This document shows, piece by piece, positions 1-64,000 of a stretch of DNA of 64,000 nt. The stretch is from Xanthobacter agilis (GTDB lineage Bacteria > Pseudomonadota > Alphaproteobacteria > Rhizobiales > Xanthobacteraceae). Where the stretch lies: positions 124,001 through 188,000 of the forward strand of contig NZ_JABWGX010000006.1 of the NCBI RefSeq assembly GCF_021730435.1, read 5' to 3'. Each line of letters begins with the position of its first letter. The first letter of the stretch is position 1. The notes below the pieces were generated by a model. The model was not told the origin of the DNA. It did not search any database and was given only the letters and a program-made list of their open reading frames with translations. The position numbers were made by a program, and so were the translations under genes.

Positions 1-170
1 ACGCCGCCCTGCGGCTGCTGGGGCGCGCCGAAGCCGGTGAAGCCGCCGAAGATGGAGCCGGTGGTCTGGGCCTGGGCACTGGCCGGCGTGATGAGCGCGA
101 CTGCCGCAAGAGCCAGTGCGGCGCCAAGGAAACCCGTGACCGCGGTACCCTTGGTGGTCGTGGAAGCCAT
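1..170 (-). CDS. N-terminus of a secreted protein (cut by window edge)
   Basis: Reading leftward from an ATG at 168-170, the frame stays open to the window edge. The first ~35 residues form a Sec signal peptide: a short polar and basic start (MASTTTKG), an Ala/Leu/Val-rich core, then a PASAQA cleavage-like site. The mature part begins with a Gly/Phe-rich stretch followed by Gln/Pro (FGGFTGFGAPQQPQ). A purine-rich GAGGG lies about 8 bases before the ATG. It is transcribed divergently from galU. The family cannot be told from 56 residues; only export is supported. Confidence 0.6.
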   Translation of the reverse strand, partial: MASTTTKGTAVTGFLGAALALAAVALITPASAQAQTTGSIFGGFTGFGAPQQPQGG

Positions 171-456
171 CTCGTGAGCCCTCGTCGCGTCTTGCGCCGC
201 CTGATGCGGCTGGTGTGCATGTCGTCCCTACTGGGCGGCCAAGCTGGTTGCGCCACGGTTAACAGAAGCCCGGAATTTATGCCTTTTGGAGGGCGCGGGC
301 GCGTTCGCGGCCGGGGTGTCCCGATGGTTCCCTGCGGTTAGGGAAACATCAACCATGATGCGCCAGATTTCAGCCTGCATTCTGATCGATAGGTGCGCGG
401 CATTCATGCGCCCCGGGGCCGCGCGCCTCCCAAAGAGTTAAGGCGGACTTCACGAC

Positions 457-1341
457 ATGCGTAAGCCCATTCGCAAGGCCATTTTGCCCGTGGCAGGCCT
501 CGGCACCCGCTTTCTTCCGGCCACCAAGGCGGTGCCGAAGGAAATGCTGACCGTGGTGGATCGCCCCATCGTCCAACATGTGGTGGACGAGGCGCGGGCC
601 GCGGGCATCGAGCACATCGTGTTCGTGACCGGGCGCAACAAGGCGGTGATCGAGGATCATTTCGACCGCCAGTTCGAGCTGGAGCGCACCCTGCTGGAGC
701 GCGGCAAGACCAAGGAGCTGGAGCAGCTCGACCGCGACACGCCGAAGGCCGGCACCACCTCCTTCACCCGCCAGCAGCTGCCCCTGGGCCTTGGCCATGC
801 GGTGTGGTGCGCGCGCGACCTCATCGGCGACGAGCCGTTCGCGCTGCTGCTGCCGGACATGTTGCACCGGGCGAAGAACGGCAAGGGCTGCCTCGCCAGC
901 ATGGTGGAAGCCTACAATGAGACCGGCGGCAACGTGCTCTCGGTGTACGAGGTGCCGGACGACCAGACCCACCAATACGGCATCGTCGGCACCGGCGCGT
1001 CGCACGGCAAGGCCCACGCCATCACCCAGATGGTGGAGAAGCCCAAGCCCGGCACCGCGCCGAGCAATCTCGCCATTTCCGGCCGCTACATCCTGCAGCC
1101 CACCATCTTCGACCTGCTCGCCAAGCAGGAGCAGGGCGCCGGCGGCGAGATCCAGCTCACCGATTCCATGCTGAAGCTGAAGGAGACCGAGAGCTTTTAC
1201 GCGGTCACCTTCGACGGCGCCATCTATGACTGCGGCTCCAAGATCGGCTTCCTCATGGCGAACGTTGCCTACGCCCTGTCGCGCCCTGACATCGCCGGCG
1301 ATTTCCGCCTGGCCCTCGACCAGATTCTCGCCCGCGACTGA
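457..1341 (+). CDS. galU: UTP-glucose-1-phosphate uridylyltransferase GalU
   Basis: Makes UDP-glucose from UTP and glucose-1-phosphate in the cytoplasm, a precursor for glycans and, through UDP-glucose dehydrogenase (a ugd gene lies at 44760-45926), for UDP-glucuronate. The 294-residue protein has the usual bacterial GalU length and opens with the nucleotidyltransferase signature LPVAGLGTRFLPATKAVPKE near residues 10-29; the VEKPKPG loop follows near 190. The start is preceded by AAGGCGG about 10 bases upstream. The ~286 bases upstream, shared with the divergent secreted-protein gene, carry no clear -35/-10 pair. The identification is firm. Confidence 0.96.
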   Translation: MRKPIRKAILPVAGLGTRFLPATKAVPKEMLTVVDRPIVQHVVDEARAAGIEHIVFVTGRNKAVIEDHFDRQFELERTLLERGKTKELEQLDRDTPKAGTTSFTRQQLPLGLGHAVWCARDLIGDEPFALLLPDMLHRAKNGKGCLASMVEAYNETGGNVLSVYEVPDDQTHQYGIVGTGASHGKAHAITQMVEKPKPGTAPSNLAISGRYILQPTIFDLLAKQEQGAGGEIQLTDSMLKLKETESFYAVTFDGAIYDCGSKIGFLMANVAYALSRPDIAGDFRLALDQILARD

Positions 1342-1432
1342 TCCTCGGCCGGACCGCCGGCTGTGGCGGCGCCGCGCGCGCCGCCACCATTCGGCCGACT
1401 TCCTGGGTCACAGGAACAGCGATGAGGGAGCG

Positions 1433-2071
1433 ATGAGGATGATGCGTTTCGCGCTGTTGGCTACGGTCCTGGCCCTCGCCATCGTTTCGCCGCGCCCGGC
1501 GGCCGCCCACCCCCATGTGTGGGTGACCATGAAGACCGAGATGGTCTACGGCCCGGACGGAGCCCTTACCGGGCTCCGGCAGGCCTGGACCTTCGACGAC
1601 GCCTTCTCCGCCTTCGCGCTCCAGGGGCTGGAGAGGCGCAAGGACGGCACCTATGGCGACGACGTTCTGAAGCCACTGGCGCAGGTGAATGTGGAGTCGC
1701 TGAAGGAATACGATTATTTCGTCACCGCGAAATCCGCGACGACCAAGCTCGCCTTCAACGAGCCGGTGGATTATTACCTGACCTATGCCGATGATCTGCT
1801 CACCCTACACTTCACCTTGCCGTTGAAGAAGCCGCAGCCGGCCAAGGGGACCGTTTCTGTGGATATTTACGACCCCACCTATTTCATCTCCTTCACCTTT
1901 ACGGAGAAGGATCCGGTGAAGCTGGTGGGGGCCCCGGCGAGCTGCACCGAGCATGTGGTCTCGCCCGAGCAGCAGACGGTTCCGCTTGATGAGAACTTCT
2001 TTGCCAGCCTCAACGCGTCCAGCACGTTCGGCGCCCAATATGCCGATAAGATCACGGTGAAGTGTCCGTGA
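1433..2071 (+). CDS. DUF1007 family periplasmic metal-associated protein
   Basis: A 212-residue exported protein. The ATG at 1433 follows GAGGGAG closely and begins a signal peptide ending near PRPAAA; the frame is open further upstream but only inside galU. The mature protein starts with His-Pro-His-Val-Trp, a His-rich amino end typical of DUF1007 and suited to binding a metal. The family is usually paired with NicO-type nickel/cobalt transporters, and here the stop codon overlaps the start of exactly such a gene. A periplasmic metal-handling partner is therefore likely. The metal is not shown by the sequence. Confidence 0.85.
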   Translation: MRMMRFALLATVLALAIVSPRPAAAHPHVWVTMKTEMVYGPDGALTGLRQAWTFDDAFSAFALQGLERRKDGTYGDDVLKPLAQVNVESLKEYDYFVTAKSATTKLAFNEPVDYYLTYADDLLTLHFTLPLKKPQPAKGTVSVDIYDPTYFISFTFTEKDPVKLVGAPASCTEHVVSPEQQTVPLDENFFASLNASSTFGAQYADKITVKCP

Positions 2072-3126
2072 CGCCCGGCGTCCGGCTTGCTCCGCCTTCG
2101 GCGACGGCCAAGGGAGGGGCGACGTGGGTGGCGACGTGGCTGGCGACCGCGGCGCTCCTGTTGGCGAGCCTTGCCGCGTTCGCGCTGCTGGTGGCGCTGC
2201 TGATGTTTCCCGATTTCGCCTTCGCCCAGGCCCTGGGGCAGGCGGTGAGCCAGGGCGCCAAGGCGACGCCGTTCGGCCTGGGCGGCGGCGCTCCGCCCTC
2301 GGGCATCGGCGGCTACATCATGGCGCGACAGTCCGAATTCTATCATGCCCTGGTGAAGGCGGTGCGCGCGGCCAAGGCGGACGGCCATGGCGCCTTCGTG
2401 CTGGTCGGCCTGTCGTTCGCCTATGGTGCCTTTCACGCGGCCGGGCCGGGCCATGGCAAGGCGGTGATCTCGTCCTATCTCCTGGCCGATGGCGGCACGC
2501 TGCGCCGCGGGGCGGCGCTGTCGCTGGCCGCCGGCATGGTGCAGGCGCTGGGGGCCATCGCCTTTGTGGGCATACTGGCGCTGCTCTTGGGCGCCACAGC
2601 GGTCTCCATGGCGCGGGCGATGAATGTTGTCGAAATTGCCGCTTATGGCGGCATCGCCGTGTTTGGCTTGTATTTGACCTTCGCCAAGGGGCGTGGGCTG
2701 ATGCGGGCCTTGCGCGGCGAGGACCCGCACGGCGCCGATTGTGGCTGCGCGGACACCCATGCGCCGGACCCGGTGCTGTTGGCGCAAGGCGGCTGGCGCC
2801 GGGCGGCGGTGGCGGTGGTGTCCGCCGGCGCGCGGCCGTGTTCCGGCGCCATCCTGGTGCTGACCTTCGCCCTCTCGCAGGGGGTGTTCATGACCGGCGT
2901 GATGTCGGTCTTCGCCATGGGGCTCGGCACGGCCTTTACGGTGACCGCCATCGCCGCCTTGGCGGTGTATGGCAAGCGCCTCGCGGTGCGTCTTGCCGGG
3001 CGCGACAGCCGGTGGGCGGTGATCGCCCGTGGCAGCTTGGAAGTGGGCGCGGCCATTCTGGTGATGCTGTTCGGCCTCGCCTTGCTCACCGGCTATCTGG
3101 AGAGCGAGCGCCTGTTGCCGGGCTGA
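2062..3126 (+). CDS. NicO-family nickel/cobalt transporter (RcnA-like)
   Basis: An integral membrane protein of 354 residues from a GTG start that overlaps the DUF1007 gene by 10 bp, so the two are translationally coupled. Hydrophobic segments lie near residues 25-50, 110-130, 150-180, 190-205, 265-300 and 320-345. The signature HAAGPGHGKAV (about 125-135) and GARPCSGAI (about 255) match the NicO/HoxN-like export family. The loop between them (EDPHGADCGCADTH) carries His, Asp and Cys residues suited to metal binding. Likely role: Ni(II)/Co(II) movement across the inner membrane with the DUF1007 protein. Direction and metal are inference. Confidence 0.85.
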   Translation: MSVTPGVRLAPPSATAKGGATWVATWLATAALLLASLAAFALLVALLMFPDFAFAQALGQAVSQGAKATPFGLGGGAPPSGIGGYIMARQSEFYHALVKAVRAAKADGHGAFVLVGLSFAYGAFHAAGPGHGKAVISSYLLADGGTLRRGAALSLAAGMVQALGAIAFVGILALLLGATAVSMARAMNVVEIAAYGGIAVFGLYLTFAKGRGLMRALRGEDPHGADCGCADTHAPDPVLLAQGGWRRAAVAVVSAGARPCSGAILVLTFALSQGVFMTGVMSVFAMGLGTAFTVTAIAALAVYGKRLAVRLAGRDSRWAVIARGSLEVGAAILVMLFGLALLTGYLESERLLPG

Positions 3127-3378
3127 TCGGCCGCGCTGCACCGCAAGCGGCCTTCGCCTGGAACATATTGCGCCGCCGTGGGTTTTATCCCGCGTTGCGC
3201 CAAAATGCGTCACGCCCGTTTTCCGGGCAATTTCCTTGCGCCATGGCATGAAACAACGAAATTGCAGGGTGCGACACTTCGTGTCAGCCTAAAGTTGAAC
3301 GGCTGAGGGCTGCTGTTCCGGCAGGTCCGCCGCTGCCGGCGCGGCGCCGCGACAACAGCCGGCACGGAGGCGCCCCCC

Positions 3379-6300
3379 ATGGCCTTGAAGTCCGTCTCCC
3401 TCGACGACAAATACGACCTTGCCCAGGAGCGGGTGTTCGTCTCGGGCACCCAGGCGCTGGTGCGCCTCGCCTTGATGCAGAAAGAGCGCGACCGCCGCGC
3501 CGGGCTGAACACCGCGGGCTACGTGACGGGCTATCGCGGCTCGCCCCTCGGTGGGCTGGACCAGCAGTTCCTGCGCGCCGAAAAGGTGCTGAAGGCGAAC
3601 GCCGTCACCTTCCAATCCGGTCTCAACGAGGATCTGGCGGCCACCGCCCTGTGGGGCTCCCAGCAGGCGGAACTGCGCGGCGAGGGGCGGTTCGACGGGG
3701 TGTTCGGCCTCTGGTACGGCAAGGGGCCGGGGGTGGACCGTTCCGGCGACGTATTCCGCCACGCCAACAATGCGGGCACCTCGAAGCATGGCGGTGTGCT
3801 GGCCCTGATGGGCGACGACCACACCTGCGAATCGTCCACCACCGCCCACCAGAGCGAGTTCCACTTCGTGGACGTGATGATGCCGGTGCTGAACCCCGCC
3901 GGGGTGCAGGAGATCCTCGATTACGGGCTCTACGGCTGGGCGCTCTCGCGCTTTTCCGGGGCCTGGGTGGGGCTCAAGGCGGTGAAGGACACCATCGAAT
4001 CCACCGCCATCGTGGATGGGCGCCTGGACCGGATCGCGATCACTCCTCCCGCCGATTTCGCCATGCCGCCGGGCGGGCTCAACATTCGCCTCGGCGATAC
4101 GCCCATCGCCCAGGAGGAGCGGCTGCAGGAGTTCAAGCGCGACGCGGTGGTCGCCTTCCTGCGGGCGAACACGCTCAACCGCTTCATCACCTCGGGCGGG
4201 CCGCATGCGCGCATCGGCATCGCCACCGTGGGCAAGAGCTATCTCGACCTGCGCCTTGCCCTCGACGAGCTGGGTATCGACGAGGTGCGGGCCAATGATC
4301 TGGGCATCCGCATCTGGAAGGTGGGCTGCCCCTGGCCGCTGGAGACGCAGGGGCTGATGGCGTTCGCCCGCGGGCTCGACCTTGTCATGGTGGTGGAGGA
4401 GAAGCGTTCGCTCATCGAGGTGCAGGTGCGCGAGGAATTGTACGGCACCGCCAACCAGCCCCGCTGCATCGGCAAGAAGGACGAGGCCGGCCGCTGGCTG
4501 TTTCCGGTGAAGGGCGCCCTTGATCCCAACGACATCGCCATCGCGCTCGGCAAGCGCCTGCTCGCCTATGGGCCGATCCCGGACATCGCCGCCCGCGTGG
4601 CGCAGCTGGAGGAGGCGCAGAAGGCGCTCGCCGCCACCCAGGATGTGGCCACCCGCATCCCCTATTTCTGTTCCGGCTGCCCGCACAACTCCTCCACCAA
4701 GGTGCCGCGGGGCATGCGCGCCTATGCCGGCATCGGCTGCCATTACATGGTGCAGTGGATGGACCGGGAGACCACCGGCTTCACCCAGATGGGCGGCGAG
4801 GGCGCCAATTGGATCGGCGAGGCGCCCTTTTCCAAGCGCGCCCATGTGTTTCAGAACCTGGGTGACGGCACCTACAACCACTCGGGCTATCTTGCATTGC
4901 GCGCCGCCTGCGCGGCCAAGGTGAACGTCACCTACAAGATCCTGTTCAACGACGCGGTGGCCATGACCGGCGGCCAGCGCCACGATGGCGACCTCACGGT
5001 ACCCGTCATCGCCCGCCAGGTGGCGGCGGAGGGCGTGGAGCGGGTGGTGGTGGTTACCGACGAGCCCGGCAAGTATCCGGCCGGCACCTTTTGGCCGGCG
5101 GGGCTCACCATCCATCACCGCGACGAATTGGACGCGGTGCAGCGGGAGCTCGCGGCCATCCCCAGCGTCACCGTGCTCATTTATGACCAGACCTGCGCGG
5201 CGGAAAAGCGCCGTCGTCGCAAGCGCGGCGCGTTCGCGGACCCGGACCGGCGCGTCATCATCAACGAGCGGGTGTGCGAGGGTTGCGGCGATTGCGGGGT
5301 GAAATCCAACTGCGTTTCGGTGCAGCCGCTGGAAACCGAGTGGGGGCGCAAGCGCGAGATCGACCAATCGTCCTGCAATAAGGATTTCTCCTGCGTGGGC
5401 GGCTTCTGCCCCTCGTTCGTCACCGTGCACGGCGCCAGTCCGCGGAAGGTGGAGGCGGCGGCCACGGGCGCCACCGACTGGCCAGCGCTGCCGGAGCCGG
5501 CGCTTCCCGAGATCCACGGCACCTATTCCATTATCGCCACCGGCGTGGGCGGCACCGGGGTCGTCACCATCGGCGCCATTCTGGGCATGGCGGCGCATCT
5601 GGAAGGCAAGGCCTGCGGCATGATCGATATGGCCGGCCTCGCCCAGAAGGGCGGGGCGGTCTACAGCCACATCCGTCTCGCCAACGACCCGGCCGCCATC
5701 ACCGCCATCCGGGTGCCGGCGCGCGGCGCGGATGTGGTGCTGGGCGGCGACATGGTGGTGGCGGGCACGCGCAAGGTATTGGCGGCGGTGAAGCCCGGCG
5801 CGACCCTGGTGGTGGTGAATACCCATGAGGTGCTGCCCGGCGATTTCACCCGAAACGCCGATTATGCCCTGCCCACCGCGCGCATCCGGCGCACCATCGC
5901 CGAGGCGGCGGGCGCCGCCAACACCCACTTCATCGCGGCCAGCCGGCTGGCGACCGCCCTGTTCGGCCATGCGCTGGCGCAGAACATTTTCCTGCTGGGC
6001 TATGCCTACCAATATGGCGCGTTGCCGGTGTCGGCGGCGGCGCTGGAGCGGGCCATCGCGCTCAATGGCGAGGCGGTGGCCATGAACCAGGCCGCCTTTC
6101 TGTGGGGCCGCCGCGCCGCCCATGATCCCGCTGCGGTGGAGGCCCTTGCCGCCCCGAAAGGCGGGATCGCCAGCGATGCCCGTCGCCTGTCCGGGAGCCT
6201 CGACGAGATCATCGCACGCCGGGTGGAGGAGCTGACGCGCTACCAGGACGCGGCCTATGCCGCTCGCTATCAGGCGCTGGTGAGCCGGGCTCGCCGCCGC

Positions 6301-6858
6301 GAGGCACAGGCCGCGCCGGGCCGCGCGGGGCTGACCGAGGCGGTGGCGCGCAACCTGTTCAAGCTCATGGCCTACAAGGACGAATACGAGGTGGCGCGGC
6401 TCTATGCCGATGGGGCGTTCGCGCGGCAGGTGGCGGCGGCGTTCGAGGGGAAGCTGCGGTTCGAGTTCCACCTCGCCCCGCCGTTGTTCGCCCGTCCCGA
6501 TCCGGCGACCGGGGAGCCCCGAAAACTCCGCTTCGGCCCCTGGATGCTCAAGGCGCTGGGCGTGCTCGCCACGTTCAAGGGCCTGCGTGGCGGGGCCTTC
6601 GACCCCTTCGGCCACAGTGCCGAGCGGCGCACCGAGCGGGCCTTGATCGCCGATTATGAGCGGCTGATGGACGAGGTGCTCCGCGTGCTTGATCGCGACA
6701 ACCATGCGGTCGCGGTGGCGCTCGCCTCGATCCCGGAGAAGATCCGCGGCTATGGTCCGGTGAAGGCGCGCCATCTCGCGGCGGCGAAGGCGGAGGAAGC
6801 GGACTTGCTCGCGCGCTTCCGCGCACCGCCGCAACCGCAAGCCGAGGCGGCGGAATAG
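3379..6858 (+). CDS. Fused indolepyruvate ferredoxin oxidoreductase
   Basis: A single 1159-residue protein combining the thiamin-diphosphate half (IorA-like) and the gamma half (IorB-like) of a 2-oxoacid:ferredoxin oxidoreductase, which decarboxylates aryl-pyruvates to acyl-CoA with reduction of ferredoxin. Order: N-terminal pyrimidine-binding region (GYRGSPLGGLD near 50-60), ThDP region with the MTGGQRHDGD segment near 525-535, a Cys-rich iron-sulfur stretch near 630-680 (CxxCxxCx5C plus three further Cys), then the gamma domain with GVGGTGVVTIG near 720-730. The ATG at 3379 follows GGAGG about 8 bases upstream. It stands alone, with no partner ferredoxin gene nearby. The exact substrate is not certain. 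Confidence 0.93.
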   Translation: MALKSVSLDDKYDLAQERVFVSGTQALVRLALMQKERDRRAGLNTAGYVTGYRGSPLGGLDQQFLRAEKVLKANAVTFQSGLNEDLAATALWGSQQAELRGEGRFDGVFGLWYGKGPGVDRSGDVFRHANNAGTSKHGGVLALMGDDHTCESSTTAHQSEFHFVDVMMPVLNPAGVQEILDYGLYGWALSRFSGAWVGLKAVKDTIESTAIVDGRLDRIAITPPADFAMPPGGLNIRLGDTPIAQEERLQEFKRDAVVAFLRANTLNRFITSGGPHARIGIATVGKSYLDLRLALDELGIDEVRANDLGIRIWKVGCPWPLETQGLMAFARGLDLVMVVEEKRSLIEVQVREELYGTANQPRCIGKKDEAGRWLFPVKGALDPNDIAIALGKRLLAYGPIPDIAARVAQLEEAQKALAATQDVATRIPYFCSGCPHNSSTKVPRGMRAYAGIGCHYMVQWMDRETTGFTQMGGEGANWIGEAPFSKRAHVFQNLGDGTYNHSGYLALRAACAAKVNVTYKILFNDAVAMTGGQRHDGDLTVPVIARQVAAEGVERVVVVTDEPGKYPAGTFWPAGLTIHHRDELDAVQRELAAIPSVTVLIYDQTCAAEKRRRRKRGAFADPDRRVIINERVCEGCGDCGVKSNCVSVQPLETEWGRKREIDQSSCNKDFSCVGGFCPSFVTVHGASPRKVEAAATGATDWPALPEPALPEIHGTYSIIATGVGGTGVVTIGAILGMAAHLEGKACGMIDMAGLAQKGGAVYSHIRLANDPAAITAIRVPARGADVVLGGDMVVAGTRKVLAAVKPGATLVVVNTHEVLPGDFTRNADYALPTARIRRTIAEAAGAANTHFIAASRLATALFGHALAQNIFLLGYAYQYGALPVSAAALERAIALNGEAVAMNQAAFLWGRRAAHDPAAVEALAAPKGGIASDARRLSGSLDEIIARRVEELTRYQDAAYAARYQALVSRARRREAQAAPGRAGLTEAVARNLFKLMAYKDEYEVARLYADGAFARQVAAAFEGKLRFEFHLAPPLFARPDPATGEPRKLRFGPWMLKALGVLATFKGLRGGAFDPFGHSAERRTERALIADYERLMDEVLRVLDRDNHAVAVALASIPEKIRGYGPVKARHLAAAKAEEADLLARFRAPPQPQAEAAE

Positions 6859-7230
6859 GGCGGGGTGCCCGCCCCAAGTGCCTCGTTCCGCCTGTCGCGG
6901 GCGGAAAGACACCTTTGCCGGCGGGCCGCGCAATCATCTGCGCGCGCCGCCTCCCCGACCCGGCCCTTTGCCCGGCGGCCGCGGGGAGGGGCGGGCGGGA
7001 AAGTGCTGCGGGCGCTGGAAAATCGCGCGTCCCTGACGGGCGCGGGCACCGGCGGCGGCGCGCCGGGCCGTGCTCGGCGGTGTCCGGCCCCGATCGGCCG
7101 GCGGATCGGCGGACCCCGCCGACGCCGCGAGACTCGCGTTGCGCGGGCCGCCGACCCGTGCGATGCCGCCGGCCTGCCGCTGCCGTGGACGGAACCCGAG
7201 ACGCGGCACCTGCCTTCCGAGGACCGCTTC
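6859..7230. other. 372-bp intergenic region, no gene seen
   Basis: Between the oxidoreductase and the M20 peptidase. It is extremely GC-rich. A frame in register with the downstream gene stays open through most of it, but the implied protein is Arg/Ala/Pro-rich low-complexity sequence unlike the M20 family, so it is best read as leader or spacer. I see no clear promoter, terminator or RNA gene. Confidence 0.5.
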
Positions 7231-8460
7231 ATGACCCCGACCGATGCCGATTCGCTGCGCCGTCTCATCGCCGAACGGGCCGACGACCAGCGCCGTTTCC
7301 TGGCCGAGCTGGTGAAGGTGCCGTCCGATAATCCGCCGGGCGATTGCGCCCCCCATGCCGCGCGGGCGGCCGAGCTGCTGGAGGGCCTCGGCTTCACCGT
7401 GGAGCGTCACCGCGTGCCGGAAGAAACCGTGAGGGCGGCGGGCATGATCTCGGTGACCAATCTCATCGTGCGCCACCGTTTCGGCGAAGGCCCCACCATC
7501 GCCCTCAATGCCCATGGCGACGTGGTGCCCCCCGGCGAGGGCTGGACCCACGACCCTTACGGCGCCGAGGTGGTGGACGGGGTGATGTATGGCCGTGGCG
7601 TCGCGGTCTCGAAGTCCGATTTCGCCACCTATGCCTTCGCCCTCGACGCGCTGAAGCGCTCGGGCCTGCCGCTCAAGGGCACGGTGGAGCTGCATTTCAC
7701 CTATGATGAGGAGATCGGCGGCGAGATCGGGCCGGGATGGATCCTGGCCCAGGGCCTCACCAAGCCGGATTATGCCATTTCCGCCGGCTTCAGCTATGGC
7801 GTGGTGTGGGCCCACAACGGGTGCCTGCATCTGGAGGTGGAGGTGACGGGCCGGTCCGCCCACGCCGCCATTCCCGCGACCGGCATCGACGCCCTGGAGG
7901 CGGCGACGCACATCCTCTCAGGCCTCTATGCCTATCGCGACACGCTGAGGGGCAAGGTCTCGGAGGTGGCGGGCATTGGCGCGCCGCAGCTCAATGTGGG
8001 GCTCATCGCGGGCGGCATCAACACCAATGTGGTGCCGGACCGTGTCACCTTCCGCCTCGACCGGCGGATCGTGCCGGGCGAAAGCGTGGAGCAGGTGGAT
8101 GCGCAGGTGCGCGCGGTGATCGCCGGCGCGGCGGCGGATTTTCCGAAGGCGCGCGTGGCGGTCAAGCGCATCCTGCTGGCCCGGCCGCTGGTGCCGGACG
8201 CCGGCGCGCGGCATCTGGCGCAGATCCTCTGCCGCAACGCCTCCGCCGTGGTGGGGGAGGAGGTGCGCCCCACCGGCGTGCCGCTCTATACCGATGCGCG
8301 GCTTTACGCGGAAGCCGGCGTGCCGGTGGTGCTCTATGGCGCCGGCCCCCACACCATCGAGGAGGCCAACGGCCATCGGGCCGACGAGAACTTGCGCCTG
8401 ACCGACCTCGACAAGGCCACCGAGGTCATCGCGCGGACGCTTCAGGATCTGCTGGCCTGA
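7231..8460 (+). CDS. M20-family amidohydrolase/peptidase
   Basis: A 409-residue ArgE/DapE/CPG2-type hydrolase. The ATG at 7231 follows CCGAGGA about 8 bases upstream and starts where M20 homology begins. The first metal motif is AHGDVVPPG with His95 and Asp97; the next carboxylate motif is DEEIGGE (about 159-165). The segment that in typical members reads GRGxxDMKGG is here GRGVAVSKSD (121-130), so the usual metal-bridging Asp is Val126. The dimerisation-domain His lies in GRSAHAAIP. The C-terminal metal ligand is probably His in GAGPHTIEEANG. Substrate unknown. A strong hairpin closes the gene 20 bp downstream. Confidence 0.85.
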   Translation: MTPTDADSLRRLIAERADDQRRFLAELVKVPSDNPPGDCAPHAARAAELLEGLGFTVERHRVPEETVRAAGMISVTNLIVRHRFGEGPTIALNAHGDVVPPGEGWTHDPYGAEVVDGVMYGRGVAVSKSDFATYAFALDALKRSGLPLKGTVELHFTYDEEIGGEIGPGWILAQGLTKPDYAISAGFSYGVVWAHNGCLHLEVEVTGRSAHAAIPATGIDALEAATHILSGLYAYRDTLRGKVSEVAGIGAPQLNVGLIAGGINTNVVPDRVTFRLDRRIVPGESVEQVDAQVRAVIAGAAADFPKARVAVKRILLARPLVPDAGARHLAQILCRNASAVVGEEVRPTGVPLYTDARLYAEAGVPVVLYGAGPHTIEEANGHRADENLRLTDLDKATEVIARTLQDLLA

Positions 8461-8480
8461 CGGACCTGCGCGGTGTTTGG

Positions 8481-8511
8481 GCCTCATGCCGGGATTTTCC
8501 CGGCATGAGGC
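8481..8511. terminator. Bidirectional terminator between M20 gene and hisS
   Basis: A perfect 14-bp inverted repeat (8481-8494 with 8498-8511) around a TTT loop, sitting between two convergent genes: 20 bp after the M20 stop and 4 bp before the hisS stop. The stem is GC-rich, but T tracts beyond the stem are poor on both sides, so the efficiency of termination is inferred. Confidence 0.75.
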
Positions 8512-8515
8512 TCTA

Positions 8516-10045
8516 TCAGTCGTCGAGGCCGAGGGTGGGGGCGGCGCGGCGCTCCAGCACGTCGCGGATGGCGGCGACAAGCTCCTCTTCCTTCACCGCG
8601 AACTGGGCCGGGCGGGCGGCGCGGTATTCGGCATTGTCGGCGATGGAGGCGGCGATCTTGGCGCCTTCCACCAGATCCTTGACCTGCACCTCGCCGGCGG
8701 CCTTCTCGTTGGACCCCTGGATGATGACGGCCGGGGCGCCGCGCTTGTCGGCATATTTCATCTGCGCCTTCATGCCGCCGCCGCCCTGGTACATCTCGGC
8801 GCGGATGCCGTTGGCGCGCAGGTCCGACACCATCTTCATGTAATCGGCGATGCGGGACGGCTCCTTGTCCATGGTGAGCACCACCACCGGGCCGACCTCG
8901 GCGTCGCTGTCCATCTTGCCGAGGGCGGCCAGCGCCGAGAGCAGGCGCGACACGCCGATGGAGAAGCCCGTGGCCGGCACCTTCTCGCCCCGGAAGCGGG
9001 CCACCAGCCCGTCATAGCGCCCGCCGCCCGCCACCGAGCCGAAGCGCACCGGGCGACCGGCCTCGTCCTTGATCTCGAAGGTCAGTTCGGCCTCGTAGAC
9101 GGGGCCGGTATAGTATTCGAGGCCGCGCACCACGGACGGGTCGATCTTCACCCGGTCCTCATAGCCGGCGGCGGCCACCAGCATGCGGATGTCGTTCAGT
9201 TCCGCCATGCCCTCCAGGAACGCGGCGTTGCTGGCCAGCAATGCGGCCAGCTCCACATCGCCGTCGAGCTCCACCTTCACCCCGTCGGCGTCGGCGCAAA
9301 CGCCGGCGCCGGTGAGCATGGCGAGCACCACGGCGGCCTGCCGTTCACTCAGCCCCGCGCCCTTGGTGAAGTCGCCGCTCTCGTCCTTGCGGCCGGTACC
9401 CAAGAGCAGCGCCACGCCCTCGACGCCGAATTTGTCGAACTTGTCGATGGCGCGCAGCACGGTGAGGCGGCGCCCGGCATTCTCCTCGCCACCGAGGCCG
9501 ATGGCCTCCAGCACGCCGTCGAGCACCTTGCGGTTGTTGACGCGGATCACGAAATCGCCGCGCGGCACGCCCACCGCCTCCAGCGCGTCGGCGGCCATCA
9601 TGCAGATCTCCGCGTCGGCCGAGACCGAGGGCGCGCCCACCGTGTCGGCGTCGCACTGCATGAACTGGCGGAAGCGCCCCGGGCCGGGCTTCTCATTGCG
9701 AAACACATAGCCGGCGCGGTGCGAGCGGTAGGGCTTGGGCAAAGCGTCGAAATGTTCGGCCACATAGCGGGCGAGCGGCGCCGTGAGATCATAGCGCAGC
9801 GACAGCCACTGCTCGTCGTCGTCCTGGAAGGAGAAGACGCCGGCGTTGGGGCGGTCCTGGTCGGGCAGGAACTTGCCGAGCGCGTCGGTATATTCAAAGG
9901 CCGGGGTTTCCAGCGCCTCGAACCCGTACAGGGCATAGACCGCGCGGATCTTGGCCAGCATGGCATGGGTGGCGGCAAGCTCCGCGCCGGTACGGTCGGC
10001 AAGGCCGCGCGGCAGGCGGGCCTTCGGCTTCAGATCTTTCGCCAT
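8516..10045 (-). CDS. hisS: Histidyl-tRNA synthetase
   Basis: Class II aminoacyl-tRNA synthetase charging tRNA-His; 509 residues, longer than the ~420 of the E. coli enzyme, as usual in many alphaproteobacteria. Visible are class II motif 2 ([14 protein letters not shown]), the histidine-binding loop [12 protein letters not shown], and [10 protein letters not shown] before the anticodon-binding domain. The ATG at 10045 has GAAGAG about 6 bases upstream; an in-frame TTG four codons earlier is less likely. Convergent with the M20 gene. Confidence 0.96.
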
Positions 10046-10204
10046 GGCACTCTTCAACGCTCGTGTTCGAATAGGGATCGTCCCGGCGTCTTAGAGGACG
10101 GGACCTTGCCCCGCAAGGCGGCGCCGCGCCGGAGCGAACCTGCTTGGCGCCGCCGGAAGACCGAGGCCGGCGGCATCAGGTCCGCGCGGCGCTCTGGCCT
10201 GGCC

Positions 10205-11851
10205 TCAGATCAGCGGCGGGATGGAGGGATCGATGGGCACCTCGATCACCACCGGGCCGTCACCGGCAAAACCCTGCGTTACCCGCGCCTTGAGGGCGTC
10301 AAGATCGACGATGCGTTCCGCCGCGCAGCCATAGCCTTCGGCGAGGCGCACGATGTCGAGGCCGGGAATGTCGAGGCCGGGCACGCCGGGGGTTTCCTCC
10401 AGCACCGCGAAGGATTTCAAGATGCCATATTCTCCATTGCGCAGAACGATGAAGACGATGGGCAGCTTGTTTTGTGCGGCGGTCCACAAGGACTGAACCG
10501 AATACTGGAATGAACCGTCGCCGATGACGACGATGACCGGCCGCCCGCGCCCGGTGTCGCGCTCGCCCAGGGCGATGCCCACCGAGGCCGGCAGGTTCCA
10601 GCCCAGTCCTCCGGAGGCGAAGGTGAAGAAGGTTTCGGGCTCGGTGATGGGCCAATGGCGGTGCAAATCTGCAAGGTTGGAGGGGGATTCCTCCACCAGC
10701 ACGCAATGGGCGGGGCGCACCTCGGCCAGGGCCGCGAACACGTCGGCGGCGGTGGGTACGCCATCGACGCCGCCCGGCGGCTGATCGGGATGGCGCGCCG
10801 GATGGGGCGCCATGCGGTGCGGCGCGGGGGCCACCCGGCTCGCGGTGGCCGGGCGCGCGGGGGCTTTCACGAGGTCGATCAGCGCGCGGGTGGAAAGCAC
10901 CGGATCCGCCACCAGACTGTCGCCCACGGGCGCGCGGGCGGTTTCCGCCGGATCATCGGAAATGTGCAGCAGGCGCGTGCCCTGGGGCAGGTAATCGCCC
11001 GCCACATATGGATAATAGCGGAACACCGGGGCGCCGATGACGATCGCCACATCATGCCCCTTCAGCCGCGCGCAGAGCGGGCCGATGGCGAACGGCAGGC
11101 CGCCGGCATAGAGCGGATGGGTCTCCGGGAACGGGCAGCGCTCGGACGCCGGGGCGGCGAACACGGTGCCGCCCAGCTTCTCGGCCAGCGCGACCGCCGC
11201 CGGCCAGCCCTGGCCGCGATCGATGGCGGCGCCGTAGATGAGCGCGGGGGCGGACGCCTTCGAGAGGATGTCCGCGAACTCCCGCAGGCGGTCGAGGTCG
11301 GGCGCGCCGCGCCGGCTCACCGTGCGCAGCACGGCGGGGCCGTCGAGCGGCTTATCCCAGTCGTCGAGCGGCAGGGAGAGGAAGACCGGGCCGGCGGGGG
11401 CCTGCATCGCGGTGGCATAGGCGCGCATGAAGGCGCCCGGCACATCCTCGGGCCGGGCCGGCTCATAGGCCCATTTCACCCACGGGCGGGGCAGCTGGGT
11501 GGCGTCCACATTGGTCAGCCACGGCTCCATCAGCAGCATTTCGCGGGTCTGCTGGCCGGCGGTGATGATGAGCGGGGTCTTGTTGAGGCTCGCCGTGATG
11601 AGATTGCCCATGGCGTTGCCGAGGCCGGCGGCGGTGTGCACGTTCACCAAAGCCGGCTTGCCGGTGGCCTGGGCGTAGCCGTCCGCGATGGCGATGGCGG
11701 AGGCTTCCTGCAAGGCGAGGTGATAGGTGAAATCCGCCGGGAAATCCTTCAGGAAGGTTTCTTCCGTCGATCCCGGATTGCCGAAGAAGGTGGTGAGTCC
11801 CAGCTTGCGCAGAAGGTCGTGGGTGACGGTGCGTACGGTGGAAGTCGCCAT
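10205..11851 (-). CDS. mdlC: Benzoylformate decarboxylase-like ThDP enzyme
   Basis: A thiamin-diphosphate 2-oxoacid decarboxylase of 548 residues, collinear over its length with the Pseudomonas putida benzoylformate decarboxylase sequence as I recall it (phenylglyoxylate to benzaldehyde and CO2). Conserved: FGNPGS with Ser28 (their Ser26), the ThDP-activating Glu in LALQEA (49-50 region), His72 in NVHTAAG (their His70), and the cofactor motif GDGSFQYS near 450. The second active-site His (His281 in P. putida, in FRYHQY) is Tyr280 here (FRYYPY). No mandelate genes adjoin it, so the physiological 2-oxoacid is uncertain. Confidence 0.85.
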   Translation of the reverse strand: MATSTVRTVTHDLLRKLGLTTFFGNPGSTEETFLKDFPADFTYHLALQEASAIAIADGYAQATGKPALVNVHTAAGLGNAMGNLITASLNKTPLIITAGQQTREMLLMEPWLTNVDATQLPRPWVKWAYEPARPEDVPGAFMRAYATAMQAPAGPVFLSLPLDDWDKPLDGPAVLRTVSRRGAPDLDRLREFADILSKASAPALIYGAAIDRGQGWPAAVALAEKLGGTVFAAPASERCPFPETHPLYAGGLPFAIGPLCARLKGHDVAIVIGAPVFRYYPYVAGDYLPQGTRLLHISDDPAETARAPVGDSLVADPVLSTRALIDLVKAPARPATASRVAPAPHRMAPHPARHPDQPPGGVDGVPTAADVFAALAEVRPAHCVLVEESPSNLADLHRHWPITEPETFFTFASGGLGWNLPASVGIALGERDTGRGRPVIVVIGDGSFQYSVQSLWTAAQNKLPIVFIVLRNGEYGILKSFAVLEETPGVPGLDIPGLDIVRLAEGYGCAAERIVDLDALKARVTQGFAGDGPVVIEVPIDPSIPPLI

Positions 11852-12024
11852 GGGGCCGCCCTTTATGCGTCGTCCCGGCCGCCGCCGGTCCGCTCCGGGG
11901 CGTAATCTCGACGAATTTCAGCGTCTTCGCCAGCCGCTTTGGACGCCCGTCCAGGGTCGCGCGACATGGTGAACGGTGCTGGCGGATGGGGCCGGGATGT
12001 GCCCGCCCCCTCCTGGGCCGGCGC

Positions 12025-12684
12025 TCAGCCGGCGACGTAGACGCGGGTGCCGGGTGGCACGCGACCGTAAAGGTCGATGATGTCCTGGTTGAGCAGGCGG
12101 ATGCAGCCTGACGACACCTGCTGGCCGATGCTCCAGGGCTCGATGGTGCCGTGGATGCGGAACATGGTGTCGCGATCGCCGTCGTAGAGGTAGAGCGCGC
12201 GCGGGCCGAGCGGGTTGTCCTCGCCGCCCGGCAGGCCGGCGGCATAAGGGCCGTAGCGCTGGGGCTGTAGCTTGATCATGTTGGCGGTGGGGGTCCAGTG
12301 CGGCCACTGTTCCTTGCGCTTGACGGTCGCCCAGCCCTTGAAGGAATAGCCCTGCTTGCCGACGCCCACGCCATAGCGCAGCGCCTTGCCGTCCTTCTGG
12401 ACGAGGTAGAGATACTTGTCGTTGATGTCGACCACGATGGTGCCGGGTGCCACCGGCGGCAGGTTGCGGGGATAGTCCACTTCCTGGCGCAGATACTTGG
12501 GGTCCACCTCGGTGATGTCGATGGCCTCCACCGGGTGGGGCTCGCCCTCGATGGGGCCATACATGCGCGCCATCGGATTCACCGGCGGCGGTGAATTGGT
12601 GACGCAGGCGGCAAGGGCGAGGGGGGCCGCGAGAACGAACAGGCGACGCGTGAGAAACTCAGGCTTTCGGGGATCACTGGCCAT
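12025..12684 (-). CDS. L,D-transpeptidase (YkuD) lipoprotein
   Basis: An envelope enzyme that makes 3-3 peptidoglycan cross-links or anchors proteins to peptidoglycan. The 219-residue product starts at the ATG at 12684, giving a signal peptide with a lipobox LAAC (Cys27), so it is probably a lipid-anchored periplasmic protein; the frame is open 90 bp further upstream without a better start. The YkuD core carries the catalytic signature with His178 (RIHGT) and Cys194 (SSGCIRL). It is monocistronic, between recF and the decarboxylase gene. A 14-bp palindrome (12788-12801, CGTTAAGGTTAACG) lies about 100 bp upstream in its likely promoter region. Confidence 0.92.
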   Translation of the reverse strand: MASDPRKPEFLTRRLFVLAAPLALAACVTNSPPPVNPMARMYGPIEGEPHPVEAIDITEVDPKYLRQEVDYPRNLPPVAPGTIVVDINDKYLYLVQKDGKALRYGVGVGKQGYSFKGWATVKRKEQWPHWTPTANMIKLQPQRYGPYAAGLPGGEDNPLGPRALYLYDGDRDTMFRIHGTIEPWSIGQQVSSGCIRLLNQDIIDLYGRVPPGTRVYVAG

Positions 12685-12941
12685 GGTCTGCCCAACACGG
12701 AAGGAAACGGATTGCCATCGCGCATCAACGCACGGCGCGCAGCCGGAGGCCCGCCTGCTCTCTGCGTATGTCATCGCGGTGAGGTATCGTTAAGGTTAAC
12801 GCAGCAGAAAAATCCGCTTCGGAGTTTTTCGCAGGCGCGAGCGAGGCTTTAGCACGCAGGCCTCCGCTACGGGTGGCCTGCATGCAACACTCCCGTCGGG
12901 AATGGGCGTCTGGCGCCATTTTTTGCATGCATGCGCGGCAC

Positions 12942-14078
12942 TCAGGCCACAGGACTGATGCGGCCGGGGGCGACGCTGAAGCGCTCCGCCCCCTCAAGGG
13001 CGGCGAAGGCGGCGGGATCGGCACCGGTCATCCAGACCTGGGCGCCGAGGCGCGCGAGCGCCTCGAACAGGCCGGCGCGGCGGTCCGAATCAAGGTAGGC
13101 GACCACGTCGTCCAGCAGCAGCACGGGGGACAGCCCCTGCATGGCCGCCACCAGCCGCGCATGGGATAAGGTGAGGCCGATCAGCAGGGATTTCTGCTCG
13201 CCGGTGGAGCAGCGTGCCGCTGGCAGGCCCTTGAGGCCGTGGCTGACCTGAAGATCGGTGAGATGCGGCCCCTCCAGGGTGCGGCCGGCGGCCCGGTCGC
13301 GGCCGCGATTGTCGCGCAGCACGGCCCGATAGCGATCCTCGGCCGCCAGCGCCGGCATCTCGGCGATGAGGCGTTCGAGGGCGCCGTCGAGGGCGATCTG
13401 TGCAAACGGGAAGGGGGAGGCATCGTCGCGATGGGCGGCGATCTCGGCTTGGAGCCGCGCCACCGTCTCCAGCCGCGCCGCGGAAACCGCCACCGCGAGT
13501 TCCGCCAGCTCGTGTTCCACCGCATCAAGGAAGCGCGGCGCGCCGTTCTCCTCCAGGAGGCGGTTGCGGGCGCGCAGGGCCCGCTCCAGCGCATTGACGC
13601 GGGCGCCGTGGCCGCCGTCCACCGCCAGGACCAGACGGTCGAGATAACGCCGCCGCTCGGCGGGCGGACCGGTGAACAGCCCATCCATCTCCGGCGTCAG
13701 CCAGATCACCTTCAGGTGGTCGAGAAAAGCGGTGGCGGAGGGCACCGGCTCGCCATCGATGCGGCACCGGCGGTGGGTCGCCTCGGGTGTCTCGAGGCCG
13801 GTGCCCAGGCGCACCTCGCCCAGGGCGCCATCCACCAAGGCCGAGACCGCCCAGGCCTCGGGCTGGGAGGAGCCGGCCGGCAGGTGCCCCACATCGGCGA
13901 TCTGCGCCCGCCGCAGGCCCCGGCCGGGCGAGAGAAAGGAGATGGCTTCGAGCACATTGGTCTTGCCGGCGCCATTGGGACCGGTGAGCACCACCGGTGC
14001 TTCCCCAACGACAAGCTGCGCCGTCACATAGGAGCGGAAGCGGGTGAGGGCGAGCTTGCGGATGCGGGCATGGGGCAT
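12942..14078 (-). CDS. recF: DNA replication/repair protein RecF
   Basis: SMC-like ATPase that helps load RecA at gaps through RecFOR. The product is 378 residues from the ATG at 14078. Walker A is GPNGAGKT (33-40), the signature motif is STGEQKS, and Walker B is LLLDDVVAYLD near the C-terminus. An upstream in-frame GTG at 14135 would add 19 residues without homology. It lies 91 bp after dnaN in the classical dnaA-dnaN-recF order; gyrB, often next, is not present. Confidence 0.95.
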   Translation of the reverse strand: MPHARIRKLALTRFRSYVTAQLVVGEAPVVLTGPNGAGKTNVLEAISFLSPGRGLRRAQIADVGHLPAGSSQPEAWAVSALVDGALGEVRLGTGLETPEATHRRCRIDGEPVPSATAFLDHLKVIWLTPEMDGLFTGPPAERRRYLDRLVLAVDGGHGARVNALERALRARNRLLEENGAPRFLDAVEHELAELAVAVSAARLETVARLQAEIAAHRDDASPFPFAQIALDGALERLIAEMPALAAEDRYRAVLRDNRGRDRAAGRTLEGPHLTDLQVSHGLKGLPAARCSTGEQKSLLIGLTLSHARLVAAMQGLSPVLLLDDVVAYLDSDRRAGLFEALARLGAQVWMTGADPAAFAALEGAERFSVAPGRISPVA

Positions 14079-14169
14079 GGGGTATGGCGTGGAATCACGG
14101 GGGTGGGCCGCCGGCGCGCGGCTCGGTCCCGTCACGCGTCGCCCCCCGCGCGGGATGGCGCGGGCGCGC

Positions 14170-15294
14170 TCACACCCGCATGGGCATCAGCACATAGAGG
14201 GCGTCGGTCTTGGTGGAATCGCGCACCAGCGTGGGCGAGCCGGGATCGGCCAGCTTCAACTCGGCGGTATCGCCCTCAAGTTGTGCGGTAATGTCCAGAA
14301 GGTAACGGGAGTTGAATCCGATCTCCAGGGGCTCGGCGGCATAGTCCACCTCCAGCTCTTCGGTGGCGCTGCCCGAATCGGGATTGGTCACCGACAAGGT
14401 GAGCTTGCCGTCGCCGAGCGCCAACTTCACCGCCCGCCCGCGCTCGCTGGACACGGTGGACACGCGGTCCACCGCGGCGGCGAACTCGTCCTTGTCCACG
14501 TTCAGGATCTTGTCATTGCCCTGGGGAATGACGCGGCCATAGTCGGGGAAGGTGCCGTCGATGAGCTTGGAGGTGAGCGTGATGGCGCCCACCTGCACCC
14601 GGATCTTGGTGGTGGAGACGGAGACCGTGGCTTCCGCTTCCTTGTCCTCCAGCAGCTTCTGGATCTCGGCCACGGTCTTGCGCGGGACGATGACGCCCGG
14701 CAGCCCGGCGGCGCCCTCCGGCGCGTCCAGCTCCGCCTGGGCGAGGCGGTGGCCGTCGGTGGCGACCGCCCGCAGCATGGGTTTGCCGGTGGCGGCGGCA
14801 TCGGTCACATGCAGATAGATGCCGTTGAGATAATACCGCGTCTCCTCGGTGGAGATGGCGAACTGGGTTTTATCCACCAGGCGGCGGAACTCCACCCCCT
14901 TCACCTTGAAGGTGTGGGGGAAGTCGCCGGCGGCCAGGTCCGGGAAATCGGCTTCCGGCAGGGTCTGCAACTGGAACCGGGCACGGCCGGCGCGCACGGT
15001 GAGGGTGCCGCGCTCGCCGCCGGCTTCAAGCTGCACCTGCGCGCCCTCGGGAAGCTTGCGCACGATGTCGTACAGCACATGCGCCGGCACCGTGGTGGCG
15101 CCCGGCTGGCCCACCTCGGCGGGCACCGTCTCCACCACCTCCAGGTCGAGGTCGGTGGCCTTGAGCTCCAGCCCACTCTTGCCGGCGCGCATGAGCACGT
15201 TGGCGAGAATCGGGATGGTGTTGCGCCGCTCGACGACGCGATGCACATGGCTGAGCGACTTCAGAAGTTCGGTGCGCTCGACGGTGACCTTCAT
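14170..15294 (-). CDS. dnaN: DNA polymerase III beta sliding clamp
   Basis: The ring-shaped processivity factor of the replicase, 374 residues, the standard length. It begins MKVTVERTELLKSL, shows the three-fold clamp architecture and ends in the conserved ...DALYVLMPMRV tail. The start at 15294 follows CAGGG about 4 bases upstream. It is separated from dnaA by about 500 bp that include a dnaA terminator, so it is probably transcribed from its own promoter rather than only with dnaA. Confidence 0.97.
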   Translation of the reverse strand: MKVTVERTELLKSLSHVHRVVERRNTIPILANVLMRAGKSGLELKATDLDLEVVETVPAEVGQPGATTVPAHVLYDIVRKLPEGAQVQLEAGGERGTLTVRAGRARFQLQTLPEADFPDLAAGDFPHTFKVKGVEFRRLVDKTQFAISTEETRYYLNGIYLHVTDAAATGKPMLRAVATDGHRLAQAELDAPEGAAGLPGVIVPRKTVAEIQKLLEDKEAEATVSVSTTKIRVQVGAITLTSKLIDGTFPDYGRVIPQGNDKILNVDKDEFAAAVDRVSTVSSERGRAVKLALGDGKLTLSVTNPDSGSATEELEVDYAAEPLEIGFNSRYLLDITAQLEGDTAELKLADPGSPTLVRDSTKTDALYVLMPMRV

Positions 15295-15715
15295 GGCCCT
15301 GGCCCGCTTGTTCTTCGCTCTGGCGCGTCCCCGGTCCGCCTCAGGCGCCCGTGGGACCCTCCAGATCATGGATCTTAAGCATTTTCTTCACGCGGACCGG
15401 CCCCCGACCCGCTCGAAAACGCTCCGGAACCGAACCTCGCCGGATGCGGTCGATCCGAACGGCAAGGTCGCCTCCACATTCAAAGGACAGGAACATCGGC
15501 CCGGTCCCCCCCTCGCGGGGCGCACCGGAACTGCTCCAGGGTAGCGGCATTCGCACAAGCGAGCGCCGGGCCGCCGACATTGCCGCTCACGCCCGCGCAA
15601 AGCAAGGGTAAGGGGCGAATTTCCCGCAACGGCCCCGCTTGTCCCGGCCAATCCACAGGGCCGCTCCCGAGGGGGCGCGACGGTTCGCCGGCTGCGCGGT
15701 CGCGCCAAGGTCGCG
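15295..15715. other. dnaA-dnaN intergenic region
   Basis: 421 bases between the dnaN start and the dnaA terminator. It holds a copy of a dispersed intergenic repeat (15379-15425) and should hold the dnaN promoter, but I do not see a convincing -35/-10 pair. CAATCCACA near 15646 resembles a DnaA box with two mismatches. No gene is supported here. Confidence 0.5.
15379..15425. repeat. Dispersed intergenic repeat, copy 1
   Basis: A 47-bp element beginning GCATTTTCTTCACGCGGACC and ending CGAAAACGCTCC. It aligns without gaps to 22473-22519 (36 of 47 positions identical). From memory, elements with a TTCTTCACGCG-ACCGG core are common between genes in Hyphomicrobiales genomes. This copy is the more diverged and lies upstream of dnaN. 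Confidence 0.6.
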
Positions 15716-15760
15716 CCAAAAACGCCGAAGGCCGGCGAGATGGGCTCGCCGGCCTTCGGC
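15716..15760 (-). terminator. Intrinsic terminator of dnaA
   Basis: A perfect 16-bp stem (15724-15739 with 15745-15760), loop ATGGG, followed in the minus-strand direction by GTTTTTGG. It lies 40 bp beyond the dnaA stop. A GC-rich stem followed by a T run is a textbook Rho-independent terminator. Confidence 0.9.
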
Positions 15761-15799
15761 AGGGGGATTTGAAAGGGCGAGATGGGGCCGCGCGTCCGC

Positions 15800-17332
15800 T
15801 CACGCCTCCTGAATGGCGCGCTTCAGGACCTCGATTTCGTCAGCAAGGGCGCGATCGGTGCCGAGGAGGCGGTCGATCTTGCGCACTGCGTGCAGCACCG
15901 TGGTGTGGTCGCGCCCACCGAAGCGCCGGCCGATCTCCGGCAGCGAGCGCAGGGTGAGGGTCTTCGCCAGAAACATGGCCACCTGGCGCGGCTTCACCAC
16001 ATTGGCGGTGCGGCGCTGGGAGAGGAGATCCGCGCGGGACACATTGTAGTGCTTGGCCACGATGCGCAGGATGTCGTCCACCCGCACCCGCTTGGGGTCG
16101 CAGGGGCGGATGATGTCCTTGATGGCGTTCTCGGCCATCTCCAGGGTCACCGGTTCGCTGGTGAGCTGGTTGAAGGCCAGAAGCTTGTTGAGCGCGCCGT
16201 CGAGATCGCGGCCGCTCTGGCCCATGGAGCGGGCGAGGAATTCCAGCACCGGGGCCGGCACGGTGAAGCCGGCGTGCTGCTCGGCCAGGGCCTGGTAGCG
16301 GGTCTTCAGGATCTGGAGGCGCAGGTCCTCCTCCAGTGGGGCAAGTTCCACCACCAGTCCGCCGGCGAGCCGCGAGCGCACCCGCTCGTCGAGATGCTCA
16401 AGGTCGGACGGCACGCAGTCGGCGGCCACCACCACCTGCCGCCCGCCATCGAGCAACGCATTGAGGGTGTGGCAGAATTCCTGCTGGAGATTGTTGCCCT
16501 TCAGGAACTGGAGATCGTCGATCACCAGGGTGTCGATGGTGCGCAGGGCATCCTTGAAGGCGATGGCCGAATGGGTCTTCAGGGCGGCCACGAAGCCGTA
16601 CATGAAGCGCTCGGCGGTGAGATAGATGGCGCGTCGGCCCTTCTGCCCCGCGGCCCAGACCACGGCCTGCAATAGGTGAGTCTTGCCGAGGCCCACCGCC
16701 GCGTGCAGGTAAAGTGGGTTGAACACGGGATTGGCGCCGCTGGCGGCCTCGGCCACCTGCCGGGCGGCGGCGTGGGCCAGCGAGTTCGACTTGCCCACCA
16801 CGAAGGTGTCGAAGGTCAGCCGCGGGTCCAGCGGCGAGCCCGACGACATGTCGGAGGCAATGCTGTTGACCGAGGCATTGGCCGTCGCTGACGCGGGCAT
16901 CACCGTCGCGGTCGCCGGGACGGTCCGGGTGGGGCGCGCCTCGGGGCTGCGCTCGCTCACCACTTCACGCCGGCCGGAGGCCTTCAGCGGCATGGGACGG
17001 GCCACCGCGCTGCGCACCGCCACGTCCACCCGGCGCCGGGCGCCGCTTTCTTCCGCGAACAGCTCGGAGATCCGCGGCAGATAGTTCTCCTGGATCCAGG
17101 ATTTCAAGAAACGCGTGGGAACCGAAAGATGCACGGTTTCGTCGCTGAGTCCGTCGAGCTCCATGCGGGCAAACCAGCTTGAGAACTTCTCTTCTCCGAT
17201 CTCGTCGTGAAGGCGCTGGCGCACACGCTCCCAAGGGGTCATTTCGGCATCGGTCCCCACTGTGACGGCAAGGCCCGCGGGAAAGGCGGTTCTGCCAGGG
17301 CGTGTATCATCGGTGGACTGCGGTTTGAGCAT
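15800..17332 (-). CDS. dnaA: Chromosomal replication initiator DnaA
   Basis: The AAA+ initiator that binds DnaA boxes and melts the origin; 510 residues. After ~30 extra residues come domain I ([12 protein letters not shown]...), a low-complexity domain II (about 105-165), the AAA+ domain with Walker A around 211-218 (AAVGLGKT, where the first Gly is Ala) and Walker [10 protein letters not shown], and the DNA-binding domain IV with [15 protein letters not shown] near the end. The ATG at 17332 has AGGAT about 6 bases upstream; an internal Met31 would give the usual domain I start. A terminator follows the gene. Confidence 0.97.
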
Positions 17333-18285
17333 AAAAATCCTGCCGCGCCCGAAGCGCGGTCCCGATTGGTGCGCAGGTCTCCTTCGCGCCCGGAGCGGGC
17401 GGCGTGGTCCTCATGCGCGGGTTGGGGTCAAAAGAAGCGGTCTGTTTCCCGTGCGATGGTGCGCTATTGCGGCATCATGCGCTCGTCATCGCGTTGGCGG
17501 GGACCGCACCGGTCCGTGCGCGCGCAGGGCTGGGGGGCAGCGATGGGGCGGGCCAGACGGCGCACCGGAAGAGCGAAGAGGCAAGAGCTGCTGCATTCAA
17601 TCCGCTGCGTGTGCGTAAAGTCATAGCCGCCCCATCTATCGCCGGCGGGTGCCCCCCGGCCGTCGCTTGAATGAACCAGATTTCTTGCTGCTTTTAAATC
17701 ACCGGAGAGGAGATCTGATGTCCGCTCTCAGCATAGCTTTCGCAGGTTGAAGTCCGTAGGTGTGGAAAACACAGAAGATGTCAGGAGTGTCTTGTATACT
17801 TAAAGGCAAGGCACTTTCTTCTTCTCCTGCGAAGAGTCTCGAAACCTTCAATCTGTTGGTGAAATCTCGGTTTCGCCCCCGAGGTGAAATTGAACATACA
17901 CAGCCCCTCGGGGGGGTGCAACGCCTTTCCCCTCCCTTGTGGGATAGCGGGTAAAAAGGTCGCTTTGAAGCCCATCCACAAGCGCTTCAGTCAGTCGGCA
18001 AACCTCTGGCGAAGCAGCGAGAATCCCAGCCTTCCGTACGATCATGCCGGCTTCGCGGGGCACGTGTGGTCCGGTGTTTTCGTACCCATGGCGGGAGGGG
18101 GAGAGGGGGCGGGTCGGGCTTTGCCCCTTAAGTCGCTAAGCCGCATATTGATTTTCTGCGCGATGGAAAAGCGGGTGAGGGAAGCGGGGTGCAGGCTCCG
18201 GGGGGTGCTCGACTTGACGCGTAATGCGGATTGGGCAGGGGGTGCGATTCGCATTTGGCGACGCTCGGAGCGGCCGCGGGAGCAC
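17333..18285. other. ~950-bp dnaA-rpsT intergenic region, comparatively AT-rich
   Basis: The longest non-coding stretch of the window, and visibly less GC-rich between about 17690 and 18010. It contains TGTGGAAAA at 17761-17769, which fits a relaxed DnaA-box consensus on the minus strand, plus weaker look-alikes near 17935 and 17974, and several GANTC sites (near 17832, 18023, 18244). It must carry the dnaA promoter. It may serve dnaA autoregulation or origin function, but boxes are too few to call an origin. Short frames inside it have no recognisable product. Confidence 0.5.
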
Positions 18286-18314
18286 AAAAAAGGCCCGGCT
18301 CAGCCGGGCCTTTT
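18286..18314 (-). terminator. Intrinsic terminator of rpsT
   Basis: Stem AAAAGGCCCGGC / GCCGGGCCTTTT with a 3-nt loop (18300-18302). On the minus strand the stem ends in a run of six T (complement of 18286-18291). It lies about 60 bp after the rpsT stop. Confidence 0.92.
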
Positions 18315-18376
18315 GCAACCTGAGAACTGGCGGACCTCAGCAGCCAGAAGATGCGAGGCGCGTCACGTGCCCGCGA

Positions 18377-18643
18377 TCAGGCGCTCAGCTTGCGCACCCG
18401 CGCCGCGAGGCGGGACACCTTGCGGGACGCGGTATTCTTGTGCAGCACGCCCTTGGTGACGGCCCGCATGATCTCGGGCTCGGCCACCTTGAAGGCAGCG
18501 GCGGCAGCGGCGGCGTCGCCGGTGCCGATGGCATCCTCGAGCTTGCGCAGATAGGTGCGCACGCGAGAGCGACGCGAACGGTTTACTTCAGTGCGGCGCT
18601 CGATCTTGCGCGCCGCCTTTTTGGCGGAAGGCGTATTGGCCAT
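18377..18643 (-). CDS. rpsT: 30S ribosomal protein S20
   Basis: Primary 16S rRNA-binding protein of the small subunit; 88 residues, basic and helical, beginning [21 protein letters not shown] and ending [11 protein letters not shown], the standard S20 pattern. It is encoded next to dnaA, as in many alphaproteobacteria. It has its own consensus-like promoter (18754-18782) and a strong terminator, so it is monocistronic. Confidence 0.97.
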
Positions 18644-18753
18644 CGGCCGTCCTTGCTGGTTTGCGCAATGCGGATCGCTGCCTTGCGGCCAACCCGTCCT
18701 GCGTTGGAATGGCTGAAAACGCGGGCGGCTCGCGCCACCTGCGAAGTGCCGGG

Positions 18754-18782
18754 CTTATAGTGGGCGCAGGCCCCGCCGTCAA
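18754..18782 (-). promoter_or_regulatory. rpsT promoter (-35 TTGACG, -10 TATAAG)
   Basis: Read on the minus strand: TTGACG (18782-18777), a 17-bp spacer, then TATAAG (18759-18754), close to the housekeeping sigma consensus, with the alphaproteobacterial CTTGAC form at -35. The rpsT start codon is about 110 bp downstream. The rest of the 18644-19062 gap holds nothing else convincing, though TATATAAG at 18962-18969 could be a -10 for the plus-strand gene at 19063. Confidence 0.75.
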
Positions 18783-19062
18783 GCCGGGGCCCATTCGGCG
18801 CTCCGCCGCGGCCCGCCGCGGAGCGCCAATGGATCGCTCACGGACCTCCGGACCTCAAGGGTGGATCTGCGGGACCTGAGGTTCGGCTGCTTGAACCTGA
18901 TGTTGAGTCTCTTGGCCGCTGGACGGAAACGGTCTCCATCGCGTATGTCCTGGCGACGTTCTATATAAGTGTGCGTCCGGGTGGCCCGGCCGCATGCCGC
19001 GATCAGGGGCCGGGGCCGTCACAGCAGCCGGCTGAACGGGCAGATAGGAGCGGGGGTCAGGC

Positions 19063-20049
19063 ATGAGCGACGTGGCGGTGACCGATCGTCCGGTGAACGA
19101 CAGCCTGGTGACGGTGTTCGGGGGCTCGGGCTTCCTGGGCCGGCATGTGGTGCGGGCGCTGGCGCAGAGGGGCTATCGCGTGCGGGTGGCCGTGCGCCGG
19201 CCGGAGCTTGCGGGTTTCCTGCAGCCCCTCGGCTATGTGGGGCAGGTGCAGGTGGTGCAGGCCAACGTGCGCTTCCCTGAGTCGGTGGAGCGTGCGGTGG
19301 CGGGGGCGTCCGCCGTGGTGAATCTGGTGGGCGTGCTGGTGGAGAGCGGTCGGCAGCGCTACGACGCCGTGCACGTGACCGGCGCCCGCACCGTGGCCAA
19401 TGTCGCCGCCAAGGCTGGCCTGCCGCTGGTTCACGTTTCCGCCATCGGCGCCGACAAGGGTTCGCCGTCCGGCTATGGCCGCAGCAAGGCCGACGGCGAG
19501 GAGGCGGTGCACGCGGCCCATGGCGCGGCCGTCATCCTGCGGCCGTCCTTGGTGTTCGGGCAGGAAGACATGTTCTTCAACCGGTTCGCCGCCATGGCGC
19601 AGCTGTCGCCGGTGCTGCCTCTGATCGGCGGCGGGGTCACTCGGTTCCAGCCGGTATTCGTGGGCGATGTGGCGCTCGCGGTGGCGCGCGCGGTGGACGG
19701 CAAGGCCAAGCCCGGCGCCATCTACGAGCTGGGCGGGCCGGAAGTGCGCACCTTCAGGGAGCTGATGGAGCTGATGCTGCGCGAGATCGGCGCCAAGAAG
19801 CTGCTGCTGCCCGTGCCGTTCGGCCTCGCGAGCCTGATCGCGGGCCTTACCCAGTGGATTCCCGGCGCGCCTTTGACCACCGATCAGGTGGCCATGCTGA
19901 AGGCCGACAATGTCGTGTCCGCGACCGCGGTGAGCGAAGAGCGCACCCTGGCCGGGCTTGGCGTGATGGCGACCGCCCTCCGGGTCGAGCTGCCGACCTA
20001 TCTTTGGCGGTTCCGCAAGGCGGGCCAGTTCACCCAATTGGAGTTCTGA
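19063..20049 (+). CDS. NDUFA9-like NAD(P)-binding SDR protein
   Basis: A 328-residue extended/atypical short-chain dehydrogenase with the N-terminal Rossmann motif VFGGSGFLGRHV (about 18-29). It resembles the complex I accessory subunit NDUFA9/Coq11 group, whose bacterial members occur in alphaproteobacteria and are linked to complex I or quinone biosynthesis. The classical YxxxK is present as YGRSK. A lone gene, transcribed divergently from rpsT and followed 83 bp later by trpF. A catalytic role is not established for the group. Confidence 0.82.
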   Translation: MSDVAVTDRPVNDSLVTVFGGSGFLGRHVVRALAQRGYRVRVAVRRPELAGFLQPLGYVGQVQVVQANVRFPESVERAVAGASAVVNLVGVLVESGRQRYDAVHVTGARTVANVAAKAGLPLVHVSAIGADKGSPSGYGRSKADGEEAVHAAHGAAVILRPSLVFGQEDMFFNRFAAMAQLSPVLPLIGGGVTRFQPVFVGDVALAVARAVDGKAKPGAIYELGGPEVRTFRELMELMLREIGAKKLLLPVPFGLASLIAGLTQWIPGAPLTTDQVAMLKADNVVSATAVSEERTLAGLGVMATALRVELPTYLWRFRKAGQFTQLEF

Positions 20050-20132
20050 CGGGCCGGCGTCCGCCGGCTCCACCGCCGGGCGCCTCGCGGTGCGATTGAG
20101 GCCGGGGCGGATTTCATCCGGGGACCAGATCC

Positions 20133-20825
20133 ATGGGATTTGAAATCAAGATCTGCGGCTTGAAGACGCCGGAGGCGCTCGACGCGGCGCTGGCGGCCGG
20201 CGCCGACCTCGTGGGTTTCGTGCATTTCCCGAAGAGCCCACGCCACGTCACATGGGAGGCGGCGCCGCGGCTCGCCGCCCAGGTGCGCGGGCTGGCGCTG
20301 AAGGTGGCACTGGTGGTGGATGCGGACGACGCCCTTCTCGCCGACGTGATCGCCGCCCTCGATCCGGACCTGCTGCAACTTCACGGTCATGAGACGGTGG
20401 AGCGGGTGGCACAGATCCGCGCCCGTTTCGGCCGGCCGGTGATGAAGGCGCTGCCGGTGGCCGTGCGTGCCGACCTCGCCCCGGTTTCCGACTATGCGGC
20501 GGTCGCCGACCGCCTCCTGTTCGACGCCAAGCCCGTGCCCGGCGCCCTTTTGCCCGGCGGCAACGGGCGGGTGTTCGACTGGGCGCTGATCCGCGGCCTT
20601 GACGCCGGTCGCCCGGTCATGCTTTCCGGAGGGCTTGATGCCGGCAACGTCGTTGAGGCCATCGCGGCGACGGGCGTGGATGGGGTGGACGTCTCCTCGG
20701 GGGTCGAAACGGCGCCCGGCGTGAAGTCGCCCGAGAAAATCCAGGCCTTCATCGCCGCCGCGCGCCGGGCTCGCGACATTGCGGCTCCCTGTTCGAACCT
20801 CTCACCGAAAGCCCAGGCTTCGTGA
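20133..20825 (+). CDS. trpF: Phosphoribosylanthranilate isomerase
   Basis: Third step of tryptophan synthesis from anthranilate: PRA to CdRP by an Amadori rearrangement. The TIM-barrel protein of 230 residues carries the catalytic Cys8 (KICGL) and general acid Asp131 (LLFDAKP). Its stop overlaps the trpB start in GTGA, so translation is coupled. Confidence 0.95.
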
Positions 20826-22063
20826 ACGCGCCCAATTCCTATCGCACCGGCCCCGATGACGGCGGTCATTTCGGCATCCATGGCGGCCGTTTCGTCGCCG
20901 AAACCCTGATGCCGCTCATCCTGGAATTGGAAGCGGCCTACAAGGCGGCCCGCGCCGACCCCGGCTTCCAGACCGAGATGGACAGCTATCTGTCCCACTA
21001 TGTGGGCCGGCCCTCGCCGCTCTATTTCGCCGAGCGGCTGACGGAGCATCTGCGCCAGATCTCCGCGGCCTCCGGCCGCAATGGCGGCGCCAAGGTGTAT
21101 CTGAAGCGCGAGGAGCTGAACCACACCGGCTCCCACAAGGTGAACAACGTGCTCGGCCAGATCCTGCTGGCCCGCCGCATGGGCAAGACGCGGATCATCG
21201 CCGAGACGGGCGCCGGCCAGCATGGCGTCGCCACCGCCACCCTGTGCGCCCGCTTCGGCCTGCCCTGCGTCGTCTACATGGGTGCGGTGGATGTGGAGCG
21301 GCAGGCGCCCAACGTGTTCCGCATGAAGCTGCTCGGCGCCGAGGTGGTGCCGGTGCAGTCGGGCTCGCGCACCCTGAAGGACGCCATGAACGAGGCGCTG
21401 CGCGACTGGGTGAGCAACGTTTCCGACACCTTCTATTGCATTGGCACGGTGGCCGGGCCCCATCCCTATCCCTCCATGGTGCGCGACTTCCAGTCCATCA
21501 TCGGCCGCGAGACCCGCGCCCAGATGCAGGAGATGGAGGGCCGCCTGCCGGACAGCCTGGTGGCGGCGGTGGGTGGCGGCTCCAACGCCATGGGCCTGTT
21601 CCATGAGTTCTTGGACGAGCCGGGCGTCGAGATCTTCGGGGTCGAGGCGGCCGGGCGCGGCCTTGAAACCGGCGAGCATGCGGCCGCGATCATGGGGGGG
21701 CGGCCGGGGGTGCTGCATGGCAACCGCACCTATCTGCTCATGGACGGCGACGGCCAGATCAAGGAAGCCCATTCCATCTCCGCCGGCCTGGATTATCCCG
21801 GCATCGGCCCCGAGCACTCCTGGCTCAATGACGTCGGGCGGGTGAAGTACATTCCCTGCACCGATCAGGAGGCGCTGGACGCGTTCCAGCTCCTCACCAA
21901 GCTTGAAGGCATCATCCCGGCGCTGGAGAGCGCCCATGCGGTGGCCAAGGTGATCGAGCTCGCGCCGACCCGGCCGAAGGATCATCTGATGGTGGTCAAT
22001 CTCTCGGGACGCGGCGACAAGGACGTGCCGCAGGTGGCCGAGATTCTGGGGGCAAGCCTATGA
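20822..22063 (+). CDS. trpB: Tryptophan synthase beta chain
   Basis: PLP enzyme that condenses indole with serine. 413 residues from a GTG start overlapping trpF by 4 bp. The PLP lysine is Lys106 in HTGSHKVNN, and the phosphate-binding glycine loop GGGSNAMG is near 240. The extended beginning ([16 protein letters not shown]) is standard for TrpB1. The stop codon overlaps the ATG of a small secreted-protein gene rather than trpA. Confidence 0.97.
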
Positions 22064-22401
22064 CGCGAAACGCATTGAGGATCGCCTGCGCCGTCGCCTT
22101 TCCGCTGCTCTCCTCCGGTGCTGCCCTGGCGGCCGTCCCGGAAGGGTTGAAGCTGACCTCCGGTCCGGTGCGCACCGATCCGGCCGGCGCCTTCGTCTCG
22201 GTGGGGGTGGCCAATACCACGACGACCATATTCGGCCAGATCGTGGTCACCTGCACCTTCACCGGCGGCGGTCAGACGCTGGGCACCTCGTCCACCACCC
22301 TGTTCTCGGTGGTGGGCGGCACTACGGGCAACGATCAGGTGCGCCTCATCGGCGCCACCTCGGCCACGGCCGCCACCTGCGAGATCACCAGCGCCCAGTG
22401 A
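22060..22401 (+). CDS. Small secreted protein of unknown function in the trp operon
   Basis: 113 residues. The ATG overlaps the trpB stop (ATGA), so it should be translated by coupling from trpB. Residues 1-25 form a clear Sec signal peptide (basic start, hydrophobic core, cleavage after ALA-A). The mature ~88 residues are rich in Thr, Gly and Val with beta-strand-like alternation and contain two Cys (about 64 and 107) that could form a disulfide. I do not recognise a family. Nothing suggests a role in tryptophan synthesis. It splits trpB from trpA together with 138 bp of repeat-bearing DNA. Confidence 0.7.
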
Positions 22402-22418
22402 GCGCGACCGCTCTCCTC

Positions 22419-22455
22419 GAGCATTTCGCTGCTCCACGGCAGCGAGGAAATGCTC
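22419..22455. repeat. Inverted repeat before trpA
   Basis: GAGCATTT (22419-22426) pairs with AAATGCTC (22448-22455), and CGCTGC pairs with GCAGCG inside it, giving an imperfect hairpin just after the small secreted-protein gene. It adjoins the dispersed repeat at 22473-22519 and may be part of the same element. It could act as a processing or attenuation hairpin between trpB and trpA. Confidence 0.6.
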
Positions 22456-22472
22456 TAGTGACTTGAGTTGAC

Positions 22473-22519
22473 GCGTTTTCTTCACGCGAACCGGTATCCA
22501 CTTCGCTAAAAAACGCTCC
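22473..22519. repeat. Dispersed intergenic repeat, copy 2
   Basis: A 47-bp element, GCGTTTTCTTCACGCGAACC through AAAAAACGCTCC, matching 15379-15425 without gaps. It sits 20 bp before the trpA start, so its end lies close to the trpA ribosome-binding site. Confidence 0.65.
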
Positions 22520-22539
22520 AGGGGAGCGGCAACCATGGC

Positions 22540-23379
22540 ATGTCCCATCCGATGACCACCCGCATCGCCGCCCGCTTCGCCGCGCTCAAGGAGGAGGGGC
22601 GCCCCGCCCTCGTCACCTTCATCACCGCCGGCGATCCCGACGCCGAGACCTCGCTCGGCATCCTTCACGCCTTGCCGGGCGCCGGTGCCGACATCATCGA
22701 GCTGGGCATTCCCTTCACCGATCCCATGGCCGACGGCCCGGCCATCCAGGCCGCCGGCCTGCGCGCCCTCAAGGGCGGGCAGACCCTGGCCAAGACCCTG
22801 GCCATGGTGAAGATGTTCCGGATGGAGGAGCAGGCGACCCCGATCGTGCTCATGGGCTATTACAACCCCATCTACGTCTATGGCGTGGAGCGGTTCCTGG
22901 CCGATGCGCGGGAGGCGGGCGTGGACGGCCTCATCATCGTCGACCTGCCGCCGGAGGAGGACGATGAATTGTGCCTGCCGGCGCTCCGGGCCGGGATCGA
23001 CTTCATCCGCCTCGCCACCCCCACGACCGACGACAAGCGCCTGCCGACGGTGCTGAAGCATACGGCGGGCTTCGTCTATTACGTCTCCATCACCGGCATC
23101 ACCGGCTCGGCCACCCCCGACGCGGACGTGGTGGGTCGCGCGGTGGCGCGCATCAAGGCCCATACCGACCTGCCGGTGGCGGTGGGCTTCGGCGTGAAGA
23201 CGCCGGAGCAGGCCAAGGCTATCGCCGCCGGCGCCGACGGCGTGGTGGTGGGCTCGGCCCTGGTGGAGGCGGTGCGGCATACCCTGGACCGGGAGGGCCA
23301 GGCCACCGCCAACACCGTGCCGGCGGTGGAAGCGCTGGTGGGGTCGCTGTCGGAGGCGGTGCGCAGCGTCCATCGGTGA
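22540..23379 (+). CDS. trpA: Tryptophan synthase alpha chain
   Basis: Cleaves indole-glycerol phosphate to indole for TrpB. A TIM barrel of 279 residues with catalytic Glu54 (IIELGIPF) and Asp65 (DPMADGPA), and GYYNPI and GFGVKTPEQ further on. The start at 22540 has GGGGAG about 13 bases upstream; Met5 at 22552 is an alternative. Separated from trpB by a small secreted-protein gene and a repeat element, which is unusual for a pair whose products form one complex. Confidence 0.96.
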
Positions 23380-23469
23380 CGGCTTTGCGGTCATCCCCGG
23401 ACGGTGGTAGGTTGTTGCTGCATCCCGGACGCTGCGCTGGCGCCGGTATCCTCCGGCTGGAGTTCCGCC

Positions 23470-23943
23470 GTGACGTTGGCTGACCTCTCCTGGCTCGCGC
23501 TTGCGGCCTATGCTGTTCACATCATGGAAGAGTATCAGTTCAACTGGCGGGACTGGGCCCGCGCCGTCGTCGGCCTGCCGGTGGAGTGGAATGACTTCTA
23601 TGTGACGAATGCGGTGGTGGTGGTTCTGGGCATTGTGCAGGCGCAGCTTGCCGCCCGCATGCCGGTGGTGTCGCTTGCCTTCGCCGCGCTGATGCTCATC
23701 AACGCGACGTTTTTTCATGTGATGCCTTTCTTGCGCACGGGGGGGCGTTTTTCGCCGGGGCTGCTGACGGCGGTGGCGCTATTCTATCCGCTGGGTGTCG
23801 CCATGTTCCTGGCGGCGGCACGCGAAGGCACGCTCAGCCTGGGTGTTGCGGCGGGCGCAGGTGTAGCCGGCGCGGTGCTCATGGCCTTGCCCGTTGCCTT
23901 TCTGCAGTGGCGCGGGCTTCCCTATTTCCGGCAGGATCGCTAG
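23470..23943 (+). CDS. HXXEE-domain membrane protein
   Basis: A 157-residue polytopic membrane protein, about four hydrophobic segments. The family-defining HIMEE (His-x-x-Glu-Glu) lies in the first segment, followed by the NDFYVTN motif. The GTG at 23470 has GGAG about 8 bases upstream and begins right before the first hydrophobic stretch; an in-frame ATG at 23404 would add 22 residues with three consecutive Cys. The function of the family is not established; the His/Glu set looks catalytic or metal-binding. The position between trpA and accD is not informative. Confidence 0.75.
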   Translation: MTLADLSWLALAAYAVHIMEEYQFNWRDWARAVVGLPVEWNDFYVTNAVVVVLGIVQAQLAARMPVVSLAFAALMLINATFFHVMPFLRTGGRFSPGLLTAVALFYPLGVAMFLAAAREGTLSLGVAAGAGVAGAVLMALPVAFLQWRGLPYFRQDR

Positions 23944-24059
23944 CCGGTTGGCCAGCGACGGACCATCTTGCCGCACTTTCGCCGCGACGGGCTTGCCATT
24001 AGAGCAAGGTGCGCCAATGCTGCGCCGCGACGCGCGGTGGTGTCCGCCCGTTTTCGGAG

Positions 24060-24962
24060 ATGAACCCTGTGAACTGGATTTCCAACGTCGTCCGCCCGAA
24101 GATCCGCGATTTCCTGGCGCGCCGCGAGGTTCCGGAGAACCTGTGGGTGAAGTGCCCCGAAACCGGGCAGATGGTGTTCCACAAGGATCTCGAGGCGAAC
24201 CTCTATGTGATTCCTGGGTCCGGCTATCACATGCGCATGGACGCGGTGAAGCGCCTCAAGGCCACCTTCGACAACGGTGTCTATGAAGAGGTGCCGCTGC
24301 CGGAGGTCGCCATCGACCCGCTCAAGTTCCGCGACGAGCGCCGCTATATCGATCGCCTGAAAGATGCCCGCGCCAAGACCGGCTATCAGGACGCCGTGAA
24401 GGTGGCCACCGGCCTGCTGGGAGAATTGCCGGTGACCATCGCCGTGCAGGACTTCGGCTTCATGGGCGGCTCGCTGGGCATGGCCGCCGGCGAGGCGGTG
24501 GTGAAGGGGCTGGAAACCGCCGCCGCCAAGGGCACGCCCTTCATCATGTTCGCGGCCTCGGGCGGAGCGCGCATGCAGGAGGGCATCTTGTCCCTCATGC
24601 AGATGCCGCGCACCACGGCCGCGATCCAGGAGCTGCGCGAGGCGAAGAAGCCCTACATCGTGGTGCTCACCAACCCGACCACCGGCGGCGTCACCGCCTC
24701 TTACGCCATGCTGGGCGATGTGCAGATTTCCGAGCCCGGCGCCCTCATCGGCTTCGCCGGCCCGCGCGTGATCGAGCAGACCATCCGCGAGAAGCTGCCC
24801 GACGGCTTCCAGCGGGCCGAATATCTCTACGCCCATGGCATGCTCGACATGGTGGTGCACCGCCACCAGATGCGCGAGACGCTGGGCCGCCTGTGCCGCC
24901 TGCTCATGAAGGCGCCGGCATTGCCGCCCCAGGGCCGGCTGGCCGGCCCGGTCGCGGCCTGA
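24060..24962 (+). CDS. accD: Acetyl-CoA carboxylase carboxyltransferase subunit beta
   Basis: With AccA it transfers CO2 from biotin to acetyl-CoA for fatty acid synthesis. 300 residues; start at 24060 with CGGAG directly upstream. The crotonase-like core shows [23 protein letters not shown] and [11 protein letters not shown]. The N-terminal zinc ribbon, CxxC...CxxC in E. coli, keeps only Cys32 (VKCPETG...[11 protein letters not shown]); the other three positions are not Cys. I recall the same degenerate form in other Hyphomicrobiales. folC follows 24 bp later. Confidence 0.96.
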
Positions 24963-24986
24963 AGGACCTGAAGGCATACGACGACC

Positions 24987-26315
24987 ATGGCCCTGCCGCA
25001 GCTGAAATCCGAGCCCGTGGAGATCCTCGCGCGCCTCTCGGCGCTCCACCCCAAGAAGATCGACCTATCGCTCGCCCGCATGGAGCGGCTGATGGCGGCG
25101 CTGGGCCATCCCGAGCGCCGGCTGCCGCCGGTGGTCCATGTGGCGGGCACCAACGGCAAGGGCTCCACCATCGCCTTCATGCGCGCGATGCTGGAGGCCT
25201 CGGGCCGGCTGGTCCACGTCTACACCTCGCCCCATCTGGTGCGGTTCAACGAGCGCATCCGCCTCGGCGCGCCGGGGCGCGGGGAACTCGTCAGCGACAC
25301 CCTGCTCGCCGATGCCCTGGACCGGGTCGAGGCGGCCAATGACGGCGCGCCCATCACCTTCTTCGAAATCACCACGGCCGCCGCCTTCGTACTCTTTTCC
25401 GAGCATCCGGCGGATGTGCTGCTGCTGGAAGTGGGGCTGGGCGGCCGGCTCGACGCCACCAATGTGGTGCCCTCGCCGCGAACCAGCGTCATTACGCCGG
25501 TGTCCATCGACCATGTGGATTTTCTGGGCGCCACGGTGGCGGCCATCGCCGCCGAGAAGGCCGGCATCATCAAGCCCCGCGTGCCGGTGGTGGTGGGCGA
25601 GCAGCAGGCCGAGGCCCTGGCCGTGATCGAGCGCACCGCCGGGCGCCTGCTGGCGCCCCTGTTCGTGCGCGGCGAGCACTGGCATGTGCATGAGGAAGCC
25701 GGCCGCCTGGTCTATTCGGACGACGACGGGCTCGTGGATCTGCCGCGTCCGCGCCTCGTGGGGCCGCACCAGATCGACAATGCGGGGCTCGCGGTGGCGG
25801 CCCTGCGCAGCCTGCGCCTGTCGGGCCCGGCGCAGGAGGAGGGAATCCTGGCGGCCGAATGGCCGGCGCGGCTGCAGCGCCTCGCCACCGGGGCGCTGGT
25901 GGCGCGCGCGCCCGGCGGCGCCGAGGTGTGGCTCGACGGCGGGCACAATGCCGCTGGCGGCGCGGCCCTGGCCCATGCCCTGTGCGGGCTGGAGGAGCGC
26001 TATTCCCGACCGCTGGTGATGATCGTCGGCATGCTCGGCACCAAGGATGTGAGCGGCTTCCTGGCGCCCTTCGCGGGGCTGGTGCGGGAGGCCATCGCCG
26101 TGCCGGTGCCGGACAATCCGGCGGGCCTGCGGCCGGAGGAGGTCGTGGCGGCCGCCGGCGCCCTCGGCATCAGTGCGCGGGTGGCGCCGGACGTGGCGAG
26201 CGCCATCGACGGCCTCGCCGCGATGCCGATGGTGCCGCCGGCGCGGGTGCTCATCTGCGGCTCGCTCTATCTGGCGGGCTCGGTCCTCGAAGCCAACGGC
26301 ACGCCGGTGACGTGA
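24987..26315 (+). CDS. folC: Folylpolyglutamate/dihydrofolate synthase
   Basis: Adds glutamate to dihydropteroate or folates; 442 residues. The P-loop AGTNGKGST is near residues 52-60, HVYTSPHLVRFNERI follows, and the second domain carries WLDGGHNAAGGAAL. It follows accD by 24 bp, an arrangement common in proteobacteria. It is the last clearly operonic gene before a ~380-bp gap leading to divL. Confidence 0.95.
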   Translation: MALPQLKSEPVEILARLSALHPKKIDLSLARMERLMAALGHPERRLPPVVHVAGTNGKGSTIAFMRAMLEASGRLVHVYTSPHLVRFNERIRLGAPGRGELVSDTLLADALDRVEAANDGAPITFFEITTAAAFVLFSEHPADVLLLEVGLGGRLDATNVVPSPRTSVITPVSIDHVDFLGATVAAIAAEKAGIIKPRVPVVVGEQQAEALAVIERTAGRLLAPLFVRGEHWHVHEEAGRLVYSDDDGLVDLPRPRLVGPHQIDNAGLAVAALRSLRLSGPAQEEGILAAEWPARLQRLATGALVARAPGGAEVWLDGGHNAAGGAALAHALCGLEERYSRPLVMIVGMLGTKDVSGFLAPFAGLVREAIAVPVPDNPAGLRPEEVVAAAGALGISARVAPDVASAIDGLAAMPMVPPARVLICGSLYLAGSVLEANGTPVT

Positions 26316-26693
26316 GACCGGTGCGCTTGGCCTGTGGATGCCGGGTGTATCCGCCGCCCCGGAGCGGCGCGGGCCGGAATGGGGTTCGGGCGCGTCGTCG
26401 CGCCCCTTCAACGCGCCCGAGCCCTCCGGTAAAGTCTGGTTGACGAAATCATGCTTGATTCGGAGCGGCGCCGCTCGGTGCGCGCAGCCGATGGTTGAGG
26501 TGCGGTCCCGGCGCGGGGCCGGGCGCCTGTTCCGGGCTTTGGGTGCGCCACCGGGTGCATCCGATGGGGCATTCGTTGGTTGCACCACCGGGTTCCCGGC
26601 GTGGGGCCGGGGCATGTGCTGCGGCCGAGGTTCAAGGCCGTCCCGATCCGGCGCGGGTCCGGTGGGGCGGGTTCACGAAGAGGGCAGGGGCAA
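26316..26693. other. 378-bp region between folC and divL
   Basis: Very GC-rich with no recognisable gene. A frame in register with divL stays open from about 26580, but its product is low-complexity. It presumably contains the divL promoter; I cannot point to one. No terminator-type hairpin with a T run is seen after folC. Confidence 0.5.
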
Positions 26694-29237
26694 ATGGTGG
26701 AGCGCGGCGCGAACAGGAGAGCGGCACGGCGCGCGGGTCCGCGATCCTCTGCCGGGGCTCCCGGTGCCATCGGGCGCGCCCTGTCGGCCAAGGTTCCGTT
26801 GGCCAAGGTTCCGTCGGTTAAGGCCCTGTCCCTGCTTTTGTGTTCGACGGCTCTGACCGCCTGGAGCGCGCCGGCCGCGGCCGGTATCGGCGCCTCGGTG
26901 GCCGGTGCGTCGGTCGCCGATGCGGCGCCTTGGCTCGCGGTGCTGGTGGCGGGCGCCGCCGCGGCTGCGGCCTGGGGCTTCGGCCATCGGCGGGTGGCTG
27001 CGGCGGACGCCGCCGCGACCGCCGCCGAGGCGCGCGCGGACGAGGCCGCCGGCAGCGCCGCGCGGGCCCGCGCCGAGGCCCACAGCCTGCGCCACCTTTT
27101 GGGCGCGGGTGCCGATTGCACCCTGGTCTGGCTGCGCGCGGGCGAGGCGCCCCAGGCCTTTGGCGCGCAAGGTTTCGGCACGCAGGCCGATGTTCGTTGG
27201 CTCGGCGCCGCCGCCGCGCGGGAGGTGGACGCGGCGGTCGCGGCCCTGCGGGGCGGGCAGGAGCGGCTCGATCGCGACCTCACCGCCGCCGACGGCCGGG
27301 CCTTCCGCCTCGCGGGGCGAGCGCTCGGCGGCGCCGGGATGCTCATGCTCCATCGGCTGCCCGCTGGCGAGGGGCCGCTGGAGCGGGAGACGCGGGCCGG
27401 TCTTCAGGCGATGCTGGACGCCGCGCCCGCCCCGGCGTGGCTGCGGGCGGACGACGGCACCCTCACCTATGTGAACCCGGCCTTCGTGGCCGCGGTGGGT
27501 GCATCCTCGTCCGAGGATGCACGGGCCCAGGGGCTCGACCTGCTCGACAGCAAGGCGCGGGCCGCGGCCGCCAGCGCGGAGCAGGGGTCCGGCGCGTTCC
27601 GGGGGCGGGTGCGGGCGGTGGCGCGCGGCCAGCGTCGGCAGCTCGACGTGGTGGAGGTGGCCGGTCCCTTCGGCATCGCCGGCCTCGCCGTGGACGTCAC
27701 CGACCTTGAGGCCGCGCGGGCGGAGACGGCGCGGACGGTGGCCGCCCATCGCCGCACGCTGGACCAGCTCACCACGGCGGTGGCCATCTTCGGCGCCGAC
27801 GAGCGGCTCGTGTTCCACAATGCCGCCTATGAGCGGTTGTTCGATTTCTCGCCCGCCTTCCTCGATCAGCGCCCGTCCGACGGGCAGATTCTCGACAATC
27901 TGCGCACCCGCCGGAAAGTGCCGGAGCAGGCTGATTTTCCGGCCTGGCGGGCGCAATTGAGGGAAGCCTATCGCGCGCTGGAGCCGGTGAACGACTGGTG
28001 GCACCTGCCCGGCGGCGAGATGCTGCGGGTGGTCATCACCCCCAATGCGGAAGGTGGCGTCACCTATCTGTTCGACGACCTGTCCGAGCATGTGGCCCTG
28101 GAGAGCCGCTACAACACCTTGATCCGCATCCAGGGCGAGACGCTCGATGCCCTGGCGGAGGCGGTGGCGGTGTTCGGCAGCGAGGGGCGGCTGCACCTCT
28201 ACAACGAGGCCTTCCTTTCCCTGTGGGAGCTGGACGCGCAGACCCTCGGCGACAAGCCGCATATCGACGCGGTGGCGGCCCTGTGCCGTTCGCGCCACGG
28301 GGAGAGCGCGGCCTTCTCGCGCATCCGCTCGGTGGTCACCGCCATGGAGCATCGCGAGGCGCAGAACCTGCGGCTGGAGCGCGCCGATGGCCGGGTGCTG
28401 GACGGCACCGCCCAGCCCCTGCCGGACGGCGGCACCTTGGTGACCTTCCGCGATGTCACCGACAGCGTGAAGGTGGAGCGCGCCCTGATCGAGCGCGCCG
28501 AGGCGCTGGAGGCGGCGGACCGGCTGAAGAACGCCTTCGTCAGCCATGTATCTTATCACCTGCGCACGCCCCTCAACACGCTGATGGGCTACGCCGACAT
28601 GCTGCGGGAGGGGCTCGCCGGCCCGCTCAACACCCGCCAGCGCGACTATCTCGACCATATGCGCCAGTCGTCCGATCAATTGCGCGCCCTCATCGACGAC
28701 ATCCTGGACCTTGCCAGCATCGATGCCGGCGCCATGGAGCTGGACCTTGCCGAAGTGGATGTGCGGGAGATGCTGGAGAGCGTCGCCGAGGCGGTCCACG
28801 ACCAGGTGGAGGAGGCGGGCGTGCGCCTCGCCATGTCGGTTCCGGCCGACGCCGGGCGCTTCATGGCCGATCCGAAGCGGGTGCGGCAGATCCTGTTCAA
28901 CCTGCTCGCCAATGCCATCGCCGCCTCGCCCGAGGGCGGCACCGTGACGCTCGGCGCCGAGCGCCGGTCGCAGGCGGTGCTGCTCGCCGTGCGCGACGAA
29001 GGGCCGGGGGTGCCGCCGGAGCTGGCGGAAACCCTGTTCGAGCGGTTCGAGAGCCGCAATGCCAATCCGCGCCATCGCGGCGTCGGCCTGGGCCTTGCCA
29101 TCGTGCGGTCCTTCATGACCCTGCATGGCGGTTCCGTGAGCGTGGTGCCGGCATCCACCCGCCAGCCCGGCGCGCGCGGTACTCTCGCCACCTGCGTCTT
29201 CCCCCTGAGCGGATCCTCGCACCAAGAGGCGGCCTGA
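26694..29237 (+). CDS. divL: DivL-like PAS sensor kinase with Tyr at the phosphoacceptor site
   Basis: An 847-residue membrane-anchored histidine-kinase-type protein. The ATG at 26694 follows AGGGGCAA. A basic leader, then one or two hydrophobic segments (about 45-60 and 75-100), PAS-like domains near 245, 355 and 482, the dimerisation helix, and a C-terminal ATPase domain with N (NLLANAIAASP, ~735), G1 (DEGPGV, ~768) and G2 (GVGLGLAIV, ~795) boxes. The H-box reads VSYHLRTPL: Tyr621 stands where SHELRTPL has the catalytic His. Caulobacter DivL, which controls CckA-CtrA in the cell cycle, is known for this replacement. The stop overlaps the next gene's ATG. Confidence 0.85.
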   Translation: MVERGANRRAARRAGPRSSAGAPGAIGRALSAKVPLAKVPSVKALSLLLCSTALTAWSAPAAAGIGASVAGASVADAAPWLAVLVAGAAAAAAWGFGHRRVAAADAAATAAEARADEAAGSAARARAEAHSLRHLLGAGADCTLVWLRAGEAPQAFGAQGFGTQADVRWLGAAAAREVDAAVAALRGGQERLDRDLTAADGRAFRLAGRALGGAGMLMLHRLPAGEGPLERETRAGLQAMLDAAPAPAWLRADDGTLTYVNPAFVAAVGASSSEDARAQGLDLLDSKARAAAASAEQGSGAFRGRVRAVARGQRRQLDVVEVAGPFGIAGLAVDVTDLEAARAETARTVAAHRRTLDQLTTAVAIFGADERLVFHNAAYERLFDFSPAFLDQRPSDGQILDNLRTRRKVPEQADFPAWRAQLREAYRALEPVNDWWHLPGGEMLRVVITPNAEGGVTYLFDDLSEHVALESRYNTLIRIQGETLDALAEAVAVFGSEGRLHLYNEAFLSLWELDAQTLGDKPHIDAVAALCRSRHGESAAFSRIRSVVTAMEHREAQNLRLERADGRVLDGTAQPLPDGGTLVTFRDVTDSVKVERALIERAEALEAADRLKNAFVSHVSYHLRTPLNTLMGYADMLREGLAGPLNTRQRDYLDHMRQSSDQLRALIDDILDLASIDAGAMELDLAEVDVREMLESVAEAVHDQVEEAGVRLAMSVPADAGRFMADPKRVRQILFNLLANAIAASPEGGTVTLGAERRSQAVLLAVRDEGPGVPPELAETLFERFESRNANPRHRGVGLGLAIVRSFMTLHGGSVSVVPASTRQPGARGTLATCVFPLSGSSHQEAA

Positions 29238-30790
29238 TGAGTGCCTTCATCCAGCGCATGGCCGACGAGGCCGGCGCCTATCAGGTGATCCTGCCCGACG
29301 TGGCCGCCACCGAGCGGCTCGGCGTGCTGCTCGCCTCCTGGTTCGGCGCCGGCGACGTCCTCACCTTGAGCGGCGACCTCGGGGCCGGCAAGACTGAGCT
29401 GGCCCGCGCCATCATTCGCGCCGTCGCGGGCAGCGACGACATCGAGGTGCCGAGCCCCACCTTTCCCATCGTCATCACCTATGACTTCACCCGTGGCCGG
29501 GTGGTGCATGCGGACCTCTACCGCATCGTCGAGGACGAGGAGCTGGACGAGATCGGCTGGGACGAGATCGGCGACGATGCCCTCCTGCTGGTGGAATGGG
29601 CCGACCGCGCCGGCGAGCGCCTGTCCGAAAGCCGGGTGGATGTGCTGCTGGCGTTGGCGCCGGACCTTGGGCCCCACGCGCGCATCTGTGTGCTCACCGG
29701 TCACGGCGCGCTGGCGGAGCGGCTGAACCGCCTGCATCTGGCGGAGAGCCTCGTGGAATCCGCCGGGTTCGGGCCGTCCGAGCGGCAGTTCGTGCAGGGC
29801 GATGCCTCGACCCGCTCCTATACCCGTTTGGTGCTGCCCAGCCGCACCGCCATCCTCATGAACGCGCCGGCGCGGCCTGACGGGCCGCCCATCCGCGAGG
29901 GCAAGTCCTACAGCCGCCTCGTGCATCTGGCGGAGGACGTGAAGCCGTTCGTGGCCATGGACCGGGCGTTGCTGGCGCAGGGGTTCTCGGCGCCGCAAAT
30001 CTACGCCGCCGACATCGACGCCGGCCTGCTGGTGCTGGAGGACCTGGGGCAGGAGGGGGTGGTGCGCGGTGATCCGCCCGCCCCCATCCGCGAGCGCTAC
30101 GAGGCCGCCATGGGCGTCCTGGCGGCCCTGCACAACCGTCCCCTGCCGCAGATCCTGCATGTGGCGCCGCGGGTGGAGCGCCCGCTGCCCGCCTACGACG
30201 TGGCCGCCTTTCTCATCGAGGTGGACCTGATGCTGGACTGGTACCTGCCGTCCCGTGGCATCACCGTGGACGGCGTGATGCGGGAGGAGTTCCACCTGTT
30301 CTGGCGCGGCGCGCTCAATCCGGCGCTGGCGGAGGCGCCCACCTGGGTGCTGCGCGACTATCATTCGCCCAACCTCATGTGGCTGCCGGGCCGCGAAGGC
30401 CTGCGCCGGGTGGGGCTCATCGACTTTCAGGACGCGGTGCTGGGGCCGGCGGCCTATGACGTGGTGTCCCTGGCCCAGGATGCGCGGGTGGATGTGCCGG
30501 AGGCGCTCGAGCTTCAGCTCGTGGGCCAATATGTGAAGGCGCGGCGGGAGGTGGACCCCGCCTTCGACGTGCGCGGCTTCGCCCGCTCCTATGCGCTGCT
30601 CGGGGCGCAGCGGGCCACCAAGATCCTCGGCATCTTCACGCGGCTCGATCGGCGCGATGGCAAACCGCAATATCTGCGTCACATCCCGCGCGTACGGCGC
30701 TATCTGGCCCGCTGCCTCGGCCACCAGGAACTCGGCTCGCTGCGCGCCTGGTACGAAGCGGCGCTGCCTGCGAAGGATCTGAACTCGTGA
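29237..30790 (+). CDS. tsaE: TsaE / cell-wall-sugar kinase (AmgK-like) fusion
   Basis: 517 residues joining two proteins. Residues ~1-155 are TsaE, the ATPase needed for tRNA t6A37 modification, with Walker A GDLGAGKT (46-53), SPTFPIV and the HADLYR motif. Residues ~170-517 are a phosphotransferase of the aminoglycoside-kinase fold with catalytic LRDYHSPNLMWL and metal motif IDFQDAVLGP; this matches AmgK, which phosphorylates the anomeric carbon of MurNAc/GlcNAc in peptidoglycan recycling. The ATG shares one base with the divL stop, and the stop overlaps murU by 4 bp. The fusion is known in alphaproteobacteria; the AmgK role here is supported by the adjacent murU. Confidence 0.92.
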   Translation: MSAFIQRMADEAGAYQVILPDVAATERLGVLLASWFGAGDVLTLSGDLGAGKTELARAIIRAVAGSDDIEVPSPTFPIVITYDFTRGRVVHADLYRIVEDEELDEIGWDEIGDDALLLVEWADRAGERLSESRVDVLLALAPDLGPHARICVLTGHGALAERLNRLHLAESLVESAGFGPSERQFVQGDASTRSYTRLVLPSRTAILMNAPARPDGPPIREGKSYSRLVHLAEDVKPFVAMDRALLAQGFSAPQIYAADIDAGLLVLEDLGQEGVVRGDPPAPIRERYEAAMGVLAALHNRPLPQILHVAPRVERPLPAYDVAAFLIEVDLMLDWYLPSRGITVDGVMREEFHLFWRGALNPALAEAPTWVLRDYHSPNLMWLPGREGLRRVGLIDFQDAVLGPAAYDVVSLAQDARVDVPEALELQLVGQYVKARREVDPAFDVRGFARSYALLGAQRATKILGIFTRLDRRDGKPQYLRHIPRVRRYLARCLGHQELGSLRAWYEAALPAKDLNS

Positions 30791-31509
30791 CGCCGATCAA
30801 CAAGGCGATGGTGCTGGCCGCCGGCCTCGGCACCCGCATGCGCCCGCTTACCGACCGCACGCCCAAGCCCCTCATCCCGGTTTATGGCCGCCCGCTTCTC
30901 GACCATGTGCTCGACGCGCTTGCTGTGGCCGGGGTCGCCGAGGCGGTGGTGAACGTGCATCATCTGGCCGACCAGATCGAGGCCCATCTCGCCATGCGCC
31001 GGGGCCCGCCGGCCGTGACCCTCTCGGACGAGCGCGGCGTGTTGCTGGAGACCGGCGGCGGCGTGCGCAAGGCGCTGCCGCTGCTGGCGCCGGGGCCGTT
31101 CCTGGCGATCAATTCCGACACCATCTGGATCGAGGGGACGCGGCCCAATCTGGTCCGGCTGATGGAGGCCTTCGATCCCGAGCGCATGGATGCGCTGCTG
31201 CTTCTGGCGCCGGGCGCCTCCTCCATCGGCTACGACGGGGTCGGCGATTTCGTGATGGACGCCAACGGTCGCCTCTCCCGCCGCAAGGAGCGGCTGGTGG
31301 CGCCGTTCATCTATGCCGGCGTCTGCATCCTGAAGCCGGACCTGTTCGAGGCGACGCCCGAGGGCCCGTTCTCCCTCAATCTGGTCTTCGACCGGGCGGC
31401 GGAGCGCGAGCGCCTGTTCGGGCTGAGGCTCGACGGGGTGTGGATGCATGTGGGCACGCCGGAGGCGATCGCCCTGGCGGAGGAGGCGATCCAGCGCTCC
31501 AGCGAGTAG
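30787..31509 (+). CDS. murU: MurNAc-1-phosphate uridylyltransferase MurU
   Basis: A 240-residue sugar-1-phosphate nucleotidyltransferase with N-terminal LAAGLGTRMRPLTDRTPKPLIPV-type signature and the SDTIWIEG acceptor-loop region near 115. It starts at GTG overlapping the AmgK-type kinase stop (GTGA). The pair fits the anabolic recycling route MurNAc to MurNAc-1-P to UDP-MurNAc, which bypasses fosfomycin-sensitive de novo synthesis in species that have it. Generic mannose-1-phosphate guanylyltransferase is an alternative label, but the neighbour favours MurU. Confidence 0.88.
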   Translation: MTPINKAMVLAAGLGTRMRPLTDRTPKPLIPVYGRPLLDHVLDALAVAGVAEAVVNVHHLADQIEAHLAMRRGPPAVTLSDERGVLLETGGGVRKALPLLAPGPFLAINSDTIWIEGTRPNLVRLMEAFDPERMDALLLLAPGASSIGYDGVGDFVMDANGRLSRRKERLVAPFIYAGVCILKPDLFEATPEGPFSLNLVFDRAAERERLFGLRLDGVWMHVGTPEAIALAEEAIQRSSE

Positions 31510-31549
31510 GATCGCGCATCCGCCCGATTCTCTCACCGAGGGCCGCCCT

Positions 31550-34500
31550 TTGTCCCGTGTGCTCACCATCCCGCCCACCGCGCCCTTCCTCGCCACCCTG
31601 GCGCGGGCGCTCCTGGACGGGCGGTTGATCGCGGGCTACGCGCCCCGGCCCGAGCCCAGGTCAGCCCCTCCTTCGGCCGACCATTCTTCGGCCGACCTGT
31701 CCCTGGCGCTGGCCGACGCCACGGTGTTCCTGCCCACCCGCCGCGCCTGCCGCCTGTTCGGCGAGGCGCTGCTGGCGGAAGCCGGGACGCCGGCGCTGCT
31801 GCTGCCGCGCATCGTGCCGCTCGGCGATGTGGACGAGGACGCCCTCGCCTTTTCCGAGGATGCCCCGCTGCTGGCGGCACCTCACGCCATCGCCCCGGTG
31901 CATCGCCGGCTGGTTCTGGCCTCTCTGGTTGCCCGCTGGCGGCAGACGCTGAAGGAAGGGGAGGGGCGCGCGGCGGTGGCGGCCGGTCCCGCCGCGACCC
32001 TCGCCCTCGCCGACGAGCTGGCGCGCCTGTTCGACGACCTTTCCACCGCCGGCGTGCCGCTCTCGCGTTTCGACGGGCTCACCCCGCGCGAGCTCGACCC
32101 CTATTTCGAGATCAGCCTCGACTTCGTGCGCATCGCCCGCGCCGGCTTCGACGCTTATCTCGCCGCGTCGGAGCGGGTGGAACCGGCGGTGCGGCGGGAT
32201 GGGCTGGTGGATGCGGAGGCGGGCCGGCTCGCGGCCCTGGGCGCGGCCGCCGGGCCGGTGATCGCCGCCGGCTCCACCGGCTCCATGCCGGCCACCGCGC
32301 GGCTCCTGAAGGCCATCTCGCGTCTGCCGAAGGGGGCGGTGGTGCTGCCGGGCCTGGATCAGGAGATGGAGGACAGCGCCTTCACCCTGCTTCTCGATCC
32401 CGCCCAGGGGGCGCCGGATCATCCCCAATACGGCCTCGCGAAGCTGCTGCGCACCCTGGAGATCACCCGCGCCGACGTGACGGCGCTGGCGGACGCCGGC
32501 GCGCGGGAGCGGCTGCTGAGCGAGGCGATGCGGCAGGCGGAAACGTCCGACCTCTGGTCGCACCTGCCCGAGCGCCTGCCGCCGGTGGTGCGTGCCGAGG
32601 CCACGACGCGGCTGACGGTGGTGGAGGCGGACGATCCGCGGCAGGAAGCGCTCGCCATCGCCCTGCTGCTGCGCGAGAGCCTGGAGCGGCCCGGTGAAAC
32701 GGCGGCTCTGGTGACGCCCGACCGGGACCTCGCCCGCCGGGTGGTGTCGGAGATGGCGCGCTTCGGGGTGAGGGTGGATGATTCCGCCGGCACGCCTTTG
32801 GCCGAGGCGCCCATGGGCCGGCTGGCGCGGCTGGTGGCGCGGGTGCCGGCCGAGGCGTGCGCTCCGGTGCCCTTGTTCGCGCTCCTGAGCCATCCCTTGG
32901 CCCGCTTCGGGCTCGATGACGACCTGAAGGGCGAGGCGCTGGCGGCGCTGGAGCTGGCCGCCCTGCGGGGGCCGCGTCCGCGAGCCGGCGTGGCCGGGCT
33001 GCGGGCTACGCTCGCGGCCTGCGATCCCGATGGGTTCCGCAGCGGCGATCCGCGCCGCCGCCTCACCGATACCGCCCTCGACCGGGCGACGCTTCTGGTC
33101 GACCAGCTCGATGCGGCCCTGGCGCCGCTCCTGGCCCTGGCCGAGCGGCGGGGACCGCTGCCGTTGTCGGATCTCGTGGCGGCCCATCGCGCCGCCATCG
33201 CGGCCATCGCCGGGCCGCTCGACGAAAATGATGCCGATCCGGCGATGGCCGCGCTGGCGCGGGCGTTCGTGGCGGTGGGGGAGGCGGCCGGCGACGGGCC
33301 GGACCTCAGCCTTGCGGATTATGCGGACGCCGTCTCCGCCCTCATCGGCGATGCCATGGTGCGCCCGGTGGGCGAGCCCCATGGGCGCCTGCGCATCCTG
33401 GGACCGCTGGAAGCGCGGCTGGTGCGGGTGGATCGGGTGGTGCTGGGGGGGCTCGTGGAAGGGGTCTGGCCGCAGCAGGGGGAGACCGATCCCTGGCTCA
33501 GCCGGCCCATGCGGCTTGACCTCGGGCTCGATCTGCCCGAGCGGCGCATCGGCTTGTCCGCCCACGATTTCGTGCAGGCCTTCGGCGCGCCCGAGGTGGT
33601 GCTGACCTATGCCGCCAAGGTGGGCGGCACCCAAAGCGTGCCCTCGCGCTTCCTGAAGCGGCTTGAAACCGTGCTCGGGCCCGCGCTTTCGGAGGCCGCC
33701 CGTGGGCGCGGTGCCCGGTGGCGCACGGCGGCGGTGGCGCTTGACGTGGCGCCGCCGGTGCCCCGCGCCAGCCGCCCGGCCCCGGCCCCGCCCTTGGCGC
33801 TTCGGCCCCGGCGGCTGACGGTGACGGAGATCGAGACCTTTCTGCGCGATCCCTATTCCATTTTCGCCCGCCACGTCCTCGGCCTCAAGCCGCTTGACCC
33901 GCTTGATGCGGCCCCCGGCGCCGCCGAGCGCGGCTCGGCCCTGCATGAGGCGCTGGGCACCTTCACCATGGCCTTTCCGAAGGCGCTGCCGCCCGACGCA
34001 TTGGGCGAGCTCCTCAAGCATGGTCGCAAGGCGTTCGCGCCGCTTTCGGTGTTTCCGGCCGAGCACGCGGTGTGGTGGGCGCGGTTCGAGCGGGTGGCGG
34101 CCTTCATCGTGGAGTTCGAGCGTCGCCGCCGGGCCAATTGCGACGCCATCGTCGCCGAGACGCCGGGCCAGCTCGATCTGCCTTTGGGCGAACGCAGCTT
34201 CCGCCTTGCCGGCCGCGCCGACCGCATCGAGGTGAAGCGCGACGGCAGCCTCGCCATCCTCGACTACAAGACCGGCACCGCGCCGAGCGCCAGGCAGGTG
34301 GCCTCGCTTTCGCCTCAGCTCGCGCTGGAGGCGGCCATGGCCGCCAAGGGCGCCTTCCGCGATGTGCCGCCGCTACCGGTCTCCGAGATCACCTATGTGG
34401 AGCTGAGGGGCGGCGCCACCGGCGGCGAGGAGAAGCCCATCCGCTACAAGGATCGCACCCCGGCCGACGTGGCCGACACCGCGCTCTCCGGGCTCATCTC

Positions 34501-34636
34501 GCTGCTGGCGGCATTCGAGGACGAGACGCAGGGCTATCGCTCGCTGGCCGCGCCCCAGTGGCAGGGCGGCTTCGGCGATTACGATCATCTGGCACGGGTG
34601 CGCGAATGGGCCCTCGGCGGGGAGGAGGAGCAATGA
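31550..34636 (+). CDS. addB: Double-strand break repair protein AddB
   Basis: The AddB subunit of the AddAB helicase-nuclease, which resects DNA ends and loads RecA; 1028 residues. Its N-terminal part is a helicase-like fold without a working Walker A. The C-terminal RecB-type nuclease domain shows GRADRIEVK...LAILDYKTG, the PD-(D/E)XK core. I place the start at TTG 31550, 7 bases after GAGGG; GTG at 31559 is an alternative. The stop overlaps the addA ATG (ATGA). Confidence 0.94.
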   Translation: MSRVLTIPPTAPFLATLARALLDGRLIAGYAPRPEPRSAPPSADHSSADLSLALADATVFLPTRRACRLFGEALLAEAGTPALLLPRIVPLGDVDEDALAFSEDAPLLAAPHAIAPVHRRLVLASLVARWRQTLKEGEGRAAVAAGPAATLALADELARLFDDLSTAGVPLSRFDGLTPRELDPYFEISLDFVRIARAGFDAYLAASERVEPAVRRDGLVDAEAGRLAALGAAAGPVIAAGSTGSMPATARLLKAISRLPKGAVVLPGLDQEMEDSAFTLLLDPAQGAPDHPQYGLAKLLRTLEITRADVTALADAGARERLLSEAMRQAETSDLWSHLPERLPPVVRAEATTRLTVVEADDPRQEALAIALLLRESLERPGETAALVTPDRDLARRVVSEMARFGVRVDDSAGTPLAEAPMGRLARLVARVPAEACAPVPLFALLSHPLARFGLDDDLKGEALAALELAALRGPRPRAGVAGLRATLAACDPDGFRSGDPRRRLTDTALDRATLLVDQLDAALAPLLALAERRGPLPLSDLVAAHRAAIAAIAGPLDENDADPAMAALARAFVAVGEAAGDGPDLSLADYADAVSALIGDAMVRPVGEPHGRLRILGPLEARLVRVDRVVLGGLVEGVWPQQGETDPWLSRPMRLDLGLDLPERRIGLSAHDFVQAFGAPEVVLTYAAKVGGTQSVPSRFLKRLETVLGPALSEAARGRGARWRTAAVALDVAPPVPRASRPAPAPPLALRPRRLTVTEIETFLRDPYSIFARHVLGLKPLDPLDAAPGAAERGSALHEALGTFTMAFPKALPPDALGELLKHGRKAFAPLSVFPAEHAVWWARFERVAAFIVEFERRRRANCDAIVAETPGQLDLPLGERSFRLAGRADRIEVKRDGSLAILDYKTGTAPSARQVASLSPQLALEAAMAAKGAFRDVPPLPVSEITYVELRGGATGGEEKPIRYKDRTPADVADTALSGLISLLAAFEDETQGYRSLAAPQWQGGFGDYDHLARVREWALGGEEEQ

Positions 34637-37600
34637 GCGTGACCACCGCCACCGGTCCCAAGGCCGAGGCCACGCGCCGCCAGTCCCTGGCGTCGGATCC
34701 CGCCCATTCCGCCTGGGTCTCGGCCAATGCCGGCTCGGGCAAGACCCATGTGCTGGCTCGCCGCGTCATCCGCCTGCTGCTGAACGGCGTGGCTCCGGCC
34801 CGCATCCTCTGCCTGACCTACACCAAGGCGGCGGCGGCCAACATGTCGAACCGGGTGCTTTTCATCCTCGGCCGCTGGGTGGGGCTGGATGATGCCGGGC
34901 TCGACGCCGAGCTGGTCGCGGCCACCGGCGCGCGCGTGACGCCGGCCCTGCGCGCCCGCGCGCGGCGGCTGTTCGCATTGGCGCTGGAAACGCCCGGCGG
35001 GCTCAAGATCCAGACCATCCACGCCTTCTGCGGCGGCCTGCTGCATCGCTTTCCGTTCGAGGCCGGGGTGGCGGCCGGCTTCCGCGAACTGGACGAGGTG
35101 GGTCGCGCCGAGCTGATGGCCCGCATCCGCCAGGAGCTTATCATCGAGGCCACCGGGACACCGGAAGGGGAGCTGGGCCGGGCGCTGGCGCAGCTCATGG
35201 CTGATCTTTCCGATTCGTCCATCACCGCCATGCTGGATGCCGCCATCGCCGAGCGCGCGCGCATCACGGCCCTGGGCGAGAGCGCCGCCGCGCGCCGCGC
35301 CGGGCTGGCGCGCGCCCTGGGCGTGCCCCATGGGGCCGGTGTGGCCGAGCTGGAAGCGCAGATGCTGGACAGCCCCCATCTGCCCTGGAGCGAATGGGAG
35401 GCGGCGGCCGGAGCTTTGGCCACCTCCGACAAGAAGACCGACCAGGACCGCGCCGCGGCTTTGCTCGCCGCCTACCAGTCGGGCGATCCGGAGGAGGCGC
35501 GCGCGGAATATCTTAGCGTCTTCCTCACCAGCGAGCGCGCGCCGCGCGCCGACCGCAGCCTCGCCACCAAGTTCGTGGCCGACACCTACCCCGATCTCCT
35601 CGCCCGCATGAAGGCCGAGCGCGACCGCCTCGCGGCGCTGGAGGGCGCCTTGCGCGGTGCGCGCATCCTGGAGCGCACCGAGGCGGCGCTGGTGCTGGGC
35701 GCCGAGGCGTGCCGGCGCTACGAGCGGGAGAAGGCCCAACGCGGCCTGCTCGATTTCGACGACCTGGTGGCGCGGGCCTCGGGCCTGCTCAATCAGGTGC
35801 CGGCCTCGTTCGTGCATTACAAGCTCGACCAGGGCATCGACCATGTGCTGGTGGACGAGGCGCAGGACACCAGCCCCGCCCAATGGCAGGTGGTGCATGG
35901 TCTCACCTCCGATTTTTTCTCGGGCGAGGGCGCGCGCCCCGGCGTCCAGCGCACCATCTTCGTGGTGGGGGACGAAAAACAGTCCATCTTCTCGTTCCAG
36001 GGGGCGGACCCGCGCGCCTTCGGCTCCATGCGTTCCGAATTTGCCCTGAGGGCCGGCGCCGCCGCTTTCGAGGAGGTGACGCTGCCCCATTCGTTCCGCT
36101 CCGCGCCCGGCGTGCTGGAGGCGGTGGACCGCATCTTTTCCGGTGCCGGCGCCCGCGCCGGCCTCACCCTCGATTCGTCCGCCCCCGTGCACGCGGCCAT
36201 CCGCGCCGATGCGCCGGCCCTGGTGGAGCTGTGGCCCACCACCGTGCCCAGCCCCGCCCCGGAGGTGGACGACTGGCGCCGGCCGCTCGACGCGGTGTCC
36301 AGCGACGATCCGGTGACGCTTCTGGCCGAGCGCATCGCCGGCTTCGTGCAGGCCGGCATCCGCGCCGGGCTCGCCATGCCCTCGCGCGGCGGCCGGGCCA
36401 TGCGCGCCGCCGACGTGCTGGTGCTGGTGCGCCGGCGCGGCCGGGTGTTCGAGGCCGTCATCCGCGCCCTGAAGGAGCTGAACGACGCCGAGGTGGCGGT
36501 GGCCGGCGCCGACCGGCTGGTGGTGGCCGAGCACATCGCCGCCCTCGATCTGATGGCGCTGGGCGATGCCCTGCTGTCCCCCGACGACGACCTTGCCCTT
36601 GCCAGCGTGCTGAAAAGTCCCCTGTTCGGCCTCACGGACGAGGATCTCATGGCGCTGTGTCCCGGCCGACCGGGCCGGCTCGGCGATGTCCTGGCGGCCG
36701 CGCCCGACCCCCGCGCGCGGGCCGCCGCGCTCCAGCTTGCCGGATGGCGGGCGGAGGCGCTTGGGCTCCGGCCGTTCGATTTCTATGCCCGCGTGCTCGG
36801 CCGCGACGGCGGGCGGCGGGCCATGCTGGCGCGTCTCGGGCCCGAGGCGGCGGACGTGCTCGACGAGTTCATGACCCTCGCCCGCACGTACGAGGGCACG
36901 GAGCCGGCAAGCCTCACCGGTTTCCTCGCCTTTTTGCGTCGCGGCGGGGCCGAGACCAAGCGCGACATGGAGAGCGGGCGCAACGAGGTGCGGGTGATGA
37001 CCGTGCACGGCGCCAAGGGGCTGGAGGCGCCGCTGGTGATTCTCGCCGACACCGTGGACCTGCCCCGGCCGCGCACCTCCGGCGGTTTCCTGCGCCTGTC
37101 CGCCGGCGGGCGGGAGGTGCCGGTGCTGGCCGCGCGCAAGGCGGAAGATTCCCCGGCGCTTGCCGAGGCGCGCGCCGCCGCCGCCGCCCGCGATCTCGAT
37201 GAATATCGCCGCCTGCTCTATGTGGCCCTCACCCGGGCCGAGGATGCTCTCGTCGTCTGCGGTGCCGAGACCCGGCAACCGGCCAAGGACAAGGATCATG
37301 CCCGGCCCGAAGGGTGCTGGTACGAGCTGGTGCGGGAGGCCCTCGCGCCCGAGGCGGAGACGGTGCCGGCCTTCGGCTTCGAAGGCGCGGTGCTGCGCTG
37401 GGGCAAGGGCGGCGGGGTGTTCGGGCTCGCTCCACGCGCGCCGGATGGGGGGCCGGAAGCTGTGGCCGCCCCGGCCCTCGTCTTCGCGGCGCCGCCGCCC
37501 CACGAAGCGCCGGAGCGGATCCTGCGGCCCTCGCACGCGGCGCCTGCCGTGCCCCACGCCGGCGCGGCGGCCGGCCTCTCCCCCTTGGTGCGGGGCGATC

Positions 37601-38112
37601 TGGTGCATCGCCTCCTGGCCGGCCTGCCGGATCTCGATCCCGACCGGCGCGACGCGGCGGGCTTGCGCCTTCTGCGCCATGCCGGCCACGGCCTCGACGG
37701 GACGATCCATGGGGAGATCCTGGCCGAGGTTCTGGCGGTGCTGGGCCATGCGCCGCTTGCGGATCTGTTCGGCCCGCACAGCCGGGCGGAGCTGCCGGTG
37801 GCCGGTCATGTCCAGCTTGCCGGCGGCGTCAGGGTCGCGGTGAACGGACGTATCGACCGCCTCGCCATCGGGTCCGATCGCATCGTGGTGGCCGACTTCA
37901 AGACCGATCGCACCCCCCCGAAAAGCCTTGGCGACGTGCCGCGGAGCCACGTGGCGCAACTGGCGCTCTATGGGGCGGCGCTGTCCCAGGTGTTTGCCGG
38001 GCGGGCGGTGGAGGCGCGCCTTGTCTACACGGCGGAGCCGCGCGTGTTCGTGCTCGACGACCGGCAGCTTGCCGCCGCCCTCGCGAGCCTTGCCGTGCTC
38101 ACCTCGGCGTGA
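34633..38112 (+). CDS. addA: Double-strand break repair helicase AddA
   Basis: UvrD-type superfamily 1 helicase with a C-terminal nuclease, partner of AddB; 1159 residues. Walker A ANAGSGKTHVLA (31-42), CLTYTKAAA motif Ia, VDEAQDTSP (motif II), VGDEKQSIFSFQGAD (motif III), MTVHGAKGLE and YVALTRAED (motifs V-VI), then GRIDRLAI...VVADFKTDR as the nuclease motif. Preceded by GGAGGAGGAG, an ideal ribosome-binding site. Confidence 0.96.
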   Translation: MSVTTATGPKAEATRRQSLASDPAHSAWVSANAGSGKTHVLARRVIRLLLNGVAPARILCLTYTKAAAANMSNRVLFILGRWVGLDDAGLDAELVAATGARVTPALRARARRLFALALETPGGLKIQTIHAFCGGLLHRFPFEAGVAAGFRELDEVGRAELMARIRQELIIEATGTPEGELGRALAQLMADLSDSSITAMLDAAIAERARITALGESAAARRAGLARALGVPHGAGVAELEAQMLDSPHLPWSEWEAAAGALATSDKKTDQDRAAALLAAYQSGDPEEARAEYLSVFLTSERAPRADRSLATKFVADTYPDLLARMKAERDRLAALEGALRGARILERTEAALVLGAEACRRYEREKAQRGLLDFDDLVARASGLLNQVPASFVHYKLDQGIDHVLVDEAQDTSPAQWQVVHGLTSDFFSGEGARPGVQRTIFVVGDEKQSIFSFQGADPRAFGSMRSEFALRAGAAAFEEVTLPHSFRSAPGVLEAVDRIFSGAGARAGLTLDSSAPVHAAIRADAPALVELWPTTVPSPAPEVDDWRRPLDAVSSDDPVTLLAERIAGFVQAGIRAGLAMPSRGGRAMRAADVLVLVRRRGRVFEAVIRALKELNDAEVAVAGADRLVVAEHIAALDLMALGDALLSPDDDLALASVLKSPLFGLTDEDLMALCPGRPGRLGDVLAAAPDPRARAAALQLAGWRAEALGLRPFDFYARVLGRDGGRRAMLARLGPEAADVLDEFMTLARTYEGTEPASLTGFLAFLRRGGAETKRDMESGRNEVRVMTVHGAKGLEAPLVILADTVDLPRPRTSGGFLRLSAGGREVPVLAARKAEDSPALAEARAAAAARDLDEYRRLLYVALTRAEDALVVCGAETRQPAKDKDHARPEGCWYELVREALAPEAETVPAFGFEGAVLRWGKGGGVFGLAPRAPDGGPEAVAAPALVFAAPPPHEAPERILRPSHAAPAVPHAGAAAGLSPLVRGDLVHRLLAGLPDLDPDRRDAAGLRLLRHAGHGLDGTIHGEILAEVLAVLGHAPLADLFGPHSRAELPVAGHVQLAGGVRVAVNGRIDRLAIGSDRIVVADFKTDRTPPKSLGDVPRSHVAQLALYGAALSQVFAGRAVEARLVYTAEPRVFVLDDRQLAAALASLAVLTSA

Positions 38113-38118
38113 CGCCGC

Positions 38119-38147
38119 TTGACGGGACGGGGAGGGGATCCCTACGT
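38119..38147 (+). promoter_or_regulatory. Possible trxA promoter
   Basis: CTTGACG with TTGACG at 38119-38124, a 17-bp spacer, then CTACGT at 38142-38147, about 50 bp before the trxA start. The -35 fits the alphaproteobacterial CTTGAC form. The -10 is a weak match. Confidence 0.35.
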
Positions 38148-38197
38148 TCCTGAGCAAGATTCAGTGGTTTTCCCCTTCTGCCCCTACGAGGTATGCC

Positions 38198-38518
38198 ATG
38201 GCCGTCGAAAAGGTGACCGATCAGAATTTCGAGGCCGACGTGCTCAAGTCCAGCGCGCCGGTGATCGTGGATTTCTGGGCGGAGTGGTGCGGTCCGTGCC
38301 GCATGGTGGCGCCGATCCTGGAAGAAGTCTCCGGCGAGCTCGACGGCAAGGTGCGCATCGTGAAGCTGAACGTGGACGAGAACCCGCAGACGGCGTCCAA
38401 GTACGGCATCATGTCCATCCCCACCCTGCTCATGTTCAAGGACGGCAAGATCGCCTCCCGCCAGGTGGGCGCCGCCCCCAAGGCCAAGCTGGTGCAGTGG
38501 ATCAACACCGCCGTCTGA
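38198..38518 (+). CDS. trxA: Thioredoxin
   Basis: Cytoplasmic disulfide reductase of 106 residues with the active site WCGPC (Cys31, Cys34) and the cis-Pro in SIPTLLMF. It begins MAVEKVTDQNFEADVL. It follows addA by 85 bp, as in many Hyphomicrobiales, and is followed by a strong terminator. It is the last gene of the conserved plus-strand run. Confidence 0.97.
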   Translation: MAVEKVTDQNFEADVLKSSAPVIVDFWAEWCGPCRMVAPILEEVSGELDGKVRIVKLNVDENPQTASKYGIMSIPTLLMFKDGKIASRQVGAAPKAKLVQWINTAV

Positions 38519-38544
38519 GGCGGGTCCCACGCATCTCGGTTTTC

Positions 38545-38576
38545 GGGCGGGGCAGCCGGGCTGCCCCGCCCTTTTT
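38545..38576 (+). terminator. Intrinsic terminator of trxA
   Basis: An 11-bp perfect GC stem (38545-38555 with 38561-38571), loop CCGGG, followed by TTTTT at 38572-38576. The T run touches the stop codon of the convergent gene at 38576. Confidence 0.93.
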
Positions 38577-40594
38577 CATGACACCGCGGGCTCCGGCGTC
38601 CTCTGGTAGTGCGGAACGATGTCCACGAACACCGCGCCGTAATGCGGGTTCGCGAACAGGCCCTGCAACGGCCGCATCCGCCCGAGCCGGTCGAGGAGCG
38701 CCTTCGCCTTGGGGCTGGAGACGGTGCCGCAGACCTGAAGCGCGATCGCGCGCCGGTGCTGGGCCTGGTTGTTCATGAGGAACAATTGGGTCGCGAGGTT
38801 GCCCGCCATGTCGGACGGCATGTCGCCGGGGAACTGGGTGCCGATGACGATGCCGACGCCGAAGGCCCGGCCCTCCCGCGCCAATTGCTCCAGGCGACGC
38901 GAATCCTTCACCCGGTGGGCTTCGTCGCACACCAGGAGGCGGGTGAGCCGGCGCGGCTGCTCGCCCCTGAGTAGGTGGCCGTGCAGCTGCACGATGAGGA
39001 TTTCGGCGATGGCGGTCTTGATGTCGTCGCCGGGGAGGGTGGACAGCTTCAGGCACACCCGGCCCTGAAAGAATTCCGCGGCGCGGTTGGGCGAGGGGCC
39101 GCCGGTGCCGAACAGGCGAAAATCCTTGAGCGCGCCGAGGCGGCCCACCAGCGCACCGTTGTCGCCGGCCTCGGCCAGGAGATCGACCACACGATTGAAG
39201 CTCGGCCACGCGATGGTGTCCGGCTGAACCCATTCCTGCGGATCCACCCCGCATTCGCGATAGGCCGCGCAGATGGCCTCCCTAAGGCGCGCCTCCTGGA
39301 CCGCGCCGAGGCGGAACACGCGGGCGAGGATGCCGGCGATCTCATAGGCGTGCTCGATGGGCTGGGCTCCCGATGCGCCCCGCGGCGGCGGCTCCAGCGG
39401 ATTGAAGGGCAGGCCCTGGGCGCGGACGTCCACCACCTTGATGCCGAGCGGCCCGGAGAAATCCGGCCCGCAATAATCTGCCTTGAAATCGAAGATGGTC
39501 ACGGCAAGGTCTTCGCGGCAGGCGGCATCGATGAGCACGCGGATGGTCTGGGTCTTGCCCGAGCCGGCGTCGCCGGTGACCAGCACGGAGAAATTGTTGA
39601 GATGCCCCGGCGGCGGCGCATAGGGCGCCCAATAGACCGCCTCCCTGGCCTCGGTGGCGCCGATGAGCACGGGGAACGGCGCGGCGGTCCCGTTCACCGC
39701 AACCGGCCCCTCCTTGCCCGTCGCTCCCGTTCCCGCGCCCCCCACCGGCGGCAGGGGCTGCGCGCGGTCGCCGTCGCGGTCGGGCGCGATCACCTCGGGC
39801 AGTGCGATGAGCGGCAGCAGCGGCGCGACGAGGCGGCGCAGCCACTGGGCATCGCGCCGCCAGGTGATGAGGCCGGCCTCGTGCTGCCAGCGGGCGAAGA
39901 AATCATGGGCCCGCGCCAGGGTGTCCCATTCGGTGTCGTTGAGGTAGAGCACATCGCCGCCGATGGCGCGCAGCTTGCGCAGCGCCGGTGCCACCTGGGA
40001 CGTGGGGCTCTTGGCGAAGCCGTTGGTACGCAAGGCGAACGGGATCGCGCCGTCGCTCGCCTCCAGGAACCGGGTGATTTGGTCCGCCAGCTTCTGGTTG
40101 CGGTTGGGCGCCTCGCACAGAGCGAGCTCGCGGCGCTCGATCACCTGTCCGTTTTGCTGGAGCTGGATGTCGATGACGGGGGTGCGCAGATCATCGCCGA
40201 GATGGGTGACGCGCACCTCGGCAGGGTCCGCCGTGACGTGCTCGCGGCTGGCCTCGTGGGCCCACCATGCCAGAAGCTCGGCCTTCTTGGTGTCGAGCAG
40301 GCGGCGGGTGGTGGTGGCGCCCTGGTCCTTGAAATCCTCCCACAACTTGGCGAAGTCCATCTCCCGCGCGGCTGGCGGGGGCGGGACGATGGTGCCGAGA
40401 AATTCCTTTTCCGAGGGCAGGCGGCCGCGCTTCATGGCGTCGGTGCGGAATTCCGACACCCGGCGCAGGGCGGCGCGGATGCTCTGCGTCGCCTCGATGG
40501 CTGGCATCAGCCACGGCGGCAGCGGCTCCAGGGAGCCGGGCGCGGCCGGCAGATGGGCGCGTGTCCGCAGCAGGGACAGCCGCTTGGCCACCAC
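38576..40594 (-). CDS. HerA/FtsK-like ATPase (probable C-terminal part of a split two-ATPase protein)
   Basis: 672 codons from a GTG at 40594. Residues ~1-115 look like the helical lid and linker of an AAA/STAND ATPase rather than a true protein beginning. Residues ~330-620 form a HerA/VirB4-like P-loop domain: Walker A GDAGSGKT (341-348), DFKADY (369-374), Walker B VCDEAH (555-560) and GTQFP (585-589). The frame is the same as the upstream ATPase gene and is separated from it by one TGA and seven sense codons. The purine-rich GGGAG abuts the GTG pair, too close for normal initiation. Best read as the second half of one ~1015-residue protein. Function unknown; the context suggests genome defence. 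Confidence 0.7.
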   Translation of the reverse strand: MVAKRLSLLRTRAHLPAAPGSLEPLPPWLMPAIEATQSIRAALRRVSEFRTDAMKRGRLPSEKEFLGTIVPPPPAAREMDFAKLWEDFKDQGATTTRRLLDTKKAELLAWWAHEASREHVTADPAEVRVTHLGDDLRTPVIDIQLQQNGQVIERRELALCEAPNRNQKLADQITRFLEASDGAIPFALRTNGFAKSPTSQVAPALRKLRAIGGDVLYLNDTEWDTLARAHDFFARWQHEAGLITWRRDAQWLRRLVAPLLPLIALPEVIAPDRDGDRAQPLPPVGGAGTGATGKEGPVAVNGTAAPFPVLIGATEAREAVYWAPYAPPPGHLNNFSVLVTGDAGSGKTQTIRVLIDAACREDLAVTIFDFKADYCGPDFSGPLGIKVVDVRAQGLPFNPLEPPPRGASGAQPIEHAYEIAGILARVFRLGAVQEARLREAICAAYRECGVDPQEWVQPDTIAWPSFNRVVDLLAEAGDNGALVGRLGALKDFRLFGTGGPSPNRAAEFFQGRVCLKLSTLPGDDIKTAIAEILIVQLHGHLLRGEQPRRLTRLLVCDEAHRVKDSRRLEQLAREGRAFGVGIVIGTQFPGDMPSDMAGNLATQLFLMNNQAQHRRAIALQVCGTVSSPKAKALLDRLGRMRPLQGLFANPHYGAVFVDIVPHYQRTPEPAVS

Positions 40595-40615
40595 CTCCCG
40601 GCGAAAATCCGGGGC

Positions 40616-41623
40616 TCAGGCGCCCAACAGCACCGGGAACGGTGCCTCGCGCTCGATGCGGTCGCGATCGGAAATGGCGAGCGCCCGGCCGCCACGCCCG
40701 CCGTCGGTGATGTCGTCATATTCATCGGAGACGACGGCGAGCACGACCGCGCAATTGGGGATGCTTTCCACCAGTCGGACCGCCTGGGTGAGGGCGTGGA
40801 CGAACAGGCCTTCGTCTCCCAGCCGGGTGGTGTTCTCCACCTGATCGAAGCCCAGCACGAGGCAACCGTGAACGAGCTGCGCCAAGCGGCTGAGGCTGCG
40901 GATGGCGTCGATGCGCTGGCTCGGGGTGGCGATGGGCGGCAGCCTTAAGGGGGCGAGGCGGCTGTCCGCGTGGCCATGGCGCAGGTAGTTGAGGGCGGAG
41001 GGGTCGTTGAAGCCGGCCAGCAGGATGGCGCCGACGAGGCCGGGGTCGAGCCCTTCCGCGCTCCAGGCGCGCGCCTCGCGTGCGATATTCTGGCCGATCT
41101 TGAGGGCGATTTCGATTTCCCCGTCGCTTTCGAGGTCCTCGATCTCCTCCTGGAACGTGGCCTGCGTCGCTTCTTCCACATAGGCCTGAAGCAGCTTGTC
41201 CGCGAGCCGCCGCAGCGGGCTCAGGCCCGCCTCGTCGCCGAAATGGCGGGCCGACAGTTCGCGGATGAGCGCATCGAGCAACCATACGTCGTAAGTGGCG
41301 ATGGTGACCGGCGCCGTCAGCTGGAGGATGGCGGGATAGACGGCATAGGCACGATGCTCGGTGATGGAGGCGAAGTCGCGCAGCGTGGTGGTGAGCACAT
41401 GGCTTTTGCCGGAGCCGGCATCGCCCTTGATGAGGGCGATGCGCGCGCCAGGGCTCGGACTGAGCTTCAGCGCGTGGACGATGGCATCGAAAATGGCGCT
41501 CCGCGCCTCCTTCTGATGCTCGCCCACATTCAGCTCGGTCAATTCCCGGGCATTGGTGAAATTGGCAATGGTGGTGAACAGGTCGTCGTTGCGGGCATCG
41601 AGAAAGGCGGATGTGAGGGGCAT
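40616..41623 (-). CDS. AAA/STAND-type ATPase (probable N-terminal part of the split protein)
   Basis: 335 residues from the ATG at 41623, preceded by GGAGATAGG. Walker A KGDAGSGKS (66-74), Walker B LVLGFDQVEN with Asp260 and Glu263, sensor-1-like VVSDEYDD (298-304), and a truncated arginine/lid region DRIERE at the very end. The TGA at 40616-40618 stops it exactly where the ATPase lid should follow, and the lid-like sequence resumes in the same frame beyond the stop. It starts 4 bases after the stop of the preceding cassette gene, so it belongs to that operon. No known family name can be given. Confidence 0.7.
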   Translation of the reverse strand: MPLTSAFLDARNDDLFTTIANFTNARELTELNVGEHQKEARSAIFDAIVHALKLSPSPGARIALIKGDAGSGKSHVLTTTLRDFASITEHRAYAVYPAILQLTAPVTIATYDVWLLDALIRELSARHFGDEAGLSPLRRLADKLLQAYVEEATQATFQEEIEDLESDGEIEIALKIGQNIAREARAWSAEGLDPGLVGAILLAGFNDPSALNYLRHGHADSRLAPLRLPPIATPSQRIDAIRSLSRLAQLVHGCLVLGFDQVENTTRLGDEGLFVHALTQAVRLVESIPNCAVVLAVVSDEYDDITDGGRGGRALAISDRDRIEREAPFPVLLGA

Positions 41624-41627
41624 TGGC

Positions 41628-42731
41628 CTATCTCCGACCGGTGATGACGAAATGGACGCAGTCCCGGCCCCAGGCCGCTTCGCTGCGCAGCCGGAGGTCG
41701 CGATCCATGCGCTCGGGCATGTCGAGCCGGCCCAGCTCCAGAAGGTTGGCATAAGCGGCGGCGATGAGGCGCGCCTTGAAGCTTTGCAGGGAGCCGGCGT
41801 CGGGGTGTTCGCGGCCATAGGCGTCATAAACCTGGGCGATGGCGACGCGCCCCTGGAACGGGGGCGTGGTGAGCGCCGCCGCCACCTGCCGCACCCGCTC
41901 CGCGAAGCCCGCCCCGTCGGCGCCATTGACGGTGGGCGTTGCGGCTGGTGGGGGCGTTGGCGTGGGATGTGGCGACGCCGCGCCCATCCCTCCGGCGCGC
42001 GCGAGCGACAGGCGGAGGACGCGGAAGACGGCGGCCTTATCGTCCGCTTCGGGCAGGCCCACGGCGGCACCGGTGAGCGCGTTCAAAACCTCGGTCTTGT
42101 CCTTCTCGCGGACCGGGCGGTGTTCCGGAAGACCGCCGAGGCCGGCCAGGATCACCCATTCCGTGATGCCGAGCGTCTTGATGATCGGCATCCGGCTCGT
42201 GCCGAGCAGGGGACCGAGCCCCGCCTTCAGCGTCCGCCAGACCAGTTCCTCGCACACAGCGTTGAGCCCGATGGTTTCCTTGGGCAGGCCGAAGGCGGTC
42301 GCGATGATGGCGGCTTGCCGCTCCTTCGGCTTGGCGAGCCGTGTCGATGCCCCGTTTGGATCAAGCCCCAGGCACAGCGGCAGCAGGCGCTGCGTCATCA
42401 CTTTTGGCCATGTGAGCTTGGGGCCGGACCCGAGCAGGGCCGAAGCGGCGTCGCGCCCGGCGTCGGTCAGCACCACCTTGGCGTCGGCGGGATTGGGTTG
42501 GGTCCGGCTCCGGCCTTTCGGCTTGGCCTCGAGGGTGGCAAGGCCACGCTCCGCCAGTTCCGAGGCCGCCGCCACGATCGGTTCGGCGCCGAGCAGGTCC
42601 TTGAGCTTGTCGGCCAGCGCCTTTAGCGTCGGTGCCGTCTTCTGGCCACCGAGGTAGGCGAGCAGCAGATCGCCGGCGGCGAGGGGGGCGAACCGGGAGA
42701 GGTCCGCGCGGGGGAAGGCGGGGTGTGACAT
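41628..42731 (-). CDS. Winged-helix-like protein of the ATPase/nuclease cassette
   Basis: 367 residues from the ATG at 42731, whose A is shared with the stop of the nuclease gene (TGATG). I do not recognise the family. Residues ~5-105 read like a winged helix (helical DLLLAYLGG...LKALADKLKD, then a basic hairpin and VVLTDAGRDAASALLG, a phrase typical of wHTH proteins). A second helical block (about 120-185) and a C-terminal block (about 285-367) have a similar flavour, separated by a Pro/Ala/Thr linker near 255-275. A DNA-binding or adaptor subunit linking nuclease and ATPase is plausible but inferred. Confidence 0.6.
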   Translation of the reverse strand: MSHPAFPRADLSRFAPLAAGDLLLAYLGGQKTAPTLKALADKLKDLLGAEPIVAAASELAERGLATLEAKPKGRSRTQPNPADAKVVLTDAGRDAASALLGSGPKLTWPKVMTQRLLPLCLGLDPNGASTRLAKPKERQAAIIATAFGLPKETIGLNAVCEELVWRTLKAGLGPLLGTSRMPIIKTLGITEWVILAGLGGLPEHRPVREKDKTEVLNALTGAAVGLPEADDKAAVFRVLRLSLARAGGMGAASPHPTPTPPPAATPTVNGADGAGFAERVRQVAAALTTPPFQGRVAIAQVYDAYGREHPDAGSLQSFKARLIAAAYANLLELGRLDMPERMDRDLRLRSEAAWGRDCVHFVITGRR

Positions 42732-43642
42732 CAGGCTCCTGCTCCCTTTTGGGCCGCACGCGAAAGGGTGTCGGCGATGTCCCGCCACACCCCGACCGGG
42801 TTTTCGATGACGGTGGCATTGCTGAAGCGGGTCACGCGGTAGCCCTCGGCTTCGAGGTCGCGCTGCTTGTCCGCGTCCATGCGGCGGCGGCGCGGGGCGT
42901 CATGCTCCCGGCCGTCGATTTCCACCACGAGGCGGGCCTCGACGCAGGCGAGGTCCACCTCGTGGCTGCGCCTGGCCCGGCCGTTCAGGCGGGCATTGGG
43001 CGTGAAGCGGCCCCGTGTTTCGGGTCGCGCCTCGAGCATGTAGAACAGGATGCCTTCGCACGGGCCGCGCAGCAGGGGCACCCGCCGTCCGGCGGCGATC
43101 TGGGCCATCACCCGGCGTTCGGCGTCGTCCACCGGCACCAGCCCTTGCAGGGCCAAGCCCACGAAGGGTTGCGCCAGGGCCGGATCCAGCAGGCTTTCCA
43201 CCATGTCCGCGATGCCGCAGGTGAGCGCGAGCGCGAGCTTCGGTTGCCGCTCCGAGAGCTGGGCCGCCACCGGCAGCGCCTCGCGCACTGAACCGGGCAG
43301 CCGCAACACCGGTGATCGGCGCGTAGTGCCGCCCGACGGCAGGCGTGCGCGATAGGCCGCGAGGGCGGCCTCGGCGTCGGCCTGGGGCGCGGTGATGATC
43401 ACCCGCTGGCGGGCGTCCGCCCAGGTGCCCAGCCACACCCGGGCATCCAGCGCGGAGCGGGCATTGATGATGGTGATGATGGGAAAGCCGCTGGCCCGCA
43501 GGCGATCATGGGCGGCGAGAAGCTGTTCGGGTGCGTCAAGAAGGGTGCGAAGAAGAGCCATCCGCCGGAGCCACGCCTGCAACCACTGCAGATCCCGTGT
43601 AGCAACCCGAACGCGCACAACGCAAGGTCGTCCTGAGGCCAT
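42731..43642 (-). CDS. DUF559/Vsr-like PD-(D/E)XK endonuclease
   Basis: 303 residues; ATG at 43642 with CCAAGGTG about 9 bases upstream (a GTG four codons earlier is possible). The C-terminal ~110 residues are a DUF559-type restriction-endonuclease-like fold: helix with Glu196 (PCEGILFYMLE), EVDLA with Asp230, and VVEIDGREH with Glu241-x-Asp243, followed by RDLEAEGYRVTRFSN. All expected catalytic residues are present. The N-terminal ~190 residues match nothing I know. First gene of a coupled cassette of nuclease, winged-helix-like protein and double ATPase. A DNA-cleaving effector is the natural reading. Confidence 0.78.
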   Translation of the reverse strand: MASGRPCVVRVRVATRDLQWLQAWLRRMALLRTLLDAPEQLLAAHDRLRASGFPIITIINARSALDARVWLGTWADARQRVIITAPQADAEAALAAYRARLPSGGTTRRSPVLRLPGSVREALPVAAQLSERQPKLALALTCGIADMVESLLDPALAQPFVGLALQGLVPVDDAERRVMAQIAAGRRVPLLRGPCEGILFYMLEARPETRGRFTPNARLNGRARRSHEVDLACVEARLVVEIDGREHDAPRRRRMDADKQRDLEAEGYRVTRFSNATVIENPVGVWRDIADTLSRAAQKGAGA

Positions 43643-43737
43643 CGGCCGCGACACCTTGGTCGCGACACCCGTCTGGGGCGCGTGTCATCGCCCGCGCGAT
43701 GGGGACCGGCCTGCCGTCCCCGTCACGGGACGGAGGG

Positions 43738-44610
43738 TCAAACGCCCTCTTCGGCGATGCGCATCAGGTAGCGGCCATAATCGCTCTTGCCGAGCTTCTG
43801 GCCCAGCTGGTGGAGCTGGTCGCGGTCGATCCGGCCGGACAGGTAGGCGATCTCTTCCGGGCAGGCGATGCGCAGGCCCTGCCGACGCTCCAGGGTGCGC
43901 ACGAAGGTGGCGGCGTCGATCAGGCTGTCGTGGGTGCCGGTGTCGAGCCAGGCATAGCCCCGGCCCATCTTCTCCACCTGCAATTGTCCCCGTTCCAGAT
44001 AGGCGCGGTTGACGTCGGTGATCTCCAATTCGCCGCGCGCGGAGGGCTTCAGGTTGGCGGCGATCTCGACCACGCTCGGGTCGTAGAAGTAAAGGCCCGT
44101 GACCGCCCAGTTGGAGCGCGGCTGCCTGGGCTTCTCCTCGATGGTCAGGGCCCGGCCCTCGGCGTCGAACTCCACGATGCCATAGCGCTCCGGGTCGTTG
44201 ACATAATAGGCGAACACGGTCGCCCCCTCGGTGCGGTGGGCGGCGGGCTGGAGCAGTTCCGGCAGGCCGTGGCCGTAGAAGATGTTGTCGCCGAGGATGA
44301 GGGCCGAGCACTCGCCCGCCACGAAGTCGGCGCCAATGATGTAGGCCTGCGCGAGCCCGTCCGGGGAGGGCTGCACCGCATAAGAGAAGGAAATGCCCCA
44401 CTGGCTGCCGTCGCCCAGCAGGCGCTGGAACTGGGGCATGTCCTGGGGGGTGGAGATGATGAGGATCTCGGTGATCCCGGCCCGCATCAGCACGCACAGC
44501 GGGTAATAGATCATCGGCTTGTCGTAGACCGGCATCAGCTGCTTGGAGGTGACCAGGGTCAGGGGATGCAGGCGCGTGCCGCTGCCGCCGGCGAGAATGA
44601 TACCCTTCAT
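43738..44610 (-). CDS. rfbA: Glucose-1-phosphate thymidylyltransferase
   Basis: First step of dTDP-sugar (for example dTDP-L-rhamnose) synthesis. 290 residues, the standard RfbA/RmlA length, starting [18 protein letters not shown] and containing [23 protein letters not shown] and VEK-like IEEKPRQP. The rmlBCD genes are not in the window. It precedes the nuclease cassette on the same strand by 95 bp, so read-through into that cassette is possible. Confidence 0.95.
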
Positions 44611-44759
44611 GCGTTCTCTCTGCTTTCCGGTCGTGGGGCGGCCGTCGCCGCCGGTCGTGCGCGCCGAGATCGCCGGTCCGGCGGGGGCCGCGTGGCGCGT
44701 GGCGTTCCGCCATGTCGCCGGACAATGCGCCGTGAAGAAGGCGGCCGGCGCCGGGCCGT

Positions 44760-45926
44760 TCAGTCCGATCCGAACAGGTCGCGGGTGAAGACCTTGTGGG
44801 CGACGTCGGCCAGCTCGTCCGTGCAGCGGTTGGCGACGATGACGTCGGCGTTCGCCTTGAAGGTGGCGAGGTCGCGCTCCACCGGCGAATTGAAGAAATG
44901 GGCGTCCTTGAACTGCGGCTCGTAGACCGTGACCGGAATGCCCTTGGCCTTGATGCGCTTCATGATGCCCTGGATGGAGCTGTCGCGGAAATTGTCGGAG
45001 CCCGCCTTCATGGTCAGCCGGTAGATGCCCACATGGCGGGGCGCCAGCGCCAGGATGCGCTCGGCGATGAAGTCCTTGCGGGTGGAATTGGCGTCCACGA
45101 TGGCGCGGATCAGGTTCTGCGGGACGGTGGAATAGTTGGCGAGCAGTTGCCGCGTGTCCTTGGGCAGGCAGTAGCCGCCATAGCCGAAGGAGGGGTTGTT
45201 GTAGTGCCCGCCGATGCGCGGGTCGAGGCTGACGCCGCCGATGATCTCCCGCGAATCGAGGCCGAAGGCGAGGGCGTAGCTGTCCAGCTCGTTGAAGAAG
45301 GCCACCCGCATGGCGAGGTAGGTGTTGGCGAACAGCTTGATGGCTTCCGCCTCGCCGGGGCCGGTGAACAGCACCGGCACATCCTTGCGGATGGCGCAGT
45401 CCTGGAGCAGCCCGGCGAAGGTGTGCGCGACCTCGGTGTGGTCGCCGACGATGATGCGCGAGGGGTGGAGGTTGTCGTGGAGCGCCTTACCCTCGCGCAG
45501 GAATTCCGGGGAGAAGATGATGTTGTCGCGGCCGAGCCGGGCACGGATCTGCTGCACGAAGCCCACCGGGATGGTGGACTTGATGATGATGGTCGCCTCC
45601 GGATTGATCCGGAGCGCCGTGTCGATCACCTCTTCCACCGAGTGGGTGTCGAAATGGCTGGTGTGAACATCGTAATTGGTCGGCGTCGAGACGATGACGA
45701 AGGCCGCGCCGGCGAAGGCCTCCTGCGGGCTCAGGGTGGCGGTGAGGTCGAGCTCCTTTTCCGCCAGATAGTGCTCGATGTCGGGATCGACGATGGGGGA
45801 GCGGCGGGCGTTGATGCTGGCGACCCGGGCGGCATCCACGTCGAGCGCCGTCACGGTGTGCTTCTGCGCCAGCAGAACCGCGTTGGAGAGGCCCACATAT
45901 CCCAATCCCGCGATCGCGATCCGCAT
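44760..45926 (-). CDS. ugd: UDP-glucose 6-dehydrogenase
   Basis: Oxidises UDP-glucose to UDP-glucuronate with two NAD+. 388 residues, the compact class like E. coli Ugd. N-terminal [15 protein letters not shown] (6-20), STPTNYD near 80-86, and the catalytic Cys253 in [11 protein letters not shown]. The start is the ATG at 45926; a GTG eight codons upstream is less likely. Located 149 bp upstream of rfbA, suggesting a small sugar-nucleotide set for capsule, exopolysaccharide or LPS. Confidence 0.94.
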
Positions 45927-46171
45927 GTTACCCAGGTCCCGTCGGTTCACCGTGAGCGGTTGCCGGTTCTCGTCCGGGGGATGTTCCAGCCCCCGGCCCG
46001 ACCCGCCGTGTGGGAGAACGCTCTAGACCCTTGCGCCAGCGGCGCCAAGGGCCGCGCCATAAACGGGCGGCGCCACACGGGCGCGACCGGCTCCGATGGC
46101 TCCGGCGGTGACCGTTGGCGCATATGCGGGCGGTCCGGCCCCCTGGTGCGGGGCCGGCGCGCCGCCGGTTC

Positions 46172-47050
46172 TCAGCGGATCATCGCCTCGAAATCCGCGA
46201 GGGCGCGCTCGAAGCGGATGAGGTTGGTGGTGGTATAGGCGCGGTAGTCGAACGCGATCTGCGACTCGAGTTCCGAAATCATGCTCCACAGGCTTTCGCG
46301 CAGCAGGGACGCGACAAAAAGGGCCTGGAACTTGAGGCGCAAGGCGTCGTCGGGCTCGCGCTCGTAGTAGAGGCGCAGCAGCTCCCGGCGCTGGGCGAGG
46401 TCGAACTCGTTGTTGGAGGCGAGGTTGCCGAGGTCGAACAGGGGCGTGTTGAAGCCGCCGTAGTCCCAGTCGATCAGCCACAGCCGCGTGCCGTCGTCGA
46501 TGAAATTGGCCGGCAGCAGGTCGTTGTGGCCGTATACGATCTCGGTCGGGCCGGCCACCGCCTCCAGGCGTTCGGTCACCTGCGCGAGGCGGGACAGACC
46601 GGCGGCCAAGCGGTGGCGCCGGTCCGCCAGCGCCGCCAGATAGTTGCGCAGCACATGGAAGGTCCAGAAGGCGAGCGCCGGGCCACGGATGTGGCGCGTC
46701 ACCTCGCGATGGCTGCGCTTCACCAGATCCACCACGCGCGGCAGGTTCGCGCGCACGTCGCTTTCACTGAAGGTGCGCCCCTCGATGAAGTCGATGACGA
46801 TGAGGCCGGGCTCGAAATAGCGCAAGGCGGGGGAGACGCCGGCCGCCTCCGCCGCCAGCGCCGCGGCGCGCTCGTTGAAGCGCATCACATTGTGCAGCGG
46901 AATGTCGGCGCCGAGGCGGACCACATATTTGCGGGGTCCGTCCTCCACCAGGAAGTTCGAATTGGTGATGCCGCCACCAAGCGGCTGAGGATCGACCGGT
47001 CCGCCCCAGAAGGACAGGGCGCGGACGCGGTCCGCGGCGTTGCTGCTCAT
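46172..47050 (-). CDS. Choline/ethanolamine kinase-like phosphotransferase
   Basis: 292 residues of the choline kinase/LicA branch of the aminoglycoside-kinase fold: GGITNSNFLV nucleotide loop near 26-35, catalytic YGHNDLLPANFI near 198-209 and metal motif WLIDWDYGG near 217-225. It starts 19 bp after the stop of the betaine-type permease with GGGAAC upstream, so it is the last gene of that ABC operon. Phosphorylation of choline or a related amino alcohol is likely from family and neighbours; the substrate is inference. Confidence 0.82.
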   Translation of the reverse strand: MSSNAADRVRALSFWGGPVDPQPLGGGITNSNFLVEDGPRKYVVRLGADIPLHNVMRFNERAAALAAEAAGVSPALRYFEPGLIVIDFIEGRTFSESDVRANLPRVVDLVKRSHREVTRHIRGPALAFWTFHVLRNYLAALADRRHRLAAGLSRLAQVTERLEAVAGPTEIVYGHNDLLPANFIDDGTRLWLIDWDYGGFNTPLFDLGNLASNNEFDLAQRRELLRLYYEREPDDALRLKFQALFVASLLRESLWSMISELESQIAFDYRAYTTTNLIRFERALADFEAMIR

Positions 47051-47069
47051 GCGTGTTCCCTGCCGGTTC

Positions 47070-49133
47070 TCAATGTCCGTTGCGGGCCTTCAGCCGGGCG
47101 CTGCCGGCGGCAATCAGCCGGTCGGCGATCATGCCGATGAAGGCCACCGAAAGGCCCGCCACCAGGCCCAGGCCCACGTCGGCCTTGGCGAGGGCGGCAT
47201 AGGTCACCTGGCCGAGGTCGCGGGTGCCCACCAAAGCGGTGATGACCAGCATGGAGAGGGCCAGGAGAATGGTCTGGTTGAGGCCCAGCAGCATGTCGGG
47301 CACCGCCAGCGGCAGCCGGATGCGGGTGAGGATCTGCCGTCGCGTGCAGCCGCTCATGACGCCCGCCTCGATCAGGTGGGGCGACACCTGCGCCACGCCG
47401 TGGGCGGTGTAGCGGATGGCGGGCGCGATGGCGTAGAGCACGATCGCGATCAGGGCGGTAAAGTCGCCGACCCGGAACAGCATCACGATGGGGATGAGGT
47501 ACACGAACGCCGGCAGCGTCTGCAGGGTGTCGATGATCCATTCCACCACGGTCCGCAGCGCCGGGCGCTGGGCGCAGGCGATGCCCACGGGCACGCCGAT
47601 CAGCACCGAGATCATCACCGCCACGCCGCACAGATAGACCGTGATCATGGTTGCCGGCCACAGCCCCACCACCGCCATGAAGGCGCACATGAGGCCCACC
47701 GTGAGCGCGAGCCGCACGCCCCCGAGCCAGTAGCCGGCAAGGGCCGTCACCGCCACCACCCAGGGCCACGGCAGGGCCAGCATGAACTGCTTCACCGGCG
47801 CCAGGATATTGAGCAGGATGAAGGTTTTCACCGCATCGAGGGGGCCGTTGAAATTGATGTTGATCCAGGACACGAGATCGCCCCAGAACGGCGCCGTGGA
47901 CAGCCGCCAGCCCTCCGGATAAGGCGCGATGGTGGGCCAATGGGCCGCCGCGAGCCAGCCGGCCGCCGCCAGCACCAGCGCGGCATAGACCGCGTGCCGC
48001 ACCCGCCGCCGGCTGTGCTCGGCCCGCCGGTTGCGCCGGGCGTTGAAGGCGAGCGCCTGGGCGAAGCGGTCGAGCAGGATGGCGAGCACCGTGATGGCGA
48101 GGCCGGCTTCCAGGCCGCCGCCGATGTCGAGCCGCCGTAGCGCCGCCAGCACGTCCCAGCCGAGGCCGCCGGCGCCGATCATGGAGGCGATGATGACCAC
48201 GTTGAGGGACAGCATGATCACCTGGTTCACGCCCACCATGAGCGCGGGCATGGCGGAGGGCACCAGCATTTTCCAGGTGATCTGGTGGCGGGTGCAGCCG
48301 GTCATGCGGCCCAGCGCCTCGATCTCCTCCGGCACCGCGCGGATGGCGACGATGGTGATGCGCACCATGGGCGGCACCGCATAGATGATGGTGGCGATCA
48401 TGGCCGACACCGGCCCGAAGCCGAACAGGATCAGCATGGGCAGGAGATAGGCGAACACCGGCATGGTCTGCGCCACGTCCAGCAAAGGCGAGATCAGCCG
48501 CTCCAGGGTGCGCGAGCGCACGCAGGCGAGCCCCAGCAACAGGCCGCCGATGGCGCCGATGATCGACGACACCAGCACCGAGGCGAAGGTGACCATGGCG
48601 CTGGTCCACTGGCCGAACACGGCGAGATAGGCAAGGCCGAGCGCCATGCCGAGCGCGAGCCGCAGCCCGCCGATGGCATAGGAGACCGTGGTGGCCGCGA
48701 TCACCAGGGAGAACCAGGGGATCGGCGGGAATAGCTGCACCGCCTGCGAGCCTTCGCCCTGCATCACGCCGGTGGCGAAGATGGCCTTGGCCATGGTGAG
48801 CGGAATGTTGAGCACGGCCGAGAGGGCGCGGGTGAGGTCGCGCACCGTGAACAGGCCGAATGAGGCGCTGTTCATCAACCATTTCATGACATCGGAGATC
48901 CACGCCGCAAGCGGCAGGTGCCACGCCGCGGGATATTTCACGGCCCAGGCCGGCAACAGGTCGGCCGGCAGCATCACTACCACCGCGGTGAGCACCGCCA
49001 CCGCGGGCCACACCAGCCGGCGCCAGCGGAAGGGCGCGGCGGGGGGCGCCTGCTCGGGGGCGTTCTGGCGGGCGTCTTGGTGGGTCGCTTGGCGGGTAGC
49101 TTGGCGGGTCGCTTGGGTGGTCGCCATGGTCAT
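47070..49133 (-). CDS. Glycine betaine/proline-type ABC permease, two fused permease domains
   Basis: 687 residues with two homologous ProW/OpuAB-type halves (about 50-340 and 350-680), each with several membrane segments and a transmembrane-permease EAA loop (EALGRMTGCTRHQI near 278, and EAGVMSGCTRRQI near 595). A single polypeptide can supply both permease subunits. The ATG at 49133 overlaps the ATPase stop (ATGA). The first ~20 residues are a run of Gln-Ala-Thr-Arg repeats before the first membrane segment. Together with the ATPase and binding protein it forms a complete importer for a quaternary amine. Confidence 0.9.
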   Translation of the reverse strand: MTMATTQATRQATRQATHQDARQNAPEQAPPAAPFRWRRLVWPAVAVLTAVVVMLPADLLPAWAVKYPAAWHLPLAAWISDVMKWLMNSASFGLFTVRDLTRALSAVLNIPLTMAKAIFATGVMQGEGSQAVQLFPPIPWFSLVIAATTVSYAIGGLRLALGMALGLAYLAVFGQWTSAMVTFASVLVSSIIGAIGGLLLGLACVRSRTLERLISPLLDVAQTMPVFAYLLPMLILFGFGPVSAMIATIIYAVPPMVRITIVAIRAVPEEIEALGRMTGCTRHQITWKMLVPSAMPALMVGVNQVIMLSLNVVIIASMIGAGGLGWDVLAALRRLDIGGGLEAGLAITVLAILLDRFAQALAFNARRNRRAEHSRRRVRHAVYAALVLAAAGWLAAAHWPTIAPYPEGWRLSTAPFWGDLVSWININFNGPLDAVKTFILLNILAPVKQFMLALPWPWVVAVTALAGYWLGGVRLALTVGLMCAFMAVVGLWPATMITVYLCGVAVMISVLIGVPVGIACAQRPALRTVVEWIIDTLQTLPAFVYLIPIVMLFRVGDFTALIAIVLYAIAPAIRYTAHGVAQVSPHLIEAGVMSGCTRRQILTRIRLPLAVPDMLLGLNQTILLALSMLVITALVGTRDLGQVTYAALAKADVGLGLVAGLSVAFIGMIADRLIAAGSARLKARNGH
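49075..49120. repeat. 12-bp tandem repeat in the permease 5' end
   Basis: About three to four imperfect copies of a 12-bp unit (TCGCTTGGCGGG and variants), encoding on the minus strand the repeated tetrapeptide Gln-Ala-Thr-Arg. A likely slippage site; changes by whole units keep the frame. Confidence 0.7.
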
Positions 49134-50164
49134 GCGGCCACGCTCCGGGGCTCGCGGCCCACGAGCACATCGATCATGGCGAGCCGGTCGATGGCGCCGA
49201 GGATGCGGCCGTTGTCCACCACCCCATAGACCGCGTCCGTGGATTCCACCTGATGGGCGAAGGCGGCGATGCGGGCGCGCGCATCGATCAGACCGGCGAA
49301 CCGCGCGTCGGCCGGGGCCGGGCGCATGACGGCGCGGGCGGTGAGGATCTTGGCGCGCGGCGCCTCGCGGGTGAAGGCGCGCACATAGTCGGTGGCGGGG
49401 GTGAGCACGAGCTCTTCCGCCGAGCCGATCTGCTCCACCTTGCCGTCCTTCATGATGGCGATGCGGTCGGCGATGCGCGCCGCCTCGTCGAAATCGTGGG
49501 TGATGAAGACGATGGTCTTCTTGAGCATGCCTTGCAGGCGCAGCACCTCGTCCTGCATCTCGCGGCGGATGAGGGGGTCGAGGGCCGAAAAGGGCTCGTC
49601 CAGGAACCACAGATCGGGATCGGCGGCGAGCGAGCGGGCGATGCCCACGCGCTGCTGCTGGCCGCCCGACAATTCGCTCGGGAAGCGGGCCTCGCGGCCC
49701 TTGAGGCCCACGAGCTCGATCATCTGGTGGGCCTTGGCCTCGCGCTCGGCGCGGGTGCGGCCCTGGACCTCCAGCGGGAACGCCACGTTCTGCAGCACGT
49801 TGAGATGGGGCAGCAGCGCGAAATGCTGGAACACCATGCCCATCTGGTGGCGGCGGATCTGGATCAGCTCGCTCTCGGAATATTTGAACAGATCGCGCCC
49901 TTCGAACAGCACGGCGCCGGCGGTGGGCGCGGTGAGGCCCGACAGGCAGCGCACCAGCGTGGATTTGCCCGAGCCCGACAGGCCCATGATGACGAAGGTC
50001 TGCCCGCGCTGGATCTCAAGATTGACATCGCGCACGGCGGCGGTGACGCCCGCTTCGGCCAGGGTGGCGGCATCGGCTGAAAGGCGTCCGTCGACGACGA
50101 ACTTCCGGGCTTTCGCCCCATAGAGCTTGGCGACGTCGCGACAGGCGAGAACGGGATGGCTCAT
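49130..50164 (-). CDS. proV: Glycine betaine/proline-type ABC transporter ATPase
   Basis: 344 residues. Walker A GLSGSGKST, Q-loop FQHFALLPH, signature LSGGQQQR, Walker B LWFLDEP and the H-loop THD are all present. As in ProV, an extended N-terminal region precedes Walker A and a degenerate CBS-like tail follows, possibly an osmosensing or ligand-sensing domain. The start is the ATG at 50164. It sits between the binding-protein and permease genes and overlaps the permease. Confidence 0.93.
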   Translation of the reverse strand: MSHPVLACRDVAKLYGAKARKFVVDGRLSADAATLAEAGVTAAVRDVNLEIQRGQTFVIMGLSGSGKSTLVRCLSGLTAPTAGAVLFEGRDLFKYSESELIQIRRHQMGMVFQHFALLPHLNVLQNVAFPLEVQGRTRAEREAKAHQMIELVGLKGREARFPSELSGGQQQRVGIARSLAADPDLWFLDEPFSALDPLIRREMQDEVLRLQGMLKKTIVFITHDFDEAARIADRIAIMKDGKVEQIGSAEELVLTPATDYVRAFTREAPRAKILTARAVMRPAPADARFAGLIDARARIAAFAHQVESTDAVYGVVDNGRILGAIDRLAMIDVLVGREPRSVAA

Positions 50165-50199
50165 GGCTGTGTGGCCTTGGAAACGAAGGGGGCGGCGCA

Positions 50200-50233
50200 C
50201 GCACCCGGGCGGAGCGGTCTCCTCCCGGGTGCG
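50200..50233 (-). promoter_or_regulatory. Intercistronic stem-loop after the binding-protein gene
   Basis: A 10-bp perfect inverted repeat (50200-50209 with 50224-50233) with a 14-nt loop, in the 109-bp gap between the binding-protein stop and the ATPase start. No T tract follows, so an mRNA-stabilising or attenuating hairpin, usual for binding-protein-first ABC operons, is more likely than a full terminator. Confidence 0.55.
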
Positions 50234-50273
50234 GTCTTGGTTTCAGGACAAGGGAGCGCCCTTCAGGCCGCGG

Positions 50274-51221
50274 TCACGGCTTCACCCAGGGCTTCCAGGT
50301 GGGCTCGTTCTTACTCACCCAGTCCGCCGCCACGTCTTCCACCTTCTGGCCCTCGATGTCCACGCGGGCGGCAAGCTCACCCATGGTCTGGTTGTCGAAC
50401 TTGTATTCCTTGATGATTTCGTAGGCGCCGGGCCACTTCTTCTGCATGCCGGACCACACCGCCTTCCAGATCGGGCCGCGCGGCTTGGCGCAGTCGTACT
50501 TCATTTCCTTGTTCACGCCCCAGGCCGGATCTTCGTAGCAGGCCGCCTCATAGGCCGGGAACTCCACGAACTCGCCCTTGTACTTGATGGGCGCCCAGTG
50601 GGGGGTGTAGATCCACAGGATGATCGGGGCCTTGCGCTCGTAGGCGCTCTTCAGCTCGGCGAACATGGCGGCGTCGGTGCCGGCGTGGATCACCTCGAAC
50701 GGCAGGCCCAGGGCCTCCACGCGCTCCTCGTCATAGCCGCCCCAGGTGGACGGGCCGCCCAGATAGCGCCCCTTGGGCGCGGTGTCGGGGGTGGCGAAGG
50801 CCGCGCCGCACTTCTTCAGGGCCTTCCAATCGGGCAGGCCCGGGCACTTTTCCTTCATGTATTCGGGAAACCACCAATCCTCGCGGGCTTCCATGCCGGA
50901 GGAGCCCACATTCTCCACGCCGCCGGTCTTCACCGCAGCGTCAAGGGCCTCCTGGGCGGTGGTGGCCCACACTTCGGGCGCAACCGTCAGATCGCCGGTG
51001 CCCATGCCCGAGAATTGGGCAAGATAATCCGCCGGCACATATTCCACGTTGTAGCCGGCCTTCTTCAGAATCTCGCCCATGATGTGGGCGCTGAGGAGCT
51101 CGCCGGTCCAGTCGTTGAGAGTGATCTTGATGGGATCCTTGGATTCGGGCGCGGCGTTGGCCGTGCTGACCGCCATGGAGACGACGCCCGCGAGGGCGAT
51201 GCGAGACAGAGTGTGAAGCAT
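50274..51221 (-). CDS. Glycine betaine/proline-type substrate-binding protein
   Basis: A 315-residue periplasmic OpuAC/ProX-type binding protein with a signal peptide ending ANA-A near residue 24. The mature protein is rich in Trp/Tyr at likely ligand positions (LNDWTGE, PEVWATT, GPSTWGGY, IYTPHWAP), as expected for the aromatic cage of a quaternary ammonium ligand. Two or more Cys pairs may form disulfides. The ATG follows AAAGGGG. It is the first gene of the importer operon; an AT-rich ~250-bp region upstream should hold the promoter. Confidence 0.92.
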   Translation of the reverse strand: MLHTLSRIALAGVVSMAVSTANAAPESKDPIKITLNDWTGELLSAHIMGEILKKAGYNVEYVPADYLAQFSGMGTGDLTVAPEVWATTAQEALDAAVKTGGVENVGSSGMEAREDWWFPEYMKEKCPGLPDWKALKKCGAAFATPDTAPKGRYLGGPSTWGGYDEERVEALGLPFEVIHAGTDAAMFAELKSAYERKAPIILWIYTPHWAPIKYKGEFVEFPAYEAACYEDPAWGVNKEMKYDCAKPRGPIWKAVWSGMQKKWPGAYEIIKEYKFDNQTMGELAARVDIEGQKVEDVAADWVSKNEPTWKPWVKP

Positions 51222-51469
51222 GCGGAACCCCTTTGGAAGTTTATCGGCGGCTTACTCCGAAGCCGTTCACTCAACAGAAATTTCAATTCGTGTCAGGAAT
51301 GAAGTGGAGCATATTTTGTTTTTTTCCAACCTGCCTGCGCGAATTTGTGGCTTTCTGTGACTATTTTGAAAGCACCGGGTTGAGCCTCCTTTGTTGATCG
51401 ATGGCGGGGATCGGGGCAGGCGGAAGCCACGGCCGGAGGGGCTGCGGCTTCCGCGAGGTCGTTGGCCGG

Positions 51470-53917
51470 TCAGGCCAGAATCTTCTTCATGTCGGGGTCG
51501 TAGAGGGGCGCCAGATGCACCTTGGCGGGCACCCGAACCGTTCCCACATCGAGCTCATAGTGTCCCGACAGCACGAAGGCGTCGTCGAGCCCGGTCTCCG
51601 GCTGGCGCACATAGCCGTAGCCGATGGGCTTGCCGATGGTGTGGCCGAAGCCGCCCGAGGACAGCCAGCCGACCCGCTCGCCATCGCGATAGAGGGTCTC
51701 GCGGCCAAGCAGCACCACGCTCGGGTCGTCCACGGTGAAGCCGGCGAGGCGCTTCCGGAGCGGCGCGGCCCTCTTCTGCTCCAGGGCTTCGCGGCCGATG
51801 AACGGGGCATGCCCGTCCAGCTTGATGGCCCAGCCGAGGCCGCTCTCGAACGGGGTGTGGTCGGGGCCGATGTCCGAGCCCGAGGCCCAATAGCCCTTCT
51901 CCAGCCGCAAGGTCTCGATGGCCCGATAGCCGGCATTGCGGATGCCGAATTCGGCGCCGGCCGCCATCAGGGCATCATAGACGGTGGCGGCGAATTCCAC
52001 CGGAATGTGCAGCTCCCACCCCAGTTCGCCCACGAAGGTGAGGCGCAGCGCCATCACCGGGGCGCCCGCCAGATTGATGGTGCGCAGGGTGGCGAACGGA
52101 AAGCCGGCGTTGGAGACGTCGTCGCGGGTGAGCTTTTCCAATACCTTGCGGGCGTTGGGCCCCATCAGCGACAGCACCGAATACATGGACGAGACGTCCA
52201 TGAGGTGGGCATCGAGCGCTTGCGGCAGGTGGCGCTTCAGCCAGTCGAAGTCCTTGGTGGCGGCGCCGGTGCCGGCGACGATGTAATAAGCGGTCGTAGA
52301 CAACCGCCCCACCGTGAGGTCGCACTCGATGCCGCCGCGGGCGTTCAACATGGGCGCATAGGTGAGGCTGCCCACGGGCCGGGTCATGTCGCCGGCGCTG
52401 ACGAAGGAGAGCGCCGCCTCGGCGTCCTTGCCGATCAGCATGAACTTGGCGAACGAGGTCTGGTCGAACACGGTGACGCCCTCGCGGGTCGCCTGGTGCT
52501 CGCGGGCCACCGCGTCGGTCCAGTTGGGACGGCCGAAGGTGTAATGGTCGCTGGCGTCTTCGCCTTCGGCGGCGAACCAGTTGGGGCGCTCCCAGCCGAG
52601 CTTTTCGCCGAACACGGCGCCCTGGGCCTTCAGCCGGTCGTAGAGGGGCGAGCGGCGCAGCGGGCGCCCGCTCTTATGCTCCTCGTGGGGCCAGGCGATG
52701 GTGTAATGCTTGGAATAGGCTTCGAGCGTCCGCGCGCGCACCCAGTTCACGTCCTGGTGGTTGCGGCCGAAGCGCAGAATGTCCACCGGCGAGAGGTCAT
52801 AGGGCGGCTCGCCGCCGACGATCCATTCCGCCAGGACCTTGCCCGCGCCGCCGCCGGAGGCGATGCCGAAGGCGTTGAAGCCGGCGCCCACATAGAAGCC
52901 GGTGAGTTCCGGCGCCTGCCCGAGGATGAAGTTGCCGTCCGGGGTGAAGCTCTCGGGGCCGTTGATGAGCTGCTTGATGCCGGCGGTCTGGAGCGCGGGC
53001 ACGCGGCCCAGAGCCAGCTCCATGAGCTGCTCGAAATGATCGAAATTGGACTGGAGGAGCTGGAAGTTGAACTTCTCCGGAAAGCCGCCAACGGCCCACG
53101 GGATCGGGTTCGGCTCGTAGCCGCCCATGACGAGGCCGCCCACTTCCTCCTTGTAATAGGTGAGGCGGTCGGGATCGCGCAGGGTCGGCAGGTTGGAGGT
53201 GACGCCGGCGATGCGCTCGGTCACCATGTATTGGTGCTCCACCGAGACCAGGGGCACGTTGACCCCCACCATGGCGCCCACCTCGCGGGCCCATTGGCCG
53301 GCGCAGTTCACCACGATCTCGCAGGCGATCGGGCCGCGGCTGGTTTCCACCACGGTGACGCGACCGCCCTCCACCTTGAAGCCGGTGACCTCCGTATCCT
53401 CGAAGATGCGGGCCCCGTTCATGCGTGCGCCCTTGGCGAGGGAGCCGGTGATGTCGGAGGGGTTGGCCTGGCCATCGGTGGGCAGGAAGGCGGCGCCCAC
53501 CACGTCCGAGATGTCCATGAGCGGCCACAGCTCCTGGGCTTCCCTGGGGGTCAGCAGGTGCATTTCGAGGCCGAACGAGCGGGCGGTGGTGGCCTGGCGC
53601 TTCACCTCGGTCCAGCGTTCCGCGTTGCAGGCGAGGCGCAGGCCGCCATTCATCTTCCAGCCGGTGGCTAGCCCGGTTTCCTGCTCCAGGGTCTGGTAGA
53701 TCTTCACCGATTCACCCAGCAGCTGGGTGATGTTGGCATTGGAGCGCAACTGCCCGACGAGGCCGGCCGCATGAAAGGTCGAGCCGGAGGTGAGCTTGTG
53801 GCGCTCGATGAGCACCGTGTCCTTATAGCCCAGCTTGGCGAGGTGATAGGCGGTCGACGTGCCGATGATGCCGCCGCCGACGATGACGACCTGGGCCTGG
53901 GTCGGAAACTCAGCCAT
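51470..53917 (-). CDS. Dimethylglycine/sarcosine dehydrogenase-like flavoprotein
   Basis: 815 residues, the length of mitochondrial-type dimethylglycine and sarcosine dehydrogenases. N-terminal FAD domain with VIVGGGIIGTS (11-21); STFHAAGLVG has His49 at the position that binds FAD covalently in dimethylglycine dehydrogenase. The C-terminal ~400 residues are the GcvT-type folate-binding domain (VFDQTSFAKFMLIG, ETLRLEKGYW). It oxidatively demethylates the amine and passes formaldehyde to tetrahydrofolate. The start at 53917 has AGGGGA upstream. It is upstream of and co-oriented with the betaine importer, so uptake and catabolism are probably linked. Confidence 0.9.
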   Translation of the reverse strand: MAEFPTQAQVVIVGGGIIGTSTAYHLAKLGYKDTVLIERHKLTSGSTFHAAGLVGQLRSNANITQLLGESVKIYQTLEQETGLATGWKMNGGLRLACNAERWTEVKRQATTARSFGLEMHLLTPREAQELWPLMDISDVVGAAFLPTDGQANPSDITGSLAKGARMNGARIFEDTEVTGFKVEGGRVTVVETSRGPIACEIVVNCAGQWAREVGAMVGVNVPLVSVEHQYMVTERIAGVTSNLPTLRDPDRLTYYKEEVGGLVMGGYEPNPIPWAVGGFPEKFNFQLLQSNFDHFEQLMELALGRVPALQTAGIKQLINGPESFTPDGNFILGQAPELTGFYVGAGFNAFGIASGGGAGKVLAEWIVGGEPPYDLSPVDILRFGRNHQDVNWVRARTLEAYSKHYTIAWPHEEHKSGRPLRRSPLYDRLKAQGAVFGEKLGWERPNWFAAEGEDASDHYTFGRPNWTDAVAREHQATREGVTVFDQTSFAKFMLIGKDAEAALSFVSAGDMTRPVGSLTYAPMLNARGGIECDLTVGRLSTTAYYIVAGTGAATKDFDWLKRHLPQALDAHLMDVSSMYSVLSLMGPNARKVLEKLTRDDVSNAGFPFATLRTINLAGAPVMALRLTFVGELGWELHIPVEFAATVYDALMAAGAEFGIRNAGYRAIETLRLEKGYWASGSDIGPDHTPFESGLGWAIKLDGHAPFIGREALEQKRAAPLRKRLAGFTVDDPSVVLLGRETLYRDGERVGWLSSGGFGHTIGKPIGYGYVRQPETGLDDAFVLSGHYELDVGTVRVPAKVHLAPLYDPDMKKILA

Positions 53918-54032
53918 GAAGATCCCCTGAAATGGTCCCTGGCGGGCTGCGCGCTCACGAGGCGGCGCACGGTGCTGGAGCCCGCGAACCCCCACATGAT
54001 TCCCGTTGGAGCGCGTCAAAGTCAACGAAAAT

Positions 54033-54058
54033 CCACAAACAAATATTGCTTTGTGTGG
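54033..54058. promoter_or_regulatory. Candidate operator between dehydrogenase and phosphatase genes
   Basis: A 26-bp imperfect dyad with ends CCACA and TGTGG around an AT-rich centre (AAATATTG), in the ~240-bp AT-rich gap between divergent genes. Its symmetry and place suit a regulator site, but this is from pattern alone. Confidence 0.35.
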
Positions 54059-54157
54059 CAAATGGAGGTTTTTGGGGGTGGTTGCACGGTGCCCGGAGAA
54101 AGCCGGGCTGCCGGCCGCGGGCGGATCCTCCGGCGTCCCGCGCAGAGAGGGAATTCA

Positions 54158-54931
54158 ATGACCGATATGGATGCGGATCTGGTCGCGGCCTTCGCCGCCG
54201 AGCTTGCCGACACGGCGCGGACGCTGGCCCGCGCGCACTTCCGCAAGACCACCGCCTTCGAGCGCAAGGCGGACGAGAGTCCGGTGACCATTGCCGACAA
54301 GGCGATCGAGGCGGCGCTGCGCGCGGCGATCACGGCGCGCTTTCCCGGACACGCCATCCTCGGCGAAGAGGCGGGCCTGACCCGCGGCGACGATCATCTG
54401 TGGGTGGTCGATCCCATCGACGGCACCAAGAGCTTCATCACCGGCATGCCCCTGTTCGGGGCCCTCATCGCCTTCGCGCGGAGGGGGGAGCCGCAGGTGG
54501 GGGTCATCGAGGTGCCCGCCCTTGGCGAGCGTTGGGTCGGGGTGCCGGGCCGCACCACCTTCAATGGGGAACCCGCCCGGGTGAGTGGCTGCGGGGCGCT
54601 GGAGGATGCGCGGATCTACACCACATCGCCGGACTTCTTCACTCCGGACGATTGGGCGCTCTATGACGCGCTGAGCCGCAAGGGTGCCATGCGTCGCTTC
54701 GGCGGCGATTGCTATCAATACGGGCTGCTGGCCTCCGGCCATTGCGACCTCGTGGTGGAGACCTCGCTTCAGCCCTATGATTTCATGGCGCTGGTGCCGG
54801 TGGTGGAGAATGCGGGCGGGGTCATGACCGATTGGCAGGGGCGTCCGCTGGGCCTCGGCTCCGATGGAAAGGTGGTGGCGGCGGCGTCGCCCGCGCTGCA
54901 TGCGCAGGCGCTGCGCCATCTCGGCGCCTGA
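54158..54931 (+). CDS. hisN: Inositol monophosphatase-family histidinol phosphatase
   Basis: 257-residue Mg-dependent phosphatase with GEEAG (69-73), WVVDPIDGTKSF (82-93; Asp85 and Asp88 bind metal) and PYDFMALVPVVENAGG near the end. Among IMPase members the length and motifs fit the HisN type used for histidine synthesis in alphaproteobacteria; other substrates (myo-inositol-1-P, fructose-1,6-bisP) are possible. The start has AGAGAGGGA about 6 bases upstream. Divergent from the dehydrogenase gene. Confidence 0.85.
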   Translation: MTDMDADLVAAFAAELADTARTLARAHFRKTTAFERKADESPVTIADKAIEAALRAAITARFPGHAILGEEAGLTRGDDHLWVVDPIDGTKSFITGMPLFGALIAFARRGEPQVGVIEVPALGERWVGVPGRTTFNGEPARVSGCGALEDARIYTTSPDFFTPDDWALYDALSRKGAMRRFGGDCYQYGLLASGHCDLVVETSLQPYDFMALVPVVENAGGVMTDWQGRPLGLGSDGKVVAAASPALHAQALRHLGA

Positions 54932-55193
54932 AGCAGCCGGCCCCGGTCGGCGCCAGGCGGGTTGCACCCCGGCGCCGCACCCGCCCTGACCCAGGGGCCA
55001 CGTGCCGCCCTCAGGGCCGATTGGCGCAAGCACGCGATGGTGCTCCGGCGCGCGGGCCTCCCGGCGTCCGCTCCCTCGGACCGGCGGGGGCCCTCAAGCG
55101 CTGGCTTGAAACCGGCGCGGACCGCCCTGGTGCGGTACGCTTGGCGTGGTGCGTCTCCGCGATCCCGGCGCGCGCGTCGGTGGGAAAGGCGGG

Positions 55194-56462
55194 TCAGGCC
55201 TGGTTGAGGGCACGCAGGAACTGGCTGACTTCCTTTTGCAGGTTGTCGGCTTCGCCGGCCAGCCGGTTGGCGGAGGACAGCACGCTGCCGGCCACGGCGC
55301 TGGTCTGGTCGATGGCGTCGGCCACGCCGGCGATGTTTCTGGAAATCTCGCCGGTCCCGATGGCGGCCTGCTGGACGTTGTCGGAGATTTCCACCGTTGC
55401 CGTCACCTGCTGCTGGGCGGAATTTGCCACCGCCGCCGCGGTTTCGCTGATGTCGGCGATGGACCGGCTGATGCCGCGGATCGCCGCCACCGTGGAGGAG
55501 GTGGCGCTCTGGATGTCGGCGATCTGCGCCGAGATGTCCTCGGTGGCCTTGGCGGTCTGCCCGGCAAGGGATTTCACCTCGCTCGCCACCACGGCGAAGC
55601 CCTTGCCCGCGTCTCCGGCACGCGCGGCCTCGATGGTGGCATTGAGGGCCAGCAGGTTCGTTTGCTCGGTGATCTCGCGGATCAGCTCCACCACCGAGCC
55701 GATCTTCTCGGCATCCTTGGCCAGGCGATCCACCACGGTGCCGGTGCGATTGGCCTCGTCCACGGCGGCGGCCGCCATGTCCGACGCGGTGGACACCTGC
55801 CGCCCGATCTCGCGGCTGGAAACGGTCATCTCCTCGGTGGCGCCGGCCACGGCCTGCACGTTGGCGGAGGCGTCCTGTGACGCGGAGGCCACCACATTGC
55901 TCCGCTGCTGGGTCTGCTGCGAGGTGGCGAGCATGCTGGCGGCGCTGGTCTGAAGTTCCGTGGCCGCGCCGGTCAGGCTTTTGACGACCCTGGTGATGAC
56001 CGCCTCGAAATCGCGCGCGAGGGTCGCGATCCTGTTGCCGTGGGCGATCTTGGCGTCGGCTTCGGCCCGGTTGGTGGCCTCCAGCCGGGCCGTCTTGATG
56101 AGGCCCTCGCGCAGGATCTCGAAAGAGCGCGCGAGATCGCCGATCTCGTCCTTCCGCGACTGGTAGGGGATCGTGAAATCCGTCTGTCCGCGTTGCAGGG
56201 CGGAGGTGATGTCGACGATCCGCCGCAGGGGCGGGACGATGGTCAGAATCAGGATGCAGACGATGACGCTGCCGATGGCGATGCCCAGCAAGCCGAAGAC
56301 TAATGTCGGCGTGAACGATTCTGGATGGAATTGATACAAATTGACGAGGTGGAGAATGAAAAATGTCCACGCGGCGACGATCGGAGGCAGGAAGCAAAGG
56401 ACAATGCGAAGGCCCAGTCCTCTGGTGAAAATGCCAAGAAGTGTCACAATAGCGTAAAACAC
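55194..56462 (-). CDS. Methyl-accepting chemotaxis protein with minimal periplasmic part
   Basis: 422 residues from a GTG at 56462, 8 bases after GGGGGA; the frame is open ~230 bp further but only through the promoter of the divergent gene. Two or three close hydrophobic segments (about 1-75) enclose only a short loop, then a HAMP domain (about 75-130) and the signalling hairpin with the hallmark tip [18 protein letters not shown]. No C-terminal CheR-binding pentapeptide is seen. It probably senses through membrane or cytoplasmic signals. It adjoins a LuxR regulator but no che genes. Confidence 0.88.
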
Positions 56463-56691
56463 GATGGCATTCCCCCGCCTCAACGCAGCACAACATGGCT
56501 TGGGCCAGGATCGCGGCACGCACAATGCCGTTCTGTTGGGATGGCCATGATTATTGGGAGGCAAGCACATGGAGCTTGCCGGAAGCTGGGATCGTGCGCC
56601 CGCACCAGCGCCGCCCGCACCTTGACGGCGCCGGGCCTTCGTTTTGGGTTGCCGCGGGCCTGTCTTATGCTTGCGAGGCAAGGGGACGGAC

Positions 56692-57813
56692 ATGGCGGAG
56701 ATTGATCTTCTGGAGGTGATCGAGCAGCTCTACGGGGCGGCGCTCCAGCCGGAGCAGTGGCCGCAGGCGCTGGAACGGATGTCCGGGGCCTTTGGCGCGG
56801 TCGGCACCTCGATGGTGCCGCTTGGGATGGACACCGTCATGCGCTCCCTGGTCTCCCCTGACCTGGTGGATGTTCAGGCGGACTATGAGCGCCTCTGGTG
56901 GCGCCACGACACCCCCGGCCAGCGCATTGTCGCGCGCGGAATGAGGCCCGGAACGACGGGCAGCGACCGGATGGTGATGAACGAGGAGGAAGTCCGACGC
57001 GATCCCTTCTATCGGGAATTTCTGTGGCGCCATGGCATTGGCGAGATCCTGGCCGCTTTGGTCGGCGGCCGTGACGGTCGGCTGGTGTCGGTCGCCGTTC
57101 ACCGTCCGCTTGCACGCGAGCGCTTCCAGCAGGACGAGATCGCCCGCATGGCCCGGCTGAGCGCGCATATCGGGCGGGCTGTTTCCATCACCACCACGCT
57201 GGTGGAAGCCCGCCGCCTCTCCAGCGATCTTGCCGATGCGGTGGACCGCTTGGCCTGGGGCGTGCTGCTGCTCGATGGCGATGGGGCGGTCCGCCATGTG
57301 AATGCGGTCGCGGAGCGCTTGCTCGGGGATGGCCTGACGGTTTCAGCGCGCCGCGCGCGGGCGGCCCATGCGCAGGATGACGCGCGGCTTCAGCGCGCCA
57401 TCGGCGCCGCGCTTCCGGGCTCCGGCGGGATGCCGGCCCGCGGTGTCTTGATCCGCCGGCCCAGCGGCCGACCCGCGCTCTATGCGGAGGCGGTGCCGGT
57501 TCGCCCACGCTGCGAGGCGCTTGAAGTCATCACCTTTGGTGCCGGCGGCGCGATGCTGCTGGTGCGCGACCTCGGCGCGTCCGTGCCGAACCTCACCCAG
57601 CACCTGTGCGATCTGGGTCTCACGCCGGCCGAAGCCCGCCTCGCGGATGCCATCGGGCGGGGCGGTCGGCTGCGCGAGATCGCCGATGCCCAGCGGATTT
57701 CCTACGAGACCGCGCGCAGCCATCTGCGGTCGATCTTCATCAAGCTCGGCATCGGGCGGCAAACCGAGCTGGTGGCCATCCTGAGCCGCCTGGAGGCGGT
57801 GACTTCGCCTTGA
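56692..57813 (+). CDS. LuxR-family transcriptional regulator
   Basis: 373 residues; ATG after AGGGGACGG. The C-terminal ~65 residues are a LuxR-type helix-turn-helix ([22 protein letters not shown] ... [17 protein letters not shown]). The front part contains a GAF/PAS-like block with [23 protein letters not shown] near 200 that resembles a PAS core. No receiver domain or autoinducer-binding domain is evident. Divergent from the chemoreceptor gene, which may be a target. Confidence 0.85.
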
Positions 57814-57847
57814 ATCCGGCGCGCCCGGGAGCGCGCCGGATTCAAGG
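57808..57847. terminator. Bidirectional terminator overlapping the luxR stop
   Basis: A 17-bp perfect stem (57808-57824 with 57831-57847) with a CCGGGA loop between two convergent genes. Its left arm contains the stop codon of the LuxR gene and its right arm abuts the ftsK stop. Confidence 0.8.
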
Positions 57848-60800
57848 TCAGCGCTCGTCGTCGCGGTCGCGGCCGAAGGAGAGGATGTCCCGTTTGCCGG
57901 CGTGGTTGGCCGGGCCCACGATGCCCTCGTTCTCCATGCGCTCCATGAGGCTCGCGGCCTTGTTGTAGCCCACCTGCAGGCGGCGCTGGATGTAGGAGGT
58001 GGAGGCCTTGCGGTCGCGCAGGACGATGGCCACCGCCTGATCGTAGAGATCGCCGCCGCCCTCGCCCATCTCGCTCTTGTCGAACACCGCGTCGTCGCCG
58101 CCGGACGGGCCGTCGGCCTCTTCGTCCTGTACCACGTCCTCGAGGTATTCCGGTCCGCCCTGGGCCTTCAGGAAGGCAACCACATGCTCCACCTCGTGAT
58201 CGGAGACGAACGGCCCGTGCACGCGGGTGATACGCCCGCCGCCGGCCATGAACAGCATGTCGCCCTGGCCCAGCAGGGTTTCCGCGCCCATTTCGCCGAG
58301 GATGGTGCGGCTGTCGATCTTGGAGGTGACCTGGAACGAGATGCGGGTGGGGAAATTGGCCTTGATGGTGCCGGTAATGACGTCCACCGACGGGCGTTGC
58401 GTCGCCATCACGAGGTGGATGCCGGCGGCGCGGGCCATCTGGGCGAGGCGCTGGATGGCGCCTTCGATCTCCTTGCCGGCCACCATCATCAGGTCGGCCA
58501 TCTCGTCCACGATGATGACGATGTAGGGCAGCGCGGAGAGGTCCATCTGCTGCTCTTCATAGAGCGCTTCGCCGCTTTCCTTGTCGAAGCCGACCTGCAC
58601 CTGGCGGGTGATGACCTCGCCCTTTTCCCGCGCCTCGGCCATCCGGGCGTTGTAGCCGTCGATGTTGCGCACGGCGAGCCGCGCCATCTTGCGATAGCGG
58701 TCCTCCATCTCCTTCACCGCCCACTTCAGGGCGATGATGGCCTTCTTGGGGTCCGTCACCACTGGGGTGAGCAGGTGCGGGATACCCTCGTAGACGGAGA
58801 GTTCCAGCATCTTGGGGTCGATCATGATGAGCCGGCAGGCCTCCGGCGTGTGCCGGTAGAGCAGGCTCAGGATCATGGTGTTGATGGCCACCGACTTGCC
58901 GGAACCGGTGGTGCCCGCCACCAGGAGGTGGGGCATGCGGGCGAGATCGGTGATGACCGGCACGCCGCCGATGGTCTTGCCGAGGCACAGCCCCAGCTTG
59001 GAACGCGCCTCCTCGAACTCCTGGGACGCCAGCAGTTCGCGCAGCCACACCGTGTCGCGGCGGCGGTTGGGCAATTCGATGCCGATCACGTTGCGCCCTT
59101 CCACCACCGCCACGCGGGCCGAGACCGCGCTCATGGACCGGGCGATGTCGGCGGCGAGGGCGATCACGCGGGAGGATTTCACGCCTGGCGCCGGCTCGAA
59201 CTCATAGAGGGTGACGACCGGGCCGGGATTGGCGTCGATCACCTCGCCGCGGATGCCGAAGTCGCGCAGGATCTGCTGGAGCATGGCCGAGCTCTGGTCG
59301 AGGAATTCCTCGGACAGCTCGAAATCGGGCTCCAGCTGGGGCGGTTCACGCAGCAGGTCCAGGGGCGGCAGGTGGTAGGCGAAGGGGTTGTGCGCCACAT
59401 CCGCCGTTGCGCCGGCGGCATCAGCCGCCGGGGCTTCCGGCGGCGTCGGGCGCGTGGGCAGGGCCGCGCACACCGTGTCTGCGACGGTCGCGCCCGTCGC
59501 TTCTTCCGCCGTCGCCTGGGCGGGCGAGCTGCTGTTGATGCTCAGGTGATAGGGTTGCCAGGCGAAATGGGCGCTGATCTGGCTGGCCGCACGGGTGGCG
59601 GCGTCCGCCTCCGCAGCCGGGGCCTCCGGCGCGCGTGGTGCGAGGTCCTGTTCCCGCACCGGTGGCAGGACGAGGCGGCCCACCACGATCATCCGGGTGA
59701 GCGGGCGCAGATGGGCCGGTGCCACATCTTCCGCCGCGGCACGGACCTGCGGCGCCGCCGCTTCCAGGCGGGCCGTGGCATCCTCCAGGGCGGCGGCGGC
59801 AAGCTGCGCCAAGGTGCCGTCCAGCGGCGTGTCGTCCAGGCTCTCGGCGAGACTGTCGGTTAGGGAATGGGTGTCGTCGGCGCCGTCGGTGGTGTCATCG
59901 GTGGCGGTGTACATGGCTATGTCCGTGGCGGATGGTTCGCCCGACGCCATCTCCGCCGACACGACCTCCTCGACCGCCGGGGTCTCCGGCGCGCGCTCCG
60001 GATGCTGGATAAGGGGCGTATCGCCGAGCATCGGGCCGACCTGTCCGGGGATGCCATCCCCGTCGAACGCAGCGGCCGCCGTCGCGGGCGCGTCCTGCGG
60101 CGTCAGCGCATGGCTTTCGCCGATCTCCATCGCTGCCGCGTCAGCTTGCGGCAGGACGGTGCTGGGCGCCACTTCGGCGGCCGCCGTCGCGGCTTCGCAC
60201 CCTTGCGGGAGGGGCGATGTCGCCTCGGCGATCAGGGCGTCTGTTCCGATGGGGGTCGCGCTGGCAAGCCCGGTGTCGTCGGATGCGGGCGCGAAAACGG
60301 GGGCGGACGGCGCCTCGGCTTCGGCCGGCTCCGTGGCGCGCATCGCAGGCAAGCTCTCCGATTCGCAGGCCATCGGGGGGTTCTCCGGCGAGGAGAATGC
60401 CTCCCGGTCGGTGGCGGCCCCGTCCCCGTCGGGGATCGGCGCGGGTGCCCAAGCCACCGGGTCGGTCGGCGCTTCGGCCGCCGGGAGGGGGGTGGCCGGC
60501 GCCAGGATGATGGTCTCATACGCGCAGGGCAGCGGCGCGATGAGCGCCGGCGCCGGGATGGCCGCGACGGTGGGTTCAAGCTGTTCCGTGACGGTCGCCG
60601 ACGGGATGCCGGGGGCTTCGGCACCGGCGTTGGCCGCGCCGTCGAAATCACCGGCCGGGTGTTCGGGCATGGGCGCGTCGTGCCAGGACAGCACGGTTTC
60701 CACGCCGCTCTCGTCCACGCTCCAGCCCTCGGCGGCGGGGGCGTTGTCGTGGATGCTGTCCACGGCGTCCGGCCAGGCGTTCTCGCGCGTCGCGCGCAGG

Positions 60801-61180
60801 GCGGGAAGGTCGGAGAAGGCCTGCTCCAGCGCCGCGATGTCCGCCTTCACGCTCGGCACCGGCAAGGCATCTTCCTGGACGTCCAGCGGCATTTCCAGGA
60901 AGTGCCACGAGGCCCCCGCCGTGCCGTAGCTGGGCAGCGGTTCGGGCTCGGGCTGGGCCTGGGGCTCCTCCGGCGGGCGCAGAAAGTGGTCTGGCGTGCG
61001 GGTGAAGCGAGTGTTCTGGTCGAGGGTGAAGGGCCGCAGCCAGCTGGGCACGAAATCGGCGTTGATCCAGCTGTGCACCGTGGAGCGACCCGGATTTTCG
61101 AGGGTGGCGTACTCCTCATCCTCCGAAACCAGGAGCGAGGGGAAGTTCACCATTCTCGGAGGCTGGTTCGAAGACGACAT
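57848..61180 (-). CDS. ftsK: FtsK/SpoIIIE-type DNA translocase without membrane domain
   Basis: 1110 residues. The first ~580 are Ala/Pro/Glu-rich and low in complexity, with no membrane segments, unlike full-length FtsK. Then come the alpha domain, the RecA-like motor with Walker [10 protein letters not shown] and Walker [13 protein letters not shown], the typical [12 protein letters not shown] segment, and a C-terminal gamma winged helix ([10 protein letters not shown] ... [16 protein letters not shown]) that reads KOPS-like sites. Role: moving chromosome ends at the septum or a related soluble function. I chose ATG 61180; an ATG at 61219 would add 13 residues. Many Hyphomicrobiales carry a second, membrane-bound FtsK. 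Confidence 0.9.
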
Positions 61181-61246
61181 CGGTGCAAATCCACAGCAAC
61201 GCAGGACCCTCCAAGGCATAGGCGCGCGACCTTAAAAGGAGGTTTC

Positions 61247-61474
61247 GTGCGCCGGCTTCCGGCCATCGCGGCGCCTTTCTTTCCTGTGCACGGCGGTGGA
61301 TCATGCGCCGGCGGGGCCGCTGTCCGTGCGCTTTCGGTTCAAGCGATCGGCAAAAGGGGGTACACCGGGAGCCGTTTGCAGCACTCGGCAGCACTCGGCA
61401 GCATCCTGGGGCGCTGGGCCCGGCGCGTTGGGTCTTCTGCGCTTTCATCAGGCTGCGGGCCGCGCGCGGAATAA
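61247..61474 (+). CDS. Possible 75-residue small protein (weak)
   Basis: GTG at 61247 lies 4 bases after a perfect AAGGAGG, and the frame runs to TAA at 61472-61474. The product is basic, Arg/Gly/Ser/Ala-rich and not recognised; part of it is written by the tandem repeat. Only the ribosome-binding site supports it. Chance is a serious alternative at this GC content. Confidence 0.2.
   Translation: MRRLPAIAAPFFPVHGGGSCAGGAAVRALSVQAIGKRGYTGSRLQHSAALGSILGRWARRVGSSALSSGCGPRAE
61378..61403. repeat. 10-bp tandem repeat
   Basis: GCAGCACTCG at 61378-61387 and 61388-61397, then a partial third copy GCAGCA. A short slippage-prone array in the ftsK upstream region. Confidence 0.7.
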
Positions 61475-61628
61475 AGCGTGAATGCCGTCATGAGAGGGTT
61501 TGACGTGCGCCGTGGCGCGCGGAAGACGCTTCAAGGTCCAGCCTGCTCGGTGCCCGAGCAAACCCTGTTCGCGCCGGTTGAGGGGCGGGGCCGTTGATTC
61601 AGCGCCGGCCCGAGGGTTCACGCATCCC

Positions 61629-62837
61629 ATGGTTTCCACACCCATCGCCATCATCGGCGCCGGCCCGGCCGGCCTCATGGCCGCCGAGGTCCTGTCCGCC
61701 GCCGGCGCCGCCGTTTCGGTGTTCGAGCGCATGCCGTCGCCCGCGCGCAAGTTCCTGATGGCCGGTCGCGGCGGGCTCAACCTGACCCATGGCGAGGCGC
61801 TGCCCCGCTTCCTGTCGCGCTACGGGGCGGCGGCCGGGCGCCTGGAACCGGCCCTTGCCGCCTTCACTCCCGATGATCTGCGCGCCTGGGCGGAGGGGCT
61901 CGGCGAGCCGACCTTCGTCGGCACCAGCGGGCGCGTGTTTCCCCGGAGCTTCAAGGCGAGTCCTCTGCTGCGGGCCTGGCTGCGGTGCCTCGCGGGGCAG
62001 GGGGTGATGCTCCACACCCGCCATCACTGGCAGGGCTGGGACGGGGCGGGGCGGCTGCGCTTCGCCACCCCGGACGGCGATGTCATGGTGGCGCCGGCGG
62101 CGACCCTGCTGGCGCTGGGCGGCGCCTCCTGGCCGCGCCTGGGTGCCGATGGCGGATGGGCCGCCCTACTGCGGGCGCGGGGGGTGGAGGTGCACGATTT
62201 CCGCCCCGCCAACATGGGCGTTAAGATCGCCTGGTCGGAGCTTTTTCGCGCCCGGTTCGCCGGGGTTCCGCTGAAGCGCATCGCTGTCACCTGCGGGTCG
62301 GCGCAGGTCCGTGGCGAGGCGGTGGTGACCGAGACCGGTCTTGAAGGCGGCGCCATTTATGCGGTGTCCGGGCCGGTGCGCGAGGCCCTGGCGGCCGGCG
62401 GCGCCACCCTTCACATCGACCTGCGGCCGGATCTCGACACGACCGCCCTGGCCGCCCGCCTCGCCGCGGCTCCGGCGAAGCTGTCCTTCGCCAATCTGCT
62501 GCGCAAGGCGGCCGGGCTCTCCCCCGCCGCGGCGGGGGTGCTGCGCGAGGCCATGGGCGGCACCCGCCCGGCGGATGCCGGCGCTCTGGCGCGACTCATC
62601 AAGGCGGCGCCGCTTGCGGTGACCGGCACCGGGGACCTCAGTCGCGCCATTTCCAGCGCGGGCGGCATTGCCTGGGACGCGGTCGATGCCGATTTCCAGC
62701 TCCGGCCGGTGCCGGGCGTGTTCGTGGCGGGGGAAATGCTGGACTGGGAGGCGCCGACGGGCGGCTATCTTCTGCAGGCCTGCCTGTCCACCGGGCGCGC
62801 CGCCGCCGGGGGCATCCGCGCGCGCCTCAGCCTGTGA
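61629..62837 (+). CDS. NAD(P)/FAD-dependent oxidoreductase (HI0933/TIGR03862-like flavoprotein)
   Basis: 402 residues. N-terminal dinucleotide-binding IIGAGPAGLMAAEVL, then the family phrase KFLMAGRGGLNLTHGE (about 41-56), TFVGTSGRVFPRSFKAS, LLALGGASWPRLGADG, and C-terminal GVFVAGEMLDWEAPTGGYLLQAC. This matches the BaiN/HI0933-like flavoproteins; the substrate is unknown. The 3' end overlaps the convergent DUF924 gene by 11 bp. Confidence 0.9.
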   Translation: MVSTPIAIIGAGPAGLMAAEVLSAAGAAVSVFERMPSPARKFLMAGRGGLNLTHGEALPRFLSRYGAAAGRLEPALAAFTPDDLRAWAEGLGEPTFVGTSGRVFPRSFKASPLLRAWLRCLAGQGVMLHTRHHWQGWDGAGRLRFATPDGDVMVAPAATLLALGGASWPRLGADGGWAALLRARGVEVHDFRPANMGVKIAWSELFRARFAGVPLKRIAVTCGSAQVRGEAVVTETGLEGGAIYAVSGPVREALAAGGATLHIDLRPDLDTTALAARLAAAPAKLSFANLLRKAAGLSPAAAGVLREAMGGTRPADAGALARLIKAAPLAVTGTGDLSRAISSAGGIAWDAVDADFQLRPVPGVFVAGEMLDWEAPTGGYLLQACLSTGRAAAGGIRARLSL

Positions 62838-63387
62838 AGCCGCCGGCGTCGAGATAGGCCTGCTCGTCCGCCGTCATGGCCCGACCCAGAATCGGGTTGC
62901 GGTGGGGGAAGCGCCCGAAGCGGGCGATGGCCTCCTGATGGATGAGGGCATAGGCGAGCCCGTCCGCGTCCCCCGCCGCCCGATAGAGGTCCACGCAACG
63001 CGCCTGGCAGGCGGAATCTTCCGCGTGCATGAAGGGCAGATAGAAGAACCCGCGCAGGCTGGGCGCCGCATTCAGCGCCGGATCGGCATCGAAGCCGCGG
63101 GCGATGGCGCGCGCCGCGACGGCCCGCGCGGCGTCGTCGGTGGCGAAGGCGCGGGCGGTGCCCCGAAACACGTTGCGCGGCACCTGATCCAGCAGAATCA
63201 GCAGCGCCGCGGCACCGCTCGCTTCTGCCGCCCATCCATCGAGGTGGCCGGCGGCGGCTTCCCCATGGGTGGGCAGCAGGCGGGTCCGCACCTGCGCATC
63301 GAAGTCCGGTCCGCCGCCGAACCAGCGCGCCCGCCCCGCCTGCCGCCACCAGGAGAGCACGGCGTCGGGGGTGTCACTGGCGGTCAT
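62827..63387 (-). CDS. DUF924 family protein
   Basis: 186 residues, all-helical TPR-like family of unknown function. Hallmarks: WFGGGPDFDAQVR, ILLDQVPRNVFRGTARAFATD and FFYLPFMHAED, then HQEAIARFGRFPHRN. The ATG overlaps the stop of the CobW-type gene upstream (ATGA), so the two are coupled. Confidence 0.93.
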   Translation of the reverse strand: MTASDTPDAVLSWWRQAGRARWFGGGPDFDAQVRTRLLPTHGEAAAGHLDGWAAEASGAAALLILLDQVPRNVFRGTARAFATDDAARAVAARAIARGFDADPALNAAPSLRGFFYLPFMHAEDSACQARCVDLYRAAGDADGLAYALIHQEAIARFGRFPHRNPILGRAMTADEQAYLDAGGFTG

Positions 63388-64000
63388 CGGGCCAGCCCCG
63401 GCGGGGCCAGCGGATTGTCGGTGAGGGCGGCGCGATCGGGCGCGTCTACCTCGGGTACGCCGAGGAAGGCGTTGAACAGGCGCTCGATCACTTTGGGATC
63501 GAGATCGCGCACGATCATCACGAGGCGGGTGCGGTGGTCGTCGTCGGGCCAGGCAGGAAGGCGTACGGGAGGATGCAGCACATGCTGCACCCCGTGCAGG
63601 ACCACCGGGGTGGTCTCGTCCTCCTTCAGCTTCACAATGCCCTTCAGCCGCAGCACGTTGGCGCCATGGGTGGCGCGCAGCAGCTCCAGGAACAGGTCCA
63701 GGGTGGCGGCGGGAATGGCGGCATCGGTGGCGAGGGTGAAGGCGCGGATGCGGCTGTCGTGGTGGTTGGGCTCAACCTCATCCGTTCCGGTTGCGGCCGC
63801 CGCGACCGCTTCGGCGGCGAGCCAGCGGGCGACATCGGGGATCTTGGCGGAGGGGTCGTAGAGCCCGGCATTGAGCAGGGTCGCGGCGGATGCGTCCGCC
63901 ACGTCGAGCAGCACCGCGCCGGGTGCGAGGCGTTTCAGGCGCGCCTTCAGGGCGTCGAGGGCCTGCGCGTCCTCGGCGGTGGCGAGAAGATCGGTCTTGG
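63384..64000 (-). CDS. CobW/COG0523-type GTPase, C-terminal part (cut by window edge)
   Basis: About 205 residues up to the window end. At the edge the frame begins KTDLLAT, the guanine-specificity motif (T/N)KxD of G3E GTPases, so the P-loop lies outside. The C-terminal domain includes a His-containing stretch (VEPNHHDSRIRAFTL) and KGIVKLKEDETTPVVLHGVQHVLHPP-type sequence, typical of CobW C-terminal domains. These proteins are metal chaperones for Zn or Co, sometimes for cobalamin synthesis or nitrile hydratase. The metal is not defined here. Confidence 0.88.
   Translation of the reverse strand, partial: KTDLLATAEDAQALDALKARLKRLAPGAVLLDVADASAATLLNAGLYDPSAKIPDVARWLAAEAVAAAATGTDEVEPNHHDSRIRAFTLATDAAIPAATLDLFLELLRATHGANVLRLKGIVKLKEDETTPVVLHGVQHVLHPPVRLPAWPDDDHRTRLVMIVRDLDPKVIERLFNAFLGVPEVDAPDRAALTDNPLAPPGLAR

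Follow-up and report, generated by a model that had tools for sequence, protein, structure and literature searches.

The window analysed here, i.e. the whole 64,000 nucleotide stretch of the Xanthobacter agilis contig, contains next to trxA a candidate cassette of three genes, one of which is broken. The features of this locus are as follows:

38576-43642, minus strand: candidate cassette of three genes, one of them broken
~38522 to 43705: segment inserted at the trxA-rfbA junction, by comparison with the sister species G004 (ends approximate, not base-exact)
38545-38571, plus strand: terminator-like hairpin with a T tail; it lies where trxA and the cassette converge, on the 3' side of the cassette
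42731-43642, minus strand: DUF559 (PD-(D/E)XK, Vsr-like) nuclease gene (PF04480, E 2.1e-13)
41628-42731, minus strand: winged-helix-type protein, here called MID, 367 aa, with an N-terminal wHTH-like domain in the AF2 model
40616-41623, minus strand: first part of the broken double-ATPase gene, with an Orc/CDC6-type AAA+ domain (AAA_16, E 7.2e-8)
40616-40618, minus strand: in-frame TGA interrupting the double-ATPase gene (from alignment with one-piece homologs)
38576-40594, minus strand: second part of the broken gene, a presumed inactive REase-like domain followed by a HerA/FtsK motor (HerA_C, E 9.1e-8)

The four open reading frames reported in the initial annotation are all present on the minus strand, and so are the two couplings it described, namely the TGATG at 42731, where the MID gene overlaps the nuclease gene by one base, and the 4-bp gap (41624-41627) separating the MID gene from the double-ATPase gene. 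However, what had been read as an in-frame junction between two genes is a stop codon inside one gene. The alternative of four separate genes was rejected, as the third and fourth frames align with homologs as one gene and a 455-aa ORF of the relative on plasmid pXAUT01 continues across the position of the stop. The one-ORF form, 1016-1125 aa long, is found in 7 of the 9 Rhodomicrobiaceae loci; of the other two, one runs into the end of its contig and one, which lies in a different element, encodes a shorter protein. Since the TGA is in frame and the relatives are in one piece, we count three genes of which one is broken, and the two proposed ATPases (AAA_16 in the third frame, HerA_C/TrwB/DUF87 in the fourth) are indeed there, but as parts of a single interrupted gene. 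The TGA could be a sequencing error in the draft assembly; taken at face value it would mean a loss of function, and the window copy is probably not functional as a single machine.

The nuclease was correctly described as an intact PD-(D/E)XK endonuclease. Its nuclease domain covers residues ~226-293 and follows an N-terminal part of ~200 aa without a known fold; the start codon is uncertain (43642 or 43561). A conserved D and VVE-DG residues are seen in the six in-frame rows of the nuclease alignment (A10), which also includes a pXAUT01 ORF that leaves the frame in its second part. The second protein, MID, is less easily placed. Its AF2 model has a wHTH-like N-terminus (pLDDT 80-88 for residues 11-70), and its Foldseek matches, which include MarR/PadR-type regulators, all have E values of at least 0.029, with SspB at rank 38 (E 0.78, prob 0.12). 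No Pfam, PADLOC, NCBIfam or PHROGs match was found for MID at the thresholds used, nor did its profile match any PDB sequence under E 0.8. In 8 of the 9 clade A loci and in all 19 clade B loci (see below) a MID homolog is found upstream of the double-ATPase gene, and a weak profile relation (prob 10) links MID to the small clade C protein.

The AAA+ part of the double ATPase carries the Walker A motif GDAGSGKS, and the Walker B position is occupied by DQ, the reading in all 5 motif-checked proteins that contain the domain and in all 9 alignment rows that cover it (13 different proteins). The HerA/FtsK part has Walker A GDAGSGKT, Walker B CDEAHR and the sensor TQ, and matches the PADLOC DndH model with E 9.4e-28, i.e. 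it contains a HerA/FtsK motor domain. The motor also matches a PHROGs terminase family (E 1.3e-11). The domains were further compared using a structural model of the homolog L058, a model that is weak overall (pLDDT 60, pTM 0.37), its HerA half being the worst. Foldseek matched this model to Cdc6/Orc1 (1fnn, E 6.2e-5; 2qby, E 1.9e-4) and to the C-domain of DndH (7es4, E 1e-5), and further motor and AAA+ proteins (VirB4, RdrA, BrxC) are among its matches; the Pfam ORC-CDC6-like family is matched with E 0.004 only, in the clade C locus L127. As judged from the model, the AAA+ part belongs to the Orc/CDC6 family. The middle domain (L058 residues 441-526) is modelled as alpha-beta3-alpha-beta with pLDDT ~80; the EcoT38I REase is a weaker match of the L058 model as a whole (rank 21, E 0.020, prob 0.96), and no E-x-K motif was seen by eye in the alignment of this domain. 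We consider the middle domain to be probably an inactive nuclease fold. Residues 541-602 are modelled as helices, without a wHTH assignment.

The cassette lies in an insertion of ~5 kb between trxA and rfbA that is absent from the sister species. In G004 trxA and rfbA are adjacent (~190 bp apart) and synteny goes on beyond them, so that the conserved chromosomal run does not stop after trxA as was first thought. Neither terminal (inverted) repeats nor a target duplication were found at the ends of the insertion, no cassette ORF matched a transposase or integrase family, and Rfam and tRNA scans gave 0 matches. The scan for terminator-like sites gave 2, no excess over the shuffle mean of 2.1. 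Xanthobacter is a soil-type bacterium, and the double ATPase was found in 2 of 14 genomes of the genus (G000 and G013). The nuclease query found 4 of the 14 at E <= 0.001, with strong matches only in G000 and G013 (2.4e-195 and 4.6e-53; the other two 3.9e-4 and 5.6e-4). One of the two copies is on the conjugative plasmid pXAUT01 and the other is the insertion, a mobile setting in both cases. Four stretches aligned to the pXAUT01 homologs (343, 332, 99 and 170 codons) have dN/dS values of 0.27-0.40, i.e. they evolved under purifying selection.

The same order of genes (nuclease, winged-helix-type protein, double ATPase) is found in other taxa of two phyla, so the co-occurrence proposed as a check proved to be real. 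These cassette-bearing relatives (clade C) include Methylobacterium, Rhodomicrobium, Nonomuraea and Tsukamurella, and complete cassettes were found in Tsukamurella (with overlapping genes), the Rhodomicrobium genome G119, Methylobacterium, Nonomuraea, G304, G900, G918 and G952; for three loci (L137, L139, L147) the reading relied on tblastn and a list of ORFs. A DUF559 homolog, in the position equivalent to that of the window's nuclease, is present at 9 of the 10 clade C loci examined, one of them a remnant, and missing at locus L146. Clade C double ATPases align with those of clades A and B over 990 columns (E 8.6e-61). A search of 398 genomes of the phylum with the clade A profile gave the window's own genome as the sole match at E 1e-60, there was no match in phages, and 0 of 177 candidate stretches on viral contigs were confirmed. 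The expectation that such genes lie in defence islands was not borne out: of the genes next to the five scanned clade C loci (L127, L138, L146, L148, L149), most serve housekeeping or transport; the exception is Tsukamurella, where a VapBC-type pair is annotated along with a DEAD/DEAH helicase. Neighbouring methyltransferases and an ABC transporter match PADLOC mad2/mad3, matches that look generic. The neighbouring genes can therefore not be used as proof of defence.

It is instructive to compare the cassette with known systems. The cassette as a whole matches nothing in PADLOC, which supports the initial annotation in this respect; PADLOC matches only the motor, and PADLOC systems other than MADS were rejected. 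MADS was likewise rejected, since the HerA-type ATPase domain matches mad8 (E 5.6e-12) but no further component of the mad1-mad8 set is found among the four ORFs; a literature search for MADS with mad8 gave no match. HerA-SIR2, HerA-DUF4297 and other HerA effector pairs share with the window a HerA motor and a separate effector gene, but here a DUF559 protein takes the place of the effector and the motor is part of a fusion with an AAA+ domain, and HerA models match more weakly than DndH (best E 1.4e-6, PADLOC). The likeness to DndFGH/DptFGH is closer. In the tree the window's HerA/FtsK domain falls together with proteins of DptH type from Priestia, Plesiocystis and a Sandaracinaceae MAG. A Priestia protein encoded behind dptF and dptG is 38% identical over residues 320-665, and the clade A alignment matches DptH (DndH) with an hhalign E of 3.1e-79, in the C-terminal motor only. 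The rest of DptH is not shared with the double ATPase, the hhalign relation to DptF covers 24 columns of the P-loop only (prob 7.4) and MID has no profile relation to DptG (prob 0.1). A plain DndFGH/DptFGH system was rejected on these grounds.

The cassette fits the "HerA/FtsK capture" class that Rakesh, Aravind and Krishnan (2024) described as predicted counter-invader systems (PMC10853773, section 22). According to that section, the parts of the class are an Orc/CDC6 AAA+ domain, an inactive REase, an active REase belonging to one of two families, HerA/FtsK and wHTH, the inactive REase being inserted after the AAA+ core and followed by the Orc/CDC6 C-terminal wHTH. The window has the AAA+ domain, an adjoining, presumably inactive REase-like domain, the motor, a wHTH-type protein and the mobile setting in common with it, and the DUF559 protein, judging by its sequence, is the predicted active REase of the operon. 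The window copy, unlike the class as described there, is interrupted, and the main text of PMC10853773 does not name DUF559, Hyphomicrobium or Rhodomicrobium. The kind of system is thus already published, as a prediction, and the label "undescribed" has to be dropped. Our literature searches, which did not cover preprints and supplements, did not find DUF559 tied to anti-phage, DUF87 or an endonuclease/ATPase operon; a search for HerA FtsK together with Orc CDC6 showed those terms in none of the 12 papers listed out of 171, but it missed PMC10853773 itself and is therefore a weak test.

We consider it moderately likely that the locus was acquired horizontally as a restriction-type defence cassette of three genes, belonging to the HerA/FtsK-capture class that has an Orc/CDC6 ATPase, and that it is now disabled. 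We propose that in intact relatives the Orc/CDC6-type AAA+ domain would load on DNA, a DNA feature or an entry structure would be recognised by the winged-helix protein together with the inactive nuclease-like domain, the HerA/FtsK ring would pump the invading DNA and the DUF559 nuclease, a product of the same operon, would cut it, which would amount to defence.

A rather unlikely alternative is that the family has its root in a machine by which the cell handles its DNA, be it in segregation, in repair or in pumping linked to replication, and in which the nuclease is optional, the Xanthobacter copies being stray and decaying. It is favoured by the distribution of the motor gene, which is present in 76 of 79 genomes of the Hyphomicrobium family (59 of the 61 good ones; clade B) and in 8 of 8 Rhodomicrobiaceae genomes (clade A). 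One neighbour is common to 18 of 19 clade B loci; clade A neighbours are shared within the genus g77 (four loci) and differ in other genera. Furthermore, a DUF559 homolog was found at none of the 9 clade A loci (Rhodomicrobiaceae) and at none of the 19 clade B loci, 10 of the latter being from the Hyphomicrobium family, a count that refers to the loci and not to whole genomes. On the other hand, the forms with a nuclease are scattered over two phyla and sporadic, with 6 of 149 genomes in family f42, the clade A motor domain groups with DndH of restriction systems (support 95/95), and G119 holds the clade A pair as well as a full clade C cassette. It is very unlikely that the window copy is still active as a split system, restarting at a possible GTG after the stop (40594) and making the AAA+ and HerA parts as two proteins: although Walker motifs and an open frame are kept in both halves and a GGGAG-like stretch directly precedes the GTG, this presumed ribosome site is poorly spaced, none of the relatives read (stop-flagged clade B G840, G865 and G883 left out) showed a split form, the stops flagged inside clade C matches are terminal stops, and the pXAUT01 copy is also broken and decaying, its nuclease homolog being split across two frames. 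Least probable of all is transposition or mobile-element machinery (an AAA+ regulator with a TnsA-like nuclease), for even though the cassette is an insertion and Tn7-like elements have Orc/CDC6-type ATPases and PD-(D/E)XK nucleases, no transposase or integrase matches among the cassette's ORFs and no inverted repeats or target duplication at the ends were seen.

The restriction-type reading of the window's cassette does not extend by itself to its relatives; these belong to the core gene set of two families, so that a defence role should not be taken for granted throughout the family. The near-universal motor, together with the lack of DUF559 at the 28 loci checked, is possibly a new finding and suggests a domestication to a core task. 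The best-known members of Hyphomicrobiaceae and Rhodomicrobiaceae bud through a hypha or tube, and one may imagine, as a decidedly long shot, that a DNA-pumping machine directed against invaders was stripped of its nuclease there and turned into core equipment of the chromosome, maybe moving or guarding chromosomal DNA toward the bud, with the nuclease-bearing cassettes, including that of the window, as the still-mobile form. For the predicted motor-plus-restriction class the present data add compact three-gene representatives (DUF559 - wHTH - Orc/CDC6-HerA) from two phyla. That the double motor is near-universal in two families of Alphaproteobacteria, at loci where no such nuclease was found, raises the question whether it passed by domestication from defence to chromosome handling or went the opposite way.

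The cassette is encoded on the minus strand, where the DUF559 nuclease and a middle protein (MID) are followed by a double ATPase, i.e. an Orc/CDC6-type AAA+ domain and a HerA/FtsK motor:

42731-43642, minus strand: DUF559 nuclease (DUF559, E 2.1e-13)
41628-42731, minus strand: MID, 367 aa, without a database family
40616-41623, minus strand: first ORF of the ATPase gene, in the same frame as 38576-40594 (AAA_16, E 7.2e-8)
38576-40594, minus strand: second ORF of the ATPase gene (HerA_C, E 9.1e-8)

The initial annotation counted three to four genes; the relatives on plasmid pXAUT01 of Xanthobacter autotrophicus Py2 and in Rhodomicrobiaceae speak for three, with the AAA and HerA ORFs as parts of one gene. 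A single 455-aa ORF of the pXAUT01 homolog crosses the site of the window's TGA, and the Rhodomicrobiaceae gene forms an uninterrupted ORF (1016-1125 aa) in seven of the nine loci read; of the remaining two, one is cut by a contig end and the other, L051, encodes a shorter protein that belongs to another kind of element. Judged from these reading frames, 40616-41623 and 38576-40594 are one gene, not two. A search of the window's own genome found no second ATPase copy. The pXAUT01 copy is broken as well, i.e. its DUF559 is split across two frames and its ATPase gene lacks the 3' part; dN/dS between the window and pXAUT01 is 0.27-0.40 in four stretches. This broken copy (L021 / L054, Xaut_4853-4862) lies between a monooxygenase gene cluster, annotated as methane/phenol/toluene hydroxylase, and an IS3-type element. 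In locus L150 (561-1902, genome G976) the start of a DUF559 gene is joined to the end of a motor gene of clade C, one of three groups (A, B, C) of the double ATPase; this is apparently a deletion remnant and a third case of decay.

In the genome of a sister species (G004) trxA and rfbA are adjacent, about 190 bp apart, as compared to 5.2 kb in the window, and TrxA and RfbA are 96% and 95% identical between the two. Nine Xanthobacter stretches behind trxA were fetched (from 14 genomes). The eight other than G004 lack both the cassette and the genes that come after it in the window, bar one weak match (L166, to window 49130-50164, 36% identity), so the site comparison is with G004 alone. Relative to G004 the cassette is an insertion, and no terminal repeats were seen at its ends.

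The cassette motor matches DndH (E 9.4e-28) and mad8 (E 5.6e-12) in PADLOC and a terminase family in PHROGs (E 1.3e-11); in NCBIfam every cassette match is far under its cut-off. The Rhodomicrobium homolog L058 was modelled by AlphaFold2 (pLDDT 60, pTM 0.37), and Foldseek placed the DndH C-domain (7es4) first and Cdc6/Orc1 second and third, with VirB4, RdrA (rank 5), BrxC (rank 9) and EcoT38I (rank 21, E 0.020) further down. At residues 441-526 the model predicts the order of a restriction-endonuclease core (helix-three strands-helix-strand). Confidence is low in the HerA half of the model, and the identity of this half is taken from its sequence, not from the model. The Walker B position of the AAA+ domain is DQ, not DE, in the five checked proteins that have the domain and in 9/9 covering alignment rows; it was found in the window (40829-40858) and in checked proteins from all three clades. 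Such a domain may be an ATP-binding switch instead of an ordinary hydrolase. The MID model (pLDDT 66) has a predicted winged-helix-like N-terminal part, and its Foldseek neighbours, all with E of at least 0.029, include MarR/PadR-type regulators.

Clade A is found in Xanthobacter (2 of 14 genomes, G000 and G013) and in all eight Rhodomicrobiaceae genomes. The clade B query matched 37 of the 397 genomes of the order sample, one of which (G119) belongs to clade C, the other 36 being assigned to clade B by high identity. Clade B occurs in 76 of 79 genomes of the Hyphomicrobium family (f2), including Hyphomicrobium nitrativorans NL23, and, in the order sample, in nine more families (f3, f10, f17, f19, f26, f33, f34, f39, f46). 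Clade C gave three matches among 72,556 records (Methylobacterium aquaticum, Nonomuraea gerenzanensis and Tsukamurella tyrosinosolvens), and is also present in G119 and G304 (2/249 genomes) and in 6 of 149 genomes of another family, f42, G304 among them; the stops flagged within the f42 matches are terminal stops. A profile-profile alignment of clade C with A/B spans 990 columns (E 8.6e-61).

The DUF559 profile was built from six of the nuclease proteins, which therefore match by construction, and it was run on the sequence fetched for the loci, 5.5 to 19.5 kb per stretch. It matched both Xanthobacter loci and 9 of 10 clade C loci, the remnant L150 among them, the locus without a match being L146. 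Within the fetched stretches it matched none of the nine Rhodomicrobiaceae clade A loci and none of the 19 clade B loci (10 from f2); since only these stretches were covered, a DUF559 partner may lie elsewhere in clade A and B genomes. A small winged-helix-type protein stands between nuclease and motor in nine of the ten clade C loci; its relation to MID (profile probability 10) is not established by sequence. MID homologs lie upstream of the motor in 8/9 clade A and 19/19 clade B loci. In clade C, DUF559, the small winged-helix-type protein and the motor recur as a unit. Upstream of the clade B pair, a divergent gene for a protein of about 200-250 aa, lipoprotein-like by eye, is seen in 18 of 19 loci (L119, L121-L126, L128-L131, L022-L028).

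In the tree of 31 HerA/FtsK domains clades B and C group together (support 100/100), and clade A stands with DndH-type domains of Priestia, Plesiocystis and Sandaracinaceae (95/95). The best tree does not unite the clade A domains, though they may have a single origin; tree details are unsure because several rows have long branches. In the AAA+ tree (20 rows) A, B and C form one group each. Taken together, the two trees fit an exchange of the motor domain, the 'capture' of PMC10853773. Related motors were also seen in other settings. In L051 (1-10605, G298, MAG fen_921) a protein of 691 aa, whose HerA/FtsK domain is of the clade A type, is encoded among genes that by eye resemble a primase, a helicase, a recombinase and a transposase, apparently a mobile element carrying the same motor. 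L055 (3887-8772, Synechococcus elongatus plasmid pIITB3_1) has a small operon for an ATP-binding protein, a metal-dependent hydrolase and an ATPase of the HerA type, the last being a relative of the motor domain in the window; several cyanobacterial plasmids carry similar proteins.

PMC10853773 predicts the same domain set as a counter-invader system, given without experiment in sections 22 and 26, and proposes that the motor catches DNA in segregation or transfer. The window cassette, a broken copy, therefore belongs to a kind already predicted in print and can no longer be called undescribed. DUF559, Hyphomicrobium and Xanthobacter are absent from the main text of that paper. What may be new is that forms with the nuclease occur sporadically and that those beside which no nuclease was seen belong to the core genes of two families.

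Rhodomicrobium buds at the prostheca tip. The same is described for Hyphomicrobium in PMC3894282. That the motor helps to move DNA through the hypha is a speculation. Since clade B is also present in the nine further families, common descent may by itself account for the core motor.
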